Part shown: piece after piece, positions 1 to 64,000 of the stretch
How the letters are laid out: each line of letters begins with the position of its first letter
Position numbering within the stretch: the stretch's first letter is position 1
Assembly (NCBI GenBank): GCA_009692155.1
Contig: SHZW01000001.1
Location: 124,001 to 188,000, forward strand
Direction of reading: 5' to 3'
Length of the DNA: 64,000 nucleotides
Origin: Nitrospiraceae bacterium
Lineage (GTDB): Bacteria; Nitrospirota; Nitrospiria; Nitrospirales; Nitrospiraceae
Notes under the pieces: generated by a model
What the model was told of the DNA's origin: nothing
Database searches by the model: none
Seen by the model: the letters and a program-made list of their open reading frames with translations, nothing else
Position numbers and translations under genes: made by a program

Positions 1-320
1 TCGGCCAGTTTCCGCTTCATCCGCTCGATTGCCCAGAACAAATTCACGGCGGTCGGACGCGTGGCCGCCAGTTCATCACAAATACCGGCGACGGCCCTGG
101 CGAACTCATCGTAGGACGTTGCCGTCACTGCTTGCGCGCCTAACGCAACGCCCATTGCTGCCGTCACGCCGATGGCGGGCGCGCCCCGCACTTTCAGATG
201 ACGGATCGCATTGGCCACCATCCGATAATCACGGCAATCGAGAAACTCGACCGCCCCAGGCAACCGGCTCTGATCCAGCAGCCGCACTGCCCCGTTTTTC
301 CATTCGACGGTTGGAACCAC
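1..320 (-). CDS. mtnA: methylthioribose-1-phosphate isomerase, N-terminal part (cut by window edge)
   Basis: This enzyme isomerises 5-methylthioribose-1-phosphate to the ribulose form in methionine salvage. Only about 106 N-terminal residues are inside the window. From a GTG at 318-320 the reading begins VPTVEWKNGAVRLLDQ and later contains VRGAPAIGVTAAMGVALGA, the conserved N-terminal segment of the family. No ATG lies in frame near the homology start, so the GTG is the best start. It is the last visible gene of the long minus-strand array and follows glmM by about 140 bases. The assignment rests on motif recognition. Confidence 0.85.
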   Translation of the reverse strand, partial: MVPTVEWKNGAVRLLDQSRLPGAVEFLDCRDYRMVANAIRHLKVRGAPAIGVTAAMGVALGAQAVTATSYDEFARAVAGICDELAATRPTAVNLFWAIERMKRKLA

Positions 321-328
321 GTTGCCCC

Positions 329-400
329 CTACGACCGCCGGCCCTGATGCTCCAGAATCGTAATCATGATAAGGATCAAGGCGGCCTGCGCCAGGAGCAT
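329..400 (-). CDS. possible small hydrophobic peptide between glmM and mtnA
   Basis: After the glmM stop (464-466) the same frame stays open to a TAG at 329-331. From the ATG at 400 it would encode 23 residues, mostly Leu, Ile, Ala and Met, ending in a polar EHQGRRS tail, so it resembles a single membrane helix. A GTG at 433 and a TTG at 457 are alternative starts. No convincing ribosome binding site is visible and no family is recognised. It may be only spacer. Confidence 0.25.
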   Translation of the reverse strand: MLLAQAALILIMITILEHQGRRS

Positions 401-463
401 GATCGCTTCGGCTGTCCCCGCTTTGCGCAGCACGGCGCCGGTAAAAAAAAGAAACAACCGCCG

Positions 464-1861
464 TTACCCCAAACGCGTGCGAACGACGCCGGCCAACTCT
501 TCAGCGACAGAACGAATGAGCGCCTCGCCCTCTCCCTCGACCATGATGCGAAGGAGCGGCTCCGTACCCGAATAGCGGACGAGGACCCGCCCGCGGCCGT
601 CGAGCTTCGCCTCGCCCTTTCGGAGCGCCTGCTGAAAGCCCGGCACACCGCTCAAATCCGGTTTTTCCTTCACCAAAATATTCACCAGTATCTGCGGAAC
701 CGGCTTCATGCATCCGACCAGATCCGACAAGGACCGACCGGATCGCTTCATGAGCGACAGGATCTGGAGCCCGGAAATCAGGCCGTCGCCTGTCGTATTG
801 TAATCGAGAAAGATCAGATGCCCCGATTGCTCGCCGCCGAAGTTGTATCCGCCGGCCATCATTTTCTCCAGCAGGTAACGGTCGCCGACCGCCGTGCGGA
901 CCAGTGCGATCCCGGCCTTCGCCAGCGCCCGCTCAAGGCCGAAGTTGCTCATCACGGTCCCCACCACGGTATTGCCTTTCAGTTCGCCTCGCGCCTTCAG
1001 ATCGATCGCCAGCGCCGCCACCGCGTGATCGCCGTCCACCACCGTGCCGCGCGCGTCAACGAATATCGCCCGGTCGGCATCCCCGTCATGGGCGATCCCG
1101 AGGTCGGCCTTGTGCGTCCGCACCGCATCTTGCAATCGCTGCGGGTGCATCGCGCCGCATCCGTCGTTGATGTTGGTGCCGTCCGGCTCATCACCGATGA
1201 CCCATACCGTCGCACCGAGCTCGCGAAATACTTTTGGAGACACCTTGTACGCCGCGCCATGCGCGCAATCGATCACGACCTTGAGACCCTGGAAATCCAT
1301 GTCGCGCGGCACGGATCGTTTGACAAACTCGATGTACCGCCCCTCGGCATCGTCGATCCGATAGGCTTTTCCGACCGCGCCGGCGGTCGGACGGTGATGT
1401 TCGATCTCGTTCGATGTGATCAGCGCTTCCATCCTGGACTCGAACTCGTCCGGCAGCTTCAATCCGTCGCTGGAAAAAAACTTGATGCCGTTGTCCTGGT
1501 AGGGATTGTGCGACGCGGAGAGCATCACCCCGGCGTCCGCCCGAAGGCTGCGGGTCAGGAACGCGATGCCGGGCGTCGGTATGGGACCGATCAAGTAGAC
1601 ATCCACCCCCATCGAGCAGATGCCGGACGTGAGCGCCGACTCCAGCATATAGCCCGACAGGCGGGTATCCTTGCCGATGACGATCTGGTGCCGGCCCGCC
1701 CGGCGCTTGAACAAATAGGCGGCCGCCCGGCCCAGCTTCATCGCCGTTTCGCTGGTCATCGGCTCGAGGTTGGCGACGCCCCGCACCCCGTCCGTGCCGA
1801 ACAATTTTACGGCTTTCACTGGCTTCGCCGTTTTAACGGGACGCACGGCTTTGGATCGCAT
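464..1861 (-). CDS. glmM: phosphoglucosamine mutase
   Basis: It converts glucosamine-6-phosphate to glucosamine-1-phosphate, the step before UDP-GlcNAc for peptidoglycan and lipopolysaccharide. The 465-residue product has the four-domain phosphohexomutase signature: FGTDGVRG at 21-28, the phosphoserine loop ASHNP with Ser117, the Mg-binding DGDADR at 259-264, the sugar-binding GEQSGH at 343-348 and the phosphate-binding [12 protein letters not shown] near the C-terminus. About 19 Lys/Val-rich residues precede the usual family start. The gene start overlaps the folP end by 29 bases, suggesting coupled translation. All key residues are present. Confidence 0.95.
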
Positions 1862-2744
1862 AGACCATCCTTACGACATCCTGCATCGCGTTGACATCAT
1901 GCACACGGACCACCCCGGCTCCTCGAAGCACGGCGACGGCTACCGCCGCGGCCGTTCCCATGAGCCGGTCATCGGTCCGACGGCCCAACACCTCGCCGAT
2001 GAACGCCTTCCTGGAGACCCCCACGAGGATCGGCCGTCCCAGCGACTGCAGAACATCGAGCCGGGCCAGCAAGGCGAGGTTATGGTCGAGATTTTTCCCA
2101 AATCCGATGCCCGGGTCAAGCAAGATATGATCTGCTGCAACGCCCGCCTGCATGACCGCCTGCATCCGTGTGTGCAGGAAATCGCGGACGTCATCCACAA
2201 CAGACCCGTAACGAGGAGCCTGCTGCATGGTTCGGGGCGTTCCCTGCATGTGCATCAGGACAAGCCCCGCGCCGGTCTCCGCCACCACTTCAGGCATCGC
2301 CGGATCGACCAGGCACGCGCTGATGTCGTTGACCATGGCGGCGCCGGAGTCAATCGCGGCCCTGGCCACCGCCGCCTTGGTGGTGTCCACCGACACCGGA
2401 ACCGACACTCGCCGGCACACTTCCTGAACAACGGGAATCAGCCGCCGGAGTTCCTCGGCCTCCGTCACCGGCTCCGCGCCTGGGCGGGAGGACTCGGCGC
2501 CGACATCGATCAAGTCGGCTCCCTCGTCAACCATCTCCAGCGCATGCTTCACCGCCGCGCCGGGATCGAGGTACCGTCCTCCGTCCGAAAACGAATCCGG
2601 GGTGACATTGAGCACACCCATGACCATCGGACGATCGAACACGAGCCGTCGCCCGCGCAGCAGCAAAATGGGAGCGGACTGGACTTGCGATTGCGACATC
2701 ACACTCAGCGAGTTGAACGAGTGGCGCATCCGTACCGGTCGCAC
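1833..2744 (-). CDS. folP: dihydropteroate synthase
   Basis: It condenses p-aminobenzoate with hydroxymethyl-dihydropterin diphosphate in folate synthesis. Signatures of the TIM-barrel fold are [35 protein letters not shown] and [10 protein letters not shown]. The longest frame gives 303 residues. The methionine at residue 16 (2699) may be the true start, because homology begins only near [13 protein letters not shown]; neither start has a strong ribosome binding site. It lies 28 bases after ftsH and overlaps glmM at its 3' end. An ftsH-folP-glmM order is common in bacteria. Confidence 0.93.
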
Positions 2745-2772
2745 GAACGCATTGTCATGAACTGGGACCGCG

Positions 2773-4584
<1,812 letters not shown>

Positions 4585-4675
4585 TCCGCCTCCTCACCGC
4601 CCACGGAGCCGCTGGTGCGGCCGACAATTGTGTTATCCTAACACAGGGCGCCGGAAACGCACAACCTTCGACCAT

Positions 4676-5223
4676 CTAGGTTTTGTGTCCCTCTTCATCC
4701 ACTTGATCGAGCACCGCCAGGTACGGAAGATTGCGGTATTGCTGCTAGTAATCCAGCCCGTACCCCACGACATATTTGTTGGAGATTTCAAACCCGACAT
4801 AGTCCACCTTCACCGCAATGTGCCGCCGCTTCGGCTTGCTCAACAGGGCGCAGACTTTGATGGATCGAGGCTTGCGTTTCGACAACGCCTTGACCAGATA
4901 CTGGACCGTCAGCCCGGAATCCACGATATCCTCCACCAGCAAGACGTCCCGCCCCTTAATGTCTTCCGTCAGATCGGTGACCATCTTCACCTTCCCCGAC
5001 GTCTTCGCCTTGGAGCCGTAGCTGGTGACGATCAGGAAATCCACGAGCAACGGCGCCCGGATGGCGCGGGCCAAATCGGCATAGAACGCGAAGGCCCCCT
5101 TCAGGATTCCGACGAGAATCAGATCCTTCCCCGCATAATCAGAGGCAATCTGACGCCCCAGCCTTCGATGCGGCGCTTCATGTCCTCCTGGGTCACGACC
5201 GGACGTCCAAAAATTTTCTCCAT
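4676..5223 (-). pseudogene. hpt: hypoxanthine phosphoribosyltransferase with one frameshift and one in-frame stop
   Basis: Purine-salvage phosphoribosyltransferase. The ATG at 5223 follows the ribosome binding site AAAGGG, and its frame reads MEKIFGRPVVTQEDMKRRIEG before running into a stop. The conserved body (LGRQIASDYAGKDLILVGIL, then DVLLVEDIVDSGLT, the PRPP-binding loop) lies in another frame, so one base is missing near 5160-5166; GAAGGCTGGGG would need to be GAAGGGCTGGGG. The body frame ends at TAG (4745-4747) after VVGYGLDY, but continuing past it gives QQYRNLPYLAVLD, the usual C-terminus, up to a second stop at 4676. The repaired gene would encode about 182 residues, normal for the family. 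No start codon exists in the body frame upstream. This is either real decay or sequence error. Confidence 0.8.
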
Positions 5224-5226
5224 ACT

Positions 5227-6708
5227 TTAGCCCTTTCCCTTCCTGCTCGTTTCGACCGGCACGATCTCCGCCACCAGGATGCGCCGGGTGGACGGCATCA
5301 CGCGAAAGCGCTGGTCTGTTCGATATCCCACGATCCAGAGGATGCCCTCCGGCGCAACCAGCAGCGGGACTCCAGCCCGCCGTTCGCGGGGCAGCTTGAT
5401 GTCGCAAAAATAATCCTGCACTTTCTTCCGGCGCCCGCCCATCCCCTGTGGGTGAAACACATCGCCTGCCTTCCAGGATCGAACCACAAGCGGATGCGTA
5501 AACCGATCGGCATCGAACCTCGCGATCTGTGTCCCTGTAGGCATGCCCGTGCCATCGGATGCCGGCGCATAACTGAGGCGAATCACATGTTCCGTCGGAG
5601 GCCAGACGATGGCGGACGGAACGCTCAGGCACAGACTGACCGCACGGTCCGATACGCCGCCGCCTGCATGCCGGCCGGCAGTCCGATTGGGGAAAAACCT
5701 GACGCGCTCATATTCCCTCACGACACTCGCCCCCCGCAGGGCCAGCGACGAGCCAGATCGTCCCCGCACAATCTTTTCCAGGACGGCTTCGGCAGATCCA
5801 AATGTGGGACTGTACGGACTCTGTGCCGCCTGCTGCATCACCCGGCGAATCACACGCCGCTGGAGCGCCACCGGCAGCTCCAACACGGCCATGCGCGAGA
5901 CCGCCAGCGACCGGTCATCACCCCGTTGCACATGCCGGCCGATCCACTCAGACGTCCATTGCTCAAGACAACGGTCGTCGTCACGCAGAATGTCCGCCTG
6001 GCGCGTCAGCGTGTCCACCACGGCGGGATTAAACTGCTTGAGAAGCGGCAGAAGTTGATGGCGGATACGGTTGCGCAGATACAGCGGCTTGGCGTTGCTG
6101 GAGTCCATCCGGAATGACACACCCTTTGCGCTCAAGTAGGTCAGCACATCGGTGCGGCTGACGTCGAGCAACGGACGCACGTACACGGCGTCGCGCACGG
6201 GGCGGATGCCGGCCAGGCCGGCGGCGCCCGATCCGCGCAGCATCCACATGACGAGCGTTTCCGCCTGATCGTCGGCCGTGTGGCCGAGCGCGATTTTCCC
6301 GGCACCGACCGCGGCCGCCGCGCGCCGCAGCGCGGCATAGCGCGCCTCGCGCGCCCGAGTCTGCAGGGACATGCCCTTGCGCTGGCTCGGTACACGAGAA
6401 AGATCAATCCGCTCGCAGGTCAGCGGAATGCCCAGGTCTGCGCAGAGACGGGATACGAAACGCGCGTCCTCTTCCGATTCCTCCCCCCTCAGCCCGTAAT
6501 TGATATGGAGCGCCGACAGCGTCAGCCGCTTCGCCTGCACGAGCGAGGCCAGCACATACAGCAGCGCGACCGAATCCGGGCCGCCCGAGACGGCCACCAA
6601 TAGATGATCTCCTGCGGCAAAGAGCTGCCGGGCCCTGGCTGAAGCGGCAACGTGCCGTTCGAGTTTGTGCCGGATGGCTTTCCGCTCAAGTTCAGGGGTC
6701 ATTACCAT
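5227..6708 (-). CDS. tilS: tRNA(Ile)-lysidine synthetase
   Basis: It ligates lysine to C34 of the CAU-anticodon tRNA-Ile so that AUA codons are read correctly. The PP-loop motif SGGPDS is at residues 41-46 in the N-terminal ATPase domain, followed by GLRGEESEEDARF and LGHTADDQAETLVMWMLRGSG. The C-terminal third holds the TilS substrate-binding region (GDVFHPQGMGGRRKKVQDYF). Its 493 residues fit the longer family members. It ends 4 bases before the hpt start, an operon-like spacing. Confidence 0.95.
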   Translation of the reverse strand: MVMTPELERKAIRHKLERHVAASARARQLFAAGDHLLVAVSGGPDSVALLYVLASLVQAKRLTLSALHINYGLRGEESEEDARFVSRLCADLGIPLTCERIDLSRVPSQRKGMSLQTRAREARYAALRRAAAAVGAGKIALGHTADDQAETLVMWMLRGSGAAGLAGIRPVRDAVYVRPLLDVSRTDVLTYLSAKGVSFRMDSSNAKPLYLRNRIRHQLLPLLKQFNPAVVDTLTRQADILRDDDRCLEQWTSEWIGRHVQRGDDRSLAVSRMAVLELPVALQRRVIRRVMQQAAQSPYSPTFGSAEAVLEKIVRGRSGSSLALRGASVVREYERVRFFPNRTAGRHAGGGVSDRAVSLCLSVPSAIVWPPTEHVIRLSYAPASDGTGMPTGTQIARFDADRFTHPLVVRSWKAGDVFHPQGMGGRRKKVQDYFCDIKLPRERRAGVPLLVAPEGILWIVGYRTDQRFRVMPSTRRILVAEIVPVETSRKGKG

Positions 6709-6729
6709 GCCATCACCACAATACCGTCA

Positions 6730-7677
6730 TCACGAACCGGGCACAGGCTGGGGGTCGGCCTTCAGGGCCTGCCGCGCCTGCCGGACATCGCGTTCAATAC
6801 AGGCCGACAGCTCTTCCGCGCTATGAAACGTCTGATCTCCCCGCACCCGCTCGACAAACTCCACGCGGATCGTCTGGCCGTACAGATTCTCCTGCGCATC
6901 GAGCAGCGAGACTTCGAGCAGCCGCTCCCCGGCCCCGAACGTCGGCCGTGTCCCGATGTACGAGACGGACTCGAAGGTGCGCGTCCCCCACAGCGTTTTC
7001 GTCGCATAGACGCCGTCCGCCGGAATCACCCGGTCCGGCGGCAGCTTCAGATTGGCGGTCGGCCAGCCCAGCGTCTGTCCGCGCTGTTCGCCCGTCACCA
7101 CGACCCCGATCAGCGAATAATACCGTCCCAGGTACCGCGACGCACCGTGCACGTCACCGCCTTGAATGCGTTGCCGGATACGCGTGGAGCTGACGACCTC
7201 ACCGTCCGCACGCAGCGGCTGAACAGGATGCACCTGGAAGCCGGCTTCAAGGCCGAATCGGACGAGATCGGCCGTGCGTCCCACCCGGCCCTTACCGAAC
7301 GCAAAATGCTCTCCGACAAACAGGTCTTTCACACCGACCCCATCGCGGAGCACCTGCTGCATGAACTGATCCGGCGTCAACGCCGCAAAGGCCGTCGTAA
7401 ACTCCAGTACCAGCACTTCGGCTATTCCCGCGTCACGGAAATAGGCCAGCTTCTCGTCCGGCATCGTCAGGAACCGGAGATCCGCGTGAGGGGCCAGCAC
7501 TTTCACAGGATGGGGATCGAACGTCAGCACCATCGGCGTTCCGCCGGCCTCATTCGCCCGCCGAACCACATCGCGGAGCAATTCGCGATGGCCGAGATGC
7601 TGGCCGTCGAAATTACCGATGGTGAGAACCGGATGGGGAACTCGCTGGTGAGCGGCCAGGCCCCGCGTGATCTTCAT
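6730..7677 (-). CDS. ribF: bifunctional riboflavin kinase / FAD synthetase
   Basis: It phosphorylates riboflavin to FMN and adenylates FMN to FAD. The N-terminal nucleotidyltransferase domain shows TIGNFDGQHLGH at 19-30. The kinase domain starts near residue 185 with GVVVTGEQRGQTLGWPTANL, where PTAN at 206-209 binds metal and nucleotide. Its 315 residues match the bifunctional prokaryotic form. It is packed directly after hemB, whose stop ends at 7678, and before tilS. Confidence 0.96.
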   Translation of the reverse strand: MKITRGLAAHQRVPHPVLTIGNFDGQHLGHRELLRDVVRRANEAGGTPMVLTFDPHPVKVLAPHADLRFLTMPDEKLAYFRDAGIAEVLVLEFTTAFAALTPDQFMQQVLRDGVGVKDLFVGEHFAFGKGRVGRTADLVRFGLEAGFQVHPVQPLRADGEVVSSTRIRQRIQGGDVHGASRYLGRYYSLIGVVVTGEQRGQTLGWPTANLKLPPDRVIPADGVYATKTLWGTRTFESVSYIGTRPTFGAGERLLEVSLLDAQENLYGQTIRVEFVERVRGDQTFHSAEELSACIERDVRQARQALKADPQPVPGS

Positions 7678-8652
7678 TCAGTGGTTCAGCAATCGAGCCG
7701 CGTCTTTGGCGAAGTAGGTCAGGATCATATCGGCGCCCGCCCGCTTGATGGCCAGCAACGACTCCATCATCGCGCGGGATTCATCCAGCCAGCCGGCACG
7801 CGCCGCCGCCTTGATCATGCTGTATTCGCCGCTCACCTGGTAGGCCGCGATCGGCACCGTCGTGCTGGCTCGGGCGGCGGCGATGATGTCGAGATACGGC
7901 AGCGCCGGCTTGACCATGACGATGTCGGCACCCTCTTGAATATCCGACCGGATCTCCCGCAAGGCCTCGCGCACATTCGCCGGGTCCATCTGATAGGACT
8001 GCCGGTCGCCAAACTGCGGGGAAGAGTTGGCCGCGTCACGAAACGGCGCGTAAAAACACGAGGCGAACTTGGCGGCATAGGCCATGATCGGCAGTTCCGG
8101 GAAACCGGCCTTGTCCAACTCGTCACGAATCGCCTGCACACGCCCATCCATCATGTCGGACGGGGCCACCATGTCGGCCCCGGCTTCCGCATGGGTCCGC
8201 GCCATCGCCCGCAGACATTCCAGTGTCTCGTCGTTCAGGATGCGTCCGTCCTTCACCAAACCACAGTGTCCATGGGTCGTATATTCGTCGATACACACAT
8301 CCGTAATGACCATGAGGTCCGGCACCTGATCTTTCAGTGCGCGGACGGCCTGCGGCACGATTCCCTTGGGATCATAGGCCCCCGTACCGCGCTCATCTTT
8401 CTTGTCCGGCACGCCGAACAGAATCACGGCTGGAATCCCGAGCATCTTCACGTCAGCCGCTTCCTTGATCAGCAGATCCACCGAAATCCGGCACTGCCCC
8501 GGCATCGAGGGAATCTCCTCCCGACGATCTTTCCCGACCGTCACGAACATCGGATAGATCAGATCGGACACCGCCAGCCGCGTCTCCCTGACCAGTCGGC
8601 GCAGGGGTTCGCTCTGCCGCAACCGTCTCAGTCTGTGCCGTGGAAACGCCAT
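7678..8652 (-). CDS. hemB: delta-aminolevulinic acid dehydratase (porphobilinogen synthase)
   Basis: It condenses two 5-aminolevulinate molecules into porphobilinogen. The two Schiff-base lysines are visible as YAAKFAS (Lys195) and [10 protein letters not shown] (Lys248). The metal site reads [14 protein letters not shown] with Cys120 and Cys130; the middle cysteine of the three-Cys zinc form is replaced by Asp or Glu, a known variant type. Length is 324 residues. It is part of the heme gene array between the CBS gene and ribF. Confidence 0.97.
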
Positions 8653-8659
8653 GCGCGCC

Positions 8660-9052
8660 TTATTTTCTCGGGAGATTGGTCAGAAACACGACCAGATCCC
8701 GCACCGAGATCATCCCCACCAGTTTCCCCTTCCGCATGACGCCGAGATGCCGCAAGTGCGACTTCGCCATCATATCGTTGGCATCCAGCAGCGTCTTATC
8801 CTCTTCAATCCCCAGAATCGGCGCCGACATCAGCTGCTCGACCGTGGTTTTGGAGGCATCGAGCCCCACCGCAACAATGCGGCGGACCATATCGGTATCC
8901 GTGAGAATGCCGATGATCTCCTTGTTGCGCGTCACGAACAGGCTGCCGATGTTGCGGTCCCGCATCAGCGCCGCCGCCGCCCGCGCGTCCATATCGCGAT
9001 CCACCGTGATGAACTTCTCAATGGGCACCATGAATGATTTCACCGGAACCAT
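8660..9052 (-). CDS. tandem CBS-domain protein
   Basis: A 130-residue stand-alone pair of CBS domains, a fold that usually binds adenosine nucleotides as an energy or ligand sensor. The first repeat holds [20 protein letters not shown] and the second [21 protein letters not shown]. No catalytic domain is attached. It sits 7 bases before hemB and after the cobA-hemD fusion, so it may modulate tetrapyrrole synthesis, but that is only inferred from position. A related gene lies at 33487-33887. Confidence 0.85.
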
Positions 9053-9092
9053 ACGAGTCTCCTCCGTTCAGAAAGTGAATGGCACTGCTTCT

Positions 9093-10649
9093 TCAACACC
9101 GTACCGGCACACCCTCGCGACACGTCGAAAAATACTGGACGATGGCTTCCACCAGCGCAGGAATCGTGTTCTCGGCCGCCGTGATCGTCACCGGAAGCCC
9201 CTCCTCCGCGGCCGTCTTCGCCGTGATCGGCCCGATGCAGGCGACGACGACACCGCCGGTCAACCGGCGCATCTCATCCCGGCTGCGAAAGAGCCCGGAG
9301 AAATTCCGCACCGTCGACGAACTGGCGAAGGTCAGCACGTGGAGCGCCTGCTTCTTCAAAAGATCCTTCACGCGGTCGGCCTCGACTTCCGGCAGGACCG
9401 TGCGGTACGCGGTCACCACCTGCACGTCGGCGCCTAGCGCCCGCAACTGCTCCGGCAAAATCTCCCGCGCCACGGCCGCGCGCGGAATCAACACGCGCTG
9501 CCCCTTGACGCCGGCCGCCTTCATCGCCTCGATCAGCCCTTCCGCCTGATATTCGGCGGGAATCACATCGGCGCGCAGCCCGTACGAAGCCAGGGCTTCG
9601 GCCGTGCGGGGGCCGATACAACAGAGCCGGAGGCCGGCAACCGCCCGTCCGTCCAGCCCCTTGTGCTGCAGGCGCTCCATGAACGGCTGCACCCCGTTCA
9701 CGCTGGTGAACACCAGCCACTGATATCGAGACAGACCGGCAATCGCCTCGTCCAGTTCGGCCCAACTGCCGGGAGGCACGATCTGAATCGTGGGACATTC
9801 TACAGGCTCCGCGCCTTGTTCGACCAGGAGACCTGACAGCTCGCCGGCCTGTGCGCGGGCCCTGGTCACCAGCACCCGCTTGCCGAACAGCGGCCGCGTT
9901 TCGAACCAGTTCAACTGCTCCCGGAGACGCACCACTTCGCCGACTACGATGACGGACGGCGGTTCAATCCGGGCCTCCGCCGCCTTGTCGGCGATGGTGC
10001 CCAGCGTTCCGACCACCGTGCGCTGGCTGGATTTTGTGCCCCATCGGATGACGGCCGCCGGCGTGTCGGCCGGTTTGCCTTCGCGCCGCAGATTCGTCAC
10101 GATCGCGGGAAGATTCTTGACACCCATGAGAAACACCAGCGTCCCGTGCGCCGTCGCCAGGCGGGGCCACTCCAGCGCTTCCGTGTCTTTTGTCGGATCC
10201 TCGTGGCCTGTCACAAATGTAACTGTGGATGCCAATGTCCGGTGCGTCACGGGAATGCCCGCGTACGCCGGCGCCGCCACCGCCGATGTCACGCCGGGCA
10301 CGACTTCAAACGGCAGGCCCGCACCGGCCACGGCTTCAGCCTCCTCGCCCCCCCGCCCGAACACAAACGGATCCCCGCCTTTCAGCCGCACGACGATCTT
10401 GCCTGCACGGGCCTTCTCGATCAGCAGCCGATTGATCTCGCTCTGATCCTGATATTGTCCCCGCCCGCGCCGCCCCACATAAATCCGCTCGGCCTTGGCC
10501 GGCGCGAAATCCAGCAGGACAGGGTTTGCCAGGTAATCGTACAGGACCACGTCGGCCCGCTCCAGGCACTCCTTGCCGCGGAGCGTCAGCAGTTTCGGAT
10601 CGCCGGGGCCGGCGCCGACCAGATAGATGATTCCGGTTTTCTTTCCCAC
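9093..10649 (-). CDS. cobA-hemD: uroporphyrinogen-III C-methyltransferase / uroporphyrinogen-III synthase fusion
   Basis: A 518-residue two-domain enzyme. Residues 1 to about 245 are the SAM-dependent methyltransferase that makes precorrin-2, with LVGAGPGDPKLL at 10-21 and GGDPFVFGRGGEE at 91-103. From about residue 256 (KRVLVTRARAQAGELSGLL) it is uroporphyrinogen-III synthase, which closes the tetrapyrrole ring. The fusion places the heme/siroheme branch point in one polypeptide. The siroheme route could be completed by the dehydrogenase-ferrochelatase at 27685-28317. hemC lies 4 bases upstream. Confidence 0.95.
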   Translation of the reverse strand: MGKKTGIIYLVGAGPGDPKLLTLRGKECLERADVVLYDYLANPVLLDFAPAKAERIYVGRRGRGQYQDQSEINRLLIEKARAGKIVVRLKGGDPFVFGRGGEEAEAVAGAGLPFEVVPGVTSAVAAPAYAGIPVTHRTLASTVTFVTGHEDPTKDTEALEWPRLATAHGTLVFLMGVKNLPAIVTNLRREGKPADTPAAVIRWGTKSSQRTVVGTLGTIADKAAEARIEPPSVIVVGEVVRLREQLNWFETRPLFGKRVLVTRARAQAGELSGLLVEQGAEPVECPTIQIVPPGSWAELDEAIAGLSRYQWLVFTSVNGVQPFMERLQHKGLDGRAVAGLRLCCIGPRTAEALASYGLRADVIPAEYQAEGLIEAMKAAGVKGQRVLIPRAAVAREILPEQLRALGADVQVVTAYRTVLPEVEADRVKDLLKKQALHVLTFASSSTVRNFSGLFRSRDEMRRLTGGVVVACIGPITAKTAAEEGLPVTITAAENTIPALVEAIVQYFSTCREGVPVRC

Positions 10650-10653
10650 CGTC

Positions 10654-11601
10654 TCAGGCTCTCCCGTAAATCTCGTTCAGAATCGTCTCGCCTCCCTGGC
10701 GAAGCAACTGCTCCGCCAGGCGTGTGCCCAGTTCGCGCGCGTCAGCCGCAGGACCCTCGACGCTGTCTCGAACGAGTCGTCGTCCGTCCACGCTCGCGAC
10801 CAGTCCATCCAGACGAAGCCGTGTCCCTGAGAGCGTCGCATGGGCGGCGATCGGCACCTGGCAGCCCCCCTCGAGCCGGTCCAGCAGCGCGCGCTCGGCT
10901 GTCACGGCCGTTCGTGTCGGCGGATGTTCCAGCGCCGCAACAATTTCACGCACAAATTCGTCGTTCCGGCGTCCTTCAAGTCCCAATGCGCCTTGCCCGA
11001 TAGCCGGGAGGCTCACCTCGGACGGCAAATATTCCGTGATCTGTTCGGCCCATCCCATCCGCTTGAGACCGGCGGCTGCCAGCACGATCGCGTCGAACTC
11101 GCCGTCCCGTAATTTCCTGAGCCGCGTATCGAGATTGCCGCGCAACATCTCGATTTTCAGATCAGGCCTGCGATGCAGCAGCTGCGCCTGACGGCGCAGA
11201 CTGCTCGTGCCGACCCGGGCGCCCCGCGGCAACTCATCCAGCAGCTTCGCATCCCGGCTGATCAACGCATCGCGCGGGTCCTCCCGCGCCGGCATGCACA
11301 GAATGTCGAGTCCCTCAGGCAGTGCCGTCGGCACGTCCTTCATGCTATGGACGGCCAGATCGATCGTCTCCTGCAACAGCGCTTCCTCGATTTCCTTGAC
11401 GAAGAGCCCCTTCCCACCGATCTTCGCCAGCGGCACATCCAGGATTTTGTCGCCGGACGTCTTGATCCGCTGCAGCGTGACCGGGACATCCGGGGCGATT
11501 TCACGCAGTCTCGCCTGCACCCACTCGGCCTGCCAGATTGCCAGGCGGCTTGCGCGTGTCCCCAACACCAGCGACCGGCGCGCGGTCTTCACGCCTCCCA
11601 T
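10654..11601 (-). CDS. hemC: hydroxymethylbilane synthase (porphobilinogen deaminase)
   Basis: It polymerises four porphobilinogens into hydroxymethylbilane. Cys247 in EGGCQVPIAAHA carries the dipyrromethane cofactor. The catalytic Asp lies in SMKDVPT (Asp89), and the substrate-binding SSLRRQAQ and RGNLDTRL follow. Its 315 residues match the family. A repeat element of about 213 bp separates it from the upstream zinc-ribbon gene, unlike the tight junction with cobA-hemD downstream. Confidence 0.97.
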   Translation of the reverse strand: MGGVKTARRSLVLGTRASRLAIWQAEWVQARLREIAPDVPVTLQRIKTSGDKILDVPLAKIGGKGLFVKEIEEALLQETIDLAVHSMKDVPTALPEGLDILCMPAREDPRDALISRDAKLLDELPRGARVGTSSLRRQAQLLHRRPDLKIEMLRGNLDTRLRKLRDGEFDAIVLAAAGLKRMGWAEQITEYLPSEVSLPAIGQGALGLEGRRNDEFVREIVAALEHPPTRTAVTAERALLDRLEGGCQVPIAAHATLSGTRLRLDGLVASVDGRRLVRDSVEGPAADARELGTRLAEQLLRQGGETILNEIYGRA

Positions 11602-11641
11602 CCGCGTGCCTCGCGTCCGGACTTACCGGCTGGCTTCATGC

Positions 11642-11854
11642 AGCCCGCATTATTCATGAGCGCTTCTGCTGCAATCGCACCCTCGCTGTTGCGACAAGCA
11701 TGGCCGCGTTCATCCGGCGGCCATGCGGACGGCCTCGCCGCTCACTCCCTCGACATACTGTATCAAGTACGCCTCGGGTTCTCGCGGCTCCGGGCGCCCG
11801 TCTCACGACGCGATCGTGCGATTTCGCAACGAACCATCATGAATAATTCGGGCT
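11642..11854. mobile_element. MITE-like element with terminal inverted repeats
   Basis: The ends are inverted copies of an 18-base motif: AGCCCGCATTATTCATGA at 11642-11659, and at 11837-11854 the reverse complement of AGCCCGAATTATTCATGA (17 of 18 identical). The similarity continues inward less perfectly to about 45 bases per arm, sharing an AATCGCAC core. The centre contains GTACTTGATACAGTATGTC on the minus strand. No ORF of its own is convincing. A 17-base copy of the end motif recurs at 23169-23185. The element fills the gap between hemC and the zinc-ribbon gene. A non-autonomous mobile or palindromic repeat is inferred. Confidence 0.6.
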
Positions 11855-12137
11855 AGGGACTCGCCCAGCCGGTTGTCGCACCGGGCAGTTTTTCGCCCGA
11901 TTCGGAGACCGATCGCGGCGTGCGGTCCATCCCTGCCATGCCGGTCCGGTAGTTCGACGAAACCAGGAAATAACTGACGAGTCCCATGATCGCCAGCAGG
12001 TACACCAGAAGATCCCAGCGCATCCCTTCCTTGACCCGATAGTCGTACCCGCACCGCGGGCAATCGGGAAGCGGATCATGACCGAGGTACTGATGGCGGC
12101 ACTGGGGACAGGCAAACAGTTTGGGACCCTGTGGCAC
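11853..12137 (-). CDS. small zinc-ribbon membrane protein
   Basis: A 94-residue protein with a zinc ribbon at the N-terminus (Cys10, Cys13, Cys26, Cys29: CPQC and CPRC) and one membrane helix at about residues 43-60 (LLVYLLAIMGLVSYFLV). The tail is polar. It lies just downstream of hemA, so a link to heme enzyme assembly is possible but only inferred from position. No named family is recognised. Its stop codon touches the end of the 11642-11854 repeat element. Confidence 0.75.
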   Translation of the reverse strand: MPQGPKLFACPQCRHQYLGHDPLPDCPRCGYDYRVKEGMRWDLLVYLLAIMGLVSYFLVSSNYRTGMAGMDRTPRSVSESGEKLPGATTGWASP

Positions 12138-12161
12138 TGGACTGCGCCTCCATCGCGTTCC

Positions 12162-13553
12162 CTAAGTCTGCCGCTTGCCGGCAGGATGTTGCTCAGGCGA
12201 CTCCCGGGTTGCACCCGATTCAGCCTGGTCCGGTTCATCGATCGCTGTCGCTGAAGATGTGTCGCCTGGCCGTCCGGCAGCCGCCGGGTCCTCCAATCCG
12301 AAAAATCTCCGAGCCGCCTCGATAAACATGGCGCCGCCTCCGGACGTGGACTCGGCCTTCAGCGTCACCAACGAACCATGCAGCAACTTATTCACGATCC
12401 CGGAAGCCAGCCCCTCCACCACGCTGCGCTCCTGCGCCGACAGGTTCGGCAGCCGTGCCAGGGCTTTCCCGATCTCCGCCTGCTTGATTTCCTCTGCCCG
12501 ATGGCGCAAGGCCACGATGGTCGGCGTCACCTCCAGCGATTTCAGCCAATGGAGAATCTGCTCCACTTCCTCGTCCACCATCTGCTCTGCCTTCACGGCC
12601 TCCCGCCGCCGCTCCTCCAGATTCTGCTCAACACGCGTTTCCAGATCGTCGATGTCGAACAAAAAGGCGTTGTCGATGTCCTTCACCGCCGGATCGATAT
12701 TGCGCGGCACCGAGATATCGATGAGAAAGATCGGCCGGTTCATGCGACGGCGCACCGCCTGTTCCACGTCCTCAACGCCGATGAGATAGCGAGCCGCGCC
12801 GGTCGAGCAGATCACGATGTCGGCCTCCGCCATCTCGTGTCGGAAGTGCTCGAACGGGATCGAGTTCGCACTGAAGCGCCGGGCCAAGTCGACCGCGCTC
12901 GCGGCATCGCGGGTCGTGATGGACACCTTCCGGACTCCTTGATCGACCAGATGCTGGGCGGCCAGCTTGGCCATCTCTCCGGCCCCCACGAGCAACACGG
13001 TTTTCTCGCTCAAATTCGAGAAGATCTTCTTGGCCAATTCGACTGCGGCATAACTGACGGAAACCGCGGTCTCGGCGATTTTCGTTTCCGTCCGCACGCG
13101 CTTAGCCACCGAAATGGCCTTCCGGACCAGCTTGTTGAGCACGACGCCGCTGGCCTTGTGATTCAGCGCAACTTCGAAGGCGTCTTTCAGCTGGCCGAGA
13201 ATCTGCGGTTCCCCGACAATCATCGAATCGAGGCTGGCCGCGACCCTGAACAAATGCCCGATCGCGCGATCGCCGGTATACCCGTACAAATGCGGGGTCA
13301 ACTGCTCGGACGAAAGTGCGAGATGCGTGTCGGAGAAAAACTCATGGACGCGCGCGTGCCCCTCTTCAATCTGTTCCACCACGGCATAGACTTCCACGCG
13401 ATTGCAGGTCGACAGCAGAAACCCCTCTTTGATCCCCGCGTAGCTGCGGAGACGCGCAAGCGCTTCGTCCAGGCGGCTTTCCGGCACCGCAAGCTTCTCG
13501 CGCACTTCCACCGGCGCAGTCTTATGGCTGAGTCCGACAACGATGATGTGCAT
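12162..13553 (-). CDS. hemA: glutamyl-tRNA reductase
   Basis: First enzyme of the C5 heme pathway; it reduces glutamyl-tRNA to glutamate-1-semialdehyde. The catalytic Cys50 is in LLSTCNRVEVYAV. The NADPH-binding segment reads VLLVGAGEMAKLAA near residue 190. The C-terminal helical dimerisation domain is present, followed by about 35 Pro/Glu/Ser/Ala-rich residues that look disordered. Its 463 residues are slightly long because of that tail. The order ccsA-hemA-(zinc ribbon)-hemC follows the usual hem cluster. Confidence 0.97.
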   Translation of the reverse strand: MHIIVVGLSHKTAPVEVREKLAVPESRLDEALARLRSYAGIKEGFLLSTCNRVEVYAVVEQIEEGHARVHEFFSDTHLALSSEQLTPHLYGYTGDRAIGHLFRVAASLDSMIVGEPQILGQLKDAFEVALNHKASGVVLNKLVRKAISVAKRVRTETKIAETAVSVSYAAVELAKKIFSNLSEKTVLLVGAGEMAKLAAQHLVDQGVRKVSITTRDAASAVDLARRFSANSIPFEHFRHEMAEADIVICSTGAARYLIGVEDVEQAVRRRMNRPIFLIDISVPRNIDPAVKDIDNAFLFDIDDLETRVEQNLEERRREAVKAEQMVDEEVEQILHWLKSLEVTPTIVALRHRAEEIKQAEIGKALARLPNLSAQERSVVEGLASGIVNKLLHGSLVTLKAESTSGGGAMFIEAARRFFGLEDPAAAGRPGDTSSATAIDEPDQAESGATRESPEQHPAGKRQT

Positions 13554-13565
13554 GTCAGTTCAGTA

Positions 13566-14363
13566 TCAGAGCGCCGCCCCGTGGCCTTTCATGACCACTC
13601 CGATCAGCGTCAACACGACCCCCCCGAATCCGATGATTGTCAGGTACGCCGCCCGCTTGGCCCGCCACCCGACGGTGATCCGGCCCAGCAGAACGACACA
13701 ATAAAACGCCCAGGTCACCAGCGCCCAGACTTGCTCCGGATTCCAATTCAGATACGCGCCGCGCGCCACCTCCGCCGACAGCGCGCCGGCGATAATGCCG
13801 AGCGTGAGCAGCGGGAATCCCGTCACGATCGCCAATTGATTCAGGTGATCCAGAAAATCCAGCGGCGGTAGTTTGCTATAGAGCACATTGAACTGCTTGG
13901 ATTTCAGCAGCCCGTCCTGAATGACGTACATCAGGCCCGCGGCAAAGGCGACGGCGAATCCGACCGTGCCCAACATGCTCAACGTGACATGCACCCAGAC
14001 GGTTTTGAGCATCGGCGCCGTTGTGTTCTTGGGCAGCACGGCGGCCCAGATTAGCGACAGCAGCGCAAGCGGCAGGAGAAACGATCCCATGACGTGGAGA
14101 TGATGACGCACATCCACCCATAAAAACACGAGCACCAGCGCCCACGCGAAAAATGACAGCGCATCGTGAAAGCTGACCAGCGACTCCGGGCCGGCCTCGC
14201 CCACCCGGGCCAGCAAGGCCACCGTATGCATCAGAAACCCGACACCGGTGACGCCCAGGGCGATCTTGGCGAGGGTGTCGTCGCGCCGGGACAGATAGGC
14301 CGAGGAAAAGGCGGTCCCTCCCAGATAAAGGGCGATCGTGACCATGAAAAAGATAGCCGTCAT
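13566..14363 (-). CDS. cytochrome c biogenesis protein CcsA / HemX-like membrane protein
   Basis: A 265-residue polytopic membrane protein with about eight hydrophobic segments. It carries LNWNPEQVWALVTW, a variant of the tryptophan-rich WWD-like motif of the heme-handling CcsA/CcmC family, and histidines in hydrophobic context (HTVALL, HVTLSMLG). In many bacteria this family precedes hemA as HemX. It probably binds or transports heme, or controls HemA level. It starts the minus-strand tetrapyrrole array. Confidence 0.88.
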   Translation of the reverse strand: MTAIFFMVTIALYLGGTAFSSAYLSRRDDTLAKIALGVTGVGFLMHTVALLARVGEAGPESLVSFHDALSFFAWALVLVFLWVDVRHHLHVMGSFLLPLALLSLIWAAVLPKNTTAPMLKTVWVHVTLSMLGTVGFAVAFAAGLMYVIQDGLLKSKQFNVLYSKLPPLDFLDHLNQLAIVTGFPLLTLGIIAGALSAEVARGAYLNWNPEQVWALVTWAFYCVVLLGRITVGWRAKRAAYLTIIGFGGVVLTLIGVVMKGHGAAL

Positions 14364-14462
14364 CCTGCCTATCCCCGCAAATTTTCAGAAGAAATTAGAC
14401 CGGCTGAATTATAGCCTTAGCAAAATGAGTCAGTCAAGAAAAGCCGCAGGGATTGCGGCTGT

Positions 14463-15002
14463 TCACGCCTTCGCCAGATAATCACGAAGGGCCTGTGCCG
14501 TACTGGGGAAGGCCAGGTCGGCCCATGGGATTGCAGACGGTTCAAACATGCCCGTGTCAATCGTCTCATCGCCCGCTGCGAGCGCACCCCCGAGCACCTC
14601 GGCCGTGTAGACGATAATGATCACAGGGTGATCGGCGTAGGAATAGATATTCAGTAACCCTGTGAGCCGGACATCGAGATGGCTCTCCTCCCTGGTTTCG
14701 CGAATAGCCGCGTCCTCGACCCGCTCTCCCCGATCCACAAACCCGCCTGGGAACACCCATTTCCCATACGCCGGCTCGATACCGCGCTTGAGAAGAACAC
14801 AGCGGCCATCGAGCGAGATAATGGTCCCGACCGCCACTTTGGGATCGAGAAAAAAAACAAACCGGCAGGATTCGCAGACGAGTCGGTCCGGCTCGGACGC
14901 CTTGATCGCGCGGCGGACCAATCGGCCTCCGCACTTCGGACAAAAGGCATAGTTGCCCCTGATCCACTCCTCATGCGGTTCGATGAGAAACTTTGAGTCC
15001 AT
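14463..15002 (-). CDS. Nudix hydrolase with N-terminal zinc ribbon
   Basis: A 179-residue protein starting at the ATG at 15002 (MDSKFLIEPHEEWIRG); the longer frame upstream has no family-like sequence. An N-terminal CPKC...CESC zinc ribbon is followed by a Nudix fold with GGFVDRGERVEDAAIRETR, then EES, fitting the GX5EX7REUXEEXGU box. This layout resembles NudC-like and ADP-ribose pyrophosphatase-like enzymes acting on nucleoside diphosphate-linked substrates. The exact substrate is not visible. Confidence 0.88.
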   Translation of the reverse strand: MDSKFLIEPHEEWIRGNYAFCPKCGGRLVRRAIKASEPDRLVCESCRFVFFLDPKVAVGTIISLDGRCVLLKRGIEPAYGKWVFPGGFVDRGERVEDAAIRETREESHLDVRLTGLLNIYSYADHPVIIIVYTAEVLGGALAAGDETIDTGMFEPSAIPWADLAFPSTAQALRDYLAKA

Positions 15003-15124
15003 GCTCAAAGCGCCATGCACAATCACCCTGTATGCGCCGGCATCGTAGCACAGCGCGCGCCGCCCGTTCGACTTTCCGCCTCCGAACAGGCTAGGATGCG
15101 CGCGCCTCAACGGGCACGAGTTCC

Positions 15125-15829
15125 ATGACTGGCTCCCTCTACATCGTCAGCACGCCGATCGGAAATCCCGACGATCTCTCACTGCGCGCGATCAGCATGC
15201 TCAAGACCGTCGCCGTCATTGCCGCGGAAGATCCGCGATGTACCCAGGCGTTGCTGGCCCGGCACGGGATCACGACCCCGCTCACCAGCTATCACAACGA
15301 CAACAAGGAGGAAAAAATCCCGGTCCTCATCCAGCGGATGAAGGAAGGACAGAGCGTGGCCCTCGTGGCGGATGCGGGAACCCCTGCCATTGTGGACCCG
15401 GGCACCCTGTTCATTCGTGAAGCCCTTCGCCAGGGCATTCCTGTCGTCACGGTTCCAGGCCCCTCCGCGCTCCTGGCCGCGCTCTCGGTATCGGGATTTC
15501 CAAGCGACGCGTTTGTGTTTGCCGGCCCACTGCCGCAACAATCGGCCGTCCGCTGCGCACTGCTCCGCACGCTTCGCGCTGAACGGCGAACGGTCGTCTG
15601 CTTCGAATCCCCTCGCCGACTACCGGCAACTCTGCAGGCGCTGAGGACCGAACTTGGAAACCGCCGAATCGCCATCGCCTGCAACCTGACCACCCCGCAG
15701 GAACAGTGGATCCGCGGAACGATCGACGAGATCGTCCGCACAAAAACAGCTCACACGATTCAAGGCGAACTGACGGTCGTTGTGGAAGGCGCCCGACGGC
15801 AAACTCGAGGAAAGCAAAAAAAGAACTAG
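15125..15829 (+). CDS. rsmI: 16S rRNA (cytidine-1402-2'-O)-methyltransferase
   Basis: SAM-dependent tetrapyrrole-methylase-fold enzyme that methylates C1402 of 16S rRNA. Visible motifs are YIVSTPIGNPDDLSLRA, IAAEDPRCTQALLARHGI, ALVADAGTPAIVDPG and VPGPSALLAALSVSGF. At 234 residues it is shorter than the usual 270-290 and lacks the C-terminal helical extension. The last residues are Lys/Arg-rich. It is transcribed divergently from the Nudix gene. Confidence 0.92.
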   Translation: MTGSLYIVSTPIGNPDDLSLRAISMLKTVAVIAAEDPRCTQALLARHGITTPLTSYHNDNKEEKIPVLIQRMKEGQSVALVADAGTPAIVDPGTLFIREALRQGIPVVTVPGPSALLAALSVSGFPSDAFVFAGPLPQQSAVRCALLRTLRAERRTVVCFESPRRLPATLQALRTELGNRRIAIACNLTTPQEQWIRGTIDEIVRTKTAHTIQGELTVVVEGARRQTRGKQKKN

Positions 15830-15832
15830 CGG

Positions 15833-16093
15833 TTATCCAGCGCGCTTTTTGATCATGATTCGATAGGCGTGATCGAACGATTCCTGCCGCAGCACGGTAT
15901 GCCCATCATCGCTGACACTGCGGGGAACGTTTCGAATCGGCTCCCCACCGTCCAGAATGACCGCCAGCACCTGCCCGGCGCCCATGGTTTCAAGCTTCAG
16001 CTTGGTCTTAACGAAGTTATAGGGGCAGATCACTCCTCGCAAATCCAGTTCGGCATCTGCAGTCACGTCTAATTCGCGTTTTTGGTCAGTCAT
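15833..16093 (-). CDS. TusA/SirA-family sulfur-carrier protein
   Basis: An 86-residue TusA-like protein. The active cysteine lies in DLRGVICPYNFVKTK, matching the CPxP-type motif of sulfur-transfer proteins except that the second proline is replaced. Such proteins pass persulfide sulfur for tRNA thiolation or cofactor synthesis. It is convergent with rsmI, 3 bases apart. The specific pathway is not visible. Confidence 0.85.
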   Translation of the reverse strand: MTDQKRELDVTADAELDLRGVICPYNFVKTKLKLETMGAGQVLAVILDGGEPIRNVPRSVSDDGHTVLRQESFDHAYRIMIKKRAG

Positions 16094-16173
16094 GAACTGA
16101 GGTTCTCACCATGCCTACGCGTGCATGGTATCAAGGCCCACAAACAAGGAACAAGGGTACGACGGAAAACCGA

Positions 16174-16210
16174 GAAAAAAATCGGGGGCACTGTTTCCAG
16201 CGCCCCCGAT
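16174..16210 (-). terminator. intrinsic terminator after the secreted-protein gene
   Basis: On the minus strand a 9-bp stem (ATCGGGGGC paired with GCCCCCGAT, at 16202-16210 and 16181-16189) with a 12-base loop is followed by a run of seven T at 16174-16180. It lies about 30 bases past the stop of the gene at 16237-16980. Confidence 0.85.
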
Positions 16211-16236
16211 ATTTCTACGCCCGACGAAACGAACGC

Positions 16237-16980
16237 TTACTGCTTGACCAGGTTGGGCTTGGTCGCATCCGTCCCGTAATCAGACTTGTTAGCCAGCCCG
16301 TTATCGCCCCAGCCCGGCTGCGGTGAGCAGTTCCAGCAGGGAGCTGCACCCGTGTAATCGCCGACCGTCGTCCCGATCCCCGACTTGACTTCGCCCGGCA
16401 GCACTTGCCCGACGATCCCGCCAGTGCCGGAGCCGGAATTCGTCACAATGCCACGCTCCGTATTGGGATCTGGCCGCTGTCCAAGACCACCGAAGCCGGC
16501 CAGCTTCTCGTTGCCACGAAGCACTGTGACTTCCCGAACCAGCTTCCGCCCTGTTCCATACGCCTGAGCTGCCGTCGTCTCCTCACGAACCTGCAGCATG
16601 ACGTCATCGCCGGAATTGAGCATCTTGATCTGTTCCATGTTGGTCTGGCTATCCAGATACGCGGTGAGATAATTCATCGTACCCGAACCCGCGCGGCCTT
16701 CGTCATGGGAACTGCCACCCGTTTCCAGGTGAATCTTGTGGCCAGGAATATCAATGGCCAGGACACGACCGAAAATATTCTCAGGTGCTGAGAGTCGTTC
16801 AAGGAACGCGCTCTTGTCGAACGTCTGGACACGGTTCGCCGAACCGGAAACGTCGCCAACGCTGTTTCCTACGCCAAATCCAGACCCTGCTGAACCCTGC
16901 GGCAGACGCTCCTGGGCCACTGCCACACTCACGGAGACGAAAAACAGAACCACAGCTCCTAGTGCCAACACGTTACGCAT
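16237..16980 (-). CDS. secreted protein of unknown function
   Basis: A 247-residue product with a clear signal peptide (MRNVLALGAVVLFFVSVSVA, then a VAQ cleavage site). The start at 16980 is fixed by AAGGAGG 6 bases upstream. The mature part has a beta-rich middle (NIFGRVLAIDIPGHKIHLET) and a Gly-rich C-terminal half ending in a CWNC motif and a Lys/Asp-rich tail. It has its own near-consensus promoter and a strong terminator, so it is an independent and probably well-expressed monocistronic unit. No family was recognised. Confidence 0.85.
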   Translation of the reverse strand: MRNVLALGAVVLFFVSVSVAVAQERLPQGSAGSGFGVGNSVGDVSGSANRVQTFDKSAFLERLSAPENIFGRVLAIDIPGHKIHLETGGSSHDEGRAGSGTMNYLTAYLDSQTNMEQIKMLNSGDDVMLQVREETTAAQAYGTGRKLVREVTVLRGNEKLAGFGGLGQRPDPNTERGIVTNSGSGTGGIVGQVLPGEVKSGIGTTVGDYTGAAPCWNCSPQPGWGDNGLANKSDYGTDATKPNLVKQ

Positions 16981-17062
16981 GTGCAGCCTCCTTAGTGTGT
17001 TGAACGATAAAGGGGTCGATAAGTAACGACAAATTGACATCATCCTCGTTTGAGCAGGACGA

Positions 17063-17091
17063 ACTATAGGCCAAGCTAAAAGCCGTGTCAA
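17063..17091 (-). promoter_or_regulatory. near-consensus sigma70-type promoter
   Basis: On the minus strand TTGACA (17086-17091) and TATAGT (17063-17068) are separated by exactly 17 bases. It would start transcription near 17056 and give a leader of about 75 bases ahead of the secreted-protein gene at 16980. It is the best promoter match noticed in the window. Confidence 0.8.
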
Positions 17092-17247
17092 GGGGTTTTC
17101 TGGGGACGATAGTAAGCACGGAATTGCGCGAAAAACATGCGGAGACTGAGGGGTTTATCCGCCGGCTCAATAGCTTTAAAAAACCCTGAATAACCGGCGG
17201 CTCACACGGAGGTAAGAATCTAATCCTACTGGTGGAAAAGTACCACT

Positions 17248-17274
17248 CCGCCGCGATTTGATTGAACGCGGCGG
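17248..17274 (-). terminator. probable terminator of tRNA-Leu(CAA)
   Basis: A perfect 8-bp stem, CCGCCGCG with CGCGGCGG, around an 11-base loop sits about 20 bases past the tRNA 3' end. On the minus strand it is followed by AGTGGTACTTTTCC, a weak T run. The rest of 16981-17292 holds only the promoter and leader of the secreted-protein gene. Confidence 0.6.
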
Positions 17275-17292
17275 ATCAAGCGAAGCTTGGTA

Positions 17293-17379
17293 TGGTGCCC
17301 GGAGGGAGGATCGAACTCCCACTCTCTTGCGAGAACCAGATTTTGAGTCTGGCGCGTCTGCCAGTTCCGCCATCCGGGC
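17293..17379 (-). tRNA. tRNA-Leu (anticodon CAA)
   Basis: The minus strand folds as a class II tRNA. The acceptor GCCCGGA pairs with TCCGGGC, the D arm starts GGCGGAACTGGCAGACG, and the anticodon stem CCAGA/TCTGG encloses CTCAAAA with anticodon CAA. A long variable arm and GTTCGATCC in the T arm follow. The 3' CCA is encoded (17293-17295). The long variable arm and anticodon identify leucine. Confidence 0.96.
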
Positions 17380-17406
17380 GCCGGTTCCTGACTGACTATC
17401 GCCCTT

Positions 17407-17435
17407 TTCCTAACATGATCGTTCCACGTCGTCAA
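17407..17435 (-). promoter_or_regulatory. candidate promoter of tRNA-Leu(CAA)
   Basis: On the minus strand TTGACG (17430-17435) and TAGGAA (17407-17412) are spaced by 17 bases, and the tRNA begins 28 bases downstream. The -10 match is only moderate. Confidence 0.45.
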
Positions 17436-17525
17436 CCGACAGAAGCCCCTCTTTTCTTTCGTCGTATGCGGGTGCTACAATCCAGCCGTTAGTTTTCAAT
17501 TCATCTAGGCGTGGAGGAACAGCCG

Positions 17526-17798
17526 ATGGCCGTGCAATGCGTCAAATGCGGGAAAGAGGGCGAGCCCATCACGGCCGCACTGTTCATGGGGCGGCTTGAA
17601 GCGGAAATCAAAGCGAAAGTGTGCCAGCCCTGCTGGAAAGAATGGGAAGGCATGCGGGTCATGGTCATCAATGAATACCAGATCAATCTTGGCGATGAAA
17701 GCGGCCGGGACATGGTGAAAAAGCACATGCGCGCGTTTCTCAAGATTGGCGACGCAGTGGATGCGTCCAAAGTGCAGGAGAATTTCAAACCGCAATAG
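17526..17798 (+). CDS. YggX-like Fe(2+)-trafficking family protein with N-terminal Cys pair
   Basis: A 90-residue protein starting at the ATG at 17526, seven bases after GGAGGA. The segment CWKEWEGMRVMVINEYQINL and the following MVKKHMRAFL resemble the YggX family that protects Fe-S clusters and handles labile iron. Unlike classic YggX it begins with VQCVKCGKEG and has CQPC in the middle, so a zinc or iron site of four cysteines is possible. It is transcribed away from the tRNA. Confidence 0.75.
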   Translation: MAVQCVKCGKEGEPITAALFMGRLEAEIKAKVCQPCWKEWEGMRVMVINEYQINLGDESGRDMVKKHMRAFLKIGDAVDASKVQENFKPQ

Positions 17799-17846
17799 TC
17801 TCCGCCCGTCCGCTCTGCTTCTTATATTTATTGGTCTGCGCTGCTC

Positions 17847-18695
17847 ATGGCACGTTCGCGTCGTCCCCGCACAGTCGCCCAACCGTCATCTGTCATAAGA
17901 CATCGCCTCCCAAATACCGTCGTCATCGTCACGGGAGCCGGCCGCGGCATCGGCCGCGCCACAGCCGAGCTCTTTGCGCGCGAGGGTGCGCGTGTAGTGC
18001 TCTGCGCGCGAACCGGCAGGGAACTTCACGCGGCCTGTTTGGCGATTCGCGCCGCCGGAGGCGAAGCCGTCGCGCGCGTCACGGACATCGGATCAGCCCG
18101 CCAGGCCCGCGCCCTGGTGAATCTGGCGCTCCGCCGTTACGGCCGGCTGGGCCTGCTTGTCAACAATGCCGGCATTCTTGGACCGCGGGTCCCGCTCGTC
18201 CGCTATCCGCATCGCGACTGGGCAACGGTGCTGCGCATCAATCTCAGCGGAACGTTTTACATGATGCAGGAGGCCGCGCAAATCATGGCGCGCCAGCGGA
18301 ACGGATGCATCATTACTCTTTCTTCATCGGTCGGGCGGACCGGCCGGGCCCAATGGGGCGCCTATGCCGTCTCCAAGTTCGGCGTCGATGGCTTGTCGCA
18401 AGTGCTGGCCGATGAACTCCGGCCCGCTCACGTGTGCGCGATCACGTTTAATCCGGGCGGCACCCGCACCGCAATGCGGGCCAAAGCATATCCCCGCGAA
18501 GATCGCCTCGCGCTGCGCGATCCCTCCGTGGCCGCTCGTGCCCTGCTGCACCTCGCGATCTGTTCCTCGCCGGCAATCTCGGGGCGCGCATTCGATCTCA
18601 ACAATCTTCCTCCCCGGCTTCCCGCTCATCATTACGGTATTCGGGCGCCAAATCGGGCGCCGGTTTCGTTGACAAAGCGGAAAACCAAATGCTAG
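17847..18695 (+). CDS. short-chain dehydrogenase/reductase (SDR)
   Basis: NAD(P)-dependent oxidoreductase of the classical SDR family. The cofactor motif TGAGRGIG is at 29-36, NNAG at 106-109, and the catalytic Ser region and YAVSK (Tyr173, Lys177) follow. The 282-residue product has about 20 extra basic N-terminal residues. The substrate is unknown; the C-terminal region reads NPGGTRTAMRAKAYP as in acetoacetyl-CoA reductase-like members. Confidence 0.88.
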   Translation: MARSRRPRTVAQPSSVIRHRLPNTVVIVTGAGRGIGRATAELFAREGARVVLCARTGRELHAACLAIRAAGGEAVARVTDIGSARQARALVNLALRRYGRLGLLVNNAGILGPRVPLVRYPHRDWATVLRINLSGTFYMMQEAAQIMARQRNGCIITLSSSVGRTGRAQWGAYAVSKFGVDGLSQVLADELRPAHVCAITFNPGGTRTAMRAKAYPREDRLALRDPSVAARALLHLAICSSPAISGRAFDLNNLPPRLPAHHYGIRAPNRAPVSLTKRKTKC

Positions 18696-18742
18696 AGTGG
18701 CGCTGAATTCTCAGCATGTTACGCGAGAGGTCGACGGCACCC

Positions 18743-19198
18743 ATGATTGCACAAATGAAAGTCCGGGGCCTGATGTTCGACCCCTACAATAATACCTTTA
18801 TCGTGATTTTGCGCGACGAAGAAAACGCCGACATGCTGCCGATCTGGGTGGGCAAGCCCGAAGCCAACTCGATCAATTTCGCGCTGGAGGACGTCACAAC
18901 GCCCCGCCCGATGACGCATGACTTGATGAAAGCCGTCCTGGACGCGGTGGACGCCAAAGTGATCAGCGTGGTGATTTCCGATCTGAAGGAGAACACCTAC
19001 TACGCCAAAGTCCATCTGACGTACGAGGACTCGGAGTATTCCATCGACGCACGCCCCAGCGACGCCATCGCGCTGGCGCTCCGCACGAAGGCCCCGATCT
19101 TCGCCAACGAAGAGGTGATTCGCAAGCAGGCCTCGGACGAACTGGACCAATGGCTGGAGAATCTCAAACCGGAAGATTTTGGAAAATCCGAGATATGA
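18743..19198 (+). CDS. DUF151 bifunctional nuclease family protein, copy 1
   Basis: A 151-residue protein of the DUF151 'bifunctional nuclease' family (Pfam DNase-RNase). Family signatures are LPIWVGKPEANSI, PRPMTHDLM and [19 protein letters not shown]. The ATG at 18743 (MIAQMKVRGLMFDP) is preferred over one at 18716 because homology begins there. A paralog follows after 134 bases. The role in the cell is unclear; nuclease activity was reported for relatives. Confidence 0.88.
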   Translation: MIAQMKVRGLMFDPYNNTFIVILRDEENADMLPIWVGKPEANSINFALEDVTTPRPMTHDLMKAVLDAVDAKVISVVISDLKENTYYAKVHLTYEDSEYSIDARPSDAIALALRTKAPIFANEEVIRKQASDELDQWLENLKPEDFGKSEI

Positions 19199-19332
19199 TG
19201 TGAGCGGCACCGCTCCCTCGGGCCTCCTCGATCGCCATCGAAATTCCATCATCCGGAACATAGTGACGTTGAAATTGAGGCGCCTGCCTCGCGAGTCATC
19301 GGTCGGCCAGTAGGCCGGTAGGATTGCGCATC

Positions 19333-19806
19333 ATGGAACAGAACGGGCTGAAAGAGCTGACAAAGCTGACCGTGCATGGGGTGGTGGCCGACCCCAACAC
19401 CGAGACGCAGATCGTCATCCTGCGCGACGAGCGCACGGCCCAGGTTCTGCCGATCTGGGTGGGCCCCGCGGAAGGGCTTGCGATCCAGCAGGCGATGGAT
19501 GACACGCCGACGAAGCGGCCGATGAGCCACGATCTGCTCTGCAGCATGATGGAGCATCTGAGTCTGGCCGTCTCGCGGGTGGTGGTGACGGACGTGAAAA
19601 ACAACATGTACTTCGCGTCGGTCCATCTGACGTCGCAAGGCACGGAGCGCACGGTGGACGCGCGGCCCAGCGATGCGATTGCACTGGCGCTGAGAACCAA
19701 CAGCCCGATTTTCGTCACGGCGAACGTCCTCCAGCAACGGGGCGGCAACTCGCTGGATACGTGGCTGGAGCAACTGGGCACGAAAAGCACGAGCGCCGGC
19801 GAATGA
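19333..19806 (+). CDS. DUF151 bifunctional nuclease family protein, copy 2
   Basis: A 157-residue paralog of the preceding gene, sharing [22 protein letters not shown] and [19 protein letters not shown]. The ATG at 19333 ([16 protein letters not shown]) is preferred over an in-frame TTG at 19324. It ends 52 bases before rplM on the same strand, so the pair may be cotranscribed with the ribosomal protein genes. Confidence 0.88.
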
Positions 19807-19858
19807 GCGGCGGCACGCAGCGACTACACTGAAAAGAGGAAAGGCAGGAACAGGAATC

Positions 19859-20287
19859 ATGGGAAGCTACCAAGCCAAGCCATTGGAAGTGACGCGCAAA
19901 TGGTACGTGGTGGATGCGGACGGCAAAACGCTGGGACGGCTGGCCGCCCGGATCGCGTCCGTCTTGCGCGGGAAACACAAGCCGACCTTCACCCCGAACG
20001 TGGACACCGGCGACCATGTCGTCGTGATCAACGCGGGCAAGATACATCTGACCGGAGGCAAGATCAAAACCAAGATCTACCGGCAGCACTCGGGATGGCC
20101 GGGAGGACTCAAATCCGCCACGGCCGAGCACGTGCACAAGAAGAATCCCACGGCGTTGATCGAAACCGCGATCAAGGGCATGCTGCCGAAGAATCCGCTG
20201 GGGAAGCAGATGGCGAGAAAGTTGAAAATCTACGCCGGGACCGAGCATCCACATCAGGCGCAACATCCTGAATCGCTTGCCTTGTAA
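19859..20287 (+). CDS. rplM: 50S ribosomal protein L13
   Basis: Large-subunit ribosomal protein, 142 residues, the normal length. Typical segments are [46 protein letters not shown] and [14 protein letters not shown]. It is followed by rpsI after 42 bases, the conserved rplM-rpsI pair. Confidence 0.98.
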
Positions 20288-20329
20288 CGACAGTCATACT
20301 ATAGAGACAGAGAAGGAGATCACGAAGAT

Positions 20330-20722
20330 ATGGGAGCAGCTACGCAGTACGCGACAGGCAAGCGCAAGAACGCCATCGCCCGGGCATGGGTCACGCCGGG
20401 AGCCGGCCAGGTGGTCGTGAACACCAGACCCCTGGAACAGTATTTCCCCAGGCCGACGCTCAGAACCATCGTGCAGTACCCGCTGGAAGTCGCCGGGCTG
20501 CTCGGCAAGTATGACGTGCGCGCCACCGTCCACGGCGGCGGGACGACCGGACAAGCCGGCGCCCTGCGGCACGCGATCGCCAAGGCGCTGGTCACCATGA
20601 CGCCGACAACCCGCGAAGCCATGAAGAAGGAAGGCTTGCTGACACGCGACTCGCGCGTCAAAGAGCGGAAGAAATACGGACAGAAGGGCGCCCGGAAGCG
20701 CTTCCAATACTCGAAGCGGTAA
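20330..20722 (+). CDS. rpsI: 30S ribosomal protein S9
   Basis: Small-subunit ribosomal protein, 130 residues. It opens with YATGKRKNAIARAWV and ends with KKYGQKGARKRFQYSKR, the conserved tail that reaches the P-site tRNA. A clear AGAAGGAGAT ribosome binding site precedes the ATG. An intrinsic terminator follows. Confidence 0.98.
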   Translation: MGAATQYATGKRKNAIARAWVTPGAGQVVVNTRPLEQYFPRPTLRTIVQYPLEVAGLLGKYDVRATVHGGGTTGQAGALRHAIAKALVTMTPTTREAMKKEGLLTRDSRVKERKKYGQKGARKRFQYSKR

Positions 20723-20744
20723 TCACCTGAAGCAGAGCACGAGA

Positions 20745-20775
20745 AAAAGGGAAGGCTTCAGGCCTTCCCTTTTTT
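20745..20775 (+). terminator. intrinsic terminator after rpsI
   Basis: The stem GGGAAGGC pairs with GCCTTCCC around a 5-base loop, flanked by A-rich upstream sequence and followed by six T on the plus strand. It ends the DUF151-rplM-rpsI transcription unit. Confidence 0.9.
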
Positions 20776-20814
20776 GTATGGTCACATTATAAAGAGCAGC
20801 ACACGCGGGTCGTT

Positions 20815-21894
20815 ATGGGATCTGAGACTATTAAAGTTGCGGTTGTAGGCGCCAGTGGCTACACGGGTGGAGAACTGCTCCGTCTCCTGGCCGGTCACCC
20901 GAAGATGAAGCTCGCGGCGGTCACGTCGGAACAGTCCGCCGGCAAACCGGTCGCCGCGATGTTCCCATCACTCGCGTCGGTTGTGCCGTTGACATTCGAG
21001 GCCCTCTCGCCTGACGCGCTGGCCAAACGGGTGGACGCGGTGTTCCTTGCCCTCCCCCACACCAAGTCTTTGCAGCCGGTTGCAGCCTGCATGGCAGCCG
21101 GCAAGCACGTGGTGGACCTCAGCGCCGATTACCGGCTCAATGATCCGGCCATCTACGAAACCTGGTACAAGACGCCGCACGATCAGCCTGACTTGTTGAA
21201 GCAAGCCGTGTACGGCCTGCCGGAATTTCATCGCGAGGCCATCAAAAAAGCCAGGCTCGTGGCATCGCCGGGCTGCTACCCGACCGCGGCGATCGTGCAA
21301 CTGGCGCCGCTCGTTGCAAAGGGCTTGATTGACCTCGACACCATCGTCATCGATGCCAAGTCGGGGATTTCAGGTGCAGGCAGAAGCCCGGCCCTGCCCT
21401 ATCACTTTCCCGAAGCGCACGAATCGATCGAGGCCTACAAGATCGGCCAGCATCGGCACATTCCGGAAATCGAACAGGAACTGACCCTGCTGGCCTCGCG
21501 CCACGGCAAGGCAAAACAGGTGGCCAAACATCTGACGGTTGCGTTCACGCCTCACCTGGTCCCGATGAACAGGGGCATCCTGAGCACGGCCTATTGCCGG
21601 CTACTGGAACCGATGCCGCTCGATCAACTGCGCGCGCTGTACCGGGAGTTCTACAAAGGAGAGCGGTTCATTCGCATCCACGACGGCGACGTATCGGCCA
21701 ATCCCCGCCACGTGCGCGGATCGAACTTCTGCGACGTCTCGGTCTTTGCCGACACAAGAGCCGGCTGGGTCGTGACGGTCGCGGCCCTGGACAATCTCGT
21801 CAAAGGCGCGGCAGGCCAGGCGATTCAAGCCATGAACCTCATGCTGGGTTTCCCCGAAGACATGGGCCTGTCGGGGGCGGGAGTGTATCCGTGA
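20815..21894 (+). CDS. argC: N-acetyl-gamma-glutamyl-phosphate reductase
   Basis: Third enzyme of arginine synthesis; it reduces N-acetylglutamyl phosphate to the semialdehyde. The nucleotide-binding VGASGYTGGELLRLL is at 11-25, and the catalytic Cys154 is in SPGCYPTAA. HRHIPEIEQEL and the C-terminal LDNLVKGAAGQAIQAMNL complete the family pattern. Its 359 residues match the type-1 form. argJ follows after 55 bases. Confidence 0.96.
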   Translation: MGSETIKVAVVGASGYTGGELLRLLAGHPKMKLAAVTSEQSAGKPVAAMFPSLASVVPLTFEALSPDALAKRVDAVFLALPHTKSLQPVAACMAAGKHVVDLSADYRLNDPAIYETWYKTPHDQPDLLKQAVYGLPEFHREAIKKARLVASPGCYPTAAIVQLAPLVAKGLIDLDTIVIDAKSGISGAGRSPALPYHFPEAHESIEAYKIGQHRHIPEIEQELTLLASRHGKAKQVAKHLTVAFTPHLVPMNRGILSTAYCRLLEPMPLDQLRALYREFYKGERFIRIHDGDVSANPRHVRGSNFCDVSVFADTRAGWVVTVAALDNLVKGAAGQAIQAMNLMLGFPEDMGLSGAGVYP

Positions 21895-21949
21895 TTAATC
21901 CGGCCGTGACTTCGCTGCACCCGTTCGCACTTTTTCCGACTCAACCGGC

Positions 21950-23170
21950 ATGACACGCAGCCCTCTCACAGCGGTCCGCGGCGGCGTGACGGCGCCGCGG
22001 GGGTTCCTGGCCGCCGGCATCCATTGCGGCATCAAGAAGAAACGAGTGCTGGATCTGGCTTTGCTTGTCTCGGAGCGAAGCGGCACCATCGCCGGCGTTT
22101 TCACGACCAACCGCATGGCGGCGGCTTCGGTCACGCTCAACAAGGAAAACCTCTGCCGTAAAACCGGCCAGGCCGTCATCGTCAACAGCGGCAACGCCAA
22201 CGCCTTCACGGGCAAGCAAGGCATGGCCGACGCTGAAGAGATGGCGGATCTCGTAGCCCGGCGGATGAAGATCGCCCCCCATACGGTGTTTGTCGGCTCG
22301 ACCGGCGTGATCGGCCAGACCCTCTCCATGGCTAGAATCAGGCAAGGCATGCCGACCCTCGTCACGCAGTTGCGGCGCGCGGGCGGTCATGACGCGGCCA
22401 GGGCGATCCTCACCACAGACCTCAAAGCCAAGGAAGTCGCCTACAGCGCCCGCATTGGAGGCAGGACGGTCACCGTGGGCGGCATGGCCAAGGGGTCCGG
22501 AATGATTCACCCCGACATGGCCACCATGCTGGCCTACCTGGCGACCGATGCGGCCGTCGAGCAATCGGCCCTCCAGCACGCGCTCGCGCAGGCCGTGAAT
22601 GCGTCGTTCAACTGCATCTCCGTGGATGGAGATTCGAGCACCAACGACACAGTCCTCTGCCTGGCTAACGGACTGGCCGGCAATCCGGTCCTCCGAAAAG
22701 GATCGGCGGCGCTCGCCACGTTGCAGCAACTGCTGAACCGCGTCTGTCTCGAGCTGGCCATGAAAATGGTCCGCGACGGGGAAGGCGTCACGAAAGTGGT
22801 CGAACTGGTCGTGACCGGCGCCCGCACCCCCGCCGACGCCAAGCAGGTCGTCAAGACCATCGGCACGTCGCTGCTCGTGAAGACCGCGTTCTTCGGCGAA
22901 GACGCGAACTGGGGGCGGATCATTGCCGCTATCGGCCGGGCCGGCGTCGCCGCCGACCCCGGGAAAATCGGGTTGGCCTTCGATGGCGTGCCGATGGTGA
23001 AAGCAGGTAAGCCGCTTGGAGCCCCGGCCCAGCGGAAGATCGACCGGATTGTCCGGAGCAAGGAATTCACGATCACGATCGATCTCGGCCTGGGCTCCTC
23101 CTCCGCACGGCTTTGGACCACCGATCTCTCCTATGAGTACGTCCGCATCAACGCATCCTATCGCTCCTAG
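21950..23170 (+). CDS. argJ: glutamate N-acetyltransferase / amino-acid acetyltransferase
   Basis: It recycles the acetyl group from N-acetylornithine to glutamate, and in bifunctional forms also uses acetyl-CoA. The precursor self-cleaves before the catalytic threonine in KGSGMIHPDMATMLAYLATD (Thr192). The C-terminal end reads YEYVRINASYRS as in the family. Its 406 residues are normal. It is the second gene of an argC-argJ unit. Whether it is mono- or bifunctional cannot be told from sequence alone. Confidence 0.95.
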   Translation: MTRSPLTAVRGGVTAPRGFLAAGIHCGIKKKRVLDLALLVSERSGTIAGVFTTNRMAAASVTLNKENLCRKTGQAVIVNSGNANAFTGKQGMADAEEMADLVARRMKIAPHTVFVGSTGVIGQTLSMARIRQGMPTLVTQLRRAGGHDAARAILTTDLKAKEVAYSARIGGRTVTVGGMAKGSGMIHPDMATMLAYLATDAAVEQSALQHALAQAVNASFNCISVDGDSSTNDTVLCLANGLAGNPVLRKGSAALATLQQLLNRVCLELAMKMVRDGEGVTKVVELVVTGARTPADAKQVVKTIGTSLLVKTAFFGEDANWGRIIAAIGRAGVAADPGKIGLAFDGVPMVKAGKPLGAPAQRKIDRIVRSKEFTITIDLGLGSSSARLWTTDLSYEYVRINASYRS

Positions 23171-23190
23171 CCCGCATTATTCATGCGGGC
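23169..23190. repeat. copy of the AGCCCG-ATTATTCATG end motif, forming a hairpin
   Basis: Bases 23169-23185 match 17 of the 18 bases of the left terminal repeat of the element at 11642-11854. Here the motif is followed by CGGGC, so GCCCGCA pairs with TGCGGGC around TTATTCA. It begins at the argJ stop and may act as a transcript-end structure or be a remnant of the repeat. Confidence 0.6.
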
Positions 23191-23427
23191 CAAACCTTGC
23201 ATATTCTCGAAAGCCTGTGCTAAGTTTTCAAGGCTTTAGGGAACTTTTTCTCCCTCGGGCAGAAACACAGGGGCCCACCATTGGTGGGTTCTCATTATTC
23301 AAAATCCACATTGGCGTGTAGGCACGCTACTCCGCTTGGGAATAAGAGGTTCATGACCTCTCGCCCGCCGGAGCCGGAGATGCATCCGGCAAAGGCAGGC
23401 GCTCCGCAGGCGAGGAAAGGGGGGAGG
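23191..23427 (+). promoter_or_regulatory. long structured leader of the rpsB operon
   Basis: About 240 bases without a gene precede rpsB. It contains several inverted repeats: the 15-base palindrome CCCACCATTGGTGGG (23274-23288), GAGGTTCATGACCTC (23346-23360), and CCGGA/TCCGG near 23373. A weak promoter-like pair, TTGCAT and TAAGTT, lies upstream of these. An autoregulatory ribosomal-protein leader is likely by analogy with other rpsB leaders, but no known motif was matched. Confidence 0.45.
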
Positions 23428-24216
23428 ATGGGCGCAGCAACAATCAAGGAACTCCTGGAAGCCGGGGTGCATTTCGGCCACCAGACGAACCGTTGGAACC
23501 CGAAGATGAAACGCTACATTTTCGGCGAGCGCAACGGCATTTATATCATCGATCTTCAGCAAACCGTCCAACGCTTCGATGCGGCCTATGCCTTCGCCCG
23601 CGACACCGTCACCGGCGGCGAAACCGTGCTGTTCGTCGGCACCAAGCGCCAGGCGATCGAGATTATCGAGGAAGAAGCCAAACGGTCCGCCATGCCCATG
23701 GTCACGCAGCGATGGCTGGGCGGCATGCTGACGAACTTCGGCACCATCCGCAAGAGCATCGACAAGCTCAAGAAGTTCGAAGGCATCCTCGCCGAAGGCA
23801 GCCAGAGCGGGTATACCAAAAAAGAATTGCTCCAGATGGAGAAGGAACGGGTCAAGCTCGAGAAAAATCTAAGCGGCATCAAGAACATGGGCGCGCTGCC
23901 GGGCTGCGTCTTCGTGCTGGATACGCGCGTGGAACACATCGCGGTCATGGAAGCCAACCGGCTGAGCATACCGGTCATCGCCATCGTCGATACGAATTGC
24001 GACCCCGACGGCATTCAGTACCCGATCCCGGGCAACGACGACGCCATTCGGTCGATCAAGCTGATCGCCTCCAGCATCGCCGACGCGTGCATCGAGGGCA
24101 TGCACCTCCGCACACAACGGGATGAAGCGGCTCCGGTCATGGCGCCGATGGAAATGGTGGACGTTCGGAGCAGCCGGTCGGCGTCCTACGGCGTTGCACA
24201 CGCTCCTGCTTCCTAA
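23428..24216 (+). CDS. rpsB: 30S ribosomal protein S2
   Basis: Small-subunit ribosomal protein of 262 residues. The ATG at 23428 after GGGGAGG begins [20 protein letters not shown], the standard N-terminus; an upstream extension in the same frame is not family-like. Further signatures are [16 protein letters not shown] and [13 protein letters not shown]. It starts the conserved rpsB-tsf-pyrH-frr cluster. Confidence 0.97.
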
Positions 24217-24293
24217 ATTTTCTTCACTCGCAGGAACTGCTCTCGGCTACGCTGAGCGCAGACGCACGTAACAGAAAGGACCTGGACTCCGTC

Positions 24294-24890
24294 ATGGCAA
24301 GCAACAGCGACCTGGTGAAAAAACTCCGCGAGCTGACTGGCGCCGGCATTCTCGATTGCCAGAAAGCGCTCAAGGAATGCGGCAGCGATATCGAAAAATC
24401 CGTTGAATACCTTCGGCAAAAAGGCCTGGCCGCCGCGCAGAAGAAAGCCGGGCGCGAAACCAACGAAGGCCTCGTGGACTCCTACATCCATCCCGGCAAC
24501 CGCATCGGCGTGCTCGTCGAGGTCAACTGCGAAACGGATTTCGTGGCGCGCAACGACGAATTCAAGGGCCTGGTGAAGGACCTCTGCCTGCAGATCGCCG
24601 CGTCCAGTCCGGCCTTCGTCAAGCGCGAGGACATTCCCGCGTCGCTGGTCGACAAGGAGAAGGCCATCTATCTGGCGCAAGCCAAGGAGATGGGCAAACC
24701 CGAGCCGGCCTGGGCCAAGATCGTGGAAGGAAAGCTGGAGAAGTTTTATCAGGAGAGCTGCCTGCTCGAGCAGTCCTTCATCAAGGATCCCTCGGTGTTC
24801 ATCAAGGATCTGGTCGCGCAAAAAATCGCCAAAATCGGCGAGAACATCAGCATCCGGCGGTTCACGCGTTATCAGTTAGGCCAGGAATGA
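24294..24890 (+). CDS. tsf: elongation factor Ts
   Basis: Guanine-nucleotide exchange factor for EF-Tu. The N-terminal helical module [18 protein letters not shown] and [12 protein letters not shown] are visible. At 198 residues it is the short form without the second half of the core found in the 280-residue proteins; such short forms occur in several phyla. Its stop overlaps the pyrH start by 4 bases, indicating coupled translation. Confidence 0.97.
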
Positions 24891-25612
24891 ACGCACCCAA
24901 GTACCGGCGGGTTCTCCTCAAAATCAGCGGAGAACTATTGGCCGGCCAGCAAGGGTATGGCATCGAACCCGCAGTGCTGGACGCCATCGCGGACGAGATC
25001 GCCTCCGTCATCGCGACGGACGTCGAAGTCGCGGTCGTCATCGGCGGCGGCAACATCTTCCGCGGTCTTGCCGCCAGCGCCAAGGGAATGGAGCGCGCAT
25101 CGGCCGATTACATGGGCATGCTCGCCACCATCCTGAACGCCCTGGCCCTCCAGAATGCCCTCGAAAAGAAAAATGTCATCACGCGCGTGCAGTCGGCCAT
25201 CGAGATGCGCCAGCTCGCCGAAGGCTACATCCGGCGACGCGCCATTCGCCACCTCGAAAAAAAGCGGGTCGTCATCTTCGCGGGCGGCACCGGCAATCCC
25301 TACTTCTCGACCGACACCGCGGCCGTCCTGCGGGCGATGGAGATCGGCGCAGAGGTCATCATGAAGGGCACGAAAGTGAACGGGATCTACGAGGCGGACC
25401 CCGTGACGAATCCCTCGGCCAAGATGTTTACCGAGCTACCGTTCCTCTCCATCATCAATCAGAAGCTCAAGGTCATGGATTCGACGGCCATTACGCTCTG
25501 CATGGATAACAGCCTCCCCTTGATCGTGTTCAACCTGAAGGAGCGCGGGAATTTCAAACGCCTGACCCAGGGCGACAAGATCGGCACCCTGGTGACCGCC
25601 GCCAACAGCTAA
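24887..25612 (+). CDS. pyrH: UMP kinase
   Basis: It phosphorylates UMP to UDP; a hexameric amino-acid-kinase-fold enzyme. Signatures are [44 protein letters not shown] and the acceptor-binding [11 protein letters not shown]. Length 241 is normal. It starts within the last codons of tsf and is followed by frr after 17 bases. Confidence 0.97.
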
Positions 25613-25629
25613 CCCTGCGCACGACCGCC

Positions 25630-26187
25630 ATGGACTCCGCCATGCATAAAAAAACCGTCGAACGGATGGACGTCACGCTGGAGCATTTGAAACGGGACCT
25701 GGCCGGCCTGCGCACGGGCCGCGCGTCGCTGGTCCTGCTCGATAACATCAGGGTGGATTATTACGGCAACCAGACCCCGCTCAAGCAGGTCGCCAACCTG
25801 GCCGTGCCGGAAAACCGCCTCATCACGATCCAGCCCTGGGAGCCGTCGCTGATCAAGGAAATCGAAAAAGCGATCACGGCCGCCGAACTCGGCTTGAACC
25901 CGTCCAACGACGGCAAGTTGATCCGCGTGCCGATTCCGCAGTTGACCGAGGAACGGCGCAAGGATCTGATCAAAGTCTGCAGAAAATACGGCGAGGATAC
26001 CAAGGTCAAGCTGCGGGCGGTCCGCCATGAAGCCAACGACGAACTGAAAAAGCAGCAGAAGGACGCCAAAATTTCAGAAGACGACCTCAGGCGCGGTGAA
26101 GCCGAAATTCAAAAATTGACCGACCAGTACGTCCAGAAGATCGATCAGACCCTCAAAAAGAAAGAGGAGGAGATCCTCGAAGTCTGA
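25630..26187 (+). CDS. frr: ribosome recycling factor
   Basis: It splits post-termination ribosomes together with EF-G. The 185-residue product has the helical first domain (MERMDVTLEHLKRDLAGLRT-like start, TGRASLVLLDNIRVDYYG) and the C-terminal coiled region RKDLIKVCRKYGEDTKV. It closes the rpsB-tsf-pyrH-frr order seen in most bacteria. Confidence 0.97.
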   Translation: MDSAMHKKTVERMDVTLEHLKRDLAGLRTGRASLVLLDNIRVDYYGNQTPLKQVANLAVPENRLITIQPWEPSLIKEIEKAITAAELGLNPSNDGKLIRVPIPQLTEERRKDLIKVCRKYGEDTKVKLRAVRHEANDELKKQQKDAKISEDDLRRGEAEIQKLTDQYVQKIDQTLKKKEEEILEV

Positions 26188-26210
26188 GGGCTCTCCCTCC
26201 ACCGAGCCAC

Positions 26211-27338
26211 GTGTCATCGACCGAGAACCATTCGCCCACCATCGCGACCATCGAACTCAGTGCACTGGCTCACAACCTCGACCAGGTGCGCCGCCGCCTC
26301 GAGCCCTCCTGTCAGATCATTGCCGTTGTGAAAGCCGACGCCTACGGCCACGGCGCCACAACGATCGCGCAAAGCCTCGAAGCTCTTGCCATCGCTCGAT
26401 TCGGTGTGGCCACGCTCGACGAAGGCATCGCGCTCCGTCAAGCCGGCATCCGCTCGTCGATTCTCTTAATGAGCGCTCTCTTTCCCGAACAATTTTCAGA
26501 GGTCATCGCCCATGACCTCACGCCGGTCCTGTATGAGCAGGCCCTGGCGGAAGAATTCGCCACGCATGTGGCAGGACGTTCCGTGCCCTATCCGGTTCAT
26601 CTCAAAATCGAGACGGGCATGGGACGCCTGGGACTCGATCCGGAAAACGTCGCGGCCCTTCTCCAATCACCGGCGTTTCGGGGGCCGCTGCAAGCCGAGG
26701 GACTGATGACGCACCTGGCGGACTCGGAAAATGCCGATCCGGCATACACCACGGCGCAACTCGAGCGATTCCGGGCCGTGATCCAATACACGCAAGCCGA
26801 AAAACTCCCCCTGCCGCTCATCCATGCCGCAAACAGCGGAGCGATTTTGTGTCATCCCGAGGCTCGATTCACCGCGGTGAGGCCGGGCATCATGCTCTAC
26901 GGCTACCACACCGCGACGCACCTGGAGCCGGCGCCGGACTTGCGGCCGGTCCTGTCGCTGACGACCAAAGTGGCGCAGGTACGCAAGCTCAAGCCGGGCG
27001 AGAGCACAAGTTACAACCAGACCTACGTCGTGCGGCGGCCCTCCCGCATTGCCGTTCTCCCCCTGGGCTACGCCGACGGGTACAGCCGGTTGCTCTCGAA
27101 CCGTGCCGCTGTGCTGATTCAGGGGAAACGCGCGCCGGTGGTCGGGCGCGTGTGCATGGACATGACGATGGTGGACGTCACGGACGTGCCCGGCGTGTCA
27201 GCCGGCACCGGCGTGACACTGATCGGCAAACAGGAAGACCAGCAGATTACTGCCGCAGACCTCGCGGCCTTGCAAGGGACGATTGCGTATGAAGTGCTCT
27301 GCGGGATCGGTCAGCGAGTCAAACGAGTCTACGAATAA
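26211..27338 (+). CDS. alr: alanine racemase
   Basis: PLP enzyme that makes D-alanine for peptidoglycan. Lys41 in VVKADAYGHG binds PLP. ETGMGRLG, HAANSGA, RPGIMLYG, LPLGYADGYSR and GRVCMDMTMVDVT are family motifs. A GTG at 26211 is used as start. Length 375 is normal. It follows frr by 23 bases and may be cotranscribed. Confidence 0.96.
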   Translation: MSSTENHSPTIATIELSALAHNLDQVRRRLEPSCQIIAVVKADAYGHGATTIAQSLEALAIARFGVATLDEGIALRQAGIRSSILLMSALFPEQFSEVIAHDLTPVLYEQALAEEFATHVAGRSVPYPVHLKIETGMGRLGLDPENVAALLQSPAFRGPLQAEGLMTHLADSENADPAYTTAQLERFRAVIQYTQAEKLPLPLIHAANSGAILCHPEARFTAVRPGIMLYGYHTATHLEPAPDLRPVLSLTTKVAQVRKLKPGESTSYNQTYVVRRPSRIAVLPLGYADGYSRLLSNRAAVLIQGKRAPVVGRVCMDMTMVDVTDVPGVSAGTGVTLIGKQEDQQITAADLAALQGTIAYEVLCGIGQRVKRVYE

Positions 27339-27362
27339 CGTCAATAGATAAATCTGTTGCGG

Positions 27363-27671
27363 TTATGACTTCATCTTTCTCTTAAGACGTTTTTCGACGC
27401 TGGCAACCTTGCTGTCCAACCGGCCCTTGTGGCCCTTCCGGTAATCCACCTTGATCGTGCAGGAAATCCGGTTGCAGTCCTTCTTCATTCGCTCGTAGCA
27501 TTTTCGGACCACCTGAAACACGTCGTTCCATTCGCCTTCCAGCACCGTGCCCATTGGATTGAGCCGGTAGGCCACACCGCTCTTATCAATGATGTCGAGC
27601 GAGCGCGCCACGTACCGCCCCACGCTCTCCCCTTTTCCTAACGGCGACATGCTGAATTCCAACAGAACCAT
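27363..27671 (-). CDS. MTH1187/YkoF-type (DUF77) thiamine-binding-like protein
   Basis: A 102-residue ferredoxin-fold protein of the MTH1187 family (DUF77). The ATG at 27671 follows AAAGGAG. Family-like segments are LLEFSMSPLGKGESV and GVAYRLNPMGTVLEGEW. Relatives bind thiamine or hydroxymethylpyrimidine. The C-terminal tail is very Lys/Arg-rich. It lies 13 bases downstream of the siroheme synthase gene, so the two are probably cotranscribed. Confidence 0.85.
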   Translation of the reverse strand: MVLLEFSMSPLGKGESVGRYVARSLDIIDKSGVAYRLNPMGTVLEGEWNDVFQVVRKCYERMKKDCNRISCTIKVDYRKGHKGRLDSKVASVEKRLKRKMKS

Positions 27672-27684
27672 TTCGATCGCTCCT

Positions 27685-28317
27685 TTACGATTTAACCTTC
27701 GCGCGTTCATCTAGCCACGCTTTCGGATATTCAATGCTGCCTTTCAGCTTGAACCCGTTGACCGCATCCCGCAGGAGAGTCCGGCGGCGCTCCGCATCCT
27801 CCTCGGTGTTCTGCACGCTCTCGCGGACAGACGACAGCCATTCGAGAAACGACTGAAACGTGTCGTCAAAAATTTCTTCCATATCCTGGCGCAACCGGCT
27901 CGCCAGCGCCGGCGCCGTGCCGCTGGTGCTCACCGCGCAGCGCAAATGGCCCCGGCTCACCACCGCCGGCAACCAGGCATTCGAATAGGCCGGCTGGTCG
28001 AGCGAACACAGGAGAAACCGTTCCTTGATCGCCATCTCGTAGAGCGAGCGTGAAAAATCCTCCTCCGTCCGCAGCGTATTGATCACCAGAAACACGCCGT
28101 CGGCGTCCTGCCCCCTGAACAACCGCACGCGGTGGATCACCTTCGCGGCAGCCGTGAGCTTGCGCAAGGTGTCGTTGAGCGTCGGGGCCACGACCGTGAC
28201 CTTGGCTCCGGCATCCAACAGCCGTTGCGCCTTGTCGGCCGCCTCCTCATCGCCGCCCAGCACCACGCAGGGCCGGCCCTTCACATCCAACGTGATCGGA
28301 AATCCCGGATTCGCCAT
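27685..28317 (-). CDS. precorrin-2 dehydrogenase / sirohydrochlorin ferrochelatase (Met8-like)
   Basis: It oxidises precorrin-2 with NAD and inserts iron to give siroheme. The N-terminal Rossmann segment reads CVVLGGDEEAADKAQRLLDA. The bifunctional active-site region has LCSLDQPAYSNAWLPAVV, followed by RCAVSTSGTAPALASRLR. Its 210 residues correspond to the CysG N-terminal half without methyltransferase, which is supplied by the cobA-hemD fusion at 9093-10649. Together they would provide siroheme. Confidence 0.9.
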   Translation of the reverse strand: MANPGFPITLDVKGRPCVVLGGDEEAADKAQRLLDAGAKVTVVAPTLNDTLRKLTAAAKVIHRVRLFRGQDADGVFLVINTLRTEEDFSRSLYEMAIKERFLLCSLDQPAYSNAWLPAVVSRGHLRCAVSTSGTAPALASRLRQDMEEIFDDTFQSFLEWLSSVRESVQNTEEDAERRRTLLRDAVNGFKLKGSIEYPKAWLDERAKVKS

Positions 28318-28389
28318 ATCATTCCCTTCCCAGTTAACCGCGAGGTCGTATCATACAATAGACCCTTCCCATTTTTCACACTGCCTCTG

Positions 28390-28395
28390 TATAAT
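28390..28395 (+). promoter_or_regulatory. consensus -10 hexamer TATAAT
   Basis: TATAAT lies 42 bases ahead of the GTG start at 28437, in the divergent gap with the siroheme synthase gene. No good -35 is seen 17 bases upstream, so the promoter may be activator dependent or weak. Confidence 0.4.
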
Positions 28396-28436
28396 GCGCC
28401 CGTTCGTTCAAGGGGTTCGCCATCGAGAGGAAGATC

Positions 28437-28889
28437 GTGAAAAAAGAAACATTACAGTCAATCGGCATGGCCGGTGGCATCATCGGATTAGCGGCGGCGG
28501 CAGCCTGGATGGGTCTGGCCCACGGCTGCGAGGCACCCAACGCGCAGAGCACCATCACCGGGCGTGTCACCATCGCGCCTGAACTGGCCTCCAAGGTCAG
28601 CCCGACCGACACGCTGTTCGTCATCGTCCGCCGGCCGGGCGGCGCGCCCCGGCCGCTGGCTGCCAAACGTATTGACGGGCCTCAGTTTCCAGTCAGCTTT
28701 GAGATTACCAGCGCTGACGTGATGGTCCAGGGCACGGAGCTGCGCGGCATGGTGGATTTGATCGCCCGTGTGGACAAGGACGGAAAGGCAGGCCAGCCGC
28801 AACCGGGCGACATGGAAGGCCAGTACGACAAGAATCCGACGTTACCCGGTGGGAAAGACCTGGAGATTGTGATTCGGAAGGTCTACTAA
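28437..28889 (+). CDS. membrane-anchored protein with CcmH/CycH C-terminal-like domain
   Basis: A 150-residue protein beginning at a GTG after GAGAGGAAG. A hydrophobic N-terminal segment (MAGGIIGLAAAAAWMGLA) is followed by a short cysteine-containing stretch. The soluble part (GRVTIAPELASKVSPTDTLF, then VIVRRPGGAPRPLAAKRI and PQPGDMEGQYDKNP) matches the periplasmic C-terminal domain of cytochrome c maturation protein CcmH/CycH. The TPR part of that protein is missing, so it is a stand-alone domain; its partner is unknown. Confidence 0.75.
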   Translation: MKKETLQSIGMAGGIIGLAAAAAWMGLAHGCEAPNAQSTITGRVTIAPELASKVSPTDTLFVIVRRPGGAPRPLAAKRIDGPQFPVSFEITSADVMVQGTELRGMVDLIARVDKDGKAGQPQPGDMEGQYDKNPTLPGGKDLEIVIRKVY

Positions 28890-28900
28890 AAACGGAGCGG

Positions 28901-28979
28901 CGTCGAAAGTCTATCAAGTCCGTAAAGTCATCAAGTCAGAAGACTTTATGACTTGAAGACTTTTCGACTTTCAGACTTA
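28901..28979. repeat. word-repeat inverted structure, word AAGTC
   Basis: The left arm (28903-28936) repeats AAGTC with short spacers on the plus strand and the right arm (28943-28979) repeats GACTT, its complement. The two arms face each other around a 6-base centre. It lies between two convergent genes and overlaps the end of the HNH gene, so it may work as a bidirectional transcript end. The same word is used at 45278-45362. Confidence 0.8.
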
Positions 28980-29519
28980 GGGGCCGGTGTCGACGTCCAG
29001 TTCCATATTCCAGTACAGATAGTCCCGCCAGCTTTCCGGTGCGTTTCGAATCCCAATCGTAATCGTAATCACCGGATTCCATCGCGGCTTGACCGGCTTC
29101 CGGATCAGCTTCATGTTGGCTTCGTCCGGCGTCCGCCCGCTCTTTCGGTTATTGCACCGCCAGCAGGCGGTTACGATGTTCTCCCACGTTTTCTTGCCGC
29201 CCTTGGCAATCGGCACGACGTGATCGAACGTCAGGTCCTCGGTCCGGAACTTGTGCTTGCAGTACTGGCAGGCATAGCCGTCCCGCGTGAAGATGTTGAT
29301 TCGGGAGAACTTGACCGCCCGGTGGCTTTCTTTCAGCTTGACCAGCTTGAACAGCCGCATCACCGCCGGCAGCTTGATCGTGATGGAGACGCCCCGGATG
29401 TCCCGGTCGTAGCTTTCCAGGACTTCTACTTTGCCCTGCCAGAGCAGCGCAATTGCTTTTTGCCAGTGAACGACTCGCAGCGGTTCGTAGGTCGAATTGA
29501 GGAGCAGTGTCAGTTCCAT
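28977..29519 (-). CDS. HNH endonuclease family protein
   Basis: A 180-residue protein with an HNH zinc-finger nuclease core: Cys84 and Cys87 in CQYC, Asp99-His100 in FDHVVPIAKGG, and Cys119 and Cys122 in CWRC followed by NNRKSGRTPDEA. The N-terminal LNSTYEPLRVVHWQKAIALL is typical of a widespread bacterial HNH family of unknown role. No methylase or defence partner adjoins it. Confidence 0.88.
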   Translation of the reverse strand: MELTLLLNSTYEPLRVVHWQKAIALLWQGKVEVLESYDRDIRGVSITIKLPAVMRLFKLVKLKESHRAVKFSRINIFTRDGYACQYCKHKFRTEDLTFDHVVPIAKGGKKTWENIVTACWRCNNRKSGRTPDEANMKLIRKPVKPRWNPVITITIGIRNAPESWRDYLYWNMELDVDTGP

Positions 29520-29690
29520 GCGTCTCGACGTCGCCTCCCTACTTATGCATCAGCATGAAGGGTGCCCGGACACAACGTGAGAAGTTATGCCATAGCATCA
29601 GCGTCAAATCAAGCAGTTGAATAGAATGTTAACAGAGCGGGCTTGCAGTTTTCAGCCAGGTCGAAGTAAGGTACGCGGCTTCGAGGTCCC

Positions 29691-29999
29691 CTGCCCAAGC
29701 GTGTCACCGTCGCCAAACTCGCCGATTTGCCTCCCGGCCAATGTCTCTCGGTCGAAGCCGAAGACATTGGCATTGCCCTGTGCAATGTCGGCGGCACAAT
29801 CTACGCCCTCGACAACTGCTGCCCCCATGCCGGCGGCCCGCTCGGAGAAGGCTTTATCGACGGCGACTGCGTGGAATGTCCCTGGCACGGCTGGCGGTAT
29901 AACGTGAAGACGGGCGAACGGCTGGAAAACCCTCAAATCAAAGTCGACTGCTATGCGGTGCACGTCGAAGGCGACGCGATCCAGGTTGACGTCCCCTAA
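29691..29999 (+). CDS. Rieske [2Fe-2S] ferredoxin-like protein, probable CTG start
   Basis: Small soluble Rieske protein. The cluster ligands are CPHAGGPL and CPWHGW. Residues typical of the first beta strand (RVTVAKLADLPPGQ) lie upstream of the first standard start codon, a TTG at 29727. The in-frame stop at 29667 leaves CTG at 29691 as the only start that keeps this strand; GAGGT lies just before it. The product would be 102 residues. Such proteins are electron carriers or subunits of nitrite reductase or oxygenases; the partner is not visible. Confidence 0.82.
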   Translation: MPKRVTVAKLADLPPGQCLSVEAEDIGIALCNVGGTIYALDNCCPHAGGPLGEGFIDGDCVECPWHGWRYNVKTGERLENPQIKVDCYAVHVEGDAIQVDVP

Positions 30000-30017
30000 C
30001 TCCGGCTTTTTCAGATC

Positions 30018-30521
30018 CTACCGCGATGGATACAGCGGCATGCGCTGATTATCATCAACTGGCATCAATCCTTGAGCGGGAACTGACACCGCAATCACCC
30101 TATGAGCAGCCAGGTTCGCCTCCCACTGAAATTCACGTTCAAACCATTGCGTTTTGTTGGCGCTCTGCTCCCGAATTGAAATCTCCACCATGTAGCGGTC
30201 TTTGCCCAGGGGTTTGACCAACCATTCACCGGCCCGGACTCCCTCCCCGCGTTCGGACCTTGCACGAACACGCTCGTTGACTGCCTGCAGCAAAGTTGTC
30301 GCACCTAACGCGCGATGCGTCTGCACCAGCGCCATGGCATCCGCCGCTCTGGGATCGGCCATGGGATTGAGCGTCGCCGGTTTGAGCGCCCAGTAGGCCG
30401 CGCCGCCGATCAGCGCAAGCACAAGCACGCCGTAGTGCAGATACCGGCTGAGAGACGATGATGAACGTTCAGAATCCGGCGACGGGGCCGCGAGGTCTGA
30501 CTTATCGGGATCGAATGCTAT
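30018..30521 (-). CDS. membrane-anchored protein of unknown function, start uncertain
   Basis: The frame is open from an ATG at 30617 to 30018, but that start lies 116 bases inside the upstream gene. No ATG, GTG or TTG suits the junction. A strong GGAGGAGGAG site (30528-30537) sits 6 bases before ATA at 30521, giving 167 residues starting IAFDPDKSDL. The product has one membrane helix (YGVLVLALIGGAAYWALKP) and a C-terminal domain with DRYMVEISIREQSANKTQWF. No family is recognised. Confidence 0.6.
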   Translation of the reverse strand: MAFDPDKSDLAAPSPDSERSSSSLSRYLHYGVLVLALIGGAAYWALKPATLNPMADPRAADAMALVQTHRALGATTLLQAVNERVRARSERGEGVRAGEWLVKPLGKDRYMVEISIREQSANKTQWFEREFQWEANLAAHRVIAVSVPAQGLMPVDDNQRMPLYPSR

Positions 30522-31194
30522 GACGCCCTCCTCCTCCGCGAGAGATCTGAGGGGTCGGTCCTGCCGAAGCGGGGAAATGCCGCAAGCGGATGGATTCTTC
30601 CAACGCCTGCCGCTCACGCGTCACCTGGTCGTAGACGGAATTCCCCGATGGACCCTGCACCATCCCCCGATGAGAGGGATAGGGGTATGGTACGCCGATA
30701 CCCGGCGCCCACTGGGCCTGTTGCTGGCGGGAGTGCTGGGCCAGATATTGCTTGAAGGCCTCCACGGGCGAGGTTGCGCCGGGATACCACCAGAACCCGC
30801 TCACGGAATTCCCGCCCACAAAGAGCGGCGAGAGCAACGGCACCCAGACATACTGCGCCCGCACCTGACTCTCCGGCTCACCGAGGACGACAAGCGGCAA
30901 ATTCAGATCGTGCGGATCCACCGCCGCAATTTGCAGCAATTCCTCACGCGATGCGGACTCCGGCTCATGGGCCACAGTCGGGCTCGGGGCAACCGGTTCA
31001 AACCGGTGCACTTGAATCTGGCTGCGGCCGGCGGATGGAGGAACCCGGCTCGCGTCATCGGTCATGACCATCGTGCCATTTGCGTCAATCCAACTGTAAT
31101 AGTCGTTTGCCGACACGGAGGGAGGCGCGCACAAGGCGCCCACTAACAGGAGGCTCCCGACAAAACTTCGCGCATGCCGATCATCGCCGTTCAT
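30502..31194 (-). CDS. secreted DUF4124-like protein
   Basis: A 230-residue protein with an N-terminal signal peptide (SFVGSLLLVGALCAPPSVSA). Next comes NDYYSWIDANGTMVMTDDAS, resembling the DUF4124 domain found at the start of many envelope proteins. The remainder is Pro- and Gln-rich with a hydrophobic patch (WVPLLSPLFVGGNSVSGFWW). The ATG at 31194 is preferred over one at 31257 because the signal peptide starts there. It overlaps the next gene on the same strand. Confidence 0.75.
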   Translation of the reverse strand: MNGDDRHARSFVGSLLLVGALCAPPSVSANDYYSWIDANGTMVMTDDASRVPPSAGRSQIQVHRFEPVAPSPTVAHEPESASREELLQIAAVDPHDLNLPLVVLGEPESQVRAQYVWVPLLSPLFVGGNSVSGFWWYPGATSPVEAFKQYLAQHSRQQQAQWAPGIGVPYPYPSHRGMVQGPSGNSVYDQVTRERQALEESIRLRHFPASAGPTPQISRGGGGRHSIRSR

Positions 31195-31320
31195 AATTTC
31201 AGAATACCCCCCATCCTCCCGTCCGTCAACGGCTTTGGCGAGGTTGCCGATCATCAAGTTGATGTGTTACAACTACACCCGCTTTCATTGATCTGACGCG
31301 AGGATACACGCGGTTTCCCG

Positions 31321-31764
31321 ATGAAATTTTTCCTGTACGCGGACAATCTTAACCCCTCCCAGCTTAAGCGACGGGCCCCGGAACACAAGCCGGTCGGCAA
31401 GGCCTACCTGCCGGACCATGCGGTCCATTTCTGCCGCTGGTCATCCCAGTGGCGCTGTGGCCTGCCGAGCGTCATCCCCTCTCCAGGCGAGAAAGTCTGG
31501 GGAATGATCTTTGAGATCACGGACGAAGACCAGAAGCTCCTTGACGAATTCGAAGGCGACGTCCCCGAAGGGGCCTTTCGCCATGTGGAGGTCACGGTGA
31601 TCGCGGACGGTGACGAGAAAACGCTGGTCACCACCTACACCGCCGATCCCATCGGAAAATTCAAGCCAAAGGAGCATTATCTCGAATGGGTCATCAAGGG
31701 GCTAAAACACTGGAAACTTCCAGACGACTATATTGAACTGTGGAAATCGTATTCGCCGAGATAA
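31321..31764 (+). CDS. gamma-glutamylcyclotransferase-like (AIG2-fold) protein
   Basis: A 147-residue protein whose start MKFFLYADNLNPSQL resembles the YGSNMxxxxL opening of gamma-glutamylcyclotransferases. WGMIFEITDEDQKLLDEFEG supplies the acidic residue expected after the barrel strands, and YLEWVIKGLKHW ends the fold. It might release 5-oxoproline from gamma-glutamyl peptides, but substrate is unknown. It stands alone on the plus strand. Confidence 0.78.
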   Translation: MKFFLYADNLNPSQLKRRAPEHKPVGKAYLPDHAVHFCRWSSQWRCGLPSVIPSPGEKVWGMIFEITDEDQKLLDEFEGDVPEGAFRHVEVTVIADGDEKTLVTTYTADPIGKFKPKEHYLEWVIKGLKHWKLPDDYIELWKSYSPR

Positions 31765-31766
31765 CA

Positions 31767-31830
31767 GCAGCCAATAGCTGGCAGCGAATAGCGGGTAGCT
31801 GAAGAAAGACTGAACGCTGACTGCTCAATC
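31767..31830. repeat. weak word repeat, words AATAGC/TAGCTGA
   Basis: The gap after 31764 holds drifting copies of AATAGC and TAGCTGA followed by CTGAACGCTGACTGCT. It resembles the other word-repeat loci of the window, but the second arm is poorly complementary. Confidence 0.45.
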
Positions 31831-31843
31831 AAAGGAGAATCTG

Positions 31844-32173
31844 ATGCCGAAACCGAAACATCACATCATTGTATGCACCAACACCCGGCCACCAGGCCAT
31901 CCCAAACCATCCTGCGGCGCGCAGGGCTCGCCGCAACTGCTCATGGCCTTCAACATGAAGCTCATGGAAGCCGGCATCATGCCCGGTGAAGTCCTCGTGT
32001 CCGGCGCAAGCTGTCTGGGGCCGTGCGAACAGGGACCGACCGTCGTCGTCTATCCGGACGGAACGTGGTATACGCAGGTCAAGGAAGCCGACGTCGCCAC
32101 GATCGTGACCGAGCACATCAAGGGCGGCAAGCCGGTGGCATCACTGAAGCCCAATTCCGTCTGGGGCGGGTAA
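31844..32173 (+). CDS. thioredoxin-like [2Fe-2S] ferredoxin
   Basis: A 109-residue protein with the thioredoxin-like ferredoxin fold. Four cysteines can hold the cluster: Cys11, Cys24, Cys57 and Cys61 (SGASCLGPCEQGPTVVVYPD). The ATG follows AAAGGAG at ideal spacing. Relatives are known from nitrogen fixers and as subunits of hydrogenase or formate dehydrogenase; no such complex is encoded here. Confidence 0.9.
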   Translation: MPKPKHHIIVCTNTRPPGHPKPSCGAQGSPQLLMAFNMKLMEAGIMPGEVLVSGASCLGPCEQGPTVVVYPDGTWYTQVKEADVATIVTEHIKGGKPVASLKPNSVWGG

Positions 32174-32192
32174 CAAATCACAATAGGTTCTC

Positions 32193-32314
32193 AGGATGTT
32201 CAAAAAGGTCGTCCAGCAAGGCCGCAGCAAGCAAAGGGTCGAAGCGTACGTTTTTCGGTACGTTGAGAACCTGAGCGATGCGAGAACGCAGCTGGCGGCC
32301 TTTTTCAACATCCT
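32193..32314. repeat. 122-bp inverted-repeat element, copy C
   Basis: The left arm AGGATGTTCAAAAAGG (continuing to 32217) and the right arm ending TTTTTCAACATCCT (32291-32314) are imperfect inverted copies of about 24 bases. The centre has GCGTAC...GTACG, a second small palindrome. Its length and layout equal the element at 33914-34035. It fills the gap between the ferredoxin gene and moaB. Confidence 0.8.
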
Positions 32315-32335
32315 TGCACACTGAGCAGTCAAGCC

Positions 32336-32848
32336 ATGGCCCTCTCCACCCCCCACGAGCATAAAGAACAGGCCCCCCGCCAAGCGGGCTGTGTTGTCAT
32401 TACCTGTAGCGATACCCGCACGCCCGAGTCTGACACCAGCGGCTACCACATCATGCACATGCTCAAGGACGCCGGCCACACCGTCGTGTCCTACCAGCTT
32501 GTCAAAGACGAGCCGTCGAAGATCAAATCCGCGATCAAGAAGGCTGTCACGAACAAGAAAGTCCAAGTCATCATCATCAACGGCGGGACAGGCATTGCCA
32601 AGCGGGATTCAACGTTTGAAGCGGTGGACGGAATGCTGGAAAAGAGGCTTGATGGATTCGGCGAGATCTTTCGCTACCTGACCTATCAGGAGATCGGCTC
32701 CCCCGCCATCATGACGCGGGCAACCGCCGGCACCTACAAAGGACGGATCATCTTTTCAACTCCAGGCTCCGAAAACGCCGTCCGTCTCGCGATGGAGAAG
32801 CTCATCCTCCCCGAACTCGGCCACATCCTACAGCAGTTAAGCAAATAA
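32336..32848 (+). CDS. moaB: MoaB/Mog-type molybdopterin adenylyltransferase
   Basis: A 170-residue protein of the MoaB/MogA family, which adenylates molybdopterin in molybdenum cofactor synthesis. CVVITCSDTRTPESDTSG and INGGTGIAKRDSTFEAV are the family motifs, and FSTPGSENAVRLAMEKLILPEL ends the fold. No other moa gene is nearby. Confidence 0.9.
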   Translation: MALSTPHEHKEQAPRQAGCVVITCSDTRTPESDTSGYHIMHMLKDAGHTVVSYQLVKDEPSKIKSAIKKAVTNKKVQVIIINGGTGIAKRDSTFEAVDGMLEKRLDGFGEIFRYLTYQEIGSPAIMTRATAGTYKGRIIFSTPGSENAVRLAMEKLILPELGHILQQLSK

Positions 32849-32893
32849 AGTTCCTGACACCTCTTCTCTGTCTTCTTTCTCTGATCACTACTG

Positions 32894-33400
32894 TCATATA
32901 TCAATTCCGATAACGTAGATAAGTAGTTGGATAGCGCTCTTAAAATGGGGAAGATATTTAGCTACTTTCTCAAAGGTGAGACTGCCCGCCCATTTTTTAT
33001 TGTATTGAGTCTTCATTTGTTTCTGAAATGACTTGGTTGTAGTGATATAGATGCCTAAGTCAATCTGATCAAGTGCTGAATACGAAGAAACCTGAAACTT
33101 GAGAAGATCTATTCCAAGGAAACTCGCGTGCCCAAAGCCAACCTCAATCCCCACCCGCTCCTCGAGAAAGTCCATGCGGGCTGAAGGTTCGTCGTCGTCC
33201 TGAAACACATCAGGCTGATCCTTCCATCCCTTGGCAACGAAAAGATCTTTAAGGACTTTGTTGAATGTTGGTCTGGAGAGGCTTGGAATTTTGATCGATG
33301 GCTCAGTTAAAATATCTTCGATTTCCTGTTTGATCGCAAGCTTGCTATTGAGCACTTGATCAGCGAAACGAAATGAAAACCTCTCAAGTCTTAATCTCAT
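32894..33400 (-). CDS. BglII/BstYI-like restriction endonuclease, no methylase nearby
   Basis: A 168-residue protein resembling the BglII/BstYI family of type II restriction enzymes. The presumed catalytic centre has Asp77 and Glu86 in MDFLEERVGIEVGFGH, with the same nine-residue separation as Asp84/Glu93 reported for BglII. LSRPTFNKVLKDLFVAKGWK and FQVSSYSALDQIDLGIYIT are further family-like segments. The gene is clearly more AT-rich than its neighbours, suggesting transfer. Two AGATCT sites (33105 and 33243) lie within it. No DNA methyltransferase is encoded in the window. Confidence 0.7.
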   Translation of the reverse strand: MRLRLERFSFRFADQVLNSKLAIKQEIEDILTEPSIKIPSLSRPTFNKVLKDLFVAKGWKDQPDVFQDDDEPSARMDFLEERVGIEVGFGHASFLGIDLLKFQVSSYSALDQIDLGIYITTTKSFQKQMKTQYNKKWAGSLTFEKVAKYLPHFKSAIQLLIYVIGIDI

Positions 33401-33425
33401 ATCGCGTCTTGCCAGCTATTAATTA

Positions 33426-33450
33426 AGAATGCTCAAAATGGCCAGCCAAC
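33426..33450. repeat. half copy of the 122-bp element (left arm only)
   Basis: Bases 33426-33450 closely match the left arm of the element at 33914 (GAATGCTCAAAATGGC versus GGATGCTCAAAATGGC, then AGCCAAC versus AGCCCAAC). No right arm follows; the sequence turns directly into a CGTCAC/CGTTACG word repeat at 33456-33482. Confidence 0.65.
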
Positions 33451-33455
33451 GAAAC

Positions 33456-33482
33456 CATACCCGTCACTCGTTACGCATCACG
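33456..33482. repeat. one-armed word repeat, word CGTNAC
   Basis: CCGTCACTCGTTACGCATCA repeats the CGTNAC word with drift. It resembles the left arm at 51037-51069. It lies just past the repaired stop of the CBS gene and beside the half copy of the 122-bp element. Confidence 0.5.
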
Positions 33483-33486
33483 GTTT

Positions 33487-33887
33487 TTAGTCCTGCGTGA
33501 TCTTCGGTTCCGAGAACCTCTGCTGCGCCACCAGCAAATCCCGCACGGAGACCATCCCATGATCTTCCCGTTTTCGGTCACACCGAAGTGCCGGACGCCA
33601 AGGTCACCCATCATATCGCTGGCGTCCTGCACAGACCGGCTGGCTTCAATGCTCTTGATCGGAAAGGTCATGATCTTCTCGACGGTGAGATTTCCCAGCG
33701 CCGCCCCGGTGGCGACGGCCTTCCGCACCACGTCCGTCTCCGTCACAATCCCGACCAACTCCCCCTTCTTTTCCACAAACAAGGAGCCGATTTTCTCGGC
33801 GCTCATTTTGCCGGCTACATCGTTCACTGTTGTCGTGTGCGGCACCTTCTTGAGCGCACGTCTCATGGCCTCAGCGACTGTAGACAT
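33487..33887 (-). pseudogene. tandem CBS-domain protein, single-base frameshift near the 3' end
   Basis: The ATG at 33887 follows AAGGAGG. Two CBS domains are readable: IGSLFVEKKGELVGIVTETD and then LGVRHFGVTENGKIMG. After that the frame is lost. Adding one G to the GGG at 33556-33558 restores MVSVRDLLVAQQRFSEPKI, ending at TAA 33487-33489, which matches the VRDL ending of the paralog at 8660-9052. Unrepaired, the protein would end in an Arg/Trp-rich tail down to 33471. Sequence error or recent mutation are both possible. Confidence 0.78.
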
Positions 33888-33913
33888 TGCGTCCTCCTTA
33901 TTCTTCACATCTA

Positions 33914-34035
33914 AGGATGCTCAAAATGGCAGCCCAACGAGGCCGCAGGGAGCCCACGACTGAGGCGTGCCCTCTGGGGCACGTCGCAAGGAGATGGACG
34001 ACCGAGAACAAAGTTGGGGGCCGTTTTCAGCATCC
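33914..34035. repeat. 122-bp inverted-repeat element, copy D
   Basis: The left arm AGGATGCTCAAAATGGC (33914-33930, extending to about 33938) is mirrored by GTTGGGGGCCGTTTTCAGCA, then TCC, ending at 34035. The central hairpin GTGCCC/GGGCAC encloses TCT. The layout equals copy C at 32193-32314, though the sequence differs. It begins 27 bases upstream of the CBS start and ends at the MDR gene stop. Confidence 0.8.
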
Positions 34036-34036
34036 G

Positions 34037-35065
34037 TTAAACTGTCAACACCAACTTCCCGAATAACTTCCGACTTAACATCTGCTCCTGCGCCGCCCGC
34101 GCTTCCTGGAGCGGATAGACACGGTCAATCACAGGCGTGAGCTTCCCCGCCCCGACCAGCTTGGCCGCTTCCAGCAACTCGGCCTTCGTGCCCAGGTAGG
34201 AGCCCTTGAGCGTCAGGTGGCGCGAGTAGAGATAACGTAAATCTATCTCGGCCTTGGCGCCGGTCGTCGCGCCGCAGGTCACCAGCCGCCCTCCTTTTGC
34301 CAGCGATTTCAAACACTGGTCCCAGACTTGAGGTCCGATATGCTCGATGACAACATCTACCCCCTGGCCGCCGGTCAATTCAAATACCCGTTTGGCCATA
34401 TCGTCGGTCGCGTGGTTGATGACCTCATCGGCGCCAATCACAAGCGCTTTCTTGACCTTCTCTTCCGATCCGACCGTCGTGATGACTTTTGCGCCGATGT
34501 ACTTGGCGATTTGAATGGCCATGCTGCCGACCCCGCTGCCGGCTCCCATGATCAGCGCCGTTTCGCCGTGGCGCAACCAACCCAGCGTCACCACCATGTG
34601 CCAGGCCGTCACAGAGACGAGCGGAAAAGCCGCCGCCTGTTCGAATGTCAGCGAGCCTGGAATAGCGATCACGTTGGTCCCAGGCACCGCGACGAACTCG
34701 GCATAGCCGCCGTCGGTCTTGGCCCCGAACACACCGAACGAGGGGCACAGGTTGTCGTGACCGACCTTGCACTCGTCGCAGTTCCCGCAGTTCAGCCCCG
34801 GCGAGACGAAGACTTTTTGCCCGACCTTGACGCCCCACACCTGGCTTCCGACCCGCTCGATCTGCCCGGCCACATCACAGCCGGAGATATGCGGCAAGGG
34901 AATCTGATAGGCGGGAATCCCCTGCCGAATCCAGATATCCAGATGGTTCAGCGCACAGGCCTTGACGCGGACCAGCACTTCGTCCGGCTTGATCTGCGGG
35001 TCAGGCCGGTCTTCGTACTTCAGCTTCTCCGGCCCGCCATGTTCATGGAAAACAACGGCTTTCAT
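34037..35065 (-). CDS. zinc-containing MDR alcohol dehydrogenase / quinone oxidoreductase
   Basis: A 342-residue medium-chain dehydrogenase/reductase. The structural-zinc lobe shows CGNCDECKVGHDNLC, and GCDVAGQIERVG and the NAD(P)-binding GAGSGVGSMAIQIAKYIGAK are present. The substrate-binding end VYPLQEARAAQEQMLSRKLF is typical of zinc-binding dehydrogenases. The substrate is unknown. Confidence 0.88.
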   Translation of the reverse strand: MKAVVFHEHGGPEKLKYEDRPDPQIKPDEVLVRVKACALNHLDIWIRQGIPAYQIPLPHISGCDVAGQIERVGSQVWGVKVGQKVFVSPGLNCGNCDECKVGHDNLCPSFGVFGAKTDGGYAEFVAVPGTNVIAIPGSLTFEQAAAFPLVSVTAWHMVVTLGWLRHGETALIMGAGSGVGSMAIQIAKYIGAKVITTVGSEEKVKKALVIGADEVINHATDDMAKRVFELTGGQGVDVVIEHIGPQVWDQCLKSLAKGGRLVTCGATTGAKAEIDLRYLYSRHLTLKGSYLGTKAELLEAAKLVGAGKLTPVIDRVYPLQEARAAQEQMLSRKLFGKLVLTV

Positions 35066-35085
35066 AACTCGCTTTCGCTCATAGC

Positions 35086-35169
35086 AGGTTCGAGGTTCTG
35101 GGTTCGAGGTACGAGGTATGCGAAAAACATCCCACCACGAACCTCGTACCCCGTTACCTCGCTACCCTG
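35086..35169. repeat. word-repeat inverted structure, word CGAGGT
   Basis: The left arm (35086-35117) repeats TTCGAGGT and ACGAGGT; the right arm (35137-35169) repeats ACCTCGTA and TTACCTCG. The same word family occurs at 40410-40539. A hairpin ACCCTG/CAGGGT (35164-35180) at the PhzF stop adjoins it and may end the PhzF transcript. Confidence 0.8.
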
Positions 35170-35171
35170 TT

Positions 35172-36104
35172 TTACAGGGTTATAGTGCCTTCAATGACCA
35201 TGACAACTTCTCCGCCGACCTTCACCTCCTGAATCATGTCATCATCGGATTCGACCTGGATAATAATGCGGGAGGGACGGTCCATCTCGTAGCCCTGTTC
35301 CGCGATGATCTCCGTCGTGATGGCCACCTCGACGACGCCATTGTGAACCAGATACGCCCCGAGCGCGCCACTCGCGCTGCCGGTCGCGGGATCTTCCAGG
35401 ATGCCGATCGGCGACGCGAACATGCGCGTATGAACCGTCGAAAACTCGTCCACCGTCACCGTCGTGAACACCATGATGCCGTTGGCCCCATGCCGCCTGC
35501 AGAGATCGATAATTGCCGTGGGATTGGGCACGATGGACCGGACCGCCGTGAGCGTCCGCACCGGCACGATGATGACCGGCAGGCCGGTCGAGACGACTTC
35601 AATCGGGAACTTGGCATCCGAGATCGCGCGCTTGTCCATGCCGAGCGCGTTCGCGATCGCCGGCAGGACGTCAGGCGAATCCACTGTGCCCAGAAACTCC
35701 GGTTTGGGCTGGGTCATGACGACGCGCAGAATGTCGTTTTTATGGACGTGCATCTCGATCGGGAACACGCCGATGTTGCACTCATAGAATAGCGACGTGA
35801 TCGGCTCGGTGAGCGAAATCTGTTTCAGCTTGCCCAGAAGATAGAAGGTGCCGAGGATGGGATGGCCCGCAAAGGGAATCTCCTGCTTGGGAGTGAAGAT
35901 ACGGACCTTGGCGGCGGCTTTCGGATCGGTCGGCGGGAACACGAAGACGGTCTCGGAAAGATTCATCTCCCGCGCGACCTTCTGCAACTCTTCGTCAGTC
36001 AGCCCGGCGGCATCCGGCAACACGGCCACCGGATTGCCGCCGAACGGCTCATCCGTGAAGACATCGGCCTGGTAGAACTTGAGCGTGCGCCGTTCTGGGC
36101 TCAT
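35172..36104 (-). CDS. PhzF-family isomerase-like protein
   Basis: A 310-residue protein of the PhzF fold, related to the phenazine synthesis isomerase and diaminopimelate epimerase. Signatures are FYQADVFTDEPFGGNPVAVL, MNLSETVFV with the catalytic-type Glu, FAGHPILGTFYLL and DPATGSASGALGAYLV. Its substrate is unknown; most members are uncharacterised. It lies downstream of nothing obvious on its strand and is divergent from the 2OG oxygenase gene. Confidence 0.9.
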   Translation of the reverse strand: MSPERRTLKFYQADVFTDEPFGGNPVAVLPDAAGLTDEELQKVAREMNLSETVFVFPPTDPKAAAKVRIFTPKQEIPFAGHPILGTFYLLGKLKQISLTEPITSLFYECNIGVFPIEMHVHKNDILRVVMTQPKPEFLGTVDSPDVLPAIANALGMDKRAISDAKFPIEVVSTGLPVIIVPVRTLTAVRSIVPNPTAIIDLCRRHGANGIMVFTTVTVDEFSTVHTRMFASPIGILEDPATGSASGALGAYLVHNGVVEVAITTEIIAEQGYEMDRPSRIIIQVESDDDMIQEVKVGGEVVMVIEGTITL

Positions 36105-36231
36105 GCCGCGACTCTAGGTCACGGTCGCGCCTTTGTCAAACCGGAGGAAATGAAGCGGACCTGCCTTGACTTCACAGTCCCGGGCGTCTACGTTACGCCC
36201 ATTCTGGCGACATTGAGACGGAGGACAGCGC

Positions 36232-36897
36232 GTGGCCAAGGAAGTAGAAATCAACGTTCAGCCGATTTTTTCGACGCCCCTGCTGGCCTTCATGGTGCCG
36301 GACCACGCGACGATCAACCAGACGCTCCGCCGGGCTGTCCTCGATCATGAAGCATCCACTCCCGCCACTCCGGACTACGAAGTCGTCGGCTGGTCCTCCC
36401 CTCACGATCTTTCGATGCTGGACTGGGCCGGCGCAGAACTGAAGCGGCTATTCGACCCGGTCGTCCAGGTGGCCACGCAGGTCACGGAGTATTCCGACCG
36501 GGTACCGGGCCAGGCCGGCAACCGTCCCGAGTGGCAGGTCGCTGAAGTCTGGGCCAACGTGCAGCGAAAAGGCGGCAGCAACGCCGCCCACCCGCACCCC
36601 GGGTCGTTCTGGTCCGGGGTCTATTACGTGGATGTGGGTGAGATTTCAGATGACGGCAAGCATGGGGGCGCGCTGCAGCTTTTCGACCCGCGTGGATGCC
36701 TCCCCCGGATGCTGGCGCCGTATCTTCGCTACGCCATGCCCGAGCTGCACGACGCGGGCAAAAACATCTCCCTCACGCCGACCACCGGACAATGCGTGCT
36801 GTTTCCCGGCTGGCTCTACCACGCCGTCGGCGTCTACACCGGCGACAAGCCGCGCATCAGCGTCGCATTCAACCTCGAACCAATTCTACGCAAGTAA
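36232..36897 (+). CDS. putative 2-oxoglutarate-Fe(II) oxygenase
   Basis: A 221-residue protein of the small 2OG-Fe(II) oxygenase family (Pfam 2OG-FeII_Oxy_5). HPHPGSFWSGVYYVDV (His120, His122) would supply iron ligands, LFPGWLYHAVG (His197) the distal histidine, and PRISVAFNL (Arg208) the 2-oxoglutarate-binding Arg. A GTG start after GGAGGA is used. It is convergent with the radical SAM gene, 24 bases apart, at one end of the radical SAM block. Confidence 0.85.
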   Translation: MAKEVEINVQPIFSTPLLAFMVPDHATINQTLRRAVLDHEASTPATPDYEVVGWSSPHDLSMLDWAGAELKRLFDPVVQVATQVTEYSDRVPGQAGNRPEWQVAEVWANVQRKGGSNAAHPHPGSFWSGVYYVDVGEISDDGKHGGALQLFDPRGCLPRMLAPYLRYAMPELHDAGKNISLTPTTGQCVLFPGWLYHAVGVYTGDKPRISVAFNLEPILRK

Positions 36898-36921
36898 CTG
36901 CTTCGATTTCAGGCTGGATGT

Positions 36922-38160
36922 CTAGGCCGGAAGAGGCAGGTCTTCGTACGACTGCGTGAGCGGATTCCGCACGTAATCTTCGACGTAGTTCTTCAGGAGG
37001 CCGTTGCGCCACAGGCGGGTATTAGCGAATTTCGTATCGATCTTGTGGAGAATGCGCGCCTTCACGCCGGTCTTCTTCATGAAATCTTCGACCGTCACGC
37101 CCGCGATGTCGGTGTACGGGCCACGCCCGGACTGCATCATGGCCTTCGGGATATAGACGTGTTTCTGGTTCGTCAGGCACCGTGCGATGTCGTCGAACGT
37201 GAGGAGCACGGTGCAGTCGGAATCGCCGCCGAGCGTCGCGTTCGGCACCATCAGATAGCGGGCGCGGTTCTTTCTATACATATTCAAAATCTTATATGCG
37301 CTTTTGGCCATCACGACCGTATCTCGTTTTTCCAATTCAAGCGCGTCGAACGCGCTGACGATGCGCTTGCGGTTCAGGAAGGCGGTGATGGGCGCTTCGG
37401 TGTGGATCGTCTGGATGTTCGGCAAGCCGGCGTCGTAGATGCGCCGGGCCTCGCCCGCCAGATGCCTGCGCCCCTGCCGCATGAGCGCGGCCGTGTCGTC
37501 CTTGATCCCGCGCACCGGCGTCAGGCACCCCATCCAGAGAACGCACTTCTGGTTCACCCGTGAAATGGCCAGGGCATCGTCCGACATCGTGTGGTCGTCG
37601 AACGTGTAGAAATTGGCCGAGGACACCGCCGGGCCGTCCAGCACCTTCATCAGATGCTTCACCGATGGCGCGTGCGGCATCAACCGTTCGCGGTATTGGC
37701 TCAGCGTGATGGCGGACAGTTCGAAATTGATCCGGCCTGGATACTGCGCCGCCAATTGGTGAATTTTTGGCACGTGGACAAACCCGACCGTGAAAAAGGT
37801 GATGTTCTTGTCCGTGTATTTCAGAAAGTCTTCGATCCACTCCATCGTCTTGGGGTGGAGAAACAGGTCCGTCCATTCCATGTATTCGTTCCCGCCTATG
37901 CACCAGAACTGGAGCGGGTTCGTCGGCTTCCTGCTGATGTAGTCCAGGATGTACTTCCAGTCTTCATCGGTCGTTTTCGGCGGGTCCAGCGTTTCGCGAT
38001 AGGCGTGGTCGATCTCGTAGCAGAACTCGCACTTGACGGGACAGCTCTTCCCGAGGCTTAGGGGAATCTTGCCGCCGTCCATCTCACGGCGCAGGACTTC
38101 CTTATAGTCCTTGCCGGCGAGGACCTTGGTCGGTTGGAGCATGGGAAGCGTTGAGGCCAT
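36922..38160 (-). CDS. radical SAM protein of unknown function
   Basis: A 412-residue radical SAM protein. The [4Fe-4S] motif is CPVKCEFC (Cys40, Cys44, Cys47) in SLGKSCPVKCEFCYEID. The middle follows a TIM-barrel pattern (TFFTVGFVHVPKIHQL, FELSAITLSQYRERL). The C-terminal 130 residues form a separate region (GGDSDCTVLLTFDDIARCLT, VEDFMKKTGVKARILHKIDT). No SPASM cysteine set is obvious. It ends the minus-strand run of methyltransferase and B12-radical SAM genes and is probably part of that pathway. Its substrate is unknown. Confidence 0.88.
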   Translation of the reverse strand: MASTLPMLQPTKVLAGKDYKEVLRREMDGGKIPLSLGKSCPVKCEFCYEIDHAYRETLDPPKTTDEDWKYILDYISRKPTNPLQFWCIGGNEYMEWTDLFLHPKTMEWIEDFLKYTDKNITFFTVGFVHVPKIHQLAAQYPGRINFELSAITLSQYRERLMPHAPSVKHLMKVLDGPAVSSANFYTFDDHTMSDDALAISRVNQKCVLWMGCLTPVRGIKDDTAALMRQGRRHLAGEARRIYDAGLPNIQTIHTEAPITAFLNRKRIVSAFDALELEKRDTVVMAKSAYKILNMYRKNRARYLMVPNATLGGDSDCTVLLTFDDIARCLTNQKHVYIPKAMMQSGRGPYTDIAGVTVEDFMKKTGVKARILHKIDTKFANTRLWRNGLLKNYVEDYVRNPLTQSYEDLPLPA

Positions 38161-38208
38161 CCGATATCCTTAATTGACAGTTAAATTTGCGCCTGACACA
38201 CTGGCCCC

Positions 38209-38475
38209 ATGGCTTCGTTCAAGCAACCGGTCAAGCCGGTCACCCTCGAAACGGCGCTGCAACTGTTCGGACTCACCGACTCGTTCACCCGCGAGCAACT
38301 GGATGAGCGCCGCCGCGCCCTGCTGGCGACCTGGACCCCCCAGCGCTTTGCCAACCTCACGAACAATCCGAGAAAGTACATGCAGAGCTATAAGAAAGGC
38401 GAAGCGATGACCAGGGAGATCGGCACGGCTTACGATTTGCTCGTCGCGTGGCTGACGACCCGGGCCATGGACTGA
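38209..38475 (+). CDS. small helical protein resembling a J domain without HPD
   Basis: An 88-residue protein divergent from the radical SAM gene, with its start 49 bases away. TLETALQLFGLTDSFTREQL, then DERRRALLATWTPQRFAN and EIGTAYDLLVAWL follow the helix order of a J domain, but the HPD tripeptide is replaced by TPQ. Its 3' end overlaps the convergent B12-radical SAM gene by 46 bases. It may be a docking or adaptor protein for the block; no function is shown. Confidence 0.7.
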   Translation: MASFKQPVKPVTLETALQLFGLTDSFTREQLDERRRALLATWTPQRFANLTNNPRKYMQSYKKGEAMTREIGTAYDLLVAWLTTRAMD

Positions 38476-40391
38476 TTGCTCTCCGCTTCCGCATCCCCGC
38501 GCGCCACTGGCCAGGTGACAAGCCCGGACACCGCATCGCCGCCCTTCTGTTTGGCGTAGATCTGCGGCAACGTGTTCGTGCCATACTTGGAAATATAGAG
38601 GAACACGTGCTCGCGGGCGTTGACCCGCACGGCCCAGGGCTCGAAGTCGTTCCGGTAGAACTCCTCGCAGAGCTGCATGGCATCCAGACAGGAAATCCCG
38701 ATCGGCTCGTTGAGCGTGTAGTAGTAGTCCAGCGGCAGGTCGTACTCCTCCTGCTTGTGGATCGTGATGCCGAACTTGCCCGGGTTCCGCACCATCGGCG
38801 TGTGCCGGTAGGCCACGAAATAGAACAGCTCGACGGAATGGATGGCGCGCTTATTGTCGAGCAGAAACTGCCGGGTCTCCTCCGCCTCATCACGCGTCTC
38901 GCCGGGAAATCCGTAGAAAGCCATGACGTGGTTCCAAATGCCCGCCTTGGCCGCCTCCTGGAGTTTACGCTCGATCACCGACTTCTTCGCATGCTTGTCC
39001 ATCAGCTCCAGCACGCGCTCGTTGGCGGACTCCATGCCGTAGTAGAGCGTGCAGCAGCCGGACTTCGCAGCCATCTGCATGTCCTGCTCGTCCAGCGACT
39101 CTTCGAATCGAATGAGCGTCGTCCACTTGATGCCGACGCGTTGGTCGACCAGCAGGCGCGTCACCTTCTTGAAGAGCGCAGGCGGATAGGATTCGTCGGC
39201 GAACAGGAAATGCTCGCAGCCGTATTTCTCTTTCAGCGCCTTGATCTGTTCCACGACCTGATTGGCCGCCATCCCGCGATACTGATCGAAATACCCCTGC
39301 CCGTGATCGCAAAACGTGCAGCGGCCCCAGTAACAACCTCGCGTGGCAAGATACGGCAGGATGCGCACCGGCACGAAATAACTGTCGAGCGGAAAACCGT
39401 CGAAATCAGGCAGCGGCAGCGTGGTCGTCTTCTCGGTATAGATCTCCTTGTTGACCTGAACCCCGGTGGCATCGCGATACATGAGATTGGGCACCGACGT
39501 CATGTCCCGTTGGCCGGCCAGCGCTTCGAGCAGCCACAGCAAGGCGTGCTCCCCTTCGTACATGATGGCCGAGTCGAACACTTCCGTGAAAAACCGTTCG
39601 TGCTTCGGCAGCTCTTCCTGGAGCCGCGTGATGACATTCCCGCCGACCACCACGTGAATCTGCGGGAAGGCCTCCTTGATCATCCTGCAAAAGGTCAGCC
39701 CGGCCATGAGCTGCATCTGCGTGCCGATCGAGATACCGACCACGTCCGGCTTCTCTTTGCTCACGGACGGCAGTACCAGTTGCCGGCAGACGTCGCGATA
39801 GACGTTCACCCGCTCGTCGTCCAGGCAGGCGAAGACCTCCTTCGAGACGCCGGGGCGATAGCCGAGGTTGCTCTCCATTGGATAGAACACCAGCGAGGCC
39901 GGGTAATAGGCTGCCGAGATGTACTGCATGACTGCGCGGAAAATATTGAGTGCCCACTCGAGCTGGCTTGCGTCATAGAACGATTCGCTGCGCGTGATGC
40001 GTTTGGCTTTTTCCACCCGCTCGATCAAGTCGAATACGTCCACGCCGGCCTTCGCTTCCAGGCAGGCCTTCTGCCCGGTTTCCTGATCAGTCAGCCAGCC
40101 GCCCCTTTCCTTCATTTCCAGCGAGTGGAGCTGCCCTGCGATTCTCGTTTTCACCCAGATCAGGAAGGTGTCGCTGAAGAACAGATCGTACATCTCGATA
40201 TTGATGTCGCGCTGGACAACCTCGTGCCCGTTCTGGCGCAGGACGGCGGTGAGGCTTGGCAGTGCGAGATAGGGCGCCGTTGGCACCCATTCGGGCGGGA
40301 ACAGCAGCATGGTCTTCAGCTTGCGGACTGGAGCGGCGTCGGCCTGTGCGGCGGCTGATTCTTTTTTGCCGATGTTAATCAGAGTGCTCAT
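38430..40391 (-). CDS. B12-binding-domain radical SAM protein, copy 1
   Basis: A 653-residue class B-type radical SAM protein. The N-terminal 300 residues have a Rossmann-like cobalamin-binding layout (TMLLFPPEWVPTAPYLALPS, VVGISIGTQMQLMAGL, VVVGGNVITRL) with a helical insertion at about 75-210. The cluster motif GCYWGRCTFCDHG has Cys353, Cys358 and Cys361, a CX4CX2C spacing instead of CX3CX2C. HFLFADESYPPALF and MAFYGFPGETRDEAEET follow in the barrel. It is paralogous to the upstream gene. It may methylate or rearrange an unactivated carbon. Confidence 0.88.
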   Translation of the reverse strand: MSTLINIGKKESAAAQADAAPVRKLKTMLLFPPEWVPTAPYLALPSLTAVLRQNGHEVVQRDINIEMYDLFFSDTFLIWVKTRIAGQLHSLEMKERGGWLTDQETGQKACLEAKAGVDVFDLIERVEKAKRITRSESFYDASQLEWALNIFRAVMQYISAAYYPASLVFYPMESNLGYRPGVSKEVFACLDDERVNVYRDVCRQLVLPSVSKEKPDVVGISIGTQMQLMAGLTFCRMIKEAFPQIHVVVGGNVITRLQEELPKHERFFTEVFDSAIMYEGEHALLWLLEALAGQRDMTSVPNLMYRDATGVQVNKEIYTEKTTTLPLPDFDGFPLDSYFVPVRILPYLATRGCYWGRCTFCDHGQGYFDQYRGMAANQVVEQIKALKEKYGCEHFLFADESYPPALFKKVTRLLVDQRVGIKWTTLIRFEESLDEQDMQMAAKSGCCTLYYGMESANERVLELMDKHAKKSVIERKLQEAAKAGIWNHVMAFYGFPGETRDEAEETRQFLLDNKRAIHSVELFYFVAYRHTPMVRNPGKFGITIHKQEEYDLPLDYYYTLNEPIGISCLDAMQLCEEFYRNDFEPWAVRVNAREHVFLYISKYGTNTLPQIYAKQKGGDAVSGLVTWPVARGDAEAESNQSMARVVSHATSKS

Positions 40392-40409
40392 GACGCAAGA
40401 CCACGACTT

Positions 40410-40539
40410 GGTAACGAGGTACGTGGTGCGAGGTTCGAGGTAGGAGCATCCGCAACATGGTCGAAGAGCCAGGTCTTTATACCATTCATTTCAACCTGCC
40501 TCATCCACCTCGTACCACGTACCCCGTACCTCGAACCCA
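40410..40539. repeat. word-repeat inverted structure, word CGAGGTACGTGGT
   Basis: The left arm (40410-40445) and right arm (40499-40539) are imperfect inverted copies built of CGAGGT and ACGTGGT words, with about 50 unique bases between. It occupies the gap between the two B12-radical SAM genes. A similar word is used at 35086-35169. Confidence 0.8.
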
Positions 40540-40546
40540 TCTGTTG

Positions 40547-42451
40547 CTAACAGACCTTCGCTTCGAGCGAGGGCCGCGTGCCCGTGCCGGCCTTTGCCGC
40601 GTTGAACTGCAGGTCCGGCAATTTGCCCAGGCCAAAGCGGGCGATGTAGAGAAAAATGTACTCGCGGATGAAAAGACGCAAATCCCAGCTGGACGGATGG
40701 TTCTGCTCAAATTCCTCGAAGACTCTCTCGGCCTCCTCGATGCTGAGACCTTCCTTGACCGTATAATAGTAATCCAACGCCAGGTCCCACTCCGGATTGA
40801 CGTAGGCCGTGACGCCCCATTTTTCAGGATTCTTGGCCACCGGCGTGTGGCGGCTGAGATCGAACGTGCCAAATCCAACGGAGTGGACGATGTCCTTGTT
40901 CTTTGCGAGAAATTGAATGGAATCCAGCGCCTCCTCCCGGGTCTCGCCGGGAAAGCCGAAAAATCCCATCGCGTGGTTCCAGATGCCGGCCTTGGCCGAC
41001 AGTTGCAGGCTGCGCGTGATCACTTCCGTCGTCGTCGCCTTGTCCATCAGCTTGAGCACCCGCTCGTTACCGGATTCGTAGCCCACGTGCAGGTATTTAC
41101 AGCCGGCATGCTTGGCATCCTCCCACACGGGCTCGTCGAGCAGGCTCTTTTCGTATCGCATGTGGGTCGTCCAGACAATGCCCATGTCGCGCTCGATCAG
41201 CCCGCGGCAGAGCTTGCGGAACAGCGCCGGCGGATAGGACTCGTCCGTAAAATGAAAGTGCCGGGCCCGGTACTTGTCGCGGAGATACTGGATCTCGTCC
41301 AGCATCTGCTGAATTTTTTTGGTCCGGTAGCCCGCCGTGTAGCCCTCGCCGTGATCGCAGAACTCGCACCGGCCCCAGTAGCAGCCGCGCGTCGCGAGAT
41401 ACGGCAGAATCTTGTCCGGCAGAAAATACTTGTCCAGCGGCAGCCCCTCGAAGTCCGGCGGCGGCAGCGCCTCCATGTTTTCCGAATACGTCAGCGCCGA
41501 GGTGTGTACGCCGGACGCGTCGCGGTAGAGCGCATTGGGCACGTCTTTCAAGCTGCGCCCCGCCCCGACCGCTTCGACCAATTGGAGGAACGCCGTCTCC
41601 CCTTCGTAGAACACCGCGCTGTCGAAGGAGGCAAACAGCGGCGATTGGGGCAGCGTGTCGCGCAGGCGTGTCACCGTGTTGCCGCCGATCGTGACGTGGA
41701 TGTTCGGGAAGTGCTGCTTGATCAGCGCGCAGAAGGTCATGCTGGAGAACAACTGCTGCTGGAGAACGATGGAAATTCCGATCACATCCGGCTGCTCGGC
41801 CTCGATGGCCGGCTTCACGATGTGCTCGAACACGTCGCGATACACGTTGACCTGCGTATCTTGCACCGCGTCCATCACTTCGGAGGACATATAGACCTTA
41901 TAGGAGAGATCAGTCTCCATCGGCGGCATGCAGATGCGCGCCGGCGCGTAGACCAGTGAGATCGCCGCGGTGACTTCGCGGAACGTGTTGATCGCCCATT
42001 CGAGCTTGTCGATGTCGTAGAAGATCTGGCCGCGGACGATGCGCTTGGCTTCCTCCGCCTTTTTGATCAGCTCCGCGATGCGCTCCCGCGTCAGCTCGCA
42101 CAGCGCCAGTTGCAGGTCCGTCTCCCAGCTCTCCAGTTCGCGCTTCTTCGCCAGCTTCCGGAGACGGTCCAGTTGCTGCGGCACTTTCTTGAGGACCCGC
42201 TTGAGAAAATCCTCGCTGAAGTACCAGTCGTACATTTCCAGATTGACGTCTTTCTGGATGACGGTATGGCCGGCAGCGCGAAGAACGGCGGTGAGGGTCG
42301 GGAGACTCAGATAGGGTTCGGAGGGATACCAGTCGGGCGGGAAGATCAGCATCACCTTCATCTTCCGCCCGCTCGTGGCTTCCGATGTCCGGCGATGCAG
42401 TTGGATCAGATCGAGATCGGCCTTCTCGCCCTTGGAATATTCAATTTTCAT
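40547..42451 (-). CDS. B12-binding-domain radical SAM protein, copy 2
   Basis: A 634-residue paralog of the downstream gene with the same order. It has a cobalamin-binding-like N-terminus (VMLIFPPDWYPSEPYLSLPT), a helical insertion rich in Lys and Glu at about 85-160, IGISIVLQQQLFSSMTF and IHVTIGGNTVTRL, then GCYWGRCEFCDHG with Cys357, Cys362 and Cys365. HFHFTDESYPPALFRKL matches the paralog almost word for word. Substrate is unknown; the pair probably acts in one pathway. Confidence 0.88.
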   Translation of the reverse strand: MKIEYSKGEKADLDLIQLHRRTSEATSGRKMKVMLIFPPDWYPSEPYLSLPTLTAVLRAAGHTVIQKDVNLEMYDWYFSEDFLKRVLKKVPQQLDRLRKLAKKRELESWETDLQLALCELTRERIAELIKKAEEAKRIVRGQIFYDIDKLEWAINTFREVTAAISLVYAPARICMPPMETDLSYKVYMSSEVMDAVQDTQVNVYRDVFEHIVKPAIEAEQPDVIGISIVLQQQLFSSMTFCALIKQHFPNIHVTIGGNTVTRLRDTLPQSPLFASFDSAVFYEGETAFLQLVEAVGAGRSLKDVPNALYRDASGVHTSALTYSENMEALPPPDFEGLPLDKYFLPDKILPYLATRGCYWGRCEFCDHGEGYTAGYRTKKIQQMLDEIQYLRDKYRARHFHFTDESYPPALFRKLCRGLIERDMGIVWTTHMRYEKSLLDEPVWEDAKHAGCKYLHVGYESGNERVLKLMDKATTTEVITRSLQLSAKAGIWNHAMGFFGFPGETREEALDSIQFLAKNKDIVHSVGFGTFDLSRHTPVAKNPEKWGVTAYVNPEWDLALDYYYTVKEGLSIEEAERVFEEFEQNHPSSWDLRLFIREYIFLYIARFGLGKLPDLQFNAAKAGTGTRPSLEAKVC

Positions 42452-42563
42452 GAGGACTTCCGGCCATTAATCCACAATGAACGAGAGTCATTGTAGTGCC
42501 CGCCAGAGAGTTGGGTCAAGTTGCATCAGAAATGGCAATCGCTTGAATCAGCGAGGAAATTCT

Positions 42564-43799
42564 CTATTGGGAAGGATGGTCAAGTCCGCTGACAAGCTCT
42601 TGGTAATATTGAGCAAGCATCGAAGCCTGCTCGGTTTTCACCATCACGAGCTGGCGCTGGTCGAAGGTGTTGGCGCAATAGAGATAGGTCAGGCCCTGCG
42701 AGTCACCAAGTTCGAGATGGACCTGCCGTCCATCCGGTTCCTGCTTCGTGGTTTCCTGAAGAATCCGCCGATTCGGCAGGCTGGTCCAGACCTGCTGAGC
42801 AGAAGTCTGGTGGTTTTCGTAGAGCGGTTCATCGGGGTTCGCCGGCCTGCCTGTGAGCGCAGCCAAATCCACCGGCTTCCCGGCATGCTCCGGCGATTCA
42901 TCCCAAACCAGCGTACCGGTCCGACCGAGCACATAGAGCAGCCCGTCATCGGTCGCTTCTTCAACAACTGAATACTGAATCGGCCGCGGAGGCTCCAGCA
43001 ACACCAGTCCACGCGCCGCGAAGGCCCGCTGAAACGGCACGCGCCGGGCCAGATGTCTCGTTTTCTCGCAGACAATCAGCCGCCCGTCCGGGGCCATCGC
43101 CGCGCAGAGCCGATCCAGCCGCCCGGCCAAACCCGTGCGCCGTTCGAAGTCGGCCTGCACCTTCGGATCTTTCCCCCGATCGAACGTCTGCCAGTTGCGG
43201 CTCGGCAGGCCCGGGTCCTTCTCGGTTTGCAGCAGTGCCTGGGTGGCGATGAGACGATCAAAAGAACCGGCAAAAGAACCGGGCGGAGATGCCCGGTCCA
43301 CATCGAGACAGTCAAAGCGGACATTCGTGAGTCCTAGCGCCGCCGCCTTTTCCTGCGCGACCGCGATCGAGGCCGGCGACCGGTCCACGCCCGTGAACGA
43401 GCATTGCGGAAACTGCCGGGCGTAGAACGTCGTCAGCACGCCGATGCCGCATCCGACATCCAACACGGAGCCAGCCTGTCCGATCCGCTCCGCCACTGCC
43501 GAGCCGACCGTGACATAGTAGTCGTAGCGTTGGCTGTACAGCACCGGCAAGATGCGGCGCGTAGCGGCATACTCGTAGAAGGCGATTTCATCCGCCTCTC
43601 CGGCGCCTGGCAGGCGCCGTTGGTCGGACAACCGGAGGAGTGTCGTGAGTTCGTCTGGTTTGAGCGTGGTGCGCTGCCACTGATCGTAGGCGGCGCCGGT
43701 ATCGAATCGCCGCAGGCCCCAGTCTTTTAAATGGCTTTCGATGGCAGGCTTGAAATTCGAGGCAGGCAAACAGTCAGTCCCTGGAATGACAACGTTCAA
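42564..43799 (-). CDS. class I SAM-dependent methyltransferase, TTG start inside a repeat
   Basis: A 411-residue protein. The central Rossmann methyltransferase domain shows VLDVGCGIGVLTTFYARQFP (motif I) and TGVDRSPASIAVAQEKA. It is flanked by an N-terminal helical region of about 110 residues and a C-terminal domain of about 170. The frame opens right after a TGA at 43803-43805, and TTG at 43799, within the repeat 43794-43888, is the first start; another TTG at 43769 is possible. It precedes the two B12-radical SAM genes on the same strand. Its acceptor is unknown. Confidence 0.82.
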   Translation of the reverse strand: MNVVIPGTDCLPASNFKPAIESHLKDWGLRRFDTGAAYDQWQRTTLKPDELTTLLRLSDQRRLPGAGEADEIAFYEYAATRRILPVLYSQRYDYYVTVGSAVAERIGQAGSVLDVGCGIGVLTTFYARQFPQCSFTGVDRSPASIAVAQEKAAALGLTNVRFDCLDVDRASPPGSFAGSFDRLIATQALLQTEKDPGLPSRNWQTFDRGKDPKVQADFERRTGLAGRLDRLCAAMAPDGRLIVCEKTRHLARRVPFQRAFAARGLVLLEPPRPIQYSVVEEATDDGLLYVLGRTGTLVWDESPEHAGKPVDLAALTGRPANPDEPLYENHQTSAQQVWTSLPNRRILQETTKQEPDGRQVHLELGDSQGLTYLYCANTFDQRQLVMVKTEQASMLAQYYQELVSGLDHPSQ

Positions 43800-43888
43800 T
43801 TTTCAATGTTGAATGTTCAATTTGCAAAAAGCGAGAGCACCGCGACCTCTTCCATCGAACATTGAAAATTTAACATTGAGAATTAAAG
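43794..43888. repeat. word-repeat inverted structure, word TTCAATGTT
   Basis: The left arm (43794-43823) repeats TTCAAT and TTGAATG; the right arm (43855-43888) repeats AACATTGA and AATT. It fills the gap between the ProA-like gene and the methyltransferase gene and supplies the apparent TTG start codon of the latter. Confidence 0.8.
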
Positions 43889-43889
43889 C

Positions 43890-45263
43890 CTACGCCATCC
43901 CTTTTTTAAGCATGATCGCATCTTCGTAGGTCACCGGCACCGGATGCGGATGGCGCAACTGGCCGGTGCCGAGCACAACGTACTTCTGGCAGGTAAGCTC
44001 TTCCAGCCCGACCGGCCCGCGCGCGTGGACGCGTCCCGTCGCGATGCCGATCTGCGCGCCAATCCCGAACTCCTCCCCGTCGTGCAGGCGCGTGGAGGCA
44101 TTGATCATCACCGCAGCCGCGTCCACCTCGCGCGTAAACCGCATCGCGTTCGCGTAGTCGCGCGTTACGATCGTGCTGGTGTGGGCGGGACCGTAGCGGT
44201 CGATATGCGCCAACGCCTCGTCCATGTCCACCACCATTTTCACCGCCAGCGTCTTCGACAGGAACTGCCGGCTCCAATCCTCCACCGTCGCCGGCTCCAC
44301 CGTCTTGTGGCCGGTCATGGCCTGCGATCCGATCAGCGCCAGGGTTTTTGAACAGCCGAGAATTTCGACTCTAAATTCCTCGATCAGGCGCCGGATCAAC
44401 GCCGGCAGCAGCGGCCGCGCGATGGCCTGCTGCACCAGCAACGTATCCACGGAGTTCGACTCGAAGGCCTGCTGGACCTTCGCATTGACCACGATGTTTT
44501 GCGCCAGCGGCAAATCCGCTTCCTGATCCACATAGACCGAGCCGATGCCGCCGTCGTGGCAGAGCATCGGCACCCGCACCTGATCGAGAGCCGTCTTGCG
44601 CAACCCCGGACCGCCGCGCGGAATGAAGGCATCGAGCAGCTGGTGCAGCCGCATCAACTCCAACGCGCCTTCCTTTTCAGGCCGCTCGACGAACACGGTC
44701 GCCCCGGACGGCACACCGGCCCCTTCCGCCGCCTCGCGCAGCATCGTGACGATGGCAGTGTGCGTCCTGATCCATTCAGGCGCTCCGCGGAACAGGCACA
44801 CGTTGCCGGATTTCAAACATAGCGCCATCGAATCGGTCATGACTTTCGGCCCCATCTCGGAGACGATGCCGATCACCCCGAGCGGCACCCGCACCCGGCT
44901 TACTTGCATGCCGTTCGGCCGCAGCCACATCCGGGTCACCTCGCCGACTGGATCGGGCAAATCGGCCACCCGGCGCAGTCCCTCGACCATCTCCTTGATG
45001 GAATCGGACGTCAACCGAAGCCGTTCGACCGCTTCGCGGATCAGATCCCTGGTCGTCTGCGTCTCCATTAAGGATTTGCCGACCGCTTCGCTATCCTGCT
45101 TGTTGGCTGCCAGAATGGCGTCCTCGCCCTCCGCCAGCCGGTCGGCCATGGCCTGCAGCGCCTTGTTCTTGATCGGAGTGGCAAGCAGGGCCATTGGCTT
45201 GACTATCTCGCGAGCCTTTTTCGCGATGTTCTGCATGTACATCTTAACTGGTACTTCAACCAT
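43890..45263 (-). CDS. ProA-like protein (gamma-glutamyl phosphate reductase family) lacking the catalytic Cys
   Basis: A 457-residue aldehyde-dehydrogenase-fold protein clearly of the ProA family (VPLGVIGIVSEMGPKVMTDS, VNASTRLHDGEEFGIGAQIG, HARGPVGLEELTCQKYVVLG). ProA normally reads NAKTQRPGTCNALETLLV around the catalytic cysteine. Here the segment is NAKVQQAFESNSVDTLLV, with Ser269 in the Cys position. The upstream DGVCH of ProA is GGIGS. It is also about 40 residues longer than usual. Either it has another activity or uses Ser; no proB is nearby. ATG at 45263 follows GGAG. Confidence 0.82.
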   Translation of the reverse strand: MVEVPVKMYMQNIAKKAREIVKPMALLATPIKNKALQAMADRLAEGEDAILAANKQDSEAVGKSLMETQTTRDLIREAVERLRLTSDSIKEMVEGLRRVADLPDPVGEVTRMWLRPNGMQVSRVRVPLGVIGIVSEMGPKVMTDSMALCLKSGNVCLFRGAPEWIRTHTAIVTMLREAAEGAGVPSGATVFVERPEKEGALELMRLHQLLDAFIPRGGPGLRKTALDQVRVPMLCHDGGIGSVYVDQEADLPLAQNIVVNAKVQQAFESNSVDTLLVQQAIARPLLPALIRRLIEEFRVEILGCSKTLALIGSQAMTGHKTVEPATVEDWSRQFLSKTLAVKMVVDMDEALAHIDRYGPAHTSTIVTRDYANAMRFTREVDAAAVMINASTRLHDGEEFGIGAQIGIATGRVHARGPVGLEELTCQKYVVLGTGQLRHPHPVPVTYEDAIMLKKGMA

Positions 45264-45277
45264 ATTTTTCGCTCCGC

Positions 45278-45362
45278 GAAGTCAGAAAGTCCAAAAGTCT
45301 TAAAGTCTGTAAAGTCCTAATCATCTCGACTTTATGACTTGATGACTTGCGGACTTTAAGAC
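45278..45362. repeat. word-repeat inverted structure, word AAGTC (second locus)
   Basis: The left arm (45278-45317) repeats AAAGTC and the right arm (45328-45362) repeats GACTT. GACTTTATGACTTGA is shared with the locus at 28901-28979. It lies between two divergent genes, so it is not simply a shared terminator. Confidence 0.8.
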
Positions 45363-45444
45363 ATGCTTCCTGTCGAAGCCGGACTATAGCATCGGCCTTC
45401 GTAGCGAGTCAAAAACCTATTTCTGCAAGCCGGCTTGTTCATTC

Positions 45445-46716
45445 GTGCATACTTCCCTTAGAATGCCGCCCGTGACACCGCAAGAAGCCAAGACCCATTA
45501 CAATTACCTGATGACCCTCTGCATCCGGAAGGAAGAGGCCTTCGGGCCGCTGGCATTCACTTTCATGAAGGAGCACGACCTGGATAAGCTTGGGCTCGCG
45601 CCGGAGGAGCAGTTCAATCTCTATATGGCGACCTCCGACGCCTTTGCGGCTGAGCCGAAACGCTACACACACAAACTCGAGTGTTTACAGAAAGCCCAGC
45701 AGCTTCTCCCCCGCACCCAGTTTGCCGATCCAGAACTCACCCGCCACCTGTTTCAGGAAGTCCAAAAAACGTCGGCCGAACTGGACATCTACAACGAGGC
45801 GATGCGCCCACCAAAGCTGTCCGCAGCGACGGCAGGGACGGCCGATAAACTCCGCCTCATCGTCGAAACCGATCTCCCGGATTATTTTTTGGACACCGCG
45901 CAGAAACAGGCCTCCGCCTACTACCAGAACAAATACAAGATGACGAAAGAAGCCAAGGCGGCGCAGCACTTCACGAACGCCGCGCGCAAGTTCGAGCCGG
46001 ACAACCAGGCCGTGCAAAAAGAATTTGCCGGCGCTTGTGCGCCCTTCATGAGCGTGCGCACGAGCGGCATCCATCTCATGCTGCCGTTCGATCTGAAGAT
46101 CAGCCGGACTCCGGATGAGCCGCTCGAAGCCGGCCTGCGCATCTGGTACGCGAAGATGGGCTACTCGTTTCCGCTGCGCTACGAGATGGGCAAGCTCTGC
46201 AGCTGGTACGACGATCGGGTGGTGGACATCGCGATGGACGATCCACACTTACTGTTCGTGTCCGTCTCGCCGGTGAAGGAAACGGAACTGGGGACAGTGG
46301 GCCGCGCGCTACCCAACGATGTCCCGATGGAGATCGGCCTGCCTCGGGCCTTTCTGGACGGCACGAACGGGCTGGGGCCATTCATCCAGGTCGTCTGCAA
46401 TGTCAAAATCTGGTTCGACGCGGAGGCGATGTCCGTCCTGATCCAGGGCGCGCCGGATCTCCACGAGTACGGATTGCAGGGCGGCGCCGGTTTGCTGACA
46501 CGCACCTACGCGTCGGAGAAAATTCAGGCCTATGCGCCCTCCTCCGGCAAACCGTGGCAGCAGGGGCTCAGCTTCAACTTCGTCAACATGCACCTGCAAC
46601 TGGCACAGGGAGTGGACACGGCGCTCGTCCCCTTCAATACGCCGATCTTTTCGATCTACCCGGTGCTCACGCGGCAGAGCTTCAAATTCGAAGACGCACG
46701 AACCCTGGAAGGGTAA
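45445..46716 (+). CDS. conserved-looking protein of unknown function
   Basis: A 423-residue soluble protein starting at a GTG. The first 190 residues look helical and TPR-like (LDKLGLAPEEQFNLYMATSD, HKLECLQKAQQLLP). The C-terminal half is beta-rich (SGIHLMLPFDLKISRTPDEP, YSFPLRYEMGKLCSWYDD, FIQVVCNVKIWFDAEAMSVL). No signal peptide is seen. No family is recognised. It stands upstream of the threonine aldolase gene with a repeat between them. Confidence 0.75.
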   Translation: MHTSLRMPPVTPQEAKTHYNYLMTLCIRKEEAFGPLAFTFMKEHDLDKLGLAPEEQFNLYMATSDAFAAEPKRYTHKLECLQKAQQLLPRTQFADPELTRHLFQEVQKTSAELDIYNEAMRPPKLSAATAGTADKLRLIVETDLPDYFLDTAQKQASAYYQNKYKMTKEAKAAQHFTNAARKFEPDNQAVQKEFAGACAPFMSVRTSGIHLMLPFDLKISRTPDEPLEAGLRIWYAKMGYSFPLRYEMGKLCSWYDDRVVDIAMDDPHLLFVSVSPVKETELGTVGRALPNDVPMEIGLPRAFLDGTNGLGPFIQVVCNVKIWFDAEAMSVLIQGAPDLHEYGLQGGAGLLTRTYASEKIQAYAPSSGKPWQQGLSFNFVNMHLQLAQGVDTALVPFNTPIFSIYPVLTRQSFKFEDARTLEG

Positions 46717-46721
46717 AGTAT

Positions 46722-46805
46722 GATTTGGTGATTGGGTGATCTGGCGAAGTATTGATTCTCGGATCAGGACTTCACCAAATCACCAACTCACCAGATCACC
46801 AAATC
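46722..46805. repeat. word-repeat inverted structure, word TTGGTGAT
   Basis: The left arm (46722-46750) reads TTGGTGATTGGGTGATCTGG and the right arm (46769-46805) repeats ACCAAATC, ACCAACTC and ACCAGATC. The arms face each other. It ends 4 bases before the threonine aldolase start codon, so it would place a strong hairpin over the ribosome binding region. Confidence 0.8.
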
Positions 46806-46809
46806 GAAC

Positions 46810-47838
46810 ATGATCGATCTCAGAAGCGACACCGTCACCAAACCCTCCGAGGCCATGCGCCAGGCCATGGCGCGCGCCGAGGTAGGCGACGACGTCTACG
46901 GCGAAGACCCGACGGTCAATCGGCTGCAGGACATGGGCGCGGCCCTGGTCGGCAAGGCTGTCGCGCTGTTTGTCCCATCCGGCACGATGGCAAATCAGCT
47001 CGCGCTCCGTGCGCAAGCCCAGCCGGGCCAGGAAGTGATCGTCGAAAGCCGGTCCCATATGGTGCGCTACGAACAGGGCGCGGGAGGCGCGCTGGCTGGA
47101 GTGCAATTCCATTGGGTGCCCGGCGAGCACGGCATCATGACATCGGAGCAGGTCGAGGCCGCCATCCGGCCCAAAGACCCCCACACGATCCAGACCGCGC
47201 TCATCTGCGTCGAGAACACCCATAACAGTGGCGGCGGCACGATCTACCCCTTGGCAACCATCGAGCGGATCGGCGCCATTGCCAGGCAGCGCGGTCTTCC
47301 CATGCACCTGGATGGAGCGCGGCTCTTCAACGCCGTCGTCGCCACGGGCACCTCCGCCACGGAATATGCGAAACATTTCACGACCGTCTCGTTCTGCCTG
47401 TCGAAAGGCCTCGGCGCGCCGGCCGGCTCGCTGATCGCCACAAACGACCGGGACATGCTGGAAAAGCTTCGCCGGTTCCGCCGCATGTATGGCGGGGGCA
47501 TGCGCCAGGCCGGCGTACTGGCCGCGGCCGGCATCTTCGCGCTGGAGCACAATATCGCCCGGCTCAAAGAAGACCACGACCATGCGAAGCGTCTCGCCCA
47601 CCTCCTGGCACAGATTCCGGCCGTCACGCTCGATCTCAAATCCGTCGAAACGAACATCATCTTCTTCGACGTCAAATCGAGCCGCTCCCCTGCCGACCTC
47701 GTCGCCGCCTTGAAAGCCGAGGGCCTGCTGATCAATGCCGTGGGCGGGAACACCTACCGGGCCGTCACCCACCTCGACGTGTCCGCGGACGACATTGACC
47801 GTGCCGGGCAGATCTTCGCCGGCACGCTGGCGAAATGA
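46810..47838 (+). CDS. ltaE: low-specificity L-threonine aldolase
   Basis: PLP enzyme that cleaves threonine or allo-threonine to glycine and acetaldehyde. It starts MIDLRSDTVTKPSEAMRQAM, the typical N-terminus. VGDDVYGEDPTVNRLQ, HLDGARLFNAVVATG and the PLP lysine in SFCLSKGLGAPAGS follow. Length 342 is normal. Confidence 0.94.
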   Translation: MIDLRSDTVTKPSEAMRQAMARAEVGDDVYGEDPTVNRLQDMGAALVGKAVALFVPSGTMANQLALRAQAQPGQEVIVESRSHMVRYEQGAGGALAGVQFHWVPGEHGIMTSEQVEAAIRPKDPHTIQTALICVENTHNSGGGTIYPLATIERIGAIARQRGLPMHLDGARLFNAVVATGTSATEYAKHFTTVSFCLSKGLGAPAGSLIATNDRDMLEKLRRFRRMYGGGMRQAGVLAAAGIFALEHNIARLKEDHDHAKRLAHLLAQIPAVTLDLKSVETNIIFFDVKSSRSPADLVAALKAEGLLINAVGGNTYRAVTHLDVSADDIDRAGQIFAGTLAK

Positions 47839-47953
47839 AAAACCTAAAATCAAAAGTTCAAAATCCGGCCCGGATCTCTATATTTTGCATTGCAGCCGAG
47901 GTTGACGACCGTGACTTCGGCCTCTACAATGCCGAGTGTCAGTCAATCGAGGC

Positions 47954-48184
47954 ATGACCGTGCTGCAAGCCGTGTCGTTCAAGCAGATCAGCCGGATTCT
48001 GGAGTTGACCGATCAACTGGGACTGAATCGGGAATGGGTCGAAATCCCCCTGACGCCGGAAGCTCCCGGCGTGGTGCGGAAGCTCCCGAACGGCAAGCTG
48101 GAAATCGTTGTGGATGCCGTGCAGCCGTTCGAGCAATGGCTCGCGGCATTGGAACCGCAAATTAAGCAGGTGACCGGCGCATGA
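47954..48184 (+). CDS. small protein preceding the nucleotidyltransferase gene
   Basis: A 76-residue protein from the ATG at 47954 (MTVLQAVSFKQISRILELTD); an in-frame GTG at 47936 is an alternative. It is acidic to neutral and ends with FEQWLAALEPQIKQVTGA. Its stop overlaps the next start by 4 bases, so the two are translationally coupled and may interact. No family is recognised. Confidence 0.65.
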   Translation: MTVLQAVSFKQISRILELTDQLGLNREWVEIPLTPEAPGVVRKLPNGKLEIVVDAVQPFEQWLAALEPQIKQVTGA

Positions 48185-48972
48185 ACCAATCGTCGCCAGA
48201 GACTCAGACACCCCCGACCCGCGAAGAACTCAACGCGGAGCTGCTCCCCGTTCCCGAACCGCCGGAACTGCCGCCGACGCCGGAACCTCCGGGCACCGAT
48301 AAAATCATCGAGCATGCGCTGGGGCACGTGCGCGGCAAGCGCGGGGGCGATCTGCTGGCCGTGCTTCTGGCCGGCTCGGGCGCGCGCCGGGCCCTCACCA
48401 CGCACAGCGATCTTGATTTCATCGTCCTGGTGAAGGGGCACGACGAGGGCCAGGACATGCTCCGCATCGCCGATCGTCTCGTGGACATCCGTTATTGGAG
48501 CGCGCAGGCCGTGGAAGAAGAGCTGTCGCATTCGACGCGGCTGCCGCCGTTGCTGCGGAAAGCCCGCGTGCTGTTCGAGCTTGACGTAGTCGGCACGAGG
48601 CTGATCGACAAGGCGCAGCAGCGGTTCCGCCAGGGACCGCCGCAAGCCGGCATGCACGAAAAAATCAAGCTTAAAGCCGAGTGCCTGCACTGGCTGGGAA
48701 AAGCCGAAGACCTCATGAGCCAGCCGGCGACCGCCGAGTATCTGCTGGCAACTTTTTTCGAGGAACTCCTGCAGGCCTTCTTCAGAGTCCGAGGATTGTG
48801 GCTGACGGCGCCGGTGGACATGATGCGGTTTGCCGCCACACGCGACGGCGCGTTCGGCAACCTGCTGGATCGCTTTCAGGGAGCCCCCACAACCGCCGCG
48901 CGCCTCGACGTCGCCCGGCAACTGGCACAACAGCTGTTCAAGGACATTCCTAATCCGCAACGCGTGGATTGA
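48181..48972 (+). CDS. nucleotidyltransferase-domain protein
   Basis: A 263-residue protein. After a Pro-rich N-terminus, LLAGSGARRALTTHSDLDFI shows the pol-beta nucleotidyltransferase pattern, with Gly-Ser at 65-66 and two metal-binding Asp at 77 and 79. The C-terminal half is helical (YLLATFFEELLQAFFRVRGL), like the HEPN or kanamycin-nucleotidyltransferase C-terminal domain. It could act as a toxin or modifying enzyme with the small protein just upstream, or be a metabolic enzyme; neither can be decided here. Confidence 0.75.
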   Translation: MNQSSPETQTPPTREELNAELLPVPEPPELPPTPEPPGTDKIIEHALGHVRGKRGGDLLAVLLAGSGARRALTTHSDLDFIVLVKGHDEGQDMLRIADRLVDIRYWSAQAVEEELSHSTRLPPLLRKARVLFELDVVGTRLIDKAQQRFRQGPPQAGMHEKIKLKAECLHWLGKAEDLMSQPATAEYLLATFFEELLQAFFRVRGLWLTAPVDMMRFAATRDGAFGNLLDRFQGAPTTAARLDVARQLAQQLFKDIPNPQRVD

Positions 48973-48976
48973 CCGG

Positions 48977-49573
48977 ATGTTGAACAAGACCGCCAGCCTG
49001 GCTCTGCTGCTGGTCATCTGGTTCTTCGCATCAACCGCACCGGCGCAGCAGCCCCCCCATCCCCCCGCAGGCGGCCGCACCTCGCCCGCGAAGGTTGGAG
49101 CCGTCATGGCGCTCCTGGTCACGTTCGAAGACGCCGGCATCCTGCCCCCTGAAAGCAGTCCCGACGCCAACCGGCTGATCAAGGCTCTCATTCAGTTCCA
49201 ATCTGCGTTCATGACGAGCGAGCATCCGGCCATCCGGCAATGGCTCCGCAATGCCTTCACCGAAAAATTCGGCGAGGCCATGCCGTCGACGCTTGAAACC
49301 TTTCGAACCGGAGGATGGACATCGCAGTCGTTGGAAGCCGTCGTGGACTATGCCGCGGCTTCGCCGGTGTGGAACTATCCCGACGTCACGGATGGATTTC
49401 GCGAATTCAACATCGGCCGCCCTGATTTCGACCTGCTGGCGCATATCTTTACCGACGCGCGCGCGGCTTTCTCAGCCAAGGGGCAGAACCTTCATGACGC
49501 CTATGCCGCCCGCCGGAAGACGATGCCGGGCGCGCGAAAAGCACCGCGTGACGAGCTTCCGCGAAGTATGTAG
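48977..49573 (+). CDS. secreted protein of unknown function
   Basis: A 198-residue protein with a signal peptide (MLNKTASLALLLVIWFFAST, cleavage after APA). The mature region is mainly helical (ANRLIKALIQFQSAFMTSEH, AIRQWLRNAFTEKFGEAMPS) and ends in a basic tail. It starts 4 bases after the nucleotidyltransferase stop, suggesting the same transcript. No family is recognised. Confidence 0.72.
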   Translation: MLNKTASLALLLVIWFFASTAPAQQPPHPPAGGRTSPAKVGAVMALLVTFEDAGILPPESSPDANRLIKALIQFQSAFMTSEHPAIRQWLRNAFTEKFGEAMPSTLETFRTGGWTSQSLEAVVDYAAASPVWNYPDVTDGFREFNIGRPDFDLLAHIFTDARAAFSAKGQNLHDAYAARRKTMPGARKAPRDELPRSM

Positions 49574-49645
49574 AATGTCGCATCGATTTGATACTGGACT
49601 CATCACTGATCACTCATAACTCATCACTCGCCCAAGGAGGAAACC

Positions 49646-49882
49646 ATGGCGACCAAAGCCTATATTTTGATCAAGGTCAAGACCGGCAAGACCAAGGACG
49701 CGGTCAAGGCACTGCGAAAAATTCCCGGCGTCGAACGGGCCGACCCCTGCTTCGGACGCCCTGATGTATTCGTATTTGTCGAGGTGGGAGACGAAAAAGC
49801 GCTGTCGGACGTGGTGATCTCGAAAATTCACACGATCGATGGCGTCGAAGAAACCGACACGCACATCGTCGCGGACGCCTGA
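49646..49882 (+). CDS. stand-alone Lrp/AsnC ligand-binding (RAM) domain protein
   Basis: A 78-residue protein consisting only of the RAM domain of Lrp/AsnC regulators (MATKAYILIKVKTGKTKDAV, GRPDVFVFVEVGDEKALSD). No DNA-binding helix-turn-helix is present. AAGGAGG precedes the ATG. Such stand-alone domains bind amino acids and may modulate full-length regulators. Confidence 0.88.
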   Translation: MATKAYILIKVKTGKTKDAVKALRKIPGVERADPCFGRPDVFVFVEVGDEKALSDVVISKIHTIDGVEETDTHIVADA

Positions 49883-49885
49883 AAC

Positions 49886-49976
49886 CAATGCAAAATGTAA
49901 AATGCAAAATTAAAAATTGCGCGGGCCGACGTTCCTCGAATTCCAACTTTGCATTTTGCATTTTAACTTTTCATTG
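49886..49976. repeat. word-repeat inverted structure, word GCAAAAT
   Basis: The left arm (49886-49919) repeats GCAAAATG and AAAATTAAAA; the right arm (49944-49976) repeats TTTGCATT and TTTTAACTT. It lies between two convergent genes, a position suited to a shared terminator. Confidence 0.8.
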
Positions 49977-50957
49977 CGTCAGCCGAACCGGTCCTCCCGA
50001 TTCGGCTGACGCATAGCAGGCATCGGCGATTTCAACGGCCCGCACCCCGTCCATGCCGGCAATCGGCATCGGCGCGCCACGCGTCAGCGCGCCGACAAAT
50101 GCCCGCAGGACTTCCTCGACCGTCGGCACATCTTCCACCGCCTGTTCCGTCATGACATTGCCCGCCGATACCTTGTGTATGCGGTGGTGCACCCAATCCG
50201 CGCTGAGCTGCCCGTCCGCCCCGATCCATTCCGCCCGGTTGACCCGCCCCCCGGTTACTCGCGACACGTCCACGATGCACGGCAGTCCACCTGTCGTACG
50301 CAGGCTCACCAGCGCCCGCAGCTCCGCCGACTTCGGCGACGGACGCTCCACCTCGCAGCGCACTTCCGCCACTTCCTCGCCGGTCAGGAACCGCACGAGA
50401 TCCAGCAGATGAATGCCGATTTCCAGCAGCACGCCACGGCCGCCATAATCCATCGGATCGCGCAGCACCTCGGGCCGGGGCTCCACGCGGTTCGTCAGCA
50501 CGAGGTAGCGCCTTGCCCCCGCTGCCGCGAGTTGCGATTTGAGCGCTTGGACGGCCCGATCGAACCGGAGCGTGTGCGCCGTCATGAGCGGGATGCCGGC
50601 CGCGTCGGCGGCGCGCACCATTGCACGCGCATCGGCGCCCGTGCAGGCCAGGGGCTTTTCAATCAGCAGGGGTTTCCCGGCGCGCACCGCAGCCAGACAG
50701 ATCGGGAGGCAGAGCGACGGCGGTGTCACGACGACGACCGCGTCCACCAGAGGATCGGCAATCAGCGCTTCATAGTCCTGGAAAAACTTCACCCCCTGTT
50801 GAGATGCGACGGCACGCCCCCGCTCGATGTCCCGCCGGCATACCGCCACCAGTCTGGCGTCCGTCGACGCATCGGATAGATGCCGCACGTACCGCATCCC
50901 GTGTCGTCCCAACCCGATGAGTCCGATGCCGAGCGGCGCCATTCCCCCTCCATGCAA
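49971..50957 (-). CDS. Gfo/Idh/MocA-family oxidoreductase
   Basis: A 328-residue NAD(P)-dependent oxidoreductase. The N-terminal Rossmann motif is GIGLIGLGRHGMRYVRHL, and LIEKPLACTGADARAMVRAA carries the conserved EKP. GRGVLLEIGIHLLDLVRFLTG holds the family's histidine region. Substrates of the family are sugars, inositols or bile pigments; none can be assigned here. Confidence 0.9.
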   Translation of the reverse strand: MHGGGMAPLGIGLIGLGRHGMRYVRHLSDASTDARLVAVCRRDIERGRAVASQQGVKFFQDYEALIADPLVDAVVVVTPPSLCLPICLAAVRAGKPLLIEKPLACTGADARAMVRAADAAGIPLMTAHTLRFDRAVQALKSQLAAAGARRYLVLTNRVEPRPEVLRDPMDYGGRGVLLEIGIHLLDLVRFLTGEEVAEVRCEVERPSPKSAELRALVSLRTTGGLPCIVDVSRVTGGRVNRAEWIGADGQLSADWVHHRIHKVSAGNVMTEQAVEDVPTVEEVLRAFVGALTRGAPMPIAGMDGVRAVEIADACYASAESGGPVRLTQ

Positions 50958-51036
50958 GCCCGCGCATTGTAAACATGCCCGCTCCAGGCTTCAATTGACA
51001 ATGTTTTCCCGCGGTCGTTATAGTACGCCTCGCACA

Positions 51037-51138
51037 AGACGTGACCCGTTATGGGTGATGCGTCATGCGAGAACCATCATGACCATCACTCGACCGACAT
51101 CATCTTCTATGACGCTTCACGTTTCACGCTTCACGTCT
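51037..51138. repeat. word-repeat inverted structure, word GTGAAGC/GCTTCAC
   Basis: The left arm (51037-51069) reads AGACGTGACCCGTTATGGGT, then GATGCGTCATGCG. The right arm (to 51138) is GACGCTTCACGTTTCACGCT, then TCACGTCT. The outer AGACGTGA/TCACGTCT pairs perfectly. It ends 5 bases before the next gene start at 51144. The same word appears one-armed at 59682-59715. Confidence 0.75.
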
Positions 51139-51143
51139 GAGTT

Positions 51144-51959
51144 ATGACACAACGCACCGCCCCCTTCACGATTGAACAAGTCGGCACGGGTACCGCCCGG
51201 TTCCCTAGCGCAGGCGCGATCCCGACGGCCACCGACGCCGCCGTGGACCCCTATGTCTTGACACGCATGTCGAAGTTGCCGCATGTTGAGGCTCTGCTAT
51301 TCTGGCCGCAAGCAAAAGGCCTCTACCCCGGGTTGGTCGTCCTGCATGAAGACTGGGGGCTCAACATGCAAATCAAGGAATTGGCCAACCGGCTGGCCTG
51401 CGAGGGCTATGCCGTCATCGTGCCGAATCTCTATACGCGGCAAGGCGGAATGGTCACGGCAAATGCCGAAGCCGCCAGCACGCTGATGGCGCGCGCCAAG
51501 GAAGCCGATCTCCTGCAAGACATCAATCAAAGCTGTGAATATCTCAACACCCGGGACTATGTGAAACGCAATATCCACGGCGTGATCGGCTTCGGCATGG
51601 GCGGCACGCTGGCCATCAAGTTCATGAGCCAGCGCAAACGCCTGCGCACGGCGGTCTCTTTTTACGGCGCGCTCCGCCCGCCCTTCGATTTTCTCAGCAA
51701 TCTCCACTGCCCCCTCCTCTACCATTGGGCCGGAGCCGACGAATCGGTCAACGCGGCCGACATCGAACAGTTCCGTCGCACCGCCCAGGAACAAGGGAAA
51801 CGCGTGACCATTCATAAGTATGACGGCGCCCCCCCTGCCTTCTGCAACGAAACCCACAAGGAGACATACCGGCCCGACGCCGCGCAGACGGCCTGGGATC
51901 GCACCATGGAATTCCTCGAAGAATCCTTCAAAGCGGATTTGCAAACACCGGCAAAATGA
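51144..51959 (+). CDS. dienelactone-hydrolase-fold protein lacking catalytic Cys and His
   Basis: A 271-residue alpha/beta-hydrolase protein of the dienelactone hydrolase family (LVVLHEDWGLNMQIKELANR, VIVPNLYTRQ, FYGALRPPFDFL, HWAGADESVNAADIEQFR). The nucleophile elbow, normally GxCxGG, reads GFGMGG, with Gly151 in place of Cys. The His of the usual GAxHxF is Pro231 in GAPPAF. Only the acid Asp199 remains. It is probably a non-hydrolytic pseudoenzyme, or uses another mechanism. It overlaps the next gene by 4 bases. Confidence 0.83.
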   Translation: MTQRTAPFTIEQVGTGTARFPSAGAIPTATDAAVDPYVLTRMSKLPHVEALLFWPQAKGLYPGLVVLHEDWGLNMQIKELANRLACEGYAVIVPNLYTRQGGMVTANAEAASTLMARAKEADLLQDINQSCEYLNTRDYVKRNIHGVIGFGMGGTLAIKFMSQRKRLRTAVSFYGALRPPFDFLSNLHCPLLYHWAGADESVNAADIEQFRRTAQEQGKRVTIHKYDGAPPAFCNETHKETYRPDAAQTAWDRTMEFLEESFKADLQTPAK

Positions 51960-52798
51960 TCCCGCACGCGCTCGGACTGGCACTTGTCCTCACGCTGGCC
52001 TTTTCTCCGGTGCAGGCTGGTGCCGCCGATGCACCCCCGTTCCTTCCTATCATCGAGCGCCATGCCCAGCCGCTGACCGCCGTGACATCGGATGCCGAGG
52101 CGCTGACGCTGTTCTCGTCGCAACTGGCCCCCGCCTTGAATCTCAGTGCATCGCTGGTGCCGGATCAGCAGCAGACAAGCAGCCAGTTGGTTGCCGAGCT
52201 GGCTGCCTGGCGGCTGGCCGCAGCCGTCAGAAAGGCAGCCGATGCCGACGATCATGCTGCATTGCCGCCGTTGCTCCAGTCCATCGCCGCGCAACGGAAC
52301 TGGCTGCTGGGGAACGACCGATTTCCCGCGCTCAATCGCATGCTGACATTCAACGAGACCCTGCAGGCCGGGGACCCGGCGCGCATGGCGCATCTCGCAG
52401 GTCTCGCATTCCGCGCGGAAACTGAAGCGGAACGGAACGCCCGGTTGTCATGGGATAGGCTGCAATCGTGGAACGAACAGCTCAAGACACAGAAGGCAGC
52501 GGCGCGCCTGTGCGGGACATGGCAGTGGACGATCCACAATCACAAAAATCACCAGGAACACAAAGCCACCATCGTGCTCCTGCCGCCTGGGACGCCGGCT
52601 CCACCCGACATGCCGCAGCCTGCCAAAATGGTCGTGCTTGGAGACGCCGTGTATTTACGATGGGATTTTCAGAGAGGCTATCAGGAAGACAGCCTGCTGT
52701 TCGTGAAGGAAGGCCGGCACCTGGAAGGGACGTTCATGGCCACGACAGGTGACTGGGGCGCGATCACCGGCAAGCGCATCGCGGGCTGCGAAAAATAA
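51956..52798 (+). CDS. secreted protein of unknown function
   Basis: A 280-residue protein with a signal peptide (IPHALGLALVLTLAFSPVQA, cleaved near GAADAP). The middle is helical. The C-terminal 90 residues form a beta-rich domain (LCGTWQWTIHNHKNHQEHKA, LEGTFMATTGDWGAITGKRI) with two cysteines that could form a disulfide. It is translationally coupled to the dienelactone-hydrolase-like gene. No family is recognised. Confidence 0.75.
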   Translation: MIPHALGLALVLTLAFSPVQAGAADAPPFLPIIERHAQPLTAVTSDAEALTLFSSQLAPALNLSASLVPDQQQTSSQLVAELAAWRLAAAVRKAADADDHAALPPLLQSIAAQRNWLLGNDRFPALNRMLTFNETLQAGDPARMAHLAGLAFRAETEAERNARLSWDRLQSWNEQLKTQKAAARLCGTWQWTIHNHKNHQEHKATIVLLPPGTPAPPDMPQPAKMVVLGDAVYLRWDFQRGYQEDSLLFVKEGRHLEGTFMATTGDWGAITGKRIAGCEK

Positions 52799-52804
52799 CA
52801 ACGG

Positions 52805-53182
52805 CTACTGCTGTTTCCAGAACTGCCAGCCAAGCACTCCCCAGCCCGCGAGAAACAAAGCTCCGCCCAACGGCGTAATGGCCCCGAGCCACCGCACACC
52901 GGACAGAGCCAGCACATACAGACTGCCTGAGAACAATAATATTCCGGCGAGGAACAGCCAGCCGGCAATGTGGAAGGATGCCTGCGGGTATTGGTACGCT
53001 GCCCATCCCACTGCGAGCAGCGCCAAGGCATGATACATCTGATACCGAACGCCGGTTTCGAAGACCGCCAGCATATCCGGCGTGAGAATGGCTTTGAGCG
53101 AATGGGCGCCGAAGGCCCCACCAGCCACGGCAAGGAAGGCGAATCCCGCACCCAGCACGGAAAAGAGTTGCGGCCTGATCAC
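52805..53182 (-). CDS. DUF423 small membrane protein
   Basis: A 125-residue protein starting at a GTG at 53182 (IRPQLFSVLGAGFAFLAVAG). It has four membrane helices and the family-typical GAFGAHSLK and YQMYHALALLAVGW. The frame stays open upstream to 53362, but that part belongs to the small gene at 53188-53344, five bases away. Function is unknown. Confidence 0.88.
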   Translation of the reverse strand: MIRPQLFSVLGAGFAFLAVAGGAFGAHSLKAILTPDMLAVFETGVRYQMYHALALLAVGWAAYQYPQASFHIAGWLFLAGILLFSGSLYVLALSGVRWLGAITPLGGALFLAGWGVLGWQFWKQQ

Positions 53183-53187
53183 ACCCG

Positions 53188-53344
53188 TTACATGCCTTCT
53201 TGACGAAGCTCTTTCATCACGAGGGCCTCCGCCTCGAGTGCGTCCCCGGATCTCATCCGGGAGCTCAAACGACTTCTGTTTGGGCCTGACGCTGGATCTG
53301 GACGAAGGGTTAGCGGCACGAGGCGATTTGGTTGGTTTTTTCAT
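53188..53344 (-). pseudogene. small basic protein gene with a single-base frameshift
   Basis: The ATG at 53344 follows GGAGG. The first 38 codons read KKPTKSPRAANPSS then FELPDEIR. Removing one G from the GGGG at 53244-53247 continues as DALEAEALVMKELRQEGM and stops at 53188-53190, giving 51 residues with a basic disordered N-terminus and an amphipathic helix. Without the correction the frame runs on into the DUF423 gene. The leader carries the element found also before the gene at 55688. Confidence 0.6.
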
Positions 53345-53350
53345 GGCAGC

Positions 53351-53419
53351 CCTCCATACCACACTTCGTGTGAGCCGCTCGCTCAGTATTGTCTTATCGA
53401 AATTGATGCGAGCGGAGAG
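53351..53419 (-). promoter_or_regulatory. structured 5' leader element, copy 1
   Basis: On the minus strand the order is CCGCTCGC, a variable loop of about 26 bases, GCGAGCGG (8-bp stem), then the hairpin CACAC-GAA-GTGTG, then GGTATGGAGG and the ATG at 53344. The same order with a different loop occurs at 56119-56188. It is either a shared regulatory RNA element or a dispersed repeat that supplies a ribosome binding site. Confidence 0.65.
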
Positions 53420-53516
53420 ACCCCTTTAGTGTATTCCTCTATGATCTGCTGTCGACTAAAATAGTCGGCCTGTCAGCCGAAGCTCGCCGAAGCGTTTCGC
53501 GGAGGCGGGCGAAGGC

Positions 53517-53605
53517 TGGTGCCGGAGCCCGGGATCGAACCGGGAGCCTCCTTGCGGAGGGAGGGATTTTAAGTCCCTTGCGTCTGCCAGTTCCGCCACT
53601 CCGGC
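53517..53605 (-). tRNA. tRNA-Leu (anticodon UAA)
   Basis: The minus strand folds as a class II tRNA. The acceptor is GCCGGAG with CTCCGGC, the D arm reads GGCGGAACTGGCAGACG, and the anticodon stem AGGGA/TCCCT encloses CTTAAAA with anticodon TAA. A long variable arm and GTTCGATCC follow. The 3' CCA is encoded at 53517-53519. Confidence 0.96.
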
Positions 53606-53623
53606 TCGACGATATCGCTGGTG

Positions 53624-53652
53624 ACTGTACACCCGCTCCCAAAGACGGTCAA
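53624..53652 (-). promoter_or_regulatory. promoter of tRNA-Leu(UAA)
   Basis: On the minus strand TTGACC (53647-53652) and TACAGT (53624-53629) are separated by 17 bases. The tRNA begins 19 bases downstream of the -10 box. Confidence 0.65.
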
Positions 53653-53662
53653 TAAGAACGCA

Positions 53663-53694
53663 AACGGCCTGCGTTCCTAAGAGCGCAGGCCGTT
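53663..53694 (-). terminator. hairpin terminator after the YtxH-like gene
   Basis: A perfect 11-bp stem, AACGGCCTGCG with CGCAGGCCGTT, around a 10-base loop lies about 27 bases past the stop at 53721. It is followed on the minus strand by TTTGCGTTCTTATT. It separates this gene from the tRNA promoter. Confidence 0.7.
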
Positions 53695-53720
53695 CACTGA
53701 TGAAGAAAACTGCGGGACGG

Positions 53721-53990
53721 TCAGACCGCGGTCAGACGCCGCATGTCTCTCTTCGCCAGCCAGGACTTCCCGGACTCGACCGCTTGGGTCAGACCGGCTT
53801 TGATGTCCCGACCATACCGCAGGGCCTGCACTTCAGCCCGCTTGGCATAGTGCCTGGAGTAGTGCTTAATCTTCCGGCGCGTCTCGACGCCGGACTGCGG
53901 TGCATACAGCAAACCCAGGGCCGCCCCGATGGCTGCGCCACCCACCACCAATCCAGCCACCTTCGCTGCATCTCGTCCTGCGTACGTCAT
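53721..53990 (-). CDS. YtxH-domain protein
   Basis: An 89-residue protein starting at the ATG at 53990, after AAGGAGG. A glycine-rich membrane segment (VAGLVVGGAAIGAALGLLYA) is followed by PQSGVETRRKIKHYSRHYAK, the usual YtxH layout of a short membrane anchor and a basic helical tail. Family members are linked to stress or gas-vesicle clusters, but the role is unknown. Confidence 0.85.
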   Translation of the reverse strand: MTYAGRDAAKVAGLVVGGAAIGAALGLLYAPQSGVETRRKIKHYSRHYAKRAEVQALRYGRDIKAGLTQAVESGKSWLAKRDMRRLTAV

Positions 53991-54273
53991 GGAAACCTCC
54001 TTGTTAATGACTGCCTGTTGAGTGTCTGTCTTGTGCATCCACTCTCTTCACTGCACTGTATCGCAGAATGCGTGCCACAAGATGATTCGAGAAGACTCGA
54101 TGAGAAAACAACGGGTTAGCAATGGTATGCGATCCTGGTAGGATATAACGGCCCTGTTCCATTTTCACAACAGAGTCACACTTGCCGTTTCAGAAACCAG
54201 ACAGAAGCAGACGTCGCTGCTACGGGCTTGCCAAACCGAGTCCTTGCGCCGTACTATGCCGCCACCGTTGCTT

Positions 54274-55080
54274 ATGATTTCACTGCTTCATTCCATTCCA
54301 TACCCCAATATTGATCCGATCTTCTTCCGGCTGGGTCCGCTGGCCTTCCGCTGGTACGGACTGATGTACTTGCTGGGGCTGACAGCGGCCTACTTTCTGA
54401 TCAAGAGCCGCGCCGCCGCCCGCCAGGTTGAACTCTCCAAAGACCAACTCTACGACCTGGTTGTCTATACGGCCTTCGGCGTGTTCCTGGGAGGCCGGCT
54501 CGGCTACACGCTGTTCTACAATTTCACATTCTACGTGGAGAACCCGCTGAAGATTTTTGCCGTCTGGGAAGGCGGGATGTCTTTCCACGGTGGCCTGCTG
54601 GGAGTCATCGTCGCGATCACCTGGTTCTGCCGCCGGCGGCGCCTGCCGGCGCTTCCTATCGGCGACCTGGCTGCTCTCAGCGCGCCGATCGGGCTGGGAT
54701 TGGGACGGCTCGGCAATTTCATCAACGGCGAACTCTACGGCCGCTCGACCGACGTGGACTGGTGCATGGTCTTTCCGACCGGCGGAGGCGAGTGCCGGCA
54801 TCCATCGCAATTATATGAAGCAGGACTGGAAGGCGTCGTGCTCTTCGGGGCGCTCTGGGCGATCAGCCTTCGACGGACCCCTCCCGGGACGATTTTCTGG
54901 AGCTTCATCACCGGCTATGGGCTGTGCCGGCTGATCGTGGAGTTTTTCCGCGAGCCCGACTACCACCTCGGCTATATTCTCGGCCCCTTTACAATGGGGC
55001 AACTCCTGAGTGCGCCGATGATCCTGCTGGGGGCGTTCATGGTAGCGTGGGGATATCAGCGGACGGCACGACAGAAGTAA
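54274..55080 (+). CDS. lgt: prolipoprotein diacylglyceryl transferase
   Basis: Inner-membrane enzyme that transfers diacylglycerol to the lipobox cysteine of prolipoproteins. Family motifs are FRWYGLMYLLGLTAAYFL, FGVFLGGRLGYTLFYN, GGMSFHGGLLGVIVA and RLGNFINGELYGRSTD. About seven membrane segments are visible. The ATG at 54274 (MISLLHSIPYPNIDPIFFRL) is chosen; ATG 54256 and TTG 54244 are alternatives. The gap 54039-54273 shows no gene. Confidence 0.95.
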   Translation: MISLLHSIPYPNIDPIFFRLGPLAFRWYGLMYLLGLTAAYFLIKSRAAARQVELSKDQLYDLVVYTAFGVFLGGRLGYTLFYNFTFYVENPLKIFAVWEGGMSFHGGLLGVIVAITWFCRRRRLPALPIGDLAALSAPIGLGLGRLGNFINGELYGRSTDVDWCMVFPTGGGECRHPSQLYEAGLEGVVLFGALWAISLRRTPPGTIFWSFITGYGLCRLIVEFFREPDYHLGYILGPFTMGQLLSAPMILLGAFMVAWGYQRTARQK

Positions 55081-55082
55081 CC

Positions 55083-55176
55083 AAAGGACAACGGGCCTAG
55101 CCCTGTGCTCCCGGAGCGCGCACGATCAGAATGTGCTCGCTCGACGGCCGCAGTTGGGCTAGGCCCGCCGTCCTTT
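55083..55176. repeat. long inverted repeat with internal hairpins (possible structured RNA)
   Basis: AAAGGAC-AA-CGGGCCTAGCCC (55083-55103) is mirrored at 55156-55176 (GGGCTAGGCCC-GC-CGTCCTTT-like order), pairing 19 of 21 positions. The 52 bases between contain GTGC/GCAC with a nested GCTC/GAGC, and CTCGC-type repeats. It begins 2 bases after the lgt stop. It would fold into a multi-branched RNA in the lgt 3' region. Confidence 0.65.
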
Positions 55177-55194
55177 GTAAAGTTTGGGATGGAC

Positions 55195-55235
55195 GGGGCG
55201 ACCGGTCGCTGGCAAACCGGTCGCCCCGTTTCGTT
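55195..55235 (+). terminator. terminator-like hairpin after lgt
   Basis: A perfect 12-bp stem, GGGGCGACCGGT (55195-55206) with ACCGGTCGCCCC (55216-55227), has a 9-base loop and is followed by GTTTCGTT. It lies about 115 bases past the lgt stop, after the long inverted repeat. Confidence 0.65.
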
Positions 55236-55263
55236 CAGCGGGATTTCCTACGCTTCACGATCT

Positions 55264-55653
55264 TCAATACGGCATTTCGTCGTCATCGAGACCAAAATGG
55301 TGACCGATTTCATGCGCCACCGTATCCTGAACTTCCTGAATGACTTCGTCTTTCGTCCGGCAGAGCCGCAAGATCGGCCCGCGATAAATGATCACCCGGG
55401 CCGGCAGGTGGCCGGCCGGATCGAAAAACGACTCCTCCCCTTTTGCGGTCCCGGTATATAAGCCCAGAAGATCATCTTCCGATTCCAACTCCATTTCATC
55501 GAGCACTTCGCGTGACGGCTCTTCTTCGACGACGACGGCGATATTATCCAGAGGGCGGCGGTAAGAAGACGGCAGGCGCCGAACGGCCTGCCGCACAAGC
55601 ACCTCGAATTCTTCCGGGCTTACTGAAAGTGTGCGTACGCGACGACGGGCCAT
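55264..55653 (-). CDS. zincin-like metallopeptidase family protein
   Basis: A 129-residue protein of the Pfam zincin-like family (PF06262). The signature HEIGHHFGLDDDEMPY near the C-terminus supplies the two zinc histidines, the catalytic Glu and a downstream Asp. The N-terminal SPEEFEVLVRQAVRRLPSSY and VVVEEEPS are typical. The substrate is unknown. It is minus-strand and convergent with lgt. Confidence 0.9.
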   Translation of the reverse strand: MARRRVRTLSVSPEEFEVLVRQAVRRLPSSYRRPLDNIAVVVEEEPSREVLDEMELESEDDLLGLYTGTAKGEESFFDPAGHLPARVIIYRGPILRLCRTKDEVIQEVQDTVAHEIGHHFGLDDDEMPY

Positions 55654-55687
55654 GTGCCTGGTCGCTTTAGCAGAGAAGTGGCATAGC

Positions 55688-56113
55688 CTAATGCTGCCCG
55701 GGGGAAAAGAAATCTCCGGATTTGGGACTGGCCATCACATCGCCATGCTGACGGAGCGCCGGCGAAGACCAGATGATTTTATTGCCGGGAGCCAGATTCG
55801 CCGCCTCGACGAAATGCTTGCGCGCTTCCTTGTCATTACGGAGCACGTCGTAGACCAATCCAAGATTGTAATGCGCTTCCGCCAGGGTCGGTTGCGCCTG
55901 GATGGCCGTTTCGTACTGCGCCTTGGCAGCCTCCCATTGGCGCGCATAGAACAGTTTGTTGCCCTCTTCAATCGCCGCTGCCGCCGCCGGAACCGACTTG
56001 GGCGGCGCGGACAGCGCGATTTCGTGAGTACTCAGGCCTTCGCCTCCGGCACAGCTTCCGAGCGCGAATCCGACCATGCCGATCACGACTGCCAGTACGC
56101 TTCTGTGAATCAT
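55688..56113 (-). CDS. TPR lipoprotein
   Basis: A 141-residue lipoprotein from the ATG at 56113 after GGAGG. The lipobox is LGSC with Cys21. Residues about 45-110 form two TPR units (AAIEEGNKLFYARQWEAAKA, AEAHYNLGLVYDVLRNDKEA). It is probably anchored in the envelope as a binding scaffold; its lipidation would need the nearby Lgt. Its leader carries the element described at 56119-56188. Confidence 0.85.
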   Translation of the reverse strand: MIHRSVLAVVIGMVGFALGSCAGGEGLSTHEIALSAPPKSVPAAAAAIEEGNKLFYARQWEAAKAQYETAIQAQPTLAEAHYNLGLVYDVLRNDKEARKHFVEAANLAPGNKIIWSSPALRQHGDVMASPKSGDFFSPGQH

Positions 56114-56118
56114 GCCTT

Positions 56119-56188
56119 CCTCCATATCACACTTCGGGTGAGTCGCTCGCTCTTCATCGATTTATCATACATTGATGCGAGCAGAGAG
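56119..56188 (-). promoter_or_regulatory. structured 5' leader element, copy 2
   Basis: On the minus strand TGCTCGC, a variable loop, GCGAGCGA, then CACCCGAAGTGTG and ATATGGAGG lead to the ATG at 56113. It matches copy 1 (53351-53419) in order, spacing and most bases, while the loop differs. Confidence 0.65.
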
Positions 56189-56221
56189 CGTCTGCGACCC
56201 ACCTGTTGCTATTCGAGTTCC

Positions 56222-59200
56222 CTACAGGGACACGGCTTCCCCATTGCGCACGAAAATCAGCTGCACGCCCACGTCCGTTGTTCCAAGGCACCGCGACACC
56301 GCCTCGCGGTAAATCCGCGCCTGCCCCTCGTATGCGGCAGCCCTGGCCGGCACCTCGCAGTCTTGTACCCGATCGGTCTTGTAGTCGGCAAGATGGATCT
56401 TCCCGTCGAGACGATACACCACATCGATGACGCCTTCCATCACGCACGGCGTGCCGGCACGAGCCGCGAGCTGCGAGCTACGAGACCCCTCTTTCTGTGT
56501 CCGTCCCGTGCCCCGTGCCTCATGCCCCGTGCCTTCCCACGGTATGACGAACGGGACTTCCCGGCCCAGGATCGTCGCGCGCTGGAGTTCCCGGTACGGC
56601 TCGGACGTCGTAAAGGTTCGGAGCAGTTCCTGGAGTTCACGTTCAATCTCAGCCATCGTTCCCGCCCGATCCTCTGTGATGTCCTGGCGACAGACGGCCG
56701 CGATGCGCTCTCTTAAGTTTTCAGGTGCATCGGAAAAATCCCAGTGCTGCAGCACGCGATGGGCCAGCGTGCCGACTAGGCGGCTCCGTTCGGGATCGCC
56801 TGCCGCCTGCGGGGCAGGACGGCCGGCCTTCCTGTTACCTGACTGCAGCAGGCCTGTCGGTGTCACGTGAACGGCCGCCGCGCGCAGGGCATCCCATGCC
56901 TGATCACGTGTTGCCCACCGTTCGGCAATCGCGGCCCATTCAGTCGATGCCCGCAGTCGGGCCGGCGCCGGCGTGCGCCGTTTGGGCGCACGCTCGCCTG
57001 CCGTCACGACCGTCTGCTCCAATGGAACCGATCCGATGTGCAGCGTGGGGGATCCCGCCTCCCCGACTTCTCCCGTGGCCGCTTCCTGCAGCAGGCCCAG
57101 AAATGTCCCTCTGGAGGGACGGCTGGGCCACCCGCCGGAGAGAATCAGCCGTTCCTTCGCCCGCGTCATACCGACATAGAACAAACGCCGCCGCTCGGCC
57201 TCTTCCCGCAACCGGACCTTTTCGTTCACCAGCACGGCGCCCAGGCTGCAGCACTCGCCCCAGTTGATCCCGAACACGCCCGTCGCCCAGTCCTGAGACA
57301 CCAGCGGCAGTTCACGGCCCCGTCCCGTTCCATGATGGAACCCCGGCAGAATCACTACCGGGAACTCGAGCCCCTTGGCCTTATGGATGGTCATCACGCG
57401 CACGGCTTCCAGTGATTCCTCAGCCAGCGCGCTCTCCGCTTCTTCCGGCTGTTCTTCGAGCCGCGCGATCATCAGCTCCACGAACGCCGCGAATGTCAGG
57501 TGCGGCCGTTCGGCCAGTTCGGCGGCCATCTGACGAACCTTCTTGAGATTGGCCACAGCCTGCTCGCCGTGCAACGACGCCGCCGCCAGTTCCAGGATCG
57601 GTAGCCTGGCAAACAACCTGTCCATCGCCTCGGGCAACGGGACCGTCGGCGCTGTCTGGTGCAACTCGTCCAGACCGGCGTACAGTTGCCGCACGGCTTC
57701 GGCGCGCGGGCGGCTCCATCCCGGCAGGCCGGACAGGCGCTCCCTCTCCCGGTAGTCGAACGCCCCGCGTTCGCGCAATTCGACCAGCTCATGGTCCGTC
57801 ACGCCGCCCAGCGATGAACGCAGCACGCCGACCAGCGCGATCGCGTCATGCGGATTTTCCACCACGCGCAGCACGTTGACGAGATCGATAACCTCCTGGC
57901 GCCTGTAGAAATGCTTCTCGCCGTCCGTCACATAGGCCACGTCATGCCGCCGCAGCGCTTCGAGATATTCCTGCGCCTGTGTCAGCTTTCTGAACAGGAG
58001 GGCCACGTGTCCCGGCTTGAGTGATTCCCGGCGTCCGAACGCATCCGTCAGCGTTTCATGCGCCAGCAGGTCGTCCTTGAGCCAGCGCGCCAGCTGGTCG
58101 GCCTCGTGGCGGGTGGCCGCGGCCGACTCCACCTCGTCCTCGCCCTCGGCCCTGACCACGCGCACTTCCACGCCAGGCTGCGCGACACGGCGCGGGCGAT
58201 CGGGACGGACCGCCAGCCGCACGTTGGGCGGCTGGATGTTTTCCTGCTGGAGCAGCAGCCGGTCGAACAGCGGATTCACCACCTCCAGCACGCGTTCGTC
58301 GCTGCGAAAATTCGTCGTCAGTGTGCAGGTGATTCCACCAGACGCGGCCACTTTCTTCACGACCTGTTCGAAGGCTTCGATGTCGGCACGGCGGAACGCG
58401 TAGATGGACTGCTTGGGGTCGCCCACGATGAACAGCTTACCCGGCTCAAGATCGACTGTGCGCCAGTCGGTTCCCTGGTGCCCCGCCCGCTCGGCCAGAT
58501 AGAGAATGATCTCGTACTGCACCGGATCGGTGTCCTGGAATTCATCGACCAGAACGGCCTGATAGTCGCGCTTGAGCCGTTCCCGGATGGCGGGGTGATC
58601 GCGGAGCAGCGTGCGTGCCCTCGCGAGAAGGCCGTCGAACGACACCCATCCCTGCGCGAGAAACGTCGCGCGGGCCTGCTGCATGAAAGGGCACAGCAAC
58701 GCGAGCAGTTCCCCCGTCAGCATCCCGTCCACCGCGAGCGCCTGTTTGGCGACCTGGATCAGACCCGCCGCCTCGACAAATTCCGCCTCACCCCATCCCG
58801 CCGTTTTCTTGCCGACGTCGCGGGCCAGCTCCTGTTTATGCGCCGATTCCAGCGCGGCCAGCCCGTCGAAGCCCCGCTCCACCAGCAACACGAACAGCGC
58901 CTGCGCCGATTCCAGCATGGCGTCCGCCTTGAGGCGCTTGGCCTGCCGGCGCGACCGTAACAATTCGGCGGCACGGTCCCGCCTGGCGGCGAACCAGTTG
59001 CGCAGAGCCGGGACCGGCGCGCCCTCTTCTGCCTGCCGGCGCAGCTCGTCGAGCGGAATCAACTCGCTGCGCAGCGCGTAAGCCATCTCGCGCAGCGGTT
59101 CGATGCCCTGGCCGGCAAGCAGCCGGCGCCAGCGCGCCTCCTGTGGCCCGTTCAACGCCAGCTCGCGGTCCAGCCAGAGATCCCACTGCGAGGAAAAATG

Positions 59201-59692
59201 CTCCTGAAACCGCGATTCGTCGTCGTCCGTCTGAAAGTCCGGATCGACGCCGCTCTCCAACGGATGGAGCCGCAGCAGATGCGCCGCAAAGCTGTGCAGC
59301 GTGCCGATCTGGGCCTTGTCCAGTTCATGCAGCGCCTCGGCGGCACGCGCGGCGATCTGATCGCTCGACAGCCCATACCGCGCCCGCAAGTCCGCCAGCG
59401 CAACAGGGCCGGAGTCGCCGGAGGCAGACGCGCCCGACTCCAGCAGGGCCGCAAGCCGTTCGCGAAGACGGATTTTCATTTCGGTCGCCGCCTTGTTCGT
59501 GAAGGTCAGCGCGACCAGCTTCGTGATCCCAACCGGGTGAGGTTCCCGCATCAGCAAGTGCACGAGGCGATTGACCAGCAGCGTTGTTTTGCCGGTGCCG
59601 GCGCCGGCCACAACCACGACGTTGCGGTCGAACGTCGTCTCCGCAAGCCGTCGTTCCGCTTTATCCGGTATGTCTTCTTCCTGACGCTTCAC
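56222..59692 (-). CDS. addA: UvrD/AddA-type helicase-nuclease subunit
   Basis: A 1156-residue UvrD-family helicase with a C-terminal PD-(D/E)XK nuclease, the AddA layout used for double-strand-break resection in recombination. Walker A GAGTGKT is at 30-36; VDEFQDTDPVQYEIILYLAE, VGDPKQSIYAFRRADIEAF and TIHKAKGLEFPVVILPG are helicase motifs. The nuclease shows VMEGVIDVVYRLDGKIHLAD followed by YKTDRV. Residues about 1054-1077 are a low-complexity insert encoded by the word repeat at 56461-56533. The GTG start lies inside the repeat 59682-59715. addB is 17 bases upstream. Confidence 0.9.
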   Translation of the reverse strand: MKRQEEDIPDKAERRLAETTFDRNVVVVAGAGTGKTTLLVNRLVHLLMREPHPVGITKLVALTFTNKAATEMKIRLRERLAALLESGASASGDSGPVALADLRARYGLSSDQIAARAAEALHELDKAQIGTLHSFAAHLLRLHPLESGVDPDFQTDDDESRFQEHFSSQWDLWLDRELALNGPQEARWRRLLAGQGIEPLREMAYALRSELIPLDELRRQAEEGAPVPALRNWFAARRDRAAELLRSRRQAKRLKADAMLESAQALFVLLVERGFDGLAALESAHKQELARDVGKKTAGWGEAEFVEAAGLIQVAKQALAVDGMLTGELLALLCPFMQQARATFLAQGWVSFDGLLARARTLLRDHPAIRERLKRDYQAVLVDEFQDTDPVQYEIILYLAERAGHQGTDWRTVDLEPGKLFIVGDPKQSIYAFRRADIEAFEQVVKKVAASGGITCTLTTNFRSDERVLEVVNPLFDRLLLQQENIQPPNVRLAVRPDRPRRVAQPGVEVRVVRAEGEDEVESAAATRHEADQLARWLKDDLLAHETLTDAFGRRESLKPGHVALLFRKLTQAQEYLEALRRHDVAYVTDGEKHFYRRQEVIDLVNVLRVVENPHDAIALVGVLRSSLGGVTDHELVELRERGAFDYRERERLSGLPGWSRPRAEAVRQLYAGLDELHQTAPTVPLPEAMDRLFARLPILELAAASLHGEQAVANLKKVRQMAAELAERPHLTFAAFVELMIARLEEQPEEAESALAEESLEAVRVMTIHKAKGLEFPVVILPGFHHGTGRGRELPLVSQDWATGVFGINWGECCSLGAVLVNEKVRLREEAERRRLFYVGMTRAKERLILSGGWPSRPSRGTFLGLLQEAATGEVGEAGSPTLHIGSVPLEQTVVTAGERAPKRRTPAPARLRASTEWAAIAERWATRDQAWDALRAAAVHVTPTGLLQSGNRKAGRPAPQAAGDPERSRLVGTLAHRVLQHWDFSDAPENLRERIAAVCRQDITEDRAGTMAEIERELQELLRTFTTSEPYRELQRATILGREVPFVIPWEGTGHEARGTGRTQKEGSRSSQLAARAGTPCVMEGVIDVVYRLDGKIHLADYKTDRVQDCEVPARAAAYEGQARIYREAVSRCLGTTDVGVQLIFVRNGEAVSL
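56461..56533. repeat. word repeats inside the addA coding region
   Basis: Bases 56461-56485 repeat GCGAGCT and 56501-56533 repeat CCCCGTGCC. They resemble the intergenic word repeats of the window but lie within an open frame and encode GTGHEARGTGRTQKEGSRSS-type residues between two strands of the nuclease domain. The frame is kept. Confidence 0.65.
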
Positions 59693-59715
59693 GCTTCACG
59701 CCTCACGTTTCACGT
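59682..59715. repeat. one-armed word repeat at the addB/addA junction, word CTTCACG
   Basis: GACGCTTCACGCTTCACGCC, then TCACGTTTCACGTC, repeats the word used at 51037-51138. On the minus strand it provides the addB stop (TGA at 59710-59712) and the addA GTG start (59690-59692). No mirror arm is seen. Confidence 0.7.
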
Positions 59716-62700
59716 CTTCTCCACCTTCTGTTTGCGGAGATGGCGCAGCCGTCTGGCGGCCGGCGCCGTGTGCGCACGCCACCAGGTCGGCCCATGAAAC
59801 CGCCGGCAGGCCGCGGTGAACTCGCAGTGGTCGCAATAGCCGTCCGGCAGCACGAAGTACTGCCCACTCCGGATTCCCTCGATCAGCGTGCGCAGGGTCT
59901 GCGCGATCGTTCGTCCGGCCGTTTCCGCCCACACCGACGGATTGAACGAGGCGCGCCCCACCTGATTCTCCCAGCGCGGGGCGAGGAACATGAACTCCAC
60001 GGCTTCCGGTAGCAACGCCGGTGCGCCGCCAGGCTCGATCCCCTTCGGCATCATCGCCGCATAGAGCGGCGGCTGCAGACGGTAGCCTCGGACAGCGGAC
60101 ACCACGAGGTTTTTGTCCTCATCCTTCATCGCATTGCCGTGGCGATATTTATAGTCCACGACGCGCAGGCCCGGCGGCGTCTCGCGCCGGTCCACCCGAT
60201 CCAGCCGGCCGCGCACCAGGATGCCTTTCAATTCCTGGCCGCCGACGGACTCCAGCGAACCGGCGGCATCGACCTCGAACGCCTCGGGACGAAATCCGCT
60301 CACGCGAAATTCCTGTTCGTCCGCCGCTGCGGCCGCCGTCACCAGCGCGGCCATCACATCCTTGGCGATGCGCCAGAGCAGCGGGTAGCCGGCCCCGTGT
60401 TTTCCGGCATACTCGGCAAAGACGGCTTCGGTTGCATCGCCGATACCCGTCTGGCGGGCCACATCGGACATGGCACGCTGCGGCCAACCCTCGTCACGCC
60501 ACTGCCGATAGCACCGGCTCAGGATGGCATGGCATAACTCTCCCAACGCCCGTGCCGGCAGCTCGGCCCCCGGCCGTTCCCGTACCGGCTCGAGCTTGAG
60601 GACCTGCGCCGAAAAATATTGGAACGGACACCGTGCGTACTGTTCCAGCGGCGTCGGAGCCAGGCCTCGTTCAGCCAACGCCGCCCAGCGGCGGTCCAGC
60701 GGTCCGGTCAAACCGTCGTACGGGCCAAGGCCTCCGGCCATCGCTTCCAACTCTCTCAACGCCGCGGCGCCGTTGCCGAATATCAGTGCGCCACGTCCCA
60801 CCGCATCCAGAAGCGCCGACGGATCGTGGCCTCTGAGCACAAGCCCGACCGACAATTCTTCACGCGTCAACAGCGGCGGAGCAAACAGCGGCAGTTTCAG
60901 CCGGTCGGACAACCGGCGGGGCACGACAATATCCGGCGCGCGCGCCGGTTCGGCGCGATCACGGAGCAGGGCATCGAGATAGGACGACATCGCGAGCGGC
61001 CGCCCGTCGGCATCGGCGCGCTGATAGCACAGGTAGAGCCGGTCGCGCGCGGACCACGTCAGCAGTTCGAACAGCAGCCGTTCCTCCTCATGGCCGCCGA
61101 GCTTTTCGTCGATCTTGTACCCCAGCGTCTCGCTTAATGCCCGCCGCGACCGGTCGCGGAGGAACGCATCTTCTCGAATGGTCCTGGGAAAGACCTTCTC
61201 GTTCAGCCCCAGCAGGAACAGCGCCCGGAACGGAAGTCCCCGCGCCGCCATCGCATCGAGCACCTGCACACCGGCATGCGCGAACGGCTCGATGGGCACG
61301 GACGCGCCTTCCATCGCCTGCGCAAACAGACCCGCCCATTCCTCCCAGCTCACCGTCTCGCCGAGACGATCGAGCTGACAAAGATCGCTCAGCACCCGGC
61401 CGATTGCCTGGCCCGTCCTTCGTGAAGGAGCCACGGCCTCTCCATCGTCCTCGCCGTCCGCATCCAGTCCCGGGACCGTGACGTGAGTCCGCACCAGCGT
61501 GAGAAACGCATCGGTCAGCTCGCCCACGCCCCCCTGGAGCGGCAGCCTTCGGCAGTCCTCGATCAGCCGGGAGACGAGGTGCGAAAGAAGGCGCACCTGC
61601 GGCGCATCCACGTGAATCCCGCCCTGCCCGTCGATCCCCTCATCGCCTTCCCACTCCCCGTCCCCCTGCCACGTCTGCATCTCTCCGGTCGATGCCAGCC
61701 GCCGCCATTCTTCTTCTCCTCGCGTGATGCCCAGCGATTGCACAGCGTGCAGCCAGAGATCGGGGCGCGGCTCAATGGGCTTCCCGCCCGGATAGTTCAT
61801 GCGGTAACAGGGCGACGTCAGCACGTCCAGCACCGGTGCGCGATAAAATTTCGTGAGCGGCAAGACGGCCAGCTGCAGCACGACTTTGGCCGCCGGTTCC
61901 TGTAAGAGCGGGGCCGACGCCGTGGTCACGAACGGAATACGATGCTCATCGAACAGATGCCGCAGCGAGGTCCGATAGGGCTCCAGACCGCGCGCCACCA
62001 CGCCGATCTCTTCGAACCGATAGCCGTTGGTCTCGACGAGCGTCAGGATCGCCTTGCAGGCCGCCGCCAGTTCATCGTCTGCGCCCACGGCATTCAGCAC
62101 CTGGATGCCGGCCATTTCCCGATTCCGTTTCGACGCGTCCGAAAGTCCCAGACGAACCACTTGCCCGGGTGCGGGCACCAGAGGCGCCAGATACCGCTCG
62201 AAGAACTGCCGCGCGAACGCGAAGGGTTCTCCATCGCCGAATGGGAAATACAGGGTCGCAGGCGCACAGCGCGCGATGGATTCGAAGAACGACAGCTGCA
62301 CCTGCGTCAAATCGTAGAAACCGTAATAGCAGACCCGTGCAAGGCGCGATAGGAACGGTGAAGACGGCGCCCAATCCCGCACTGAAGCCGCCAGATCGTC
62401 GGCAGAACCGATTTTCAGTGCGCGGCCGACTTCCTGCACCGCGGCATACCGCGTGAAAAGCTCCCGGAGTTTGTTGGCATCGTCGTCGTCCGCGCCGAAC
62501 AGTCCATCGTCCACCCCGCGAAGCGCCTCGGCAGGATCGACCATGGCATCCTTGAGATCGCGCACCGTCGACCAGAGCGCGGACCAGACACCGGACGGGG
62601 AAGAGGCAAGATCAGCCGAGCGGGTATCGACCGCCTGCCGGCGGACAATATGCCGCAGGAGATGGCCCCACACCAGATCAGGCACCACGGGCAGTTGGGG

Positions 62701-62961
62701 CTCCTCCGGGCCGGAGAGACCGGCGGCCTGCCGTTCGCTGTACAGATGGAGCGCGAGCTGATGAAACGTCAGGACATGCACGTCGAGCAAGGCAAGCTGC
62801 TGCTCGACGCACAGAAGCTGTTTCAATCGGTGTTTGAGCGGATCGGAAGGAACGACAATGGCAAGGGGGGCAAACGGATCGGTGGATTTAAGCGACCGGA
62901 TTTCTTCGACCAGGGCCTGCTCAAGATCGGGATGGTAATGTCCGGTGACGATGCGCAGCAT
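59710..62961 (-). CDS. addB: AddB/RexB-type nuclease subunit with Fe-S cluster cysteines
   Basis: A 1083-residue partner of AddA. The N-terminal two thirds form an inactive-looking helicase core (SVRDWAPSSPFLSRLARVCY, LLGLNEKVFPRTIREDAFLR). The C-terminal nuclease has GILVRGRLDRVDRRETPPGL and VVDYKYRHG. Cysteines for the [4Fe-4S] clasp are in QYARCPFQYFSAQVLKLEPV and YCDHCEFTAACRRFHG. N-terminal LRIVTGHYHPDLEQALVEEI starts the family-like region. The addB-addA order is typical of the AddAB recombination complex. Confidence 0.88.
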   Translation of the reverse strand: MLRIVTGHYHPDLEQALVEEIRSLKSTDPFAPLAIVVPSDPLKHRLKQLLCVEQQLALLDVHVLTFHQLALHLYSERQAAGLSGPEEPQLPVVPDLVWGHLLRHIVRRQAVDTRSADLASSPSGVWSALWSTVRDLKDAMVDPAEALRGVDDGLFGADDDDANKLRELFTRYAAVQEVGRALKIGSADDLAASVRDWAPSSPFLSRLARVCYYGFYDLTQVQLSFFESIARCAPATLYFPFGDGEPFAFARQFFERYLAPLVPAPGQVVRLGLSDASKRNREMAGIQVLNAVGADDELAAACKAILTLVETNGYRFEEIGVVARGLEPYRTSLRHLFDEHRIPFVTTASAPLLQEPAAKVVLQLAVLPLTKFYRAPVLDVLTSPCYRMNYPGGKPIEPRPDLWLHAVQSLGITRGEEEWRRLASTGEMQTWQGDGEWEGDEGIDGQGGIHVDAPQVRLLSHLVSRLIEDCRRLPLQGGVGELTDAFLTLVRTHVTVPGLDADGEDDGEAVAPSRRTGQAIGRVLSDLCQLDRLGETVSWEEWAGLFAQAMEGASVPIEPFAHAGVQVLDAMAARGLPFRALFLLGLNEKVFPRTIREDAFLRDRSRRALSETLGYKIDEKLGGHEEERLLFELLTWSARDRLYLCYQRADADGRPLAMSSYLDALLRDRAEPARAPDIVVPRRLSDRLKLPLFAPPLLTREELSVGLVLRGHDPSALLDAVGRGALIFGNGAAALRELEAMAGGLGPYDGLTGPLDRRWAALAERGLAPTPLEQYARCPFQYFSAQVLKLEPVRERPGAELPARALGELCHAILSRCYRQWRDEGWPQRAMSDVARQTGIGDATEAVFAEYAGKHGAGYPLLWRIAKDVMAALVTAAAAADEQEFRVSGFRPEAFEVDAAGSLESVGGQELKGILVRGRLDRVDRRETPPGLRVVDYKYRHGNAMKDEDKNLVVSAVRGYRLQPPLYAAMMPKGIEPGGAPALLPEAVEFMFLAPRWENQVGRASFNPSVWAETAGRTIAQTLRTLIEGIRSGQYFVLPDGYCDHCEFTAACRRFHGPTWWRAHTAPAARRLRHLRKQKVEKT

Positions 62962-62976
62962 GGCTTGCGCAGGCGA

Positions 62977-63055
62977 GAGGCTATGGGCAATAGGCTATAG
63001 GCAAGAGCACTCTTTTATGTACCTATAGCCCATCGCCCATTACCCATAGCCTTGC
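62977..63055. repeat. word-repeat inverted structure, word GGCTATGGGC
   Basis: The left arm (62977-63005) repeats GGCTATGGGCAATA and GGCTATAGGC; the right arm (63022-63055) repeats CCTATAGCCC, ATCGCCC and ACCCATAGCC. It lies directly upstream of addB and just downstream of the small zinc-protein gene. Confidence 0.8.
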
Positions 63056-63057
63056 GG

Positions 63058-63225
63058 TTATCCCGTCTCCGGCCCCATGAGCTCACCGTTACAATCCACG
63101 CAGGCCCAATCCCCGTCCACAAAGCGCATCGGATCGCCGCACGTCTGGCACTCCGGCGGCGGAGCGGAAGACCTCGGCGGGAGCTCAGGCAGTTCGATGT
63201 CGAGTTCGTCTTCGGGGCTACCCAT
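63058..63225 (-). CDS. small zinc-ribbon protein
   Basis: A 55-residue protein from the ATG at 63225 (MGSPEDELDIELPELPP). Two Cys pairs (CQTC and CVDC), 15 residues apart, suggest a zinc ribbon. The N-terminal half is acidic. An in-frame ATG at 63270 lies in repeat sequence and is less likely. It lies upstream of addB on the same strand. Function is unknown. Confidence 0.65.
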   Translation of the reverse strand: MGSPEDELDIELPELPPRSSAPPPECQTCGDPMRFVDGDWACVDCNGELMGPETG

Positions 63226-63236
63226 GATTCGCTTCT

Positions 63237-63264
63237 CGTGATCCGTAATCCGTAACGGATCACG
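63237..63264. repeat. short inverted repeat, word GATCCGTAA
   Basis: CGTGATCCGT (63237-63246) and ACGGATCACG (63255-63264) form a perfect 10-bp stem around an 8-base centre (AATCCGTA). It lies between the zinc-ribbon gene and the thioredoxin-like gene and belongs to the word-repeat class. Confidence 0.7.
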
Positions 63265-63281
63265 CGTCACACATTACTGGT

Positions 63282-63548
63282 TTAGGTGTCTCGCGGTTTC
63301 ATTTTCAACTGCAGTGCCTTTTCCGCACTCTGGCGGCTGGGCACGCCGATAAACGTCAGCCTGCCGTCGATAATGGTGGCCGGCACGGCGCGGATGGCAT
63401 GGCGGTCCGCCAGCTCCTGTCCATTCTGAGTCGTGATATCCACTTCCCGGTAGCTGAAGCTGTATTTGACCCGCAGCTCTTTCCAGAGACTCTTGGCCGA
63501 CGGGCAGGCGCCGCAACTTGGGGAATATAAGAGAGTGATGTTCGGCAT
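63282..63548 (-). CDS. thioredoxin/glutaredoxin-fold protein
   Basis: An 88-residue protein from the ATG at 63548 (PNITLLYSPSCGACPSAKSL). The CGAC redox motif at the first helix and the cis-proline region AIRAVPATIIDGRLTFIGVP are thioredoxin-fold hallmarks. It may reduce disulfides or pass electrons; the partner is unknown. It is divergent from the ACT-domain gene. Confidence 0.88.
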   Translation of the reverse strand: MPNITLLYSPSCGACPSAKSLWKELRVKYSFSYREVDITTQNGQELADRHAIRAVPATIIDGRLTFIGVPSRQSAEKALQLKMKPRDT

Positions 63549-63685
63549 GGTTCGCTCGCCTGAAAACGTAACGCATCTTAGCACCGCGTCAAAACAGGGC
63601 GCAAGGTCTCGAGTGGGGAAACCCCTTGCCAATTGTTCACGGCGTCCCGCATAGTCACTCGCATCAATTGACATGAGGGAGGGGC

Positions 63686-64000
63686 ATGAATCACTTTGCC
63701 ATCGTGACCGCGTTTGGACAGGACCGGCCCGGCATTGTGGCCGCGCTTGCGGAAGGCCTCTTTCAACTCGGCTGCAACATCGAAGATACGTCTTCGGTGC
63801 GGCTGCGGGGCGAATTCACGATGATGCTGCTGGTGCGCCTGCCGAAAGGGTTGGCCGCCGATCAACTGGCCGATCGTCTGCCGCCCCACATCTCCCCGCT
63901 GGATCTGACCGTGCTCTGCCGCGAAGTTCCAGCCCAAGCCGCGGTGCGCACGTCTGACACCGCAACACCGACCTACATGCTCTCTGTCTATGGCGCGGAT
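63686..64000 (+). CDS. ACT-domain protein (GcvR-like), cut by window edge
   Basis: The first 105 residues are inside the window. NHFAIVTAFGQDRPGIVAAL begins an ACT domain as in GcvR-type regulators of glycine cleavage, and a second ACT domain may start at TYMLSVYGAD at the edge. A strong GAGGGAGGGG precedes the ATG at 63686. Its role is inferred from the family only. Confidence 0.82.
   Translation, partial: MNHFAIVTAFGQDRPGIVAALAEGLFQLGCNIEDTSSVRLRGEFTMMLLVRLPKGLAADQLADRLPPHISPLDLTVLCREVPAQAAVRTSDTATPTYMLSVYGAD

Follow-up and report, generated by a model that had tools for sequence, protein, structure and literature searches.

In the GTAG-tagged REPs, which measure 20-40 bp and are linked to RAYT genes, the GTAG terminus often supplies the flanking gene with its TAG stop codon, according to the sections of Di Nocera et al. 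2013 (PMC3733652) that deal with them. The same paper describes CGTC-tagged REPs, short palindromes without a dedicated transposase, as well as TIRtrons, the terminal inverted repeats of tyrosine transposases, which are longer, in some cases self-complementary, and form moderately abundant families. From the enterobacteria, ERIC (RU-1, 127 bp) and YPAL (RU-2, 168 bp) are known; in the relevant parts of PMC2229807, such elements typically have a terminal TA motif and target duplications, and YPAL, which lacks the TA, was judged to be mobile from empty and filled sites. In the spacers of Geobacter, palindrome families and families of short direct repeats have been reported (PMC2700814, PMC2996986), among them a multicopy intergenic family of G. 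metallireducens with the central palindrome GRCGTAGCGCTGCTACGCC (PMC2700814); the passages of the two papers on these families make no mention of stop-codon placement.

Here we describe a palindromic element of about 122 nt, two copies of which (e1 and e2) lie in a 64,000-nt stretch of a Nitrospiraceae genome, the whole of which is called the window below. We consider it fairly probable, at roughly 60%, that e1 and e2 are copies of a non-autonomous mobile repeat in the manner of REP and ERIC. Like the GTAG REPs, as far as the sections cited describe them (PMC3733652), the element is palindromic, dispersed, tagged at one foot and located near gene 3′ ends; unlike them, it is 122 nt long, is tagged by TARC or TGAC, has another host range and is accompanied by no RAYT gene in its own genome. 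The 5′ foot of its hairpin reads TAGC, TAAC, TGAC or the like in place of GTAG, and no RAYT gene flanked by repeats was found in its own genome (G000) or in G010, a genome of the same order. With the CGTC-tagged REPs of the same source it shares a tagged palindrome that lacks a dedicated transposase, but those are short and their tag is different. It resembles ERIC and YPAL in length class, palindromic structure and intergenic location (PMC2229807), whereas a terminal TA and target duplications are not constant in it, and the likeness is one of description. The GRCGTAGCGCTGCTACGCC palindrome of G. metallireducens, also compared by description, resembles the central hairpin of our element, GRCGTAC...GTACGCC, and that family may be a relative. 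TIRtrons flank a transposase gene, whereas the element showed no such arrangement in the Y1 loci examined. In the broad sense the element is REP-like, being multicopy, extragenic, palindromic and conserved in its pairing, with one insertion at a coding end (L355). We read this as a new REP/ERIC-like family: the kind is already known, and what sets it apart is how precisely it is placed, how widely it has spread and that no mover was found. The sections consulted of the literature on Nitrospira and Nitrospirota, Desulfobacterota, Geobacter repeats, REP, ERIC, MITE and RAYT, and stop-codon or terminator hairpins contain no description of the family, and a literature text search with the core DNA string of the element returned no occurrence.

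Structure and distribution of the element family

The features around the two elements are listed in Table 1. Both elements begin with AGGATG and end with CATCCT (e1) or CATCCG (e2), and they are homologous, since nhmmer with e1 as the query recovered e2 at an E-value of 2.9e-7 in the DNA collected at that stage. Each folds better than all 200 of its dinucleotide shuffles (z = −5.5 for e1 and −3.4 for e2), so that the two palindromes of about 122 bp described in an earlier note on this DNA are real. e1 is flanked by a ferredoxin-like gene and by moaB, with no stop codon on its foot side; e2 lies between the ADH-like gene and the CBS-domain gene and, when read on the minus strand, begins right behind the TAA codon of the former.

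Table 1. Features of the window at and around the two elements.
Feature	Position in the window	Strand	Remarks
Element e1	32193..32314	+	122 nt; sub-type A; GAGCGATGCGAGAAC in right half
moaB-like molybdopterin-binding gene	32336..32848	+	start 21 nt past e1
BglII-type restriction endonuclease homologue	32894..33400	−	patchy among relatives; outside element
Half copy (left arm only), putative relic	33424..33452	+	behind CBS gene
CBS-domain gene	33471..33908	−	downstream of e2
Element e2	33914..34036 (end 34035/34036)	+	about 122 nt; sub-type B; GCAGGGAGC and CGACCGAGAAC
TAA stop codon of ADH-like gene	34037..34039	−	TAAC foot of e2 when taken together with C 34036
Zinc-dependent alcohol dehydrogenase-like (ADH-like) gene	34037..35065	−	e2 at gene end

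The earlier note had the elements flanking an apparently acquired restriction gene. Acquisition of this gene, which lies between moaB and the CBS gene, does appear likely, because homologues of the BglII type are patchy, being present in 5 of the 61 genomes sampled from the order (own included) and in neither congener (G001, 95% complete; G002, 76% complete). No methyltransferase was detected among the six neighbouring proteins that were scanned. No link between the elements and the gene emerged, and the idea that they specifically bracket it has to be given up: copies located at stop codons follow proteins of 70 different clusters. The left-arm-only copy of the note is real, with an identity over its 29 nt of 86% to e2 and 69% to e1, although it is absent from the strong covariance-model matches given below, and the stretch around it (33380-33500) did not fold beyond chance in the shuffle test (z = −0.7). 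Because a comparable remnant, of the right end, persists in G001 behind the gene corresponding to the CBS gene, we take the half copy for a relic belonging to the end of that gene and not to the restriction gene, of which no homologue was found in G001. Near its C-terminus (33471-33600, minus strand) the CBS gene has an apparent frameshift relative to G001, due to either mutation or assembly error. The G001 assembly itself has N runs within the CBS gene and within one element (loci L167 and L115), so that some half copies there may be gaps; the element can thus disturb assembly.

The claim that the arms co-vary to keep their pairing is right. In an alignment of 22 own-genome copies, 17 of the 34 pairs showed paired changes on both sides; the double-change cells numbered 49, compared to 14.4 after shuffling and 7-14 when the partners were slid, and pairing was kept in 95.6% of 735 cells. 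The stretches GGCCGCAG and CGAGAAC are conserved and largely unpaired, the outer stem holds a nearly constant C/A mismatch, and an A-run and T-run (columns 10-13 with 116-119), next to the inner GC-rich stem, are almost invariant while several other stem pairs co-vary. A stem followed by a T-run is present on both strands, and the most common length is 122 nt (38 of 120 copies). Copying templated by the arms was hinted at by six close copies in G168, a class-level relative, the stem differences of which are almost all double changes, but was dropped as a general rule when the count for 110 within-genome pairs, taken from other genomes, came to 126 double and 217 one-sided stem changes.

Further copies were sought with a covariance model built on the 22 aligned copies, a search that the earlier note had proposed. 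The own genome (1.93 Mb) contained 39 matches at E ≤1, of which 25 were strong (E <1e-16; 23 of full length, two measuring 82 nt), the next match having an E-value of 2.5e-5; blastn with e1 gave 23 matches. Neither of the two findings that the earlier note named as counting against it, an absence of other copies and arms that fail to co-vary, was thus obtained. In the order, 60 of 61 genomes, own included, had matches at E ≤1e-3, ranging in number from 1 to at least 58 (the latter in G010) per matching genome, and G054 was the only one of the 61 without a match. The phylum sample yielded matches in 108 of 245 genomes, weaker outside the order. Some genera include genomes almost free of the element, such as G189 (2 matches) and G250 (1 match). 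Copies in other classes measure about 115-124 nt and have a common core, CGTAC-loop-GTACGC, from which an exact pattern was derived that matched at least 120 stretches; among the matches listed, the titles were mostly those of Deltaproteobacteria/Desulfobacterales and similar groups, with several Nitrospirae and Pseudomonadota and one Gemmatimonadales. The consensus of these distant cousins has the same layout with a TGA foot. No match to the element was found in plasmids or phages, nor in viral contigs, which were searched by one exact pattern.

The family has an e1-like and an e2-like sub-type, distinguished by their inner part; other genera contain both. The median best identity of the G000 copies was 0.829 among the 23 of their own genome and 0.844 to 72 copies of other genera, in samples of unequal size. 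The sub-types therefore look old, judging from best matches that are equally close in other genera and at home, and no recent burst is visible in this genome, since its copies are not more alike mutually than across genera. In another genus, a tandem array of at least four elements, with both sub-types represented, lies behind the end of a CBS-like gene (L104:1501-2087). The co-varying structure and the conserved unpaired bases might also be expected of a family of structured non-coding RNA genes; yet an Rfam scan of the window returned one tRNA only, and copies that stand behind unrelated genes, turn over between sister species and form the tandem array make this reading very improbable.

Placement of the element behind stop codons

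The main new result, absent from the earlier note, is the stop-codon placement of the element: one of its ends lies behind stop codons far above chance, and the stop is usually one shared with the empty orthologue. The informative strand is opposite to the reported one, and it is there that the start of the element follows a stop codon. A copy was scored as being at a stop when an open frame had its stop at −2 to 12 nt of the element; the frame had to be 100 codons or longer, or 60 where the end of the locus cut it. The sample consisted of 119 copies in loci of 59 genomes, the best-scoring copies having been fetched in most relatives. By this test 82 of the 119 copies were at a stop, 67 of them no more than 3 nt away and 48 at a distance of exactly 1 nt (one locus, also at a stop, was counted twice, as L038 and L153; the figure without the duplicate is 81 of 118), and the 82 upstream proteins form the 70 clusters mentioned above. 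The other end of the element was at a stop in 8 of 119 cases, and of 5950 points drawn at random from the same loci 183 (3%) were. Under uniform placement within the spacer, 5.8 of 57 copies would be expected within 3 nt of the stop, whereas 43 were observed.

The placement was seen in G000 (13 of 23 copies), in G010 (16 of 21) and outside the order (10 of 16), and none of the 119 copies lay inside a gene called by a simple gene finder. This finder is stricter than the frame test: with the distance limited to −2 to 3 nt, it placed 9 of the 23 G000 copies and 10 of the 21 G010 copies at stops, and among those it missed is L012:11313, which was at a stop by frame. In a separate set of 20 G001 copies, 13 passed a laxer test (55 codons; 300 nt of flank), one of the 13 (L355) being an insertion at the end of a coding frame. 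e1 and 36 other copies of the 119 were not at a stop.

Read on the informative strand, the foot of the element (TAGC, TAAC or TGAC) precedes (A)GGNTG; C occupies position −1 in 95 of the 119 copies, T position −4 in 74 and A position −3 in 78. TARC, the commonest foot, was carried by 49 of the 119 copies, 31 of which were at a stop, and of 776 TARC sites outside genes 99 are stops, about 31 of them (by subtraction) beside elements. Stops near elements were TAG in 40 cases, TAA in 19 and TGA in 14, compared to 80, 100 and 131 elsewhere. Among 61 cousins from other groups with a recognised arm and enough flank (58 more, with the arm unrecognised, were dropped), 48 had the TGA foot but only 16 were at a stop (random points, 107 of 4680), indicating that the foot motif belongs to the setting of the element generally and that the stop bias is weaker in the cousins.

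Two further comparisons were set aside. TAG-C followed by a hairpin resembles a stop-codon readthrough signal, but the offset between stop and element is 0 nt in some copies and 1 nt in others, so that no single reading frame is kept. The attC sites of integrons end in RYYYAAC and GTTRRRY and are found in cassette arrays; one foot of the element sometimes reads GTTRRRY (GTTAAAC in e2), but the other end is without the partner motif, and the copies are mostly single and beside unrelated genes, not in a cassette array.

A different account of the placement is that the element is a functional 3′-end signal, either a bidirectional intrinsic terminator or an mRNA-protecting hairpin, and that selection, not target choice, sets its position. 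The near-invariance of the A-run and T-run by the inner stem, set against the co-variation of several other stem pairs, is in line with this account. So is the orientation of the flanking genes, which were convergent in 22 cases and divergent in 8, and co-directional in the sense direction in 53 and in the opposite direction in 19, with one side uncalled in 17. At several of the same gene ends, moreover, G001 or G021 has a different palindrome behind the stop (by eye), and long hairpins behind stops are common in the own genome, where 20 of 86 spacers (each ≥60 nt long and lying away from elements) fold with z <−3 (20 shuffles each). However, the downstream gene of the same direction starts 5-40 nt away in 17 of 64 cases, e2 included, so near that silencing by a strong terminator would be expected; termination needs neither an exact 1-nt spacing nor conserved unpaired bases in the interior, and a loop of about 70 nt is unlike that of a standard terminator. 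We regard a 3′-end signal as possible, though unlikely.

Filled and empty sites in sister species

Copies of the element are dispersed, homologous and structurally constrained, and they are gained or lost between sister species. In G000 e2 stands behind the ADH stop; in G001 it is missing, the gene there ending in TGA and the next one following after 21 nt. Four other loci (L018, L011, L016 and L025) are filled in G000 and without the element in G001, one (L024) is filled in G000 and without it in G002, and the copies L012:11313 and L012:14260 are absent from the orthologous places in G001, with a possible 15-nt remnant at the latter. Other copies are common to sister species: L021 is shared with G002, L023 with G001, and L012:3007, which precedes leuA and a T-box-like leader (both named by reading), is also found in G000 and G001 alike. 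In the converse comparison, which covered 13 G001 copies with their genes all found in G000, ten had no element there, and none of the 25 strong G000 matches falls at these ten places; L337 is shared with G000 as a truncated copy, and L353 and L345 have apparent relics in G000. At L350 the element-free spacer is nearly the same in G000 and G002. The earlier note had read the co-variation as a sign of selection for structure or of a mobile replication mode and had proposed looking for empty sites in relatives; such sites exist, and this reading gains support from them, from the co-variation and from the identical G168 copies described below.

In the empty orthologues of seven loci (L336, L339, L340, L342, L344, L347 and L350) the gene stops at the same codon, and in those of three others (L025, L351 and L352) it stops 1-2 codons further on. 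That the element supplies its own stop is disfavoured, given that stops are already present in empty orthologues; three sites leave room for it, namely e2, L011 and L016, where the empty G001 orthologue has TGA and the filled gene TAA or TAG, a difference that would fit an element bringing its own TAR.

Recent movement is indicated by two 119-nt copies in G168 that are 100% identical while their 60-nt flanks are unrelated (10 copies examined). Other G168 copies are 91-97% alike, while their flanks, at identities of 0.22-0.53, are no closer than unrelated DNA, and in G010 copies on different contigs are 97.5% alike. Comparison of the flanks of copies revealed no target duplication of constant length; flanking repeats were seen at two sites only, L342 (9 bp) and L355 (5 bp). 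The inverted ends, the fixed length, the dispersal and these two repeats would suit a MITE that descends from a DDE transposon sharing its terminal repeats, but a duplication of constant length was lacking and no larger element with such ends was present among the neighbouring pairs examined, so that we hold this origin to be very unlikely. The frames between these pairs look ordinary (trpB/trpA, EVE-like, metallopeptidase-like and response regulator genes, by reading), and no autonomous transposon was found in any pair examined.

The moving agent

Tyrosine transposases of the IS200 type, including RAYT, are a candidate for the mover, with TARC in the role of a GTAG-like tag. The one-foot tag, the extragenic 3′-end placement and the TAG-supplying tags described for GTAG REPs in the sections cited of PMC3733652 speak for them. 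Y1_Tnp is present in 33 of the 61 order genomes and in 9 of 10 further genomes, and element and Y1 gene lie close together in G168 (about 0.8 kb) and at L058 (within 1 kb). The G168 locus (L319, G168:C34:9500-29400) contains at least four Y1_Tnp-like genes in 20 kb, the distance being measured to the first of them. However, no Y1_Tnp was found in G000 (89.55% complete), G001, G002 or G010 (99% complete), despite the at least 58 matches of the last; of the Y1 loci fetched, 1 of 30 in one set and 0 of 12 in another contained the element (with model R1, which has little power for distant cousins), and of 120 loci holding cousins 2 had a Y1-like frame. The presence of Y1_Tnp showed no relation to copy number by inspection, and the element has 122 nt, not 20-40. 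We consider movement by such a transposase unlikely. The searches thus give no good candidate for the moving agent; neither a transposase nor an autonomous partner was found, so that the copying itself goes unobserved. As it occurs in almost all sampled genomes of the order, has cousins elsewhere and lacks a recognised mover, the element offers a clean test system for the spread of REP- and ERIC-like repeats that have no transposase of their own.

If e1 and e2 are copies of a non-autonomous mobile repeat, some factor would recognise the extruded hairpin together with the T-R-R-C foot and copy the element to new TRRC sites, and copies at gene ends would survive best. The transcript of the upstream gene would then fold into a hairpin directly behind its stop codon, which may affect 3′-end formation, mRNA decay or ribosome release. 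The stop bias may reflect target choice, survival or both. The 1-nt spacing allows two explanations to be tested against each other, insertion directed to the stop and selection that favours a hairpin where the reading frame ends. A stronger version would have the element home actively to stop codons, with a machinery that reads the stop and the next base (UAG-C, UAA-C or UGA-C) at a terminating gene, for example in an mRNA- or R-loop-guided step, and would thereby bring the element to places where little harm is done; we think this version quite unlikely.

Long hairpins behind stops also form a second class, seen in the window at 28889-28976, 35066-35171, 46716-46810 and 49882-49970 and elsewhere at L013:5745 and L023:5340. 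They consist of degenerate direct repeats of about 7-10 nt, the unit of which varies by place (AAGTC.., CGTGATC.., GGTACGAGGT.., AAAATGC..). Palindromes like these occur, by eye, at some gene ends where the sister species has the 122-nt element, and at L358 one of them follows the first 22 nt of an apparent relic of the element.

Follow-up and report, generated by a model that had tools for sequence, protein, structure and literature searches.

The two structured gene leaders considered here are best read, with a probability of roughly 0.78, as copies of a mobile, target-selective repeat family. They lie in the window, i.e. the whole stretch of 64,000 nucleotides analysed from a Nitrospiraceae bacterium. 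Multiple copies were found at unrelated loci, and orthologous sites were found both occupied and empty, two properties expected of a dispersed mobile repeat. Small repeats are common in bacteria; unusual in this family is the choice, precise to the base pair, between the Shine–Dalgarno (SD) sequence of an mRNA and the CCA terminus of a tRNA or tmRNA gene.

Two gene leaders with a common element

Both leaders (53356–53434 and 56124–56203) are on the minus strand and have in common two hairpins, a conserved loop and their approach to an SD. The starting observation of the first-pass annotation, that a structured leader is shared by two genes, was thus borne out at both places, with a mean column identity of 84% in an alignment that includes the loop. 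Exact matches to CGAAGTGTG in the window are confined to the two leader sites. The search model R2 (see below) scored copy 1 with 89.9 bits (E 1.5e-23) and copy 2 with 61.6 bits (E 1.7e-15), values that have to be read knowing that both copies are represented in the alignment of R2 itself, directly or through orthologs. In total, R2 located four copies in the window, namely the two leaders and a tandem pair (17140–17293) at the 3' end of tRNA-Leu(caa). The individual features are as follows.

17140..17215, plus strand: copy 4, a decayed unit of type A and the distal member of the tandem pair beside tRNA-Leu(caa) (R2 24.7 bits, E 4.8e-05)
17229..17293, plus strand: copy 3, type C with short loop, which ends directly at the CCA terminus of tRNA-Leu(caa) (R2 32.0 bits, E 4e-07)
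17293..17379, minus strand: tRNA-Leu(caa), target of copies 3 and 4 (ARAGORN)
53342..53344, minus strand: start codon (ATG) of the small basic ORF, the N-terminal part of the damaged DUF2934 gene, in frame with DUF423
53351..53355, minus strand: SD GGAGG of the target gene, outside the repeat (GGAGG after 19/45 terminal and 0/14 internal units)
53356..53434, minus strand: copy 1, type A, ending in ..GTGTGGTAT against the SD of the DUF2934-derived ORF (R2; kept in relatives, L038 and L039)
53359..53373, minus strand: copy 1, terminal hairpin H2 with loop GAA (TCACAC-GAA-GTGTGG; columns 63–77 of alignment A5; helix 93.1% paired)
53375..53382, minus strand: copy 1, stem 1, 3' arm GCGAGCGG (A5 columns 54–61)
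53408..53415, minus strand: copy 1, stem 1, 5' arm CCGCTCGC (A5 columns 20–27; helix 98.8% paired over 41 copies)
56119..56123, minus strand: SD GGAGG of the TPR lipoprotein gene (sequence)
56124..56203, minus strand: copy 2, before the TPR lipoprotein gene, absent there in G001 and G007 (R2; L008 and L009 lack the copy)
56127..56141, minus strand: copy 2, terminal hairpin H2 with loop GAA and one stem mismatch (A5 row 2, alignment)
56143..56150, minus strand: copy 2, stem 1, 3' arm GCGAGCGA (A5 row 2)
56177..56184, minus strand: copy 2, stem 1, 5' arm CTGCTCGC (A5 row 2)

The two leaders precede genes that have no relation to each other. The ORF starting at 53344, previously listed as a small basic protein gene, exists, but it corresponds to the N-terminal part of a damaged DUF2934 gene: after a frameshift caused by an internal deletion, the ORF continues into DUF423, whereas the same-genus relative G001 encodes the full DUF2934 protein of 74 residues (PF11154, E 1.3e-9). 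Leader 1 is kept in the relatives G001 and G007, and thus in three genomes when the source genome is counted. Conversely, the TPR lipoprotein orthologs of G001 and G007 lack the leader. There, the gene lies close behind the preceding ORF, and its SD is G-rich (GGGGGGAATGACATG in the same-genus relative). Because these orthologs are devoid of leader 2, its arrival in the source lineage is the simplest explanation. The two copies are separate insertions, and the span 53351–56188 does not form a single feature.

Folded as single sequences, leaders 1 and 2 are only moderately better than shuffled sequences (z −2.7 and −2.2), and their predicted folds differ. The SD of leader 1 is paired with CUCUCC, whereas the SD of leader 2 is not paired with such a partner. 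The leader pair alone decides nothing about the nature of the element.

Family size and distribution

An initial model, R1, was built from four sequences with the SD included and found numerous matches per genome in 66 of 148 relatives. As the SD contained in R1 biased its match list to TGG/GGAGG, R2 was built before any targets were counted. It derives from 41 copies, ends at GGTWT, holds neither SD nor tRNA sequence and was used for all target counts. With R2, at least 31 copies were found in the source genome (G000) and at least 131 in the complete relative G013. Exact sequence patterns proved too strict, returning the two window copies only, plus chance matches in relatives.

In a phylum-wide sample (E up to 1e-5), the repeat was present in 43 of the 47 sampled members of the same family, with no match among 151 other Nitrospirota, the family total being the sum of the 43 positives and four genomes without a match, as read from the table order. 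Genomes of the family differ in copy number, with none detected at one extreme and at least 131 at the other. Among the matches listed in a scan of public genomes, the titles name Nitrospirota or Nitrospira, including N. moscoviensis, and in one case only "bacterium". No Rfam 15 family other than tRNA scored above its gathering threshold in the window and six copy-rich loci. Literature searches, the scope of which excluded subscription papers and preprints, returned no published description, and an earlier mention is possible; in the RepRanger paper, N. moscoviensis appears only in a table (PMC12306157). The repeat family is previously uncatalogued and, in the genomes sampled, confined to the Nitrospira family.

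Structure of the repeat unit

The unit is about 78–100 bp long and comprises a purine-rich left end, a long stem round a conserved loop, and a terminal GAA-loop hairpin that ends in YGGTWT. In 41 distinct copies, standard pairs fill 96.3% of the cells that make up 14 base pairs, compared to 78.4% after shuffling, and double-sided changes account for 96 cells versus 31.6 in the shuffles. Sliding the partner by 1–3 columns lowers pairing to about 33%. Stem 1 occurs in many forms (CCGCTCGC, CCGGCGGC, CCGCGCGC, CCGCAGGC and others), nearly always together with the complement, and the C-GAA-G core of the terminal hairpin is kept in nearly all copies. The notion that the stems are kept while the loop differs needs to be qualified: between the leaders the loop is partly conserved (ATCAAT..GATAA), and family-wide the variation lies in the stem sequence, where changes are compensated.

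Three loop types were distinguished by eye, i.e. type A with ATCAATTACGATAAAGCGATGAAGAG, type B with an inner GGGCTTCGCCC hairpin, and type C with the short ATTTGATCGAA. Position-wise conservation in 154 copies reaches some 23 bases beyond the stem on its left side and, on the right, has its limit at GGTWT, apart from the GG that follows. A possible third hairpin at the left end (CACTTGAGGTG, GCCTACTGGAGGC) gave some signal, too faint to claim.

Where the copies sit

Placement was assessed for the 67 terminal units (those with no further unit behind them) among the R2 loci of G013 and G000, by means of ARAGORN and an ORF check. The end of the repeat coincides with an ORF start in 31 cases, most of which have GGAGG as the first bases after the repeat. 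A further 17 units meet a tRNA or tmRNA gene in antisense at its 3' (CCA) end, the base of contact being nearly constant; two more lie at the 5' end of tRNA-Ser, whose start is GGAGG. The remaining 17 are located elsewhere; several of these sites are tRNA-like sequences that ARAGORN did not call. ARAGORN applied to 49 loci revealed the same register in other species. A random position would fall on a given base of a tRNA end about once per hundred thousand trials, taking some 50 tRNA genes as our own assumption, and placement at tRNA ends is therefore not attributable to chance. The suggested covariance search for hits just before start codons thus gave a mixed outcome: the stems co-vary and the matches are non-random, but a large share sits antisense at tRNA and tmRNA 3' ends.

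In a second count, GGAGG was found behind 19 of 45 terminal units and behind none of 14 internal array units. As it follows terminal and not internal units, the SD belongs to the target and is no gift of the repeat. The earlier view of GGAGG as part of the leader element has to be abandoned, and with it the idea of a repeat that donates ribosome binding sites, given that the orthologous TPR gene possesses its G-rich SD already in the absence of the repeat. The concentration at tRNA ends and SDs exceeds what the GGNGG motif alone would predict, so that a further component of target choice, or selection, would have to contribute.

Arrays and their growth

In G013 the repeat forms arrays of head-to-tail units with periods of 92–99 bp, in which units with different stems can be combined; in the clearest cases, identical units are found at the target end of the array. 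Orthologous sites illustrate how such arrays differ between relatives. Besides the TPR leader, occupied in G000 and empty in G001 and G007, one SD locus has one unit in G002 (L101) and two in G000 (L203), the extra type C unit being located beside the SD. Similarly, a tRNA-Ala locus has one unit in L262 and two in L259, with the extra unit beside the tRNA. Both comparisons of one and two units show the older unit interrupted in, or immediately behind, the GAA loop that caps its terminal hairpin. The start of the newer unit falls inside this loop in several arrays, and a simple cut-and-join event is inadequate to describe the junction. Three identical neighbouring units (L175) could reflect local duplication instead of insertion.

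The distal, older unit in G000 (L203) has lost base pairs that the G002 ortholog (L101) keeps. Pairing thus appears to be kept among mobile copies and not always at a fixed locus, and this pattern, observed at few loci, speaks for a structure that would be needed for moving rather than by the host. Neither a target-site duplication nor an exact left boundary could be fixed, the left boundary varying between arrays; no terminal inverted repeats were seen, and no parent element was found.

Comparison with known repeat systems

In kind, the repeat belongs with REP, MITE and MIRU elements, without the defining features of the REP/RAYT or attC systems. Like REP/BIME and REPIN elements with their RAYT (TnpA-REP), it is short, palindromic, extragenic, non-autonomous and capable of DNA hairpins, at tens to hundreds of copies per genome. 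Unlike these, each unit has two dissimilar hairpins and the arrays are head-to-tail rather than alternating; SDs and tRNA 3' ends are targeted, and several copy-rich genomes lack a Y1 transposase. MITEs, the non-autonomous relatives of insertion sequences, are likewise small, non-coding and presumably moved in trans, whereas no terminal inverted repeats, target duplication or parent insertion sequence was seen for the Nitrospira repeat.

Mycobacterial interspersed repetitive units (MIRU) are dispersed repeats of roughly 50–100 bp that form tandem head-to-tail arrays beside gene starts. The Nitrospira repeat is similar in unit size, dispersal and tandem arrays near gene starts, a likeness of organisation; it differs in its unrelated taxon, strong stem compensation and many sites at tRNA and tmRNA ends. 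Integron attC arrays, in turn, are comparable in that structure is kept as sequence drifts, the newest unit lies beside a fixed site and all units share one orientation. Still, the Nitrospira repeat has no core boxes, uses many independent sites and carries no cassette genes between its units, and the integrase is missing from most genomes examined.

Mechanism and alternative explanations

If the leaders are copies of a mobile repeat, they would spread by transposition in trans, and each new copy would join at the same target, pushing older units away. Loops of the GNA type, as in d(GCGAAGC), form unusually stable DNA mini-hairpins, which favours single-stranded DNA as the putative active form; the enzyme would then recognise a folded single strand by a C-GAA-G mini-hairpin. 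Movement as folded single-stranded DNA is tentatively proposed, at somewhat less than even odds. It is rather unlikely, if conceivable, that the repeat represents a mobile element of a new class, a unit of folded single-strand DNA without genes, which a recombinase would integrate where stable RNA 3' ends or the anti-SD of the ribosome could pair with DNA (tRNA and tmRNA CCA ends, SDs, the GGAGG starts of tRNA-Ser), making polar, integron-like arrays joined via the hairpin loop of the previous unit. In mRNA leaders the repeat would be a passenger of the 5' UTR, any effect on translation being incidental. The repeat rewrites 5' UTRs and tRNA trailers across a family that includes the nitrite oxidisers of the genus Nitrospira, and its resemblance to regulatory RNA makes it a trap for annotation.

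The first-pass annotation had left the choice between a regulatory RNA family and a repeat, and the second half of this proposal is retained. A cis-regulatory RNA (riboswitch, thermometer or protein-binding leader) that hides or exposes the SD would account for copies directly 5' of SDs, for the compensated stems, for the predicted pairing of CUCUCC with the SD in leader 1, and for the persistence of this leader in three genomes. Yet at least a quarter of the terminal copies (17 or more of 67) lie antisense at tRNA or tmRNA 3' ends, a placement that makes no sense for a cis-regulatory leader. Moreover, the two leaders fold differently around the SD and precede unrelated genes, the old copy at a fixed locus has lost pairing (distal unit of L203 versus L101), copies are tandem and nested, and no Rfam match was obtained; a regulatory role is accordingly considered improbable. 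Marginally less credit is given to an element that benefits the host at tRNA 3' ends and gene starts, e.g. in RNA processing, and is spread by recombination. The extremely strict placement would suit such a function, but presence at a given tRNA or gene varies between close relatives, and copy numbers within one family differ greatly, none being detected in some genomes and at least 131 in another.

A mobile repeat could also be moved by a known system encoded in these genomes, i.e. a RAYT (REP-associated Y1 transposase) or an integron integrase acting on attC-like sites. The palindromic, multi-copy nature of the repeat, its DNA hairpin, the target kept on one flank and the head-to-tail arrays are consistent with this proposal, as is the somewhat higher frequency of Y1 genes in copy-rich genomes. 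On the other hand, Y1_Tnp (PF01797) is missing from G000, from G001 and from G020, the last of which is 100% complete, and only one of 28 Y1 loci has a clear repeat match within about 400 bp, with one weak match besides. Integron integrase (TIGR02249) exceeds the cut-off only in G013 and G032 among 23 genomes, and G032 is without R1 matches. The conserved ends of 154 copies lack GTTRRRY/RYYYAAC core boxes and have YGGTWT and a purine-rich left end instead. We judge such a known mover doubtful, slightly less so than a regulatory RNA. Retroposition, with repeat RNA reverse-transcribed from RNA 3' ends (the tRNA CCA, or the 16S 3' end on an SD), would bring three target types under one scheme: the CCA ends of tRNAs and tmRNAs, the SDs, and the start of tRNA-Ser with its GGAGG. 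Reverse transcriptase (RVT_1, PF00078) was found in only one of 13 copy-bearing genomes, G013, and this scheme does not explain the joining of the SD cases to genomic DNA, which makes it the most far-fetched of the alternatives. For any single genome, the absence of a gene from an incomplete assembly carries little weight, and fossil copies could outlast a gene that has been lost; still, the joint evidence argues against all three candidates (Y1 transposase, integron integrase and reverse transcriptase), none of which is supported as mover by gene distribution and repeat ends.

Neither an autonomous copy nor a transposase of the repeat was found. Incomplete right ends in G013, sought as marks of an autonomous copy, led to no transposase. 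The same search turned up a different dispersed repeat of greater length, in which a short-loop copy is embedded.

Repeat copies at tRNA genes and the gene behind leader 1

The DUF2934 gene downstream of leader 1, the repeat copy 5' of the small basic ORF, is damaged by an internal deletion and a frameshift (window 53184-53344, minus strand), by which the DUF2934 N-terminus is fused in frame with a DUF423 gene. No intact DUF2934 match was found in the window's genome. The 3' flank of tRNA-Leu(taa) (window 53445-53520) has GGCGAAGGCTGG as its end at the tRNA and is perhaps a decayed copy of the repeat; a clear copy is present at the same tRNA in the same-genus relative G001 (L097 1338-1406). 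A further tRNA gene in the window carries two units:

17140-17293, plus strand: tandem pair of repeat units, located at the tRNA-Leu(caa) 3' end

The distal unit of this pair is decayed. The pair lies beyond the region considered in the first-pass annotation (53351-56188).

Repeats in related genomes

The complete, copy-rich relative G013 harbors a dispersed repeat that is longer, measuring a few hundred bases, and includes AGCCCGCATTATTCATGAACG (L324, L325, L328-L343). It is scattered over the genome, with a short-loop (type C) copy nested within it. Two integron integrase genes are also found in G013 (G013:C1:2948499 and 4636485). In another genome, G004, an array of identical repeat units is interrupted by a run of about 100 N (L127 about 14680-14780, G004:C18), probably reflecting either a repeat-caused assembly gap or a masked stretch.
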